Positions 1 to 23,198 of a DNA stretch of 23,198 bases are shown in pieces. The notes under the pieces were generated by a model, which was not told where the DNA came from, ran no database searches, and saw nothing but the letters and a program-made list of their open reading frames with translations. Location: IMG/VR virus record IMGVR_UViG_3300033143_000494, positions 1 through 23,198 of that record. The stretch is one strand, 5' to 3'. The first letter of the stretch is position 1; each line of letters starts with the position of its first letter. The DNA is from a virus. Both the position numbers and the translations under genes were made by a program.

Positions 1-1197
1 TTTAAATAATTCAGCTGCTGGGATTGTCTTTTTACGGAGACGTGTGTTACGTTCTGCTTTTTCGTACAGTTCTTTAAACTTTTCTTGATCGTTAAAGAAT
101 GCATCGTACAGACCAGGAACGTCATTCGGACTGAACAATGTAATATCACCGCCAGTAATCAAACGTTCGTACATTAGCTTATTCATCTGTACGGCGTAGT
201 CCATATTACGTACACGGTTCTCATCTATACCTTTGTTGTTTTTAAGTACTAATAGATCCTCAACTTCAAGATGCCACATTGGATAGTAAACCGTAGCTGA
301 ACCTTTACGTATTCCACCTTGGCTGCATGAGTTAACTGCGCTCTCGAAATATTTAAGGAAAGGAATTAATCCCGTGTGGTACGCATCTCCGCCCCTAATA
401 GGACTGCCCAATGCACGAATCTTTCCTGCATTGATACCAATGCCTGCACGTTGTGAAACATACTTAACAATGGCCGACGCCGTTGCGTTTAAGCTGTCTA
501 GGCTATCGTCTGTATCAACTAATACGCAAGAACTAAATTGGCGTTGTGATGTACGTACACCTGCCATGATAGGAGTTGGTAAACTAAACTGATGTGTGCT
601 AATTGCATCGTAGTATTCTTTAGCCCAATTCAAACGAACTTCTTTTGGATAGTGTCCGAACAATGTTACTGCTATTAAAGCATAAGCTATCTGCGGGGTT
701 TCGTAGATTTGTTTTGTTACTCTGTTTTGTACAAGGTACTTGCCACGCATCTGTTCCATTGCGGCATAGGTTAAATGTTCGTCGCGTTCATGCTTGATAA
801 AATTGTTAATGGTTTCCCATTCGTCGTCATCGTATAATCCAATTAACTCTGGATCATACAAACCGAGTGCAACATTACTTTCCACTAGCTTCTTGATATG
901 CCATGGAGTAAACGAACCATATACTTCCTTGCGGATGTGATATGCTATTAACCGTCCTGCAACAAATTGATAATTGGGAGTCTCTTCGCTAATCAAATCC
1001 GCAGCGGACTTAATTAATGTTTCCTGTATATCTGCTGTTTTGATTTTGTTGTAAAACTGTATGTGGCTTTTTATTTCTACTTCACTTGCTGAAGTGCCTG
1101 TTGTGTTCTCTGTTGCCCACAATGTTACTTTGTGTAACTTTTCAATATCGAGTGGCTCAACACGACCATTACGCTTGGTCACTAAAATCTCGCTCAT
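1..1197 (-). CDS. nrdA: Ribonucleoside-diphosphate reductase, class I alpha (large) subunit, N-terminal part
   Basis: Makes deoxynucleotides by reducing ribonucleoside diphosphates together with the small subunit NrdB; phages carry it to feed their own replication. The reading frame stays open for 399 codons to the window edge, about half of the usual ~750-residue protein, so it is cut by the window and not broken. Residues 1-25 (SEILVTKRNGRVEPLDIEKL) are an ATP-cone start, the allosteric overall-activity site. Further in, FSSCVLVDTDDSLDS carries the first redox cysteine of the catalytic pair at about residue 224, and CSQGGIRKGSATVYYPMWH is the conserved barrel segment. The second redox cysteine, the thiyl-radical cysteine and the C-terminal cysteines lie outside the window. 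The ATG at 1197 follows a GAGGA-type ribosome site. It is last in the visible minus-strand gene series, 16 bases after the preceding stop. Confidence 0.96.
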   Translation of the reverse strand, partial: MSEILVTKRNGRVEPLDIEKLHKVTLWATENTTGTSASEVEIKSHIQFYNKIKTADIQETLIKSAADLISEETPNYQFVAGRLIAYHIRKEVYGSFTPWHIKKLVESNVALGLYDPELIGLYDDDEWETINNFIKHERDEHLTYAAMEQMRGKYLVQNRVTKQIYETPQIAYALIAVTLFGHYPKEVRLNWAKEYYDAISTHQFSLPTPIMAGVRTSQRQFSSCVLVDTDDSLDSLNATASAIVKYVSQRAGIGINAGKIRALGSPIRGGDAYHTGLIPFLKYFESAVNSCSQGGIRKGSATVYYPMWHLEVEDLLVLKNNKGIDENRVRNMDYAVQMNKLMYERLITGGDITLFSPNDVPGLYDAFFNDQEKFKELYEKAERNTRLRKKTIPAAELFK

Positions 1198-1213
1198 CGA
1201 GGTCCTCTTATTA

Positions 1214-1636
1214 TTATTTTATTTTACTGCTTAGGTCCGCACAATTATACGAGAACCTAATACGAAGATCTGACTGGTCGGCTGTAATTGTGCCTGGCTC
1301 ATCATTTAGTGTGTACTGACCTTCGTTCACTTGTACTAATGTGTAGTTATCGGTTTGTACTATATGTAGAGAGTTTATATCTTCGTGCTGTATTAGTAGA
1401 ATAGTGTAACATAATCCCAGGCATTTAGCAACGTCACAGTACGAGGTTTGGGCGAGTAGATCCCACGGGCCAGGCCAGTTATCAGAATCATTAAAATGAA
1501 TAGTGTTGTTTACAATTGGTGCTTTCCACCACCAATCATGTATCAAAGTAAGGGCTTCGTCTAGCGGAAGTGTTGATGCTTCTGATCTAAGATCAGACCA
1601 CTCCTTAAGAAGGTTGTCGTACGATGTATTCCACAT
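1214..1636 (-). CDS. Hypothetical protein, tryptophan-rich, next to the tail fibre
   Basis: A 140-residue protein I do not recognise with certainty. It has a run of three tryptophans (DWWWKAPIVNNTIHF) near residues 34-48 and a second aromatic patch, NWPGPWDLLAQTSYCDVAK, near residues 53-71. It has no signal peptide or clear transmembrane segment. Its ATG lies one base after the stop of the tail-fibre gene, so the two are probably translated together. Position suggests a virion-associated role or a fibre assembly partner, but that is inference only. The C-terminal half is polar with alternating hydrophobics, suggesting beta structure. The ATG has only a weak ribosome site, in keeping with coupling to the upstream gene. 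Confidence 0.75.
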   Translation of the reverse strand: MWNTSYDNLLKEWSDLRSEASTLPLDEALTLIHDWWWKAPIVNNTIHFNDSDNWPGPWDLLAQTSYCDVAKCLGLCYTILLIQHEDINSLHIVQTDNYTLVQVNEGQYTLNDEPGTITADQSDLRIRFSYNCADLSSKIK

Positions 1637-1637
1637 C

Positions 1638-3497
1638 TTAATCTAAACGAACAATCGAATAGTTAATAGTTGCGTCGGCACCTGTGTTGGTTGCTGTAAA
1701 TTGTAACTCTGTATTAGCATTGGCCCCTGAATGAATTATATCAAGTACAACACCTAAATCTGCTGACTCCTGGAACTCATCGTTATATGTAACTGTAACC
1801 GTGTTGTCCGCAATAAGTATTGATCCCATTCTAGCTTCTGTTCCGCGCTCAATATTATAATCTAGCTTGTAAGCAATAGCGTCACTACTGTCAAATTCGA
1901 ATACTGATTCTGCAACTGCTGTATTATCAGTTAATACAGCTTCAATTCCGACTTGGCGTTCATATGAACCTAAGTGAATGGAATGCGTACCATCAAATGC
2001 AATGCCACCATTACCTTTAAGGTCAATACGTGGGAAAATGCTTTCGTCTTCACGTTCGAACAAATCGCCTAAGCTAACACACTGGTCTGTCTCCATATGG
2101 ATGACTGGTGTTACTGCTGTTGAGCCGAGATCATTACCAACATTATAAAATACATTATAGCCTGAGCTGTTAAACAATGTGTTATGGAAATGAACCCCTT
2201 CATGTGCAATGTTATCAAATATGTTACGCGAAATAATTACGCCTGTTGGACCTGGATAGTCCATTGATATAACTTCACCAGTACCAGCACCTGCGCCTGA
2301 CGCTGTAAATGTAATGCCAATGCGATTAAAGTCTGCGCCAATTGCTGTAAAGTCTGTTGTGCCGACTGATATAATTTTGTATCGTGTTGCGGCAACTGTT
2401 CCTGTTGCGTCAATAGTAGGATTATGTATGTGTACGCCTTGGTAGTGGAAATCTAAACCACTGTTCTCAAGTACCACACCCCTTGCTTCACCTGCAACTC
2501 GTAGTCCGTATGTTGTACCAAATGTATCAAGTTTGCTAATAGTAATATCATGTGTTGGAGAAACACTGCTACCAATTTCAATAGCTGATGTTGAGTATCC
2601 AATTGCGGTTGCATCTGTATTAGGTCCGCGCAACCCTAAGTAATAAAACCCGCTATTCGTAACACTATCTAGCTTCAGCGGAGTGTTTTCTTCAGTTGTG
2701 TAAACCGACATGTTAGACATTTCAATGCCAGTTGGCGCTTCAGCACCGCCTGCACCAATATCTAATCCGGTTTGTTGCAAACTATCTGATGTTTCAACAA
2801 CGTGTTCTGGAACTTCTCTAACAGTTCCTGTACCGCCTGCTGCGCCAGCAGTGGCAACAAATACAACATCTACTGTATTAGATGCTGCACCAACTGTTAT
2901 AAAGTTTGAACCACTAATTGTTGATATTGCGTAACGGGTTCCTACAACTATATCAACTGCATTAACAGTTACGGCGTCGTCGAAACTAATAATAGAACTT
3001 GTTAATCCTTCGCCCCATAGTTTGGCATGAGGTGGTATGTTAATAGTGCCGGTTACCTTGTACACACCTGCAGGGAAATATAAGCTACGTCTGATTTGTG
3101 GGTTTGGAAAGCGGCAAAACAATTCATATAATGCTCTGTTAATTGCGGCGGTGTCATCGTCTAGGCCGTTACCAATAGCGCCAAAGTCTTTAACACTTGC
3201 AAAGTCATCGTACTTGCTTTGTAAGCTGCGAACTACATCTTCAGTAGCGCCAGTACTTACAACATACCCAGCGTCTGCGCCTTTGTATGTATAACCAGAT
3301 GATATATCTAAAATATTACTAAACTCTGTTAATATTTCTGTGTTACCAATTAGTGGTGCGCCGTCGACTATCGTACCGTTACCAATAAACAGTTTACGAT
3401 CATCAAGTACCCAGCCAAATTCTGCTCCAGCTAGTTGTGGTAAGTTTTCACTTAACCCCTTTCGATGTGTTATTCTAGAAAGTTGTAAAATAGCCAT
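1638..3497 (-). CDS. Tail fibre / tailspike-like protein with pectate-lyase-type beta-helix
   Basis: Probable host-contact protein of the virion, 619 residues. Residues 1-60 (start MAILQLSRITHRKGLSENLP, then GAEFGWVLDDRKLFIGNGT) match the N-terminal segment seen in many phage fibres and in Mtd-like proteins. Residues 98-170 hold a pectate_lyase_3 signature: VKDFGAIGNGLDDDTAAIN, then YFPAGVYKVTG and LWGEGLTSSII, the start of a right-handed beta-helix. Two copies of a Gly/Thr-rich module interrupt the helix at residues 186-228 and 370-410. The C-terminus (about 560-619) looks like a beta-rich trimerisation end. The start ATG overlaps the stop of the upstream gene in TAATG, implying translational coupling. 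No enzymatic residues can be assigned; it could be a glycan-cleaving spike or a purely binding fibre. Confidence 0.85.
   Translation of the reverse strand: MAILQLSRITHRKGLSENLPQLAGAEFGWVLDDRKLFIGNGTIVDGAPLIGNTEILTEFSNILDISSGYTYKGADAGYVVSTGATEDVVRSLQSKYDDFASVKDFGAIGNGLDDDTAAINRALYELFCRFPNPQIRRSLYFPAGVYKVTGTINIPPHAKLWGEGLTSSIISFDDAVTVNAVDIVVGTRYAISTISGSNFITVGAASNTVDVVFVATAGAAGGTGTVREVPEHVVETSDSLQQTGLDIGAGGAEAPTGIEMSNMSVYTTEENTPLKLDSVTNSGFYYLGLRGPNTDATAIGYSTSAIEIGSSVSPTHDITISKLDTFGTTYGLRVAGEARGVVLENSGLDFHYQGVHIHNPTIDATGTVAATRYKIISVGTTDFTAIGADFNRIGITFTASGAGAGTGEVISMDYPGPTGVIISRNIFDNIAHEGVHFHNTLFNSSGYNVFYNVGNDLGSTAVTPVIHMETDQCVSLGDLFEREDESIFPRIDLKGNGGIAFDGTHSIHLGSYERQVGIEAVLTDNTAVAESVFEFDSSDAIAYKLDYNIERGTEARMGSILIADNTVTVTYNDEFQESADLGVVLDIIHSGANANTELQFTATNTGADATINYSIVRLD
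2268..2390 (-). repeat. Gly/Thr-rich protein module, copy B, within the tail fibre
   Basis: Codes residues 370-410 of the tail fibre. The pattern is TRYKI..VGTTDFTAIGA, then GITFTASGAGAGTGE. It shares the order [Y-x-I, G-T/S-x-D/N-F-T/I, I/V-G-A, F-T-A-x-G, G-T-G] with copy A (residues 186-228 of the same protein) and with a copy in the virion protein at 15574-16497. It sits between two beta-helix stretches, as an insertion would. Confidence 0.75.
2814..2942 (-). repeat. Gly/Thr-rich protein module, copy A, within the tail fibre
   Basis: Codes residues 186-228 of the tail fibre: GTRYAISTISGSNFITVGAA, then VVFVATAGAAGGTGTVRE. It is the most diverged of the three copies: the TTDFT element is replaced by GSNFI, but the spacing and the closing GGTGT are kept. 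Confidence 0.7.
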
Positions 3498-4003
3498 TAA
3501 CGGAAGCCTCCGTGGTATGTGTCCTCATCTTCTTCTTCTTCGTCCCAGTCATCGCGTTCATCGTATTCTGGTGCGAACTCACTTTCATCGTATTGTGTAT
3601 CCCACATGTCTGTAGTATTTGCGGCATCCTTCATTTTGTAAATTTGTTCGATAGTCGTGTTCATCATTTCTTCAACTGCGCCGCTTTGGCCATCAGCTAT
3701 GTGGCCCATAGCATGATCAAGTAACATCTGAGTAACGTTAGGACTAAGATCAACATGGCTCATTAAAAACTGTGCCACTGCTGGCCAAGAATTACCAAAG
3801 CCGTTGTTGTAATAATCGTAGTAGATTTTCATTGCGGCGCGAAAGATCTCGCCCCTTAAAGACTTAGATGGACCTGATGCTGGAACTAATTTTCCTAGTT
3901 CCTTAGCTTCGTTTTCGTACGCACCTTTGTTATCCCAGTAACGACCTTCTTGGAGTCTAGATACTGATTCCATTAAATTTTTGAGCTGAGCTTGTTCTTT
4001 CAT
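3497..4003 (-). CDS. Hypothetical protein with capsid-targeting-like N-terminus and acidic C-terminus
   Basis: A 168-residue protein without recognisable enzyme motif. I place the start at the second of two in-frame ATGs (4003, not 4009), because the AGGGA ribosome site is six bases before it and because MKEQAQLKNLMESV then lines up with the start of the gene at 5457-6284 (MKELDQLKNLFESL). Both carry L-x-E-S at residues 10-13, the form cut by the T4 prohead protease. The middle is helical (about residues 50-125) and the C-terminus is strongly acidic (DERDDWDEEEEDEDTYHGG). A late-promoter-like box lies just upstream. I infer a head-internal or morphogenesis protein produced late. The stop overlaps the tail-fibre ATG. 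Confidence 0.8.
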   Translation of the reverse strand: MKEQAQLKNLMESVSRLQEGRYWDNKGAYENEAKELGKLVPASGPSKSLRGEIFRAAMKIYYDYYNNGFGNSWPAVAQFLMSHVDLSPNVTQMLLDHAMGHIADGQSGAVEEMMNTTIEQIYKMKDAANTTDMWDTQYDESEFAPEYDERDDWDEEEEDEDTYHGGFR

Positions 4004-4024
4004 TGCCATTCCCTATTTAAATAC

Positions 4025-4032
4025 TATTTATG
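4025..4032 (-). promoter_or_regulatory. T4-type late promoter box (CATAAATA)
   Basis: Seven of eight bases match the T4 late consensus TATAAATA. The expected start point, about six bases downstream, would give a leader of about 15 nt containing the AGGGA site of the 168-residue gene. It lies in one of the few intergenic gaps. Confidence 0.55.
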
Positions 4033-4036
4033 GCAA

Positions 4037-4723
4037 TTAGGATTCAAAGTATTCTTCCACTTTTGTCCACCAGAGTTTTCGGTGCTTGTCAAATTCATCT
4101 AATTCTATGACAAATTCCTGATATGCGAAGTCCTTGCTACACATCATAATAACACCCTTGCGGATATTAGTACCGTACAGGGCGTTGTGTGCTTCGCCGT
4201 ACGCTGTTAATTGCAAGAAGTAACCTTGTACACGCTCTAAAGTCTTGGGTTTGTTAGTCTGCTTAAAGTCAATAATAGCTTCAGCGCCGTTGTGTACCCC
4301 TACACAATCTGTAGTGCCTGCATAAATGTTCGGATGGCATACAGGAACTTCAGTTCCCCATATCTCATCTACATTTTTCATACCCTTGTCGATAACTATG
4401 CCTGCCATTTTATTAGCTTGCTGTGCATAAGGATTAGTGCCAGGAATTGCTAGTACGTCTGTTTTGCAATAGTCTTCTAAGTACTTGTGCATACGTGTTC
4501 CGCGATTTGCCGCTTCCATTGTTACAGCGTCGGCTCTTATTTTGCCAACGTTACGTCGCCACTGTTCCAGACCTTCACGGTCTTCTGCGGATTTTGTTTT
4601 ATCTAGGATTGTTGTAACGGACGGCATAGGTAAGTATTCGTCGCTGCCTTCTAATAGGTAATGTCGTTTGCCGTTTATGTTTTGTCGTTTAAGTGATTTA
4701 TATTCAAATTTCTGAGTGATCAT
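4037..4723 (-). CDS. PD-(D/E)XK superfamily exonuclease (RecB/Cas4-like nuclease)
   Basis: Predicted metal-dependent DNA nuclease, 228 residues, complete. The family motifs appear in order: RGTRMHKYLE at 74-83 (Arg74, His79, Glu83), GTEVPV at 123-128, the metal-binding aspartate in AGTTDCVG (Asp139), the D-x-K core in IIDFKQTNKPK (Asp152, Lys154), and QLTAY at 171-175, the Q-x-x-x-Y motif typical of RecB-type nucleases. There is no iron-sulphur cysteine cluster and no helicase domain, so this is a stand-alone nuclease. Likely roles are degradation of host DNA, end resection in recombination, or DNA processing before packaging; the sequence does not decide between them. It begins with ATG 31 bases after the upstream gene's stop. 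Confidence 0.88.
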   Translation of the reverse strand: MITQKFEYKSLKRQNINGKRHYLLEGSDEYLPMPSVTTILDKTKSAEDREGLEQWRRNVGKIRADAVTMEAANRGTRMHKYLEDYCKTDVLAIPGTNPYAQQANKMAGIVIDKGMKNVDEIWGTEVPVCHPNIYAGTTDCVGVHNGAEAIIDFKQTNKPKTLERVQGYFLQLTAYGEAHNALYGTNIRKGVIMMCSKDFAYQEFVIELDEFDKHRKLWWTKVEEYFES

Positions 4724-4754
4724 CTGACAAGTATAACAGGTTTTGCTAATAAAA

Positions 4755-5453
4755 TCAACTTGCTTTAGATTTGAATTCTGGGTAAAGATAATTGTGTAAT
4801 GTTAAGTGGCCATTGCGATCTGGATGATAGCCGCATGTTGTAAAAAATGTATCTTTCATTTTGTCCCACGACTTGAGTTTGTTGTTAACTTCTGTAGCAA
4901 TATCATTCCATTCGTCTAATAGATCCGGACGTAGTTCTTTTATTTTAATGCCTAAGTCTGGCCATCTCGGAATGTCACCGTAGATTGATGTATTGTAATC
5001 GTCTGTTAATAATCGACCCCAGCTCGGTACTGCTATTTCTAAGTTGCTAAACGTACTAAGGTCTACATTATTTAAATCACACAAACCGCCAATTAACTTT
5101 AACTTAATATTATACTCAGTCGCTAATGTGTTGGCTTGCGCTAATGAATCAGTTAACGCTTTAACTGTAGTGCCTTTAAGGGAATCGGATACTTGACAAA
5201 TAGTTGACTCAACACATCTAATAGGATCAGTTACTATCCAGTAAAATGTATCAAAGTTAAAATCAAATTTTGGATCTAATCTATTTAGAAATGCTAATAG
5301 TCGAGTTAATGAGTCAGTGTTAGATGAGTTACCAGCGGATAGATTAACAACTTCGGATGATAGTGCTAGATAATTAGTAAAGCCTGGGCCAGATAATTGA
5401 TATGTTTTTGACCATTCGCCAACTCCCCAGCTGTCGCCAGTTATGACTATCAT
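4755..5453 (-). CDS. SGNH/GDSL-like hydrolase family protein (first of three)
   Basis: A 232-residue protein with an SGNH-type layout: block I GDSWGVGEW (residues 6-14, nucleophile Ser8), a block with the conserved Gly-Asn in LSAGNSSN (Gly41, Asn42), and near the C-terminus YHPDRNGHLTLHNYL, where His210 is the likely block V histidine. The usual aspartate three residues before that histidine is a cysteine here (Cys207), so activity is uncertain. SGNH enzymes are esterases or acetyl-hydrolases acting on sugars and lipids; in a phage they may modify glycans of the cell surface or of the virion. Gene context is structural. The ATG lies three bases after the previous stop. Confidence 0.75.
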   Translation of the reverse strand: MIVITGDSWGVGEWSKTYQLSGPGFTNYLALSSEVVNLSAGNSSNTDSLTRLLAFLNRLDPKFDFNFDTFYWIVTDPIRCVESTICQVSDSLKGTTVKALTDSLAQANTLATEYNIKLKLIGGLCDLNNVDLSTFSNLEIAVPSWGRLLTDDYNTSIYGDIPRWPDLGIKIKELRPDLLDEWNDIATEVNNKLKSWDKMKDTFFTTCGYHPDRNGHLTLHNYLYPEFKSKAS

Positions 5454-5456
5454 AAT

Positions 5457-6284
5457 TTAATACGTGGCTGATTGATCTATATAGGAGTTAATAGCTTTTC
5501 TTAATTGAATTACGTCTTGGCTAAGTGTAGCTACTATATCGCCCAACATCATAGCATGAGATTTAGCACGATCTGTGATGCCACCGTGCCCATGTTCAAA
5601 ATCTAATCCGTCAAGTTCGATCGTTGCGTCAAGTATTGCATCACGGATACGTGACAACTTTTCTCTGTACTCCCTAACTTCGTAAGACTGACTTTCTCCA
5701 GTGTCTACTTCACTAATGGCTTCTTCTACTGGGGCAAACATTCTAGTAAGTGCTTGTCCGCGTTTTGACATACGCACCCAACCATCCTTGCAATCTTGTA
5801 TTGCTGCGTCTTCGCCATGTTTCCATCGCATGTCGTGTCCCATCATGCCACCCCAGGAAATTGCTGCTTCTCTTGCTGCGTCCATAACAGTGTCAGGATT
5901 TAGACCGTGTTTGTTAATGTACTCGTCCATGTAGTCAATAACTGCTGACCAATCACTAGAACCCCAGTCACCACCAGCATAAGGATTTTCATCATCGTCG
6001 GCTTCCTCTACATGGACCAATGTCTCAGTAAATCCTGTCATCTTCATCCAAACCTTAATACTATTAAGCTCTTGCCGAGACATAGGAAACTCATTAATTA
6101 TTTCTTCATCGCTTGCATTACTGTCAACCCAATCTCGCAATTCACTAAAAAACTGCATAGGAATAGCATCTAAACCGTTCGCGTCTAGATACGGTTGTAT
6201 AATATCATCTGCGGCATTAGTTGAATCTTCTTCAAAACTCTTAAGGGATTCAAATAAGTTTTTAAGTTGGTCTAGTTCTTTCAT
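5457..6284 (-). CDS. Hypothetical protein with capsid-targeting-like N-terminus
   Basis: A 275-residue protein of unknown function. It starts MKELDQLKNLFESL, almost the same tag as the 168-residue protein at 3497-4003, and L-F-E-S at residues 10-13 fits the prohead-protease cut rule. The remainder is mostly helical with many acidic residues; a Gly/Trp-rich stretch (NPYAGGDWGSSDWSAVIDYM) lies near residues 100-120 and HGHGG near 235. Its ATG overlaps the stop of the upstream gene (ATGA) and is preceded by AGAAAGGAA at good distance. Inferred to be packaged in the head or part of the internal core, because of the tag and neighbours only. Confidence 0.8.
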   Translation of the reverse strand: MKELDQLKNLFESLKSFEEDSTNAADDIIQPYLDANGLDAIPMQFFSELRDWVDSNASDEEIINEFPMSRQELNSIKVWMKMTGFTETLVHVEEADDDENPYAGGDWGSSDWSAVIDYMDEYINKHGLNPDTVMDAAREAAISWGGMMGHDMRWKHGEDAAIQDCKDGWVRMSKRGQALTRMFAPVEEAISEVDTGESQSYEVREYREKLSRIRDAILDATIELDGLDFEHGHGGITDRAKSHAMMLGDIVATLSQDVIQLRKAINSYIDQSATY

Positions 6285-6853
6285 TTCATAATTCCTTTCT
6301 TAGCAGAGCGTTTAGCCATATTAGCCACTACGTCTTTTGCTTTGTCTACTGACATCGCAGCAGGGTCAATATCTTGTTGCCCTTTAAAATGTATTTCGTC
6401 CGGGTTCACGTCCTTAATAACTGATTCTAGATTACCCCTTTCAGCAAGGTCAAATAATGTTTCTTTGGTTAGTGGAAGTCCCATCTTATTAATAATACTA
6501 ATAAATGCGTCAGTGCTAAGTTTTGAAGGGGAATTTTTGTCTTCGGTGCGATCTGCAATTAATTGACTAATGGCTGCAATCTGTTCTTCGTTTGCAGCAT
6601 CTTCTTCAGTGATCTTATTCATCAATTGACGCATATCTGGATATATAGATTCGTTTGTTATTTTGTGATCTGCTATTTCGTGTTGCTGACCACATTGCCT
6701 ACATGCTTGCATTGGATAAAAATGCGGTTTATTATCCCGACTGTCACGATAAGCAAATACTTGTTTAGTTTGGCCGGGATCAATTTTGTTATGCTCACCG
6801 CATTCAGGACACTGAAATGATCCTGTTAATGCTTTGTGTTTAACTGGGTCCAT
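6281..6853 (-). CDS. Zinc-ribbon hypothetical protein
   Basis: A 190-residue protein with four cysteines in two pairs, FQCPECGEH (Cys15, Cys18) and QACRQCGQQH (Cys51, Cys54), a zinc ribbon. The rest is polar and helical with a basic end (KRSAKKGIMK). I chose ATG 6853, one base after the upstream stop, and not the more distal in-frame ATG at 6955, because the extra 34 residues would lie inside the upstream coding sequence and look non-native. T4 has zinc-binding regulators and terminase-type proteins, but I see no further motif that names this one. It is translated with its overlapping downstream neighbour (ATGA). Confidence 0.8.
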   Translation of the reverse strand: MDPVKHKALTGSFQCPECGEHNKIDPGQTKQVFAYRDSRDNKPHFYPMQACRQCGQQHEIADHKITNESIYPDMRQLMNKITEEDAANEEQIAAISQLIADRTEDKNSPSKLSTDAFISIINKMGLPLTKETLFDLAERGNLESVIKDVNPDEIHFKGQQDIDPAAMSVDKAKDVVANMAKRSAKKGIMK

Positions 6854-6854
6854 C

Positions 6855-7238
6855 TTAACCGCCCATGTGTTCTTTAGTTGCTTTGTAGTCCTTACGCATT
6901 TTATCAATAAGTGTGTCAATAGACTCATCTGCAGATGCATACTGATCAGAACCAAATATAATTGCTAAATGTGCTAACCCGTATGATTCCCAATACGGCA
7001 ACTGACTTGGATAGTAAGCTCTAATAGCATCTACTAGACGCTCTCTGGTTTCAAAAAATTCATTTTGAATCTCTTCGAGCTCTTGTATACCGTCGCGCAA
7101 GTTTTCTAATTGACTTTCCATCTCATGAAATTGACCAATTTCAGCTTCAGCTGGTGCTTCGTTAACACAAAACGGATCATCGGATTCTTCAATTGCTTTT
7201 ATTTTATCAAAAGCTTCAGTTAGTATTTTGTCGCCCAT
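6855..7238 (-). CDS. Small acidic coiled-coil protein, possible head-internal protein
   Basis: 127 residues, acidic. A predicted coiled coil runs through roughly residues 36-70 (ENLRDGIQELEEIQNEFFET). The start MGDKILTEAFDKIKAIEE contains L-T-E-A at residues 6-9, which fits the (L/I)-x-E cut rule of the T4 prohead protease and resembles the tags of neighbouring genes. The second half is more globular and aromatic (YYPSQLPYWESYGLAHLAI). The gene starts one base after the stop of the 300-residue protein, in a tightly coupled block. No enzymatic motif is seen. Confidence 0.78.
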   Translation of the reverse strand: MGDKILTEAFDKIKAIEESDDPFCVNEAPAEAEIGQFHEMESQLENLRDGIQELEEIQNEFFETRERLVDAIRAYYPSQLPYWESYGLAHLAIIFGSDQYASADESIDTLIDKMRKDYKATKEHMGG

Positions 7239-7239
7239 C

Positions 7240-8142
7240 TTAACGACGCTCGCGGCCTAAGTCAACCTCTTCGTCATCTGCTTCTAGATCTAAATCAAAG
7301 TCGTCAGCGCCATCTAAGTCTAGATCCATATCCATCTCGTCGCCCATTCCTAAGTCTAGCTCGCCGCCTAGTTCATCTCCGCCTTCTAAACCATCTAAGT
7401 CTAAGTCGCCTGTACTTGCAACTTCTTGTCCAGTTAACTCTGCAACTGCATTGTTAACGTCTGACTTAGTGCCTTCAAGTGATGATGTTAGTGTATCAAG
7501 TGATCCAGTTAATGCTGTGTTAAACGCTTCTGCTGCGTCAACGCCTTGTGCGTTACGGATGCTATCGTGTAATGCTGGAAGTTCTTTGTACTTGATGTCT
7601 GCAAACTTTTCAATCATGCTTTGAATTTGATCAGCAATGTCTTGAGCTGCAATAGTAGTCTGTGCTTGGCCTATTTCATTTTCCAAAAGCTTCTTAGCTT
7701 TCTTACTTTCAACAATCTTACGCATGAAAGTCTGTGCCGTTTTTTGATTACGTAACACTGCTGTCATGCCTTCTGACAAACGTAGTGCTTTAAGTTGGTC
7801 TTCTGAAAGGTTGCCGCCTAATGCAGCAATCTTTAAGGCCTTAGTTAATAATTTGTTTTCCATTTTGGATTCCTGTATCTGTGTAGTTTTGGTTAATTCA
7901 ATAGCTTGTTTATCAGCTGCTTCATTCACCATAATCAATTTCATGTAGGATGCGTTATTTTCGCTTTCATGTAAATTATGTTTTTGCTTGAACTCAACAA
8001 TTAGTCGGTCTGTTTTATTGAGAAGCTGTACTGACTCTTTCAAGTTCAGATTGGCTATATTATAATCAGTGCCAAATTGGGTCTTAATCAAACTAGCGAC
8101 TGCCTTAGCGTCTACTGGTCTTGTTAAATCTGTTAAATTCAT
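7240..8142 (-). CDS. Virion or prohead-core-like protein with aspartate-rich tail
   Basis: 300 residues, mostly helical. After residue 240 it becomes a long acidic low-complexity tail (repeated Asp/Leu/Gly, about 245-295) ending RERR. Several sites fit the T4 prohead-protease rule: LHES (57-60), VNEA (72-75), IQES (89-92) and IVES (143-146). A helical body, acidic repeats and many cleavage sites are features of scaffold or core proteins such as T4 gp22, but I cannot show homology to it, so the name stays general. The ATG at 8142 is ten bases after AAAGGA, and the gene overlaps the previous one by 38 bases. A weak TAAATA box lies near 8168. Confidence 0.78.
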   Translation of the reverse strand: MNLTDLTRPVDAKAVASLIKTQFGTDYNIANLNLKESVQLLNKTDRLIVEFKQKHNLHESENNASYMKLIMVNEAADKQAIELTKTTQIQESKMENKLLTKALKIAALGGNLSEDQLKALRLSEGMTAVLRNQKTAQTFMRKIVESKKAKKLLENEIGQAQTTIAAQDIADQIQSMIEKFADIKYKELPALHDSIRNAQGVDAAEAFNTALTGSLDTLTSSLEGTKSDVNNAVAELTGQEVASTGDLDLDGLEGGDELGGELDLGMGDEMDMDLDLDGADDFDLDLEADDEEVDLGRERR

Positions 8143-8611
8143 GTTGACATAGTTCCTTTAATTTTATGTATTTAGCCGTTTCTATACATTTAGCTAATTG
8201 TTTCTTGTAAGACTGTCTGGAGTTAATATCCTCCATCAATCGTGCTGTTAAAATTGCATTTTCATCTGAGTTAGATACAGTATCTAGCTTATATGTTAAT
8301 ACATCAATATCAAACTGTTTGGCTGCTACCTTCTCATCAAACAATTGCAAGTTTTTAGTTAGATTGTATAGACCGAACTTGTGTGCTATGCACCATGCCA
8401 ATGCAGTCTTAGCAGTATTGAATAGCTTATCATCAATTTTGCTTGATGTCACCTGCCACCCAAACACGGTTTCTTCGATTTTGTAATCCTTAAATGCATG
8501 ATATACGCTGCCTTTTTGAATGATAATCTGTTGATCTAAATCATCTTGTGTTAACGTTTTGTTAGCTATATTGCGTAACGATTTGCTAACCTTCTTATAG
8601 TTCATAAGCAT
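8105..8611 (-). CDS. Hypothetical protein, lysine-rich
   Basis: 168 residues, basic and helical. The N-terminal half contains a possible small beta segment (VYHAFKDYKIEETVFGWQV) and the C-terminal half long helices (about residues 90-155). ATG 8611 is close to AAGG; a second ATG at 8605 (MNYKKVSKSLRNIA) is equally possible, and an in-frame TTG at 8614 is less likely. The gene overlaps the upstream gene by about 17 bases and the downstream one by about 38. I recognise no motif. Context is the structural block; role unknown. Confidence 0.72.
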   Translation of the reverse strand: MLMNYKKVSKSLRNIANKTLTQDDLDQQIIIQKGSVYHAFKDYKIEETVFGWQVTSSKIDDKLFNTAKTALAWCIAHKFGLYNLTKNLQLFDEKVAAKQFDIDVLTYKLDTVSNSDENAILTARLMEDINSRQSYKKQLAKCIETAKYIKLKELCQHEFNRFNKTSRR

Positions 8612-9008
8612 CAAACCTTATATTTTCATCGACGGCGATAAACTCATAAACATCAGTTTTTGTATGTTCTGTCAGACCCACTAGCAACGGAACATTTGTA
8701 AAATCCTCTTTAAGTAATCCTAACTTGTCTCCATCTAGCTCATACAATCCTGAGAATCCTACATCGAATTCTAATATCCACCCAGACTCAGTAACATCTG
8801 TCCGTATATTATACGGCTGAGTACGCAAGGAGATTACTTGTATAACCGTCTCCCAGTTTGTCTGCTGGCGTCGACAACGAAGCCACTCTTCCTTAGTGTA
8901 AATTATTCTTCCGTTAACTGTAGCTGGCAACAATGCTTCTTTGAAATTGCGTACCACACCAGTGTTTGTTATATCAAAGTCTGTATGTATTTTGATGTGT
9001 TGTGGCAT
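8595..9008 (-). CDS. Hypothetical protein, possibly tail or neck associated
   Basis: 137 residues with a beta-rich pattern (GWILEFDVGFSGLYELDGD, then VYEFIAVDENIRFDAYEL). It starts MPQHIKIHTDFDITNTGVVR. No catalytic motif or membrane segment is visible. No clear ribosome site precedes the ATG; instead a GTTAAATA box ends about six bases upstream, as if the message began almost at the start codon. It is the first gene downstream of the terminator at 9042-9069 and so opens a new transcription unit of structural-type genes. Position fits a virion protein, unproven. Confidence 0.72.
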   Translation of the reverse strand: MPQHIKIHTDFDITNTGVVRNFKEALLPATVNGRIIYTKEEWLRCRRQQTNWETVIQVISLRTQPYNIRTDVTESGWILEFDVGFSGLYELDGDKLGLLKEDFTNVPLLVGLTEHTKTDVYEFIAVDENIRFDAYEL

Positions 9009-9041
9009 AGCTGTATTTAACTAGCAGAAACTCAAGCCATA

Positions 9042-9069
9042 AAAAAGCCCCTAACTAAAGAGGCTTTTT
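9042..9069 (-). terminator. Rho-independent terminator after the 89-residue gene
   Basis: The arms AAAAAGCC (9042-9049) and GGCTTTTT (9062-9069) form a perfect 8-bp stem with a 12-base loop. On the minus strand the hairpin is followed by a run of six T. It lies 22 bases after the stop of the 89-residue gene. The A/T symmetry would let it act on the other strand too, though no gene converges on it. Confidence 0.85.
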
Positions 9070-9090
9070 AAACTATATTCTAAGTACTAC

Positions 9091-9360
9091 TTAGAAGCCA
9101 GCAATATCACCAATTGTACCAGTACCGCTAAGAGCTGTTACATCTGCGCCTGAAATTACAACGTTAACTGCGGTTGTAGTATCAGCAACGAATGTACCAA
9201 TTACTTCGATAGTGCAAGTTAAGCTAACTTCCTGCATAATGCCATCGAAATCAGCTTGTGAAATTGCGCCACCGCCATTTCCAACTACTTTGAAGAACAA
9301 GTCTCTGTGAACCATTTCTTCTGTGTGATAAGTACCGTTTACTTTTGTTACGCCTGCCAT
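9091..9360 (-). CDS. Small beta-rich protein on its own transcription unit
   Basis: 89 residues (MAGVTKVNGTYHTEEMVHRD, then alternating beta segments SLTCTIEVIGTFVADTTT and a Gly/Thr-rich end). It has the clearest expression signals in the window: a late-promoter box at 9408-9415, the ribosome site TTAGGAGA seven bases before the ATG, and a strong terminator directly after the stop. That arrangement suggests a separately and strongly expressed virion component. Function is not recognised; a capsid decoration or small tail protein would fit its size and composition, but this is inference. Confidence 0.8.
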   Translation of the reverse strand: MAGVTKVNGTYHTEEMVHRDLFFKVVGNGGGAISQADFDGIMQEVSLTCTIEVIGTFVADTTTAVNVVISGADVTALSGTGTIGDIAGF

Positions 9361-9407
9361 TTTATATTCTCCTAATTAAGTGGGTGTCTTTAAGACCCCG
9401 TTACAAT

Positions 9408-9415
9408 TATTTATC
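9408..9415 (-). promoter_or_regulatory. T4-type late promoter box (GATAAATA)
   Basis: Seven of eight bases match TATAAATA. It lies 48 bases upstream of the ATG of the 89-residue gene in a 69-base gap, leaving a leader of about 40 nt that contains the AGGAGA site. Confidence 0.6.
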
Positions 9416-9429
9416 CTTTTAACAGATTT

Positions 9430-10950
9430 TTACCTATGTTGTGCTCGATTTGCAGCGGTAAATTTGCTCCTAGATACTAATTTTACTAGGCCGTCTGGGT
9501 GTTTTACAACATATCCCTCGCCACCTTTCTCGCCGCCTATAGACTGTTGTACTTCTCCTGGATGAGAATCCATTTCATCTACTAGCCAATCCTTTAACTT
9601 CATAATGCCTTTAATAAGTGTCCATAATGCATGTACGCCTTTCTTATTTGCTTTTAGGTAGTTTGAAATATTAGCACGTTTATTGTCTGACAGGTTTTCT
9701 GTGTTTAACCACGCTTCAAAATCATCGCCTAGACTTTCAAGTCCTGTGTCTACACTGTTATTAATGTATTTGTAGAACAATGTATGAATGTTAGCAATAC
9801 CTTTAAGGCCTGCTGGATCGAACAATGTTTTGATTTCTGCTGCATGTTTGTTAGCAAATGCTTCTAACTTATCAATTGGCTTTGTGTTAATCTTTGATGG
9901 TGCGCCCATATACGTAGGAGGAATAGCAAATACTTCATTGCCTTGCATGTGCTTAATTGCGTCCTCTACTGTATTGAACTGTTCGCCAATGTATTTGTGT
10001 AATACAATACCTGTATTACTCTGCCCGATACGTTGTCCTAGCTTCGAACCTTTGTTTACTTCATACCGTACTGTATTAGGCTGGAACACATATCCATTGC
10101 CTTCTACAGTAGGAGTGCTGTAATACATTAGATCGCCGCTCAACATGCCGCGGAATTCTGCAGGTGTTGCTTTTTGGTACTGGTCAAATATGTTCACCAT
10201 ACTTGAAACAAATTGTTTGCGACTGTCGTCCATTGCTGGTTTGCGACTTGAAAACATCTGTCCTAGTTGTTTAGCTGACTTAGCCCGACCATCATACCCT
10301 TTGGCTGAATAACCTGACTTGTCAGTAAGGAAGAATTGACCACTGTCGTCCCTGCCAAATACTATAGCGGGGCTGCCATCCCATTTAATGGTCGTTTCTG
10401 CCTGTGCTTTGCCCTCGGCAAATGCACGTAAAATTTTTATTGATTTGTATAATCCACCCGGACCTTCTTCTAAGACTAAGTCCTCTAAGTGATTCATATC
10501 CCTTAGCTTACCTTCATTCAAAGCGTATACAGTATATGGAGTCTCTACTATCGGCACCATATCTTGGTTAACAATTCTATCGCGTAACCGTGCAAGGAAG
10601 TATTCGTCTGAGTCGTTGGATTCGTGTACTACAGTTTCGTTCGGCAATGGCATCTGAACACCATCCTCCGCTAATATTTCTGCGGCTTCACCTACTAGTT
10701 CTTCAATCTTCTCTGGTTGGTCTTTATGCGTCGCATAAACATATTCTAAAATGCTTTCTACACTTAAATTTAATGGATCAGCTGAGTAGCCCGGTAATAG
10801 TGTTCTAACAATCTCTCTTGGATCTTTGGAAATAGTTTCGTTTGTTATGTTGTCAACAAGACCTGCATCGTGAGACCACGCCAAACCTTGTGCGCTTGCA
10901 ATGCTCGCCATTACAATGTGGCGGTGCGTATCTTGAAACTTTGATTTCAT
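9430..10950 (-). CDS. Putative nucleotidyltransferase (DNA/RNA-ligase-fold) phage protein
   Basis: 506 residues. It resembles a family of large hypothetical proteins of T4-like marine phages (from memory, DUF6267). Read by eye it carries ligase-superfamily motifs in the correct order: motif I TTIKWDGSPA with the candidate nucleotidyl lysine Lys189 and Asp191-Gly192; motif III FRGMLSGDLMY (266-276); a IIIa-like YVFQPNTVRYEV (287-298); motif IV GEGYVVK (477-483, Glu478 and Lys483); and motif V VKLVSRSKF (489-497, Lys490 and Lys496). Between IIIa and IV lies an unusual ~180-residue helical insertion; residues 1-185 form a separate N-terminal region. It may join or cap nucleic acid ends, or be a ligase-like protein that lost activity. 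The ATG overlaps the upstream stop (ATGA). Confidence 0.75.
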   Translation of the reverse strand: MKSKFQDTHRHIVMASIASAQGLAWSHDAGLVDNITNETISKDPREIVRTLLPGYSADPLNLSVESILEYVYATHKDQPEKIEELVGEAAEILAEDGVQMPLPNETVVHESNDSDEYFLARLRDRIVNQDMVPIVETPYTVYALNEGKLRDMNHLEDLVLEEGPGGLYKSIKILRAFAEGKAQAETTIKWDGSPAIVFGRDDSGQFFLTDKSGYSAKGYDGRAKSAKQLGQMFSSRKPAMDDSRKQFVSSMVNIFDQYQKATPAEFRGMLSGDLMYYSTPTVEGNGYVFQPNTVRYEVNKGSKLGQRIGQSNTGIVLHKYIGEQFNTVEDAIKHMQGNEVFAIPPTYMGAPSKINTKPIDKLEAFANKHAAEIKTLFDPAGLKGIANIHTLFYKYINNSVDTGLESLGDDFEAWLNTENLSDNKRANISNYLKANKKGVHALWTLIKGIMKLKDWLVDEMDSHPGEVQQSIGGEKGGEGYVVKHPDGLVKLVSRSKFTAANRAQHR

Positions 10951-12074
10951 TTCATTGCCTTAGACGACACTCTATAATAATCATCTTTCTCATGAGTGAA
11001 TGTTAATAGTTTAGGTTCAATATCATCATCAGCAATCAATGTTTTAATGGCGGCTGCGCCTTCCTTAGGCACACGATGTAGAAACTGCCAAACACTAGCA
11101 GTAGCAACTCGATACCTGGACCATATACCATCTTTCTTAGCAAATACAATCCCGCTATCTTTAGTGATTCTATTTCCTGGCGCATAGACCTCAGCTTGGA
11201 ATTGTTTTTCGCGTTCTAGATTCCAAGGCATCTCCTCATCAGCGAGTAACTCGTCCTCAATATCAAAAAAGAGATCATTGTCTTTATCTATTCCGTTTAT
11301 CTCTAAATTGTGCTCGATAAATTCAGCAGCCATTCCTTTATCTCTTTTTTCAATGCCGGTATCGTATGTTCGGAAATCTTTAAGAATAGCATCTTTGATT
11401 GCTACTTTTACATCTTCTGGCTCAGCTGGCGGAACTGGCTGTTCTTCTGCTGGAGCACCTGTTGGTTTAATAACAACGTCACCGCCAGCGTTATCACTTG
11501 GATCATTAATGGCCGTATTTAATGCTTCTGCTGAGTCCTTATCAAACTCACCTTTTTCGCCTACTGCATCTACTAGTTCTTCAATTTCTTCATCAGTGAG
11601 TTTGTCTCCAACTGCATTTTTTATCTTTGCAGTTATATCATCTTTAGACATTTTAAATGGCTTTTGTGTAGCATCAAATGCCGAATTAACGATATCCGAT
11701 ATCTGAGAAAGTATTTGATCATTGCCTGAGATGCGTGAAGGATCTTGTATTATACTGTTCTTAAGAGTTCCCATGCTTTTTTCGAATTGTGCTTTGTTCT
11801 TGCCGGTGATATCGACCTTGGTGCTTTTTTCTATAACCGCAATGATCAATTTCTCTAGAGCTTTTTCTTTTTCTCTGCCGGCTAGTGTTTTGTCTTGTAA
11901 CAATGCACCAACTTTTAATGCTAGTAGTTTCTGTACAGCATCAGCAATCCGCGGTACGTTTTTCTTTCTGGCTTTAGCTTTATTAATTTGTTGTCGGCCG
12001 ACAGCTTGCGACTGGAGGAAATCACCAATCTTATTTACTAGATTTGCTTCGACTATAAACTCATTTGCTCTCAT
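10947..12074 (-). CDS. Hypothetical head-internal-type protein with capsid-targeting-like start
   Basis: 375 residues. The start MRANEFIVEA closely matches the capsid-targeting sequence of T4 internal proteins (from memory, MKTYQEFI-x-EA), with the prohead-protease cut expected after Glu9 (I-V-E/A). Residues 10-180 are highly charged and helical, a Pro/Glu-rich linker (PAEEQPVPPAEPEDVK) lies near 209-225, and the C-terminal ~150 residues look globular (NLEREKQFQAEVYAPGNR, then RYRVATASVWQFLHRV). No enzyme motif is recognised. It is coupled to the ligase-like gene by a 4-base overlap and to the 82-residue gene by 14 bases. If the tag works, this protein enters the head and may be injected. Confidence 0.8.
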   Translation of the reverse strand: MRANEFIVEANLVNKIGDFLQSQAVGRQQINKAKARKKNVPRIADAVQKLLALKVGALLQDKTLAGREKEKALEKLIIAVIEKSTKVDITGKNKAQFEKSMGTLKNSIIQDPSRISGNDQILSQISDIVNSAFDATQKPFKMSKDDITAKIKNAVGDKLTDEEIEELVDAVGEKGEFDKDSAEALNTAINDPSDNAGGDVVIKPTGAPAEEQPVPPAEPEDVKVAIKDAILKDFRTYDTGIEKRDKGMAAEFIEHNLEINGIDKDNDLFFDIEDELLADEEMPWNLEREKQFQAEVYAPGNRITKDSGIVFAKKDGIWSRYRVATASVWQFLHRVPKEGAAAIKTLIADDDIEPKLLTFTHEKDDYYRVSSKAMK

Positions 12075-12309
12075 TAACCCGTCCTAAACTTCTTTTGAAC
12101 TTTAACGAGTCTTTTTGTTTGATTGAATTTAATAACTTACGAGTAAGGTCTTCAACCTCCTCATTAGTGTAAGTTTCTTCCATTAAGTTTATTAAATTGA
12201 TTGCACTTGCAATGATATTTTCAGCGCGAGTCTCAATTACGTATCGTGAATCACGTGCATGATGCATTAGTTCAAGTTCTTCTAAGATACTGCGAGTGTG
12301 CTTTTTCAT
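12061..12309 (-). CDS. Small helical hypothetical protein
   Basis: 82 residues, almost entirely helical (MKKHTRSILEELELMHHARD, then NIIASAINLINLMEETY), with a basic C-terminus (KFKRSLGRVNESK). It is the first gene after a late-promoter box at 12335-12342 and overlaps the next gene by 14 bases. I recognise it only as the sort of short conserved protein common in T4-like marine phages; no function can be assigned. Confidence 0.75.
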   Translation of the reverse strand: MKKHTRSILEELELMHHARDSRYVIETRAENIIASAINLINLMEETYTNEEVEDLTRKLLNSIKQKDSLKFKRSLGRVNESK

Positions 12310-12334
12310 TGTCTAAATCTCGTTATTGTATGTG

Positions 12335-12342
12335 TATTTATT
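12335..12342 (-). promoter_or_regulatory. T4-type late promoter box (AATAAATA)
   Basis: Seven of eight bases match TATAAATA. It lies 26 bases upstream of the 82-residue gene in a 45-base gap after the helicase gene, separating the replication genes from the morphogenesis-type genes. Confidence 0.5.
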
Positions 12343-12354
12343 CGTTTGAGACTA

Positions 12355-13737
12355 TTATTTTTTAATTTTATTGAGCATAGCATTCAACTTATTCGAACCC
12401 ACTTCAGCTGATACTTTACCTTCTTCTTGTGGTACGCCGCTTGTAATAGTTGATTTTGCTTTAATATCACTTAAAATATTAGATGGAGAACCACTATGGC
12501 CCATGCCGGGCTGGCCGTTGTCAACAATACGCAAAGTATCTACGTCAAAATCTAAATCAATCTTTTGTCCTACGCCTGCTGAACTACGTGTTTTCATAAG
12601 CTGTAACTGGTACTTGCCACGTTCACGCATAGCGCGTGATGTAAAGATACCAAATACATTATCAGCAGTATTAATCTTAGATATACCACCAGAGATCATG
12701 CTGTGATCGAACTCTACTTCTTCTACTGCTGACCTGTTAAGCTGCGAAGCCGTAACCATTACAACGTCAAGTTCTTTACCTAGGTTACGTATTTCTTCCG
12801 ATACGTACTTGTCTTTAACAAATAGGTCACTCGGGCTAACTTTAGCAGACACAGGCATTAATAGATCTAAGTAATCGATGCACATGAAGTCAATTCTTTT
12901 GCCTGACTTAACCTGTAACTCTTTAACAAATGCGCGGATGTCGTTGATGTTGCTTTGTGCTGGGAAGTATTTAATCTGCAAGTTGCCTGCGGACTTTGCC
13001 TTCATCTTAACTTTCATTTCAACATCATCAATGTTCTTAAAGATAGCTTTGCTTGCTGTACCTGTCATCATACTGTCAAGTCGCATAGCACACAAGTCTT
13101 CACTAAGTTCAAGTGTAACAAAAATTCCGCTAAGTCCTGCTTCAACCCAATTAACTGCTAAGTTCTGCATGAACAGTGATTTACCACTACCTGACCCACC
13201 TGCGAATATTTGCAGTTCGCCCTTATTGAATCCGCCGTACAGCTTTTGATCCATTGTTGCCCAGCCAGTACTTGTTTGGCCGTTATTATCTTTAATTGAT
13301 TTAAGGCGGCCTTTTGGATCTTCAAAATAGTTTATGCCCATGTCTTTTGTTAAACTAATTTGCACTGCATCTTTAACTAGTTTTTCAATTGGCTCAAAGT
13401 CGCCCAGCTCGAGTAAGTCTGCTGCTTTAAGAACTGCGCGTTCAAGCTCTTGTCGTTTTGTAAATCCTTCGAACTCCTCAAAGAACCAATCGTAATGGCC
13501 TTCGTTGATTTCCTCTGGTAATGGATCTAATTGAACTTCTGTCATTGCGCGAAGTTGCTTTAGCTCTGGCAATGTGCCGAACTTATCTGAATGCTTTTCT
13601 ATAAATTCTGCTGCTGGTCTGAGATCTGGATGGAAGTTTTCAACATTAAAAATGTTTTGTATACGTACGAACGTTGTCGCATCGGCTATCATCATCTCCA
13701 GGAATAATTTTTGTATATCGTATGTGTAATCAGTCAT
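12355..13737 (-). CDS. gp41: Replicative DNA helicase, DnaB/T4 gp41 type
   Basis: Hexameric 5'-3' helicase that unwinds the phage replication fork and associates with primase. 460 residues. After an N-terminal helical domain (1-150) comes a RecA-type core: Walker A GGSGSGKS (180-187), the catalytic glutamate in VTLELSED (Glu210), Walker B FMCIDYLDLL (284-293, Asp288), the sensor-like MVTASQLNRS (327-336, Gln332), and a late conserved Arg/Lys block YQLQLMKTRSSAGVG (376-390). Length fits T4 gp41 (about 475). The start overlaps the end of the primase gene by eight bases, so helicase and primase are made together. The last ~60 residues are a low-complexity tail. Confidence 0.95.
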   Translation of the reverse strand: MTDYTYDIQKLFLEMMIADATTFVRIQNIFNVENFHPDLRPAAEFIEKHSDKFGTLPELKQLRAMTEVQLDPLPEEINEGHYDWFFEEFEGFTKRQELERAVLKAADLLELGDFEPIEKLVKDAVQISLTKDMGINYFEDPKGRLKSIKDNNGQTSTGWATMDQKLYGGFNKGELQIFAGGSGSGKSLFMQNLAVNWVEAGLSGIFVTLELSEDLCAMRLDSMMTGTASKAIFKNIDDVEMKVKMKAKSAGNLQIKYFPAQSNINDIRAFVKELQVKSGKRIDFMCIDYLDLLMPVSAKVSPSDLFVKDKYVSEEIRNLGKELDVVMVTASQLNRSAVEEVEFDHSMISGGISKINTADNVFGIFTSRAMRERGKYQLQLMKTRSSAGVGQKIDLDFDVDTLRIVDNGQPGMGHSGSPSNILSDIKAKSTITSGVPQEEGKVSAEVGSNKLNAMLNKIKK

Positions 13738-14761
13738 GTATTTTCTTCGTCTTTATCTTCTTTATCTTTATCTTTTTTCTTTTAATAAGGTTGTTGAGCA
13801 TAACCTTAGCTTTGACTTTACTCGATGTCTTTGTGCTAATGATACTTAGTATTGCACCAAGTTTGCCGAACTTTTTAACTGCCTCATTAATGTCATGAAC
13901 ATCGGCCGGCCAATTCGGTATGCTTATGCTAAACCCTGCTTCGAGTGCTTGGTTAGCTAATACAAGTCCTGCCTTGTCTTGGTCAGGTACTACAATAATT
14001 TCTTTACCTTGACGTCGAAGTATTGCTTGCTGTTGTTCACTTAATTCGTTGTGTAATACTGCTACACCGCGAATACTTATTGCATCAAACGGCCCTTCAG
14101 ATACAATAATATAATCCCAATCGGATTTTTGCATCTCAAGTCCAAACACGTACCCGGGCTGTTGGTGTTCATTCAAGTATTTCGGCGCCCTGTCATCCAG
14201 GTATCGAGACGTCCATCCTACAACATCTTCACCGTACATGTAAGGAATTAAAATACGCTGCTTATTACGTCCTTGTGCTTGTGGGGTGATCTTAAAAGGA
14301 TAATCATGATAATCCAACCCACGCGCATCTTTAAGATAATCAATTGCCCATTTATCACATGTCATAATACTGCGGGCTGAAGTTGGCAGCTCTTGCTTCT
14401 TAAAAAATATGTTACGTTGAATAACCTCGTTGCGTGAGTTTGTACGATCCTTAGCAATGTCGTAAATCTTCTTATTCTTTAAGCTATCTAAATTAATCTT
14501 TTGGATAGTGGCTTCGTCAACTCCCATCCACTGCAATAACTTTTTAGATTTTAAACTTAGTTGCTGCCCACTTACAAACCGTGTTTTAAATCCACAGTTG
14601 AAACAATGGTACGACCAATCACCACCATCAAGAATCAATCCGCCTCGCTTACGTTTGTCGGGTGTTTCTCCATTGTGTATACAACAGGGTGCATTGAAAG
14701 AGAACCAACCACTCGGGCTCTTCTTGGAGCGCGGCGGCAAGTACTGTAGGATGTCAATCAT
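13730..14761 (-). CDS. gp61: DNA primase, T4 gp61 type
   Basis: Makes RNA primers for lagging-strand synthesis with the gp41 helicase. 343 residues, the usual size. The N-terminal zinc-binding domain has Cys26/Cys27, His29, Cys53 and Cys56 (APCCIHNGE, then YHCFNCGFK). The TOPRIM catalytic domain shows the glutamate motif SEGPFDA (221-227) and the DxD motif VPDQDKAGL (259-267, Asp260 and Asp262). The C-terminus is odd: the last ~18 residues are almost only Lys and Ile (KRKKIKIKKIKTKK), encoded by a near-tandem purine repeat. It is coupled to the SGNH gene upstream (ATGA) and to the helicase downstream. Confidence 0.95.
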   Translation of the reverse strand: MIDILQYLPPRSKKSPSGWFSFNAPCCIHNGETPDKRKRGGLILDGGDWSYHCFNCGFKTRFVSGQQLSLKSKKLLQWMGVDEATIQKINLDSLKNKKIYDIAKDRTNSRNEVIQRNIFFKKQELPTSARSIMTCDKWAIDYLKDARGLDYHDYPFKITPQAQGRNKQRILIPYMYGEDVVGWTSRYLDDRAPKYLNEHQQPGYVFGLEMQKSDWDYIIVSEGPFDAISIRGVAVLHNELSEQQQAILRRQGKEIIVVPDQDKAGLVLANQALEAGFSISIPNWPADVHDINEAVKKFGKLGAILSIISTKTSSKVKAKVMLNNLIKRKKIKIKKIKTKKIHD

Positions 14762-15510
14762 TCATTGAGTATAACAGAATCGATCTTGTTGATCAAGAAT
14801 TCTGATAGAACCGCGTGGCCCTTTTCGTTAGGATGTTTTCTCGGAAGGAACAATGAATCTTTGCGTAGCTTATCTCGAATCACTAGCATTTCAAGTGCTG
14901 AAGATGATTCTATTAGAGTAGGAACTTTAAGTTTATGTTGCTTTGTAAGAACATTAAACTGTAGCATTTGAATATTATTTCTAGCTGCCATTCCGTCAAA
15001 TGCTCTAACTATTGTATTGTAGTTAGTATTATGCCAATCTTCGCAATCCGACAATCCATAATGTAACTTATGCAAGTCGCGCCAGTGATCCATACGTGCT
15101 TCTTCGCCTTTGATATCAAAGTCTTCGTTTATCCATACTGAATGTACATAACGGTGGGCGGGGTGTTGATCACTACGTTTAGATTCTTCGTACTTAGTGT
15201 TATACCAACTCAAACGATGCTCTGAAGTTAATCCAACTATCACTAAAGATTCGGCAATGTGTTCCGGAGTGCTGTTATCAAGCCACCAATTAAAATTCCA
15301 TAGCATTGATTGTAAACTGGCACCATTCCACGATAGGTTCTCGTACTCCCACTCGTAGTGGTCGGCTATTAAGCCCGGATACGAATGGTCCGATCTATAC
15401 CGATCATTCTCATGACGGTAAGGCTCTAGACCTTGTTCTTCTAATACCGGATCGATTAACTCATCACCGTATGTCCAACTGCAACCAAATGAAACTAAAT
15501 TCTTTATCAT
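14758..15510 (-). CDS. SGNH-hydrolase-like protein (second of three)
   Basis: 250 residues. Block I is FGCSWTYGDEL (8-18, Ser11), the conserved asparagine is in LSWNGASLQSML (Asn62), and the C-terminal block is RKHPNEKGHAVLSEFL (His226). The Gly-Cys-Ser form in place of Gly-Asp-Ser is common among phage members of the family. Activity is plausible but the substrate is unknown. It lies directly before primase, with a stop/start overlap, behind its own late-promoter box and a TTAGGA ribosome site six bases before the ATG. Despite the operon position no link to replication is visible. Confidence 0.75.
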   Translation of the reverse strand: MIKNLVSFGCSWTYGDELIDPVLEEQGLEPYRHENDRYRSDHSYPGLIADHYEWEYENLSWNGASLQSMLWNFNWWLDNSTPEHIAESLVIVGLTSEHRLSWYNTKYEESKRSDQHPAHRYVHSVWINEDFDIKGEEARMDHWRDLHKLHYGLSDCEDWHNTNYNTIVRAFDGMAARNNIQMLQFNVLTKQHKLKVPTLIESSSALEMLVIRDKLRKDSLFLPRKHPNEKGHAVLSEFLINKIDSVILNE

Positions 15511-15530
15511 ATATATTCCTAAGTTGCTAC

Positions 15531-15538
15531 TATTTATT
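15531..15538 (-). promoter_or_regulatory. T4-type late promoter box (AATAAATA)
   Basis: Seven of eight bases match TATAAATA. It lies 21 bases upstream of the SGNH-like gene at 15510, predicting a ~15-nt leader that holds the TTAGGA ribosome site. The 63-base gap containing it follows the stop of the virion-protein gene. Confidence 0.5.
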
Positions 15539-15573
15539 GGGTGGTATAAATGAGTGGAATTTTAGTGTGCCAA

Positions 15574-16497
15574 TTATCTGTGTTGAATTAGTTCTATTGT
15601 GCCTGCTGTAGCTGTAATGGTAAATCTAATATAAGGATGATAACCGCTTACGTTAAAAATATGTAGATCACTTAACGTTAGTGCTTCGGTTTGAATTTCG
15701 TACCACATTCCATCTACGTCTGCTGCGCCTTCAACAACAATATCGCCGCTAAATTGATCCATGTCAATTTGGAATGTATGTAAGTCTGTATCGTCTGTAT
15801 TTAAAATGCTTGTAACAACAGATGGGCCTGGTTGTCCGTCTGGAATAGTAAGTACTTCGCTTGCAATAAATGAAGGCATAATGCTGTCTACTACGTCCAT
15901 AACGCCGCGACCCCCAGCGTTGTCATCTACGTAAACAGGTTCGTATGGTTTGCCGGTGGATACTTGCTCCACACTCCACCCTACTTTACCCGGAGCAATT
16001 AAATCTAACTCTTGCTCTGTAAGAACCAATTTGGTTTGCCCGCGCTCTGTATTAACCATTACTAATGGTTTTTCTAATATTAGCCTGTTACCATCATGCG
16101 ATATTAATCTACACGTGAATGCTAGAGTTGCATATTCAATTAGTGATGCAGTTCCTGTTCCAGTTCCGGTGCCAGTTGCTGTAAACTCAGTGCCTATTAC
16201 GCTATCTGCTGCGCCGATTAATGTAAAGTCTGTTGTGCCTGGCGTTACAATTGAATATATGTTACCAACTACAAAGGTGCCGGCTACTGCCTGCTCAAGT
16301 ATCGATCTCTTATTAAGATCTACACGTTTTTGATCCTGGTTAACAAACTCTATTAGAATTTGATTGTCTGTGCCACGGTGGGCTATTAAGTTCTTTGTAT
16401 ACACTTGGCGGTATCTCCGGCTGAAATATTCACCGCTAGTATCCAATAGGATTACGCGGTGGCGTTGATGATATAAAAATATTTTGGTAGTCATCAT
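15574..16497 (-). CDS. Virion structural-type protein with inserted Gly/Thr module
   Basis: 307 residues, beta-rich, in the style of T4-like marine phage structural proteins. The N-terminus (KIFLYHQRHRVILLDTSGEY, then RRYRQVYTKNLIAHRGTDNQ) looks like a compact domain. Residues 78-120 hold the Gly/Thr module shared with the tail fibre (YSIVTPGTTDFTLIGA, then TGTGTGTGT). After it come VYVDDNAGGRGVMDVVDSIM (about 188-207) and a beta-sandwich-like C-terminus (MWYEIQTEAL, then VSGYHPYIRFTITATAGTIE). Tail or baseplate component is the likely role, by composition only. Two ATGs (16497, 16494) are possible. There is no ribosome site and the promoter-like box ends only eight bases before the first ATG. 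Confidence 0.75.
   Translation of the reverse strand: MMTTKIFLYHQRHRVILLDTSGEYFSRRYRQVYTKNLIAHRGTDNQILIEFVNQDQKRVDLNKRSILEQAVAGTFVVGNIYSIVTPGTTDFTLIGAADSVIGTEFTATGTGTGTGTASLIEYATLAFTCRLISHDGNRLILEKPLVMVNTERGQTKLVLTEQELDLIAPGKVGWSVEQVSTGKPYEPVYVDDNAGGRGVMDVVDSIMPSFIASEVLTIPDGQPGPSVVTSILNTDDTDLHTFQIDMDQFSGDIVVEGAADVDGMWYEIQTEALTLSDLHIFNVSGYHPYIRFTITATAGTIELIQHR
16138..16266 (-). repeat. Gly/Thr-rich protein module, copy C, within the virion protein
   Basis: Codes residues 78-120: GNIYSIVTPGTTDFTLIGAA, then GTEFTATGTGTGTGTAS. It is closest to copy B of the tail fibre, with which it shares GTTDFT-x-IGA and FTA-x-G. The TGTGTGTGT run is encoded by imperfect 6-bp repeats. Confidence 0.78.
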
Positions 16498-16504
16498 AGT
16501 ATAG

Positions 16505-16512
16505 TATTTATG
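16505..16512 (-). promoter_or_regulatory. T4-type late promoter box (CATAAATA)
   Basis: Seven of eight bases match TATAAATA. With the usual spacing the message would begin at about 16499, two bases before the ATG at 16497, leaving essentially no leader. Confidence 0.5.
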
Positions 16513-16544
16513 ATGGATTCATATGGCTGCTAGTGACTCAGCAG

Positions 16545-16597
16545 TATTACCAATTATTTTTTTTGGATTCAGTTATTGAATAAATAAATTGGTAATA
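16545..16597. repeat. 11-bp inverted repeat in the divergent promoter region
   Basis: The arms TATTACCAATT (16545-16555) and AATTGGTAATA (16587-16597) are perfect reverse complements separated by 31 bases. The right arm covers the space between the plus-strand TAAATA box and the ATG at 16597 and includes the first base of that codon. It could be a paired operator, or a stem that hides the start codon in read-through transcripts. The rest of the 99-base gap between the divergent genes holds a smaller imperfect CTGCT/AGCAG hairpin at 16526-16543 and a T-run at 16557-16564. Confidence 0.6.
16579..16586 (+). promoter_or_regulatory. T4-type late promoter box (AATAAATA), plus strand
   Basis: Seven of eight bases match TATAAATA. 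It is the only box facing the only plus-strand gene. The expected start point near 16592 leaves about five leader bases before the ATG. The box lies in the loop of the 11-bp inverted repeat. Confidence 0.5.
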
Positions 16598-16986
16598 TGG
16601 AAAACACTAACTTATTTGAAAAATTAACAGAAAAATATCCATTCCTGACCGTGTGTAGGTATGCCGACGAAGAATTTGTGGGTATTATACAGAATCGGGA
16701 CGGTGCTATTACCAGCCTGTGCAATTTTGGTTCTTTACCAAGTACAGAGCTTAAAGAACTGTTCCTAGCGTTAGGAGAGATATGGTGGTGGGAGTCAAAC
16801 AGATCCATGCCAATTAATATATTCTTACGTCATGAATGGGCACCATTCAAACCGTATGCTAAAACTTTCACTAACAAATCACTTGAAATACTTAGTGGTC
16901 CTACTACTAGCTTAAATGAAATAGTACACAAGAAAAAGAAACGTAAATCAATTACACTTGTTCGGAAGATGGGCAATAAGAAATAA
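16597..16986 (+). CDS. Conserved-looking hypothetical protein, the only plus-strand gene
   Basis: 129 residues. The N-terminal half may be a small alpha/beta fold (VCRYADEEFVGIIQNRDGAI). A striking aromatic stretch, LGEIWWWESNRSMPINIFLR, lies near residues 59-78, followed by FKPYAKTFTNKSLEI. The C-terminus is very basic (HKKKKRKSITLVRKMGNKK), suggesting nucleic-acid binding. It resembles, from memory, a small protein shared by T4-like marine phages, but I cannot name a function. It is transcribed against all neighbours, from its own box, and ends four bases from the convergent stop of the DnaE-like gene with no terminator between. Opposite orientation suggests separate timing. Confidence 0.82.
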   Translation: MENTNLFEKLTEKYPFLTVCRYADEEFVGIIQNRDGAITSLCNFGSLPSTELKELFLALGEIWWWESNRSMPINIFLRHEWAPFKPYAKTFTNKSLEILSGPTTSLNEIVHKKKKRKSITLVRKMGNKK

Positions 16987-16990
16987 CTGT

Positions 16991-17560
16991 TTAAATATCC
17001 TGCATCGTATCAACAATATTCATATGTAACGCGACTAACACTGCATAGCTAACTGAGTGCGATTGTTTGAATGCATATCCATCTTCAACTTTATCCCATA
17101 TGGTTTCTGCCATTTCTTTCCACGGCCTACCTATTAGATGCTTCTTAGCAGGTCTTAGAGCTGCTATAAACATGGCCATGCGCGGTATAGTGTCTGGCAT
17201 GCATTGTGCTATTTGTGTAGGGTAGTTCGCAATGTGTACAATCTGCTCAACAAACTCAGGTTCTTTTAAACGTTCCCACGGTGGAGTGCGGTCTAACATT
17301 TCTTTGTAGTGTTTTTCATTCTTAATGTGTTGGTAAACTGATACGTTTAAGAAGTCAATTTTAAAATAGCCGCGCTCGTCAGCTTCTTTAAAGTGCAAAG
17401 AAGAAGCATCAAGCATTGGGTCATAAGGAATGGGCTGTACATAAACGCCGCTATTGTGTCGTTCAGGTTTTTCCTTGTGTAACTTCCGCGCCGGGGTGTG
17501 CTTGATATGTTGTAATATATCAAGCCTGTTCGCAAAATCAATATCAATATCAGCTGACAT
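16991..17560 (-). CDS. Miniature DNA polymerase III alpha (DnaE)-like protein
   Basis: 189 residues, against ~1,160 for bacterial DnaE. Motifs of the C-family polymerase core occur in the DnaE order: SADIDIDFANR (2-12) matches the catalytic PDFDVDF motif, with Asp6 and Asp8 in the places of E. coli Asp401 and Asp403; RHNSGVYVQP (34-43) matches KHAGGVVIAP; YFKIDFLNVS (65-74) matches VKFDFLGL, with Asp69 as the third catalytic aspartate; MFIAALRPAKK (130-140) matches the ALFRPGP region; and GYAFKQSHSVSYAVL (161-175) matches GYGFNKSHSAAYAL. The regions between are drastically shortened and the PHP, tau-binding and OB domains are absent. Whether it polymerises is doubtful; a binding or regulatory role at the fork is equally possible. 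It overlaps the 39-residue ORF at its start. Confidence 0.82.
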   Translation of the reverse strand: MSADIDIDFANRLDILQHIKHTPARKLHKEKPERHNSGVYVQPIPYDPMLDASSLHFKEADERGYFKIDFLNVSVYQHIKNEKHYKEMLDRTPPWERLKEPEFVEQIVHIANYPTQIAQCMPDTIPRMAMFIAALRPAKKHLIGRPWKEMAETIWDKVEDGYAFKQSHSVSYAVLVALHMNIVDTMQDI

Positions 17561-17669
17561 CTGTACTCACTATTATTGCATTGTTTTTCATAATTGGAAT
17601 ATACCGTGCATAGAAAAGGCCTGTGTCTACCTCAGGTGGCCCAGACAATGTGGATAGTATCTCCCACAT
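17550..17669 (-). CDS. Small 39-residue ORF matching the DnaE segment just before the catalytic motif
   Basis: The ATG at 17669 is seven bases after a strong AAAGGAAG ribosome site, and 39 codons run to TGA, overlapping the next start by 11 bases. The residues DTGLFYARYIPI followed by IIVSTDVS resemble the DnaE stretch LLFERFLNPERVSMP that directly precedes PDFDVDF. The downstream gene begins exactly at that next motif but in another frame. The two may therefore be one ancestral DnaE-like gene split by a frame change, made either as two coupled chains or as one chain by +1 frameshifting; an assembly error is also possible. It fills the 128-base space otherwise left between 17560 and 17689. 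Confidence 0.65.
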   Translation of the reverse strand: MWEILSTLSGPPEVDTGLFYARYIPIMKNNAIIVSTDVS

Positions 17670-17688
17670 CAATTCTTCCTTTGTTTGT

Positions 17689-17943
17689 TCAGCTGAAATG
17701 TTTGCCTTCCTTCATTCGTTTAGCTACAATGTCTGTTACCTTTGATGCTTGTTTAAATGTCATATTACCGATATCAATGTTGTAAACCTTTGGCTTGTTA
17801 TCATCATTTAATCTCGCCCATGTCTTTTCTTCTTCGGTGAGGCTGTTGAAAATACGTTCTTCCTTTTCCCACGGCAACTCAGGTAACTCCACTACGAATG
17901 CACTATAAATCTTATCAAATATTTTTTTACCAACCTGCTGCAT
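17689..17943 (-). CDS. Hypothetical 84-residue protein
   Basis: Polar helical protein (MQQVGKKIFDKIYSAFVVEL, ending TDIVAKRMKEGKHFS). The stretch KPKVYNIDIGNMTFKQASKV near residues 50-69 is the most distinctive part. A strong GAGGAG site seven bases before the ATG supports the start, and the gene overlaps its upstream neighbour by 17 bases. No motif is recognised. It sits between the zinc-finger protein and the DnaE-like pair, so a role in DNA metabolism is possible but unproven. Confidence 0.75.
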   Translation of the reverse strand: MQQVGKKIFDKIYSAFVVELPELPWEKEERIFNSLTEEEKTWARLNDDNKPKVYNIDIGNMTFKQASKVTDIVAKRMKEGKHFS

Positions 17944-18625
17944 CTAACATCTCCTCAACGTACTTAACGTCTGCTACCTTCTTTTCAAATATCGGTTGCC
18001 AGTGATCTGGATCAATTACGGACCAAATCATTTGCATTTGTTCTGATGACAATTTTGCCAAAAACTCTTGTCCGCTTACTGATTGGTAAACTATCCACGG
18101 ACTTACCTTACCTGTTATTATAGCATGGCATAATCTATTTTCACTACCATAACGCATAATATCTTCTGGGCGCATATCCTTTTCTTCACCCCATTCCAAA
18201 CTGTACTCTACTGCCCGTGTTAATGCATCATTAACATTTTCAGTTCTTAATGCTGTATCAAGGAATTGTGTGTACGTTGCATCTGTTGCCCACTTGTCCA
18301 ATTTGATACCGGACGAAACAATCCAATCTATGTACCGGTCAATCTTAATGCACTTTGTATTAATGCAGTAGTTACCAAACTTTACAAATGCAGTGTAATA
18401 CGGACTAGTCGCAAAGTCTTCAAACGTTCTAGTTTTAGTTCTGTCTTGTGCATACTGATAGAACTTAACATACGTGTGCATACCAAGTGTCACACCTTTC
18501 TCGTCTTTGGCATTCCACCTGCGTTTTTGCTCACAGATATGTATCAGGAGCGTTCGCTCACTCTTAAAGTCTTTGTGACAATACTGACATGTCAGTGTGT
18601 CTGTTTTCTCTGTGGTCTTTAACAT
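17927..18625 (-). CDS. Zinc-finger-containing hypothetical protein
   Basis: 232 residues. The N-terminus carries a C2HC-type finger, LTCQYCHKDFKSERTLLIHI followed by Cys-Glu (Cys13, Cys16, His29, Cys31), then the basic QKRRW. The remaining ~190 residues are helical and aromatic (TSPYYTAFVKFGNYC, RYIDWIVSSGIKLDKWATD). It looks like a conserved T4-like marine phage protein of unknown role; a finger followed by basic residues suggests DNA or RNA binding. The ATG overlaps the end of the SGNH gene and has only a weak ribosome site. The first 21 coding bases almost repeat those of the SGNH gene upstream. Confidence 0.78.
   Translation of the reverse strand: MLKTTEKTDTLTCQYCHKDFKSERTLLIHICEQKRRWNAKDEKGVTLGMHTYVKFYQYAQDRTKTRTFEDFATSPYYTAFVKFGNYCINTKCIKIDRYIDWIVSSGIKLDKWATDATYTQFLDTALRTENVNDALTRAVEYSLEWGEEKDMRPEDIMRYGSENRLCHAIITGKVSPWIVYQSVSGQEFLAKLSSEQMQMIWSVIDPDHWQPIFEKKVADVKYVEEMLDAAGW
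18605..18625 (-). repeat. 5'-end repeat, copy 2 (start of the zinc-finger gene)
   Basis: The first 21 coding bases match those at 19330-19350 with two differences, both giving M-x-K-T-T-E-K. Confidence 0.6.
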
Positions 18626-19350
18626 AAAATCTTATTTGTGTTAATGTAGTCTACTAGAAATTTGTTTAAATGTCTATGTTCGCCTGTTGCTGGGTGCCGA
18701 CTTAAGAATGGAATATTCTGCCTTATGTCCTCTGGATCAGACTTAACCCCTTGCTCGTGTTGCCATGGTATAGATAACCAATGCAGGTTCTGAATAATCT
18801 CAGCATTATAATTGTCAAGGAATTTAATATCGGTTGGGTCTAAGAGCAGCGCCTCCCTTAAGAGTTCTTCAGCTGAGTTAAAAACTACAATTTTATGCCC
18901 GCGTGATTTTACACTGTCAATCATCATAGCCAATTGTAGGTACAAGGCGTATATATGTTCTTTTACACTATTGATAGTGTATTGCAAATGAAGATCCACA
19001 TATTTTGATAAGTCGATTACACACTCATCATATTCTCTAGAATCTAATGGAGTTGCATTTCCAAATGATCCCCATTTCTCGTTATTTCGTTTTTTAAGTA
19101 TAGGCAATTCAAATCGATTTAAGTATGTTGTACTAACAATATACAATGTCGGTTCGGTTGCCTGCATACTATCAGCTACTGTTAATCTGATTATAGCACT
19201 GTTGGATAAACCGTCCATAGCGTGAGTGCCCCTATTTGTGATTCCCAATCTAGTAGCTAAATCTTTAACGCCGTGCCCGTCAGCATGATGTTTCATGTAA
19301 CTACAACCACATGTTACAATTTTACTAACTTTCTCCGTGGTCTTTGACAT
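18619..19350 (-). CDS. SGNH-hydrolase-like protein (third of three, most diverged)
   Basis: 243 residues. Block I is TCGCSYMKHH (13-22, Ser17), the conserved asparagine is probably in DGLSNSAIIRL (Asn50), and the terminal block is SRHPATGEHRHLNKFLVDYI (His219). The central part is helical and unlike the other two SGNH-like proteins here. It may be a substrate-binding or inactive family member. It overlaps the gp62-like gene by 26 bases and lies among replication-type genes. Confidence 0.65.
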   Translation of the reverse strand: MSKTTEKVSKIVTCGCSYMKHHADGHGVKDLATRLGITNRGTHAMDGLSNSAIIRLTVADSMQATEPTLYIVSTTYLNRFELPILKKRNNEKWGSFGNATPLDSREYDECVIDLSKYVDLHLQYTINSVKEHIYALYLQLAMMIDSVKSRGHKIVVFNSAEELLREALLLDPTDIKFLDNYNAEIIQNLHWLSIPWQHEQGVKSDPEDIRQNIPFLSRHPATGEHRHLNKFLVDYINTNKILC

Positions 19351-19792
19351 ATTGGTTTAATTCTTTCTTAGTTGTTAACGTGCTTAATACATCTATGTCA
19401 GCTTCTTTCATTGTTGGAAATAATTCAAGTAGTTGTTTCTTAATTGGAGCGGAAACATTTTTAGGTTTGGGTTTGCCTTTAATCCATCTGTGATTCTGAG
19501 ATCCAGAACCGGGACTAATCGTAGTAAGCATCAACCACTGTAACTTAGGATGTTTACTAAGATCAAACATGTGCTTATTGGCATAGTAGTTGGTTGCTTC
19601 TATATAATATTTTTCCATCTCACTGTTGGAAATTTCTGGATGGTTGCTGCCGTAAACTGATGCACTGTACTTCAACATCATGAATGAGCTGAACTTTTTC
19701 TTTAACTCAGCAGACAAGTTATCATAAAAGTTTCTGTCTTTGCGATCTATTGCAGGTAGTATTTGGTTTAGTGGTATCTGTGGTGCTGCCAT
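19325..19792 (-). CDS. Probable sliding-clamp-loader small subunit, gp62-like
   Basis: 155 residues from ATG 19792, four bases after the upstream stop; a longer in-frame start at 19819 would overlap the previous gene by 23 bases and is less likely. The sequence MAAPQIPLNQILPAID, DRNFYDNLSAELKKKFSSFM, then MFDLSKHPKLQWLMLTTISP and HRWIKGKPKPK, resembles what I remember of gp62 from marine T4-like phages, where the protein is shorter than in T4 (187). With gp44 it would load the gp45 clamp. There is no ATPase motif, as expected for gp62. No gp44 or gp45 is in the window, so this rests on sequence memory. Confidence 0.6.
   Translation of the reverse strand: MAAPQIPLNQILPAIDRKDRNFYDNLSAELKKKFSSFMMLKYSASVYGSNHPEISNSEMEKYYIEATNYYANKHMFDLSKHPKLQWLMLTTISPGSGSQNHRWIKGKPKPKNVSAPIKKQLLELFPTMKEADIDVLSTLTTKKELNQYVKDHGES
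19330..19350 (-). repeat. 5'-end repeat, copy 1 (start of the third SGNH-like gene)
   Basis: The first 21 coding bases match 18605-18625 at 19 of 21 positions. It also lies within the last codons of the gp62-like gene in another frame. Confidence 0.6.
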
Positions 19793-19796
19793 TATC

Positions 19797-20297
19797 TTAC
19801 CATAAGTTATTGTAGTCAATCACTTCGCAGTTACGCGAAATCTCTTTAATGAAGTAAACACACTTTGGGTTCGGTCCTTCTTCTAATGGAACTGCAAGGA
19901 ACTGGCCGTTCTTTAGTTTAGGTGCGTACCAGTTAACTTCACTGTATACATCTAGAATTTCAATTAACTCAAATGTTGGGCTGAACGCAGATAAGCTGTT
20001 AAACTGAAATGCTTTAAAGTCTCTGTCATTAATAGAAGTTAGCGGCAGTGTTTCTAAGTCGCCTACTTCATCCTCGCCAATTATAATTTCCCAATCAACA
20101 GGCATCTTAATTTTATGATCGCCTATCTTTAATACTAGTGCTGGACTAGTAAAACTCTCAAGAAAGATTAACGGAATGTACATAAAGTCTGGATCAGCTG
20201 GGTTGCTATTATCAAGTATAGCAAACCTCATGTCGTCTATCTCTTCCGGAAGTGTGTTAAGTTCAAAACTTGTATCGTCTAGTGTGTGTATTCTCAT
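19797..20297 (-). CDS. Conserved-looking hypothetical protein
   Basis: 166 residues, beta-rich (YIPLIFLESFTSPALVLKIG, MPVDWEIIIGEDEVGDLETL, PLTSINDRDFKAFQFNSLSA, ending YFIKEISRNCEVIDYNNLW). It resembles, from memory, a protein kept in T4-like marine phages near the clamp-loader and UvsW genes, but I know no function. No catalytic motif, cysteine pair or membrane segment stands out. It begins with ATG after a 30-base gap and its stop is four bases before the gp62-like ATG. Confidence 0.8.
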   Translation of the reverse strand: MRIHTLDDTSFELNTLPEEIDDMRFAILDNSNPADPDFMYIPLIFLESFTSPALVLKIGDHKIKMPVDWEIIIGEDEVGDLETLPLTSINDRDFKAFQFNSLSAFSPTFELIEILDVYSEVNWYAPKLKNGQFLAVPLEEGPNPKCVYFIKEISRNCEVIDYNNLW

Positions 20298-20327
20298 ATT
20301 ATTATATAGCCTTTAGCTGTTCTTCGC

Positions 20328-20588
20328 CTAGTTTTTCATTACATAAAACGTAACTAGTTCATTCTCTACTTTAAGTAGTTCGTTACTGTACCGTAACTTT
20401 CCTTTTTTAGCTGCATCTGTCTTTGCATTAACTTTTGCAATGCGTACCATCTTAGGTGTTAGCCTAAGCACTCGGTACAATGCAAGTTCATGGCCTTGTC
20501 CGCCAACAACATAGTCACCTGCTCCAATTGTCTGCCCGAAGAAGTCTAGTGGTGAGTCTTTTATTGATTTCATTCCGCCTGCTGGCAT
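20328..20588 (-). CDS. Hypothetical 86-residue protein, basic, possible SH3-like barrel
   Basis: A small basic protein. GQTIGAGDYVVGGQGHELAL followed by YRVLRLTPKMVRIAKV reads like a five-strand barrel (SH3/KOW style), and the C-terminus ELLKVENELVTFYVMKN completes it. It could bind nucleic acid, but this is inference from pattern. The ATG overlaps the upstream stop (TAATG). Confidence 0.75.
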   Translation of the reverse strand: MPAGGMKSIKDSPLDFFGQTIGAGDYVVGGQGHELALYRVLRLTPKMVRIAKVNAKTDAAKKGKLRYSNELLKVENELVTFYVMKN

Positions 20589-20854
20589 TATTTACATCCG
20601 TGCTTTAGCTTCCAAAAGGTCGCTTTTGAGTTGCTCAAAAATACCATGAACTCATATGCTACTATCTGGGCATTAGTATCTATGCGACGATGTATGTAGT
20701 ATTGCTTATTCATTGAATTATCTATTGCCCAGCGAGGTGAGGGTTGATTCACCATATGGTCAATGAGTTCATGTTCTTTTGGCACAACCCCGCCGGGCAG
20801 ACACATAAATGATTGACTGTAAACTGTTATCATTGGATAATAATTAGATGCCAT
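20588..20854 (-). CDS. Hypothetical protein, paralogue of the upstream gene's C-terminal half
   Basis: 88 residues. The C-terminal two thirds match the C-terminal part of the 154-residue neighbour: P-x-WAIDNS, then a Tyr/Arg segment, then TFWKLK-x-G. This points to tandem duplication with divergence. Its ATG overlaps the upstream stop by 11 bases. No known domain was recognised. Confidence 0.75.
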   Translation of the reverse strand: MASNYYPMITVYSQSFMCLPGGVVPKEHELIDHMVNQPSPRWAIDNSMNKQYYIHRRIDTNAQIVAYEFMVFLSNSKATFWKLKHGCK

Positions 20855-21308
20855 TGTATTTCAATTTCCAAAAAGTAACATGTTCTTCTTTCATGTATAC
20901 AGAGAACCTAAACCGTGTACTGGTTAAACTTGCATCCTCACTCCGTAGTACATATAATCCATCAAATGAATTGTCAATAGCCCATGCAACCGTTGGATGG
21001 CACTGTATATCTTTAATGAATGCAATCTCACTCGGACTAAATTTTGGATGAGCGTAGCCGTGATCATTAGCCATTGCTGTGCTGTCAATACTGTCTGTCC
21101 AAACTGTTATCAGCCTATAACACTTTTGCTCGATTGCTAGTTGATCATCTAAACGCATACAATCAAATCTATATCGCGCTTGTTCCATATGTTCCATTAC
21201 CGGTACTGCTATAAAGTCAGGTATCGATCTGTTAATTTCTTCTATTACTATATCGTCGGATCTGGTATCAATCCGCATCACGTCCGACCCAAACGTATAA
21301 TGACCCAT
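20844..21308 (-). CDS. Hypothetical protein with WAIDNS / FWKLK signature
   Basis: 154 residues. I chose ATG 21308, which overlaps the uvsW stop in TAATG, over the in-frame TTG nine bases earlier. The N-terminal half (MGHYTFGSDVMRIDTRSDDI, IPDFIAVPVMEHMEQARYRF) has no counterpart in the smaller neighbour; the C-terminal half (HPTVAWAIDNSFDGLYVLRS, then VTFWKLKYNGI) does. Function is unknown. Confidence 0.78.
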   Translation of the reverse strand: MGHYTFGSDVMRIDTRSDDIVIEEINRSIPDFIAVPVMEHMEQARYRFDCMRLDDQLAIEQKCYRLITVWTDSIDSTAMANDHGYAHPKFSPSEIAFIKDIQCHPTVAWAIDNSFDGLYVLRSEDASLTSTRFRFSVYMKEEHVTFWKLKYNGI

Positions 21309-22771
21309 TATTGCCAATGTATCTTCTCTACTTTAAATGGATACTCGGCTTCCCTGTAAAACTGTTTACGTTTTGTAAGGTGTCGTTTTGAAAACTTACA
21401 ATTGCTAGTAATATCGTAAACGTCTGCATAATCTTTGTCATCAGCTACACGTAGACTACGCCCGATACTTTGTATTACACGTACAAACGACTTACCTGGT
21501 TCAATTAGCACAAGGTTAAAGATACGCGGTATATTAAGCCCTACGGCTGCTACACCGTACGTTGCAATGATGATCTTATCATCCTTATCTGCTACTTCGT
21601 CGTACTCTGTTTTGCGATCTGTTACTTTTACTTTGCCTGTAACTACCGATGCACGGTCTGGTGGTAGTCGTAATGCTAACTCAGTTGCCGCGCTTACTCT
21701 GTCCACAAGTACTAATGTGTTGCCAGTTAATGATTGGCTTATAATCATTTCTGCAATATGATCCAACCTGTCGCCATCACTTAGAAGCCATTTAAGTTCT
21801 GCTTGGTAGTTGCCTAGGTCCCGGTTGTCCTGTAGCTGCTTAATGTGTACGTGGCAGTTAGCAAGTAACCCTTTCTTCTGTAGCTCTGCTGCTGACACTC
21901 GCCCTACTACCTTGCCAATAGTACATTCAATTGTCTTATATTCAAATGCTTCTTTTGGTACTGTGCCTGTCAGGCCCCACCTTAACGGTATGTGCGACAT
22001 TGGTCCAGTAAGCATTGCCTTAAGAGCGTCTGCCTTAGCACTATGCACTTCATCAACAATAACACACTTAACACCATCTACAAATTCGTCAAATGTAAGT
22101 AGAGCTTTTCCATTCTTGCTATCTTTATATAATTGATTAAGACTTTGCCATGTGCAAATTGTATGCGTCTTGTTCCATTCCTTTCTGCCGCCGTAGTACA
22201 CACCAACGTCTAGCCCCATGTTAATGTAGTCTTCTTCTGTTTGCGTTACTAAGGACTTGTTAGGCACGATAACAATACTTCTTCCATACGACTCTGCGAA
22301 TAAACTAAGTGCGGCTGTTATAATTGTCTTGCCTGCACCGGTAGCGATTTCCTGCATACACTGTGGATTTTCGAGATAGTTGTTTATGGAAGTTACTTGG
22401 TGGTCGTTTAATAAAATAGGTTCTCCTGCGAACCTATGTCCTTCCGGCCATGTAATATGGTTGAATGTGTTTACATCTACTTTTGGAAATTCAAAGTACG
22501 AACTGTAGTTACGACGATCGTCTAACTGTACATCATATCCTTCATCTATTAGTATAGGAAGGATCTCATCAAGTAGGTTTATATACGTGCCGCCGCCAAG
22601 TTGGAAGAACGCGACCTTACCATCCCACCTTCCTAATTTAAAAGAAGGCATGTGTCTAGCATAAGGCACTAGGAACTTGAATTTTTTTACTAGTTTTTGT
22701 CTTGTAGTTAAATCGAGATTTTGTATTTTACAGTTGACTTCATCTTTGATTAGTATTGTTGCTGTTGTCAC
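21308..22771 (-). CDS. uvsW: UvsW-type superfamily 2 helicase
   Basis: ATP-dependent DNA/RNA helicase that in T4 unwinds R-loops and branched DNA, switching replication from origin to recombination mode. 487 residues, near T4 UvsW length. An N-terminal domain (1-110, with YARHMPSFKLGRWDGKVAFF) precedes motor motifs: ILLNDHQ (119-125), Walker A ATGAGKT (143-149), DEVH box IVDEVH (238-243), TGT (268-270) and motif VI VIQSIGRSLR (432-441). The start is GTG at 22771, supported by an AGGG site six bases upstream and a GTGA overlap with the previous stop; no usable ATG lies nearby. Confidence 0.95.
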   Translation of the reverse strand: MTTATILIKDEVNCKIQNLDLTTRQKLVKKFKFLVPYARHMPSFKLGRWDGKVAFFQLGGGTYINLLDEILPILIDEGYDVQLDDRRNYSSYFEFPKVDVNTFNHITWPEGHRFAGEPILLNDHQVTSINNYLENPQCMQEIATGAGKTIITAALSLFAESYGRSIVIVPNKSLVTQTEEDYINMGLDVGVYYGGRKEWNKTHTICTWQSLNQLYKDSKNGKALLTFDEFVDGVKCVIVDEVHSAKADALKAMLTGPMSHIPLRWGLTGTVPKEAFEYKTIECTIGKVVGRVSAAELQKKGLLANCHVHIKQLQDNRDLGNYQAELKWLLSDGDRLDHIAEMIISQSLTGNTLVLVDRVSAATELALRLPPDRASVVTGKVKVTDRKTEYDEVADKDDKIIIATYGVAAVGLNIPRIFNLVLIEPGKSFVRVIQSIGRSLRVADDKDYADVYDITSNCKFSKRHLTKRKQFYREAEYPFKVEKIHWQ

Positions 22772-23166
22772 GTTTTCCCTGCAATTGAAAGATATATTAC
22801 TTTGTCTGCTACTAGAGCAAACTGACCAATCTTGTCCTGTTGACGGTACAAGTTGGCAATGGGTGTTGTCGATATTAATGTATTATACCCTGACGCTAAC
22901 AATTTGTCAACCGTATCGGCTTCCCACGGTGTGTTGTTATCAAAACGTTTAACGTTGGCATCCCAGTTTTCAATTTCCGCTAAGTCTGAAAATTCTTCTG
23001 GTATTGGTCTAGTAGACTTATCCCAGCCGGTATTTTCTGTGTAAAAGATTACCTTGCGTCCACTGTCTTTAATGTAATGTCGTAGTGTATCAACATCCGA
23101 TGCAACTATAACATCATGCTTGGTACCAGACGAAACACTGTTAACGTACTGTGCAATGTAAGCCAC
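22768..23166 (-). CDS. Hypothetical protein at the window edge
   Basis: 132 residues from a GTG at 23166. The same frame has a TGA at 23185-23187, so it cannot extend far, but no ribosome site is seen before the GTG and the true start is uncertain. The protein looks alpha/beta: SGTKHDVIVASDVDTLRHYI, VIFYTENTGWDKS, a middle acidic part, then LASGYNTLISTTPIANLYRQ and LVADKVIYLSIAGKT. The pattern of strands followed by helices suggests a Rossmann-like or receiver-like fold. It is coupled to uvsW by the GTGA overlap. Not recognised. Confidence 0.65.
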   Translation of the reverse strand: MAYIAQYVNSVSSGTKHDVIVASDVDTLRHYIKDSGRKVIFYTENTGWDKSTRPIPEEFSDLAEIENWDANVKRFDNNTPWEADTVDKLLASGYNTLISTTPIANLYRQQDKIGQFALVADKVIYLSIAGKT

Positions 23167-23198
23167 TGTGTCTGGGCCAGCAAGTCAAAGTTTCGTTA

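Follow-up and report, generated by a model that had tools for sequence, protein, structure and literature searches.

The stretch of viral DNA analysed here (the window, 23,198 nucleotides, from an uncultured T4-like phage) carries a gene for a 506-residue protein that an initial annotation, made from the sequence alone, had described as a hypothetical phage protein with motifs I, III, IV and V of the DNA/RNA ligase superfamily. Is this protein a ligase, and if so, what would it join and when in the infection? The open reading frame and the four motifs were all found where they had been placed (Table 1). In a Pfam search, the protein matched PF19782 (DUF6267) over residues 152–501 with an E-value of 2e-36; its score of 126.6 bits, compared to a curated cut-off of 27, and the coverage of profile positions 4–371 of 376 place it within this family, and it also matched phrog_455 (E 1.7e-25). 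DUF6267 is a family without assigned function that occurs in hundreds of phages, mostly marine and T4-like: tblastn with the window protein matched 74 phage records, a cyanophage member matched at least 464, and a search of viral contigs found the family in at least 580 stretches. We found no publication naming DUF6267, no relevant match in PDB sequence searches with the window protein or with the profile of its family alignment, and no match for the window protein in an NCBIfam search. The window copy differs from the family as described in that part of a second domain is left at its N-terminus.

The family alignment comprised 77 sequences, 22–76% identical to the window protein. Identical in all 77 are Asp157, Lys189, Trp190, Asp191, Gly192, Pro194, Gly272, Asp273, His318, Asn397, Lys453, Glu478, Gly479, Lys490, Val492 and Arg494. 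When relatives of about 298 residues and a copy from a Vibrio phage were included, Lys189, Asp191, Gly192, Lys211, Asp273, His318, Lys453, Glu478, Gly479, Val481, Lys490, Val492 and Arg494 were still invariant, while Trp190 and Gly272 varied. A lack of conservation at Lys189 would have refuted the initial annotation; the residue is invariant and stays the candidate nucleophile, and Lys189, Asp273, Glu478 and Lys490 follow one another in the superfamily order of motifs I, III, IV and V. In contrast, Lys483 and Lys496, likewise put forward as active-site residues, did not hold up, position 483 being lysine in only 4 of the 77 sequences and position 496 being variable. Motif V thus reads K490-x-V-x-R494 and not KxK with Lys496. 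The second lysine of the classic KxK motif V is replaced by Val492, and the acid of motif III is Asp, not Glu. Conservation of these motifs is far beyond chance. The relatives of about 298 residues, which lack most of the helical insert between motifs IIIa and IV, come from cyanophages of the ACG-2014a, P-SSM4, S-RIM14 and S-RIM8 types (L098, L100, L101 and L102), and some of them have QAD instead of QGD in motif III.

Table 1. Features of the window that bear on the DUF6267 gene (residue numbers are those of the 506-residue protein; an arrow marks a candidate cleavage position)
Feature	Position	Strand	Basis
Toprim primase	13730–14761	−	PF13155, E 3.7e-6
DnaB-like replicative helicase	12355–13737	−	PF03796, E 3.7e-20
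82-residue protein, phrog_11854 (annotated virion structural protein)	12061–12309	−	E 1.1e-15
Upstream 375-residue protein with capsid-targeting-like leader MRANEFIVE↓A	10947–12074	−	Leader kept in L002
DUF6267 / phrog_455 protein, 506 residues; predicted ligase-type covalent nucleotidyltransferase domain at about 150–506	9430–10950	−	PF19782, phrog_455, models
C-terminal half of Pol-beta-motif nucleotidyltransferase, residues 4–100	10651–10941	−	HMM positions 134–236 only, E 1.8e-24
Linker, residues 104–150, probably disordered	10501–10641	−	pLDDT <50 for nearly all residues
Candidate prohead-protease site LNE↓G, residues 144–147	10510–10521	−	Linker equivalents in relatives; L/I-X-E rule
Motif I, KWDG (189–192), Lys189 candidate nucleophile	10375–10386	−	Invariant in 77/77
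Motif III, SGDLMY (271–276), Asp273	10123–10140	−	Gly272 and Asp273 in 77/77; strand 268–276
His318, motif IIIa position	9997–9999	−	77/77; strand 313–321; compare RLIG1 His195
Helical insert between IIIa and IV, residues about 327–466, with invariant Asn397 and Lys453	9553–9972	−	Secondary structure of the model
Motif IV, EGYVVK (478–483), Glu478; Lys483 variable	9502–9519	−	Conservation in the alignment
Motif V, KLVSR, Lys490 and Arg494 invariant	9469–9483	−	Protein ends 12 residues on, no OB domain
phrog_14154 protein (annotated virion structural, head and packaging)	7240–8142	−	E 3.7e-16

The AlphaFold model of the window protein had a mean pLDDT of 86.5, and that of a natural, insert-poor variant of 298 residues reached a pLDDT of 91 and a pTM of 0.86. 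In the window model, motif I lies in a loop between strands 186–188 and 195–200, motif III on strand 268–276, His318 on strand 313–321, motif IV on strand 480–484 and motif V on strand 487–491, which is the layout expected of ligase nucleotidyltransferase domains. Helices extend from residue 357 to 461, between IIIa and IV. In VIA comparisons, the best 50 alignments listed for the window model all belonged to the ligase/capping superfamily, with Naegleria RNA ligase as the best match (Z 7.8, rmsd 4.5, 184 residues) and capping enzymes at Z 6.2. For the insert-poor variant, the best 50 listed were all ligases; Naegleria RNA ligase gave Z 8.4, T4 Rnl2 and REL1 6.6 each, Trl1 and an archaeal RNA ligase 6.5 each, and DNA ligases 5.5 or less. 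RNA ligases also dominated the rows that follow DUF6267's own family in a viral structure library. VIA Z-scores of 7–8 are middling by the tool's own note, and we assign the fold because both lists are uniform, each single value being middling. Foldseek searches against the PDB gave best E-values of 0.12 for the window model and 0.14 for the insert-poor variant, neither of them significant, and the top names for the window model were ligases. The DUF6267 domain is thus predicted to adopt the nucleotidyltransferase fold of the ligase superfamily, and we consider it very likely that the family belongs there. Whether the motif residues surround one pocket, as the initial annotation had asked, was judged from the structural alignment and from the position of each motif on the strand or loop expected for it. 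That the motifs arose by coincidence in a structural protein is a reading to which only the weak significance of the single fold searches lends anything; given the invariance in 77 relatives and the agreement of the best 50 rows of two models on one superfamily, we regard it as extremely improbable. The long helical insertion noticed earlier is real in the model. It had also been offered as the reason why sequence searches miss the homology; this explanation was rejected, since the insert-poor natural variants give no better match.

Profile searches against RNA ligase families, also proposed as a check, gave no significant match to Rnl1 or Rnl2. The window protein has no Pfam match to T4 Rnl1 (PF09511) and lacks its KxK motif V (Val492), T4 Rnl2 (PF09414) does not occur in the 25-family Pfam listing obtained for the 77 members, and one DUF6267 relative matches RNA_lig_T4_1 at E 0.029. 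Using hhalign, DUF6267 aligned to Rnl2 with P 0.13, and the best Rnl1 match, also not significant, placed EGYV...KL on EGYV...FKI in register. Because a control comparison of Rnl1 with Rnl2 likewise failed to reach significance, the method has no power here. By sequence, motif V of the form K-x-V-x-R and the Gly-Asp of motif III indicate that DUF6267 is not a member of Rnl1.

Naegleria gruberi RNA ligase (NgrRnl), the best structural match of both models, is about 10–12% identical to DUF6267 and, like it, has motifs I, III, IIIa, IV and V in this order. An OB domain at the N-terminus and a KxK motif V set NgrRnl apart, whereas DUF6267 has the helical insert and K-x-V-x-R. DUF6267 is predicted to belong to the same superfamily as T4 Rnl1 and Rnl2, and it resembles Rnl1 in that the sixth residue of motif IV is not lysine; its chain ends after motif V without the C-terminal domain of either enzyme, it uses Asp in motif III, and it shows no significant sequence or profile similarity to them. 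Motif I of RLIG1 contains Lys and Asp, motif III Glu, motif IIIa His (His195), motif IV Glu and motif V Lys (PMC11494293). DUF6267 agrees with it in motifs I, IIIa, IV and V and differs in motif III, and its ligase-family Pfam match is limited to the one weak hit to RNA_lig_T4_1.

The gene had been said to lie apart from replication genes. This is not the case, as it follows the genes for the primase and the DnaB helicase, with the 82-residue and 375-residue reading frames between them. In cyanophages, uvsX, gp41 and mazG precede the DUF6267 gene, and a cytidylyltransferase gene follows it. Among 82 viral DUF6267 loci, a gene with Pol-beta motifs lay next to DUF6267 in 37 and was fused to it in 5, and an NMNAT-like cytidylyltransferase was adjacent or fused in 23; in one locus (L016), all three domains share a single frame of 1,094 residues. 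The motifs of the Pol-beta-type partner are LG[ST]TG..[TS]SGD[LIM]D.A and QxD. It is assigned on these motifs only, because a PDB profile search with the domain gave no relevant match. When the partner was considered as a candidate for RlaP (RNA-ligase-associated Pol-beta), a separate protein of this type (L026) matched no Pfam family at E 0.01. Pol-beta enzymes of the RlaP family have been linked to phage RNA ligases (PMC7824862). In the Pelagibacter phage HTVC008M (L007), a P-loop protein resembling phage polynucleotide kinases (5730–6392; phrog_505, E 8.5e-8) is encoded two genes downstream of DUF6267. Such a kinase-like protein would complete an end-repair set.

Which substrate would such an enzyme act on? 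The C-terminal OB domain and motif VI of DNA ligases and capping enzymes are absent from DUF6267, whose chain ends 12 residues after Arg494, and this favours an RNA-ligase type over a standard ATP-dependent DNA ligase or a capping enzyme. Our preference for RNA over DNA draws on this missing domain and on the ranking of structural matches, and on nothing else. If the enzyme instead joined DNA, it and its Pol-beta-motif partner could form a small end-joining pair for the phage genome, whether incoming or replicating, in which nicks, gaps or ends would be filled and sealed. A polymerase and a ligase are also an end-joining combination, the position after the primase and helicase genes in the window and after uvsX, gp41 and mazG in cyanophages would suit such a role, and DNA ligases do occur among the structural matches of both models. 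However, motif V without an OB domain or motif VI after it, and the higher rank of RNA ligases in both models, clearest for the insert-poor variant (8.4 compared to 5.5 or less), make DNA joining improbable. A second possibility is that the same fold and chemistry serve no ligation step at all and that AMP or GMP is attached to a protein, to a small molecule or to the end of an RNA, perhaps in conjunction with the NMNAT-like partner, for example in an NAD-linked cap or modification. The altered motif V, the capping enzymes among the matches of the window model and the frequent proximity or fusion of the NMNAT-like protein would agree with this; we nonetheless think it improbable too, as RNA ligases match the models better and no direct sign of another acceptor was seen. 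Joining of RNA ends by DUF6267 is the activity that we infer, and we regard it as fairly probable.

The window copy has an unusual N-terminus. Its syntenic sister (L002) is a fusion of 644 residues that is 76% identical to it, and the first 143 residues of that fusion, which hold the Pol-beta catalytic motifs, are absent from the window protein. The idea that the missing half is encoded in another frame was rejected, since none of the six frames of the window contains a catalytic motif. As judged from this comparison, the window copy has lost its leader and the catalytic Pol-beta half, either by natural deletion or through an assembly join. L003 is the one contig identical to the window, but it begins at residue 145 and so cannot serve to check the junction. 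A more severe view, which concerns this copy and not the family, is that recombination or an assembly join produced a decaying or chimeric gene whose product may be non-functional. The upstream gene is likewise diverged at its 3' end, its leader MRANEFIVE being kept in L002 while the rest of the protein is 31% identical; together with the missing residues and the uncovered junction, this would fit decay. Yet the frame is open, its start is coupled to the upstream gene through ATGA, and all invariant residues of the ligase-like domain are kept, and so we consider decay unlikely.

Several other features of the window were recorded. A module of the form YxIxSxGTTDFTxIGA...GxxFTAxGxGxGTGxV occurs at 2271–2381, at about 2793–2942 and at 16150–16257 (minus strand), twice in a pectate-lyase-like protein of 619 residues and once in a protein of 307 residues, as a repeated insert in unrelated proteins. 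Three proteins (4755–5453, 14758–15510 and 18619–19350, minus strand) start in GDSW-, GCSWT- or GCSYM-type sequences that recall SGNH hydrolases; none has a Pfam match. Two short open reading frames at 16991–17560 and 17689–17943 (minus strand), also without Pfam match, are possibly pieces of one gene, and the first ends in FKQSHSVSYAVLVALHM, which we take to recall bacterial DNA polymerase III alpha.

The link to head proteins was examined through N-terminal leaders. The T4 prohead protease gp21 cleaves according to the rule L/I-X-E (PMC9026906). With cleavage positions placed by this rule, the T4 leaders read MKTYQEFIAE↓A for IPIII and MKTFKEFTSTTTPVSTITE↓A for IPI. Outside the main cyanophage group, stand-alone DUF6267 relatives have N-termini such as MRFYEFKQINTKPLVE↓ADARIQHAED, MRFREIVAE↓AAEG or MQSFREYLAE↓AYAD, and share with IPI and IPIII the layout M-[KR]-x-[FY]-x-E-[FIL]...[LI]xE↓[AGS]; the leader of the window's upstream gene is similar. 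In T4 these leaders are found on small internal proteins, whereas in the DUF6267 relatives they are found on a predicted ligase-like enzyme. A strict [LI]xE[AGS] site was present in 35 of 53 unique N-terminal extensions, compared to 2.3 expected by shuffling (2,000 shuffles, maximum 9; the extensions are related, so that this is not a true probability). Five fused copies, that of the window included, have a site of the [LI]xE↓[GAS] type at the end of the linker that leads into the DUF6267 domain; at the same place it is ITE↓G in L002 and L016, LRE↓S in L048 and LKE↓A in L049. Among other genes beside DUF6267 (L002–L095), 133 of 607 had a strict [LI]xE[AGS] site in their first 30 residues, the comparison value being 4% of internal 30-residue windows.

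Such leaders were also present in 17 of 27 cytidylyltransferases, and virions of S-SZBM1, S-CREM2 and S-SCSM1 have been reported to contain cytidylyltransferases (PMC9146016, PMC10665884, PMC9602691). Most cyanophage DUF6267 proteins begin at the domain itself (MAKNTHLEHLEDD), without leader. The mass-spectrometry table of the S-SZBM1 virion contains SSZBM1_139 and the cytidylyltransferase SSZBM1_140, but not the DUF6267 protein SSZBM1_141 (PMC9146016). As SSZBM1_141 has no leader, its absence from that table fits the leader rule, though not as direct proof. A virion proteome of a leader-bearing member was looked for and not found. An S77 prohead protease and T4 gp23 were not found in the contigs of the window clade that were searched, which are fragments; both were found in the 142-kb phage of locus L083. 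We put the chance that leader-bearing DUF6267 relatives are packaged in the head at about even. Packaging of the window copy itself is unlikely, because its N-terminus (MKSKFQDTHRHIV) contains no [LI]xE leader site. The proposed tie to packaging or to injected proteins is thus retained for the relatives with leaders and for the packaged neighbours, and not for the window copy.

Altogether, the reading that we favour, and to which we give somewhat better than even odds as a whole, is that DUF6267 is an RNA-ligase-like repair enzyme that is head-packaged in many relatives. Lys189 would be adenylylated by ATP, with Asp191, Asp273 and Glu478 making metal and ribose contacts, His318 contacting the ribose, and Lys490 and Arg494 contacting phosphate. 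A nucleic acid with a 5'-phosphate end, most likely an RNA, would then receive the AMP and be sealed. Because Pol-beta-type and NMNAT-like partners are adjacent or fused, we suggest an end-repair set that would add missing nucleotides and seal breaks in RNA of the host or the phage, for example in tRNA. In many relatives, a T4-like leader may direct packing into the prohead, where the prohead protease would cut after [LI]xE, and the enzyme would be injected, which could allow repair from the moment of entry. The window copy, in which the ligase-like domain is intact, probably acts in the cell after synthesis, because its Pol-beta catalytic half and leader are lost. Compared to this, the overall reading of the initial annotation is partly supported, in its ligase-superfamily motifs, with which the predicted fold agrees, and in its link to head proteins, and has to be corrected for Lys483 and Lys496, for the distance from replication genes and for the effect ascribed to the insert.

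A bolder version, which we put forward tentatively and consider rather unlikely, is a head-packaged entry kit of three nucleotidyltransferases, of Pol-beta type, ligase type and NMNAT-like type, that would repair RNA before phage expression. In some phages (L016), the kit would be made as one polyprotein and sorted into the prohead by the T4-like leader; the prohead protease would separate the enzymes at the [LI]xE sites of the linkers, and injection would follow.

The assignment to the ligase type gives DUF6267, a family without function, a biochemistry that can be tested directly, and the relatives of about 298 residues offer a natural minimal form that is useful for this purpose. If the leader-bearing forms are injected, the leader would provide a sequence rule for listing packaged and injected proteins of uncultured marine phages. 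Repair enzymes would in that case be delivered with the genome and could counter host nucleases at the earliest moment of infection.
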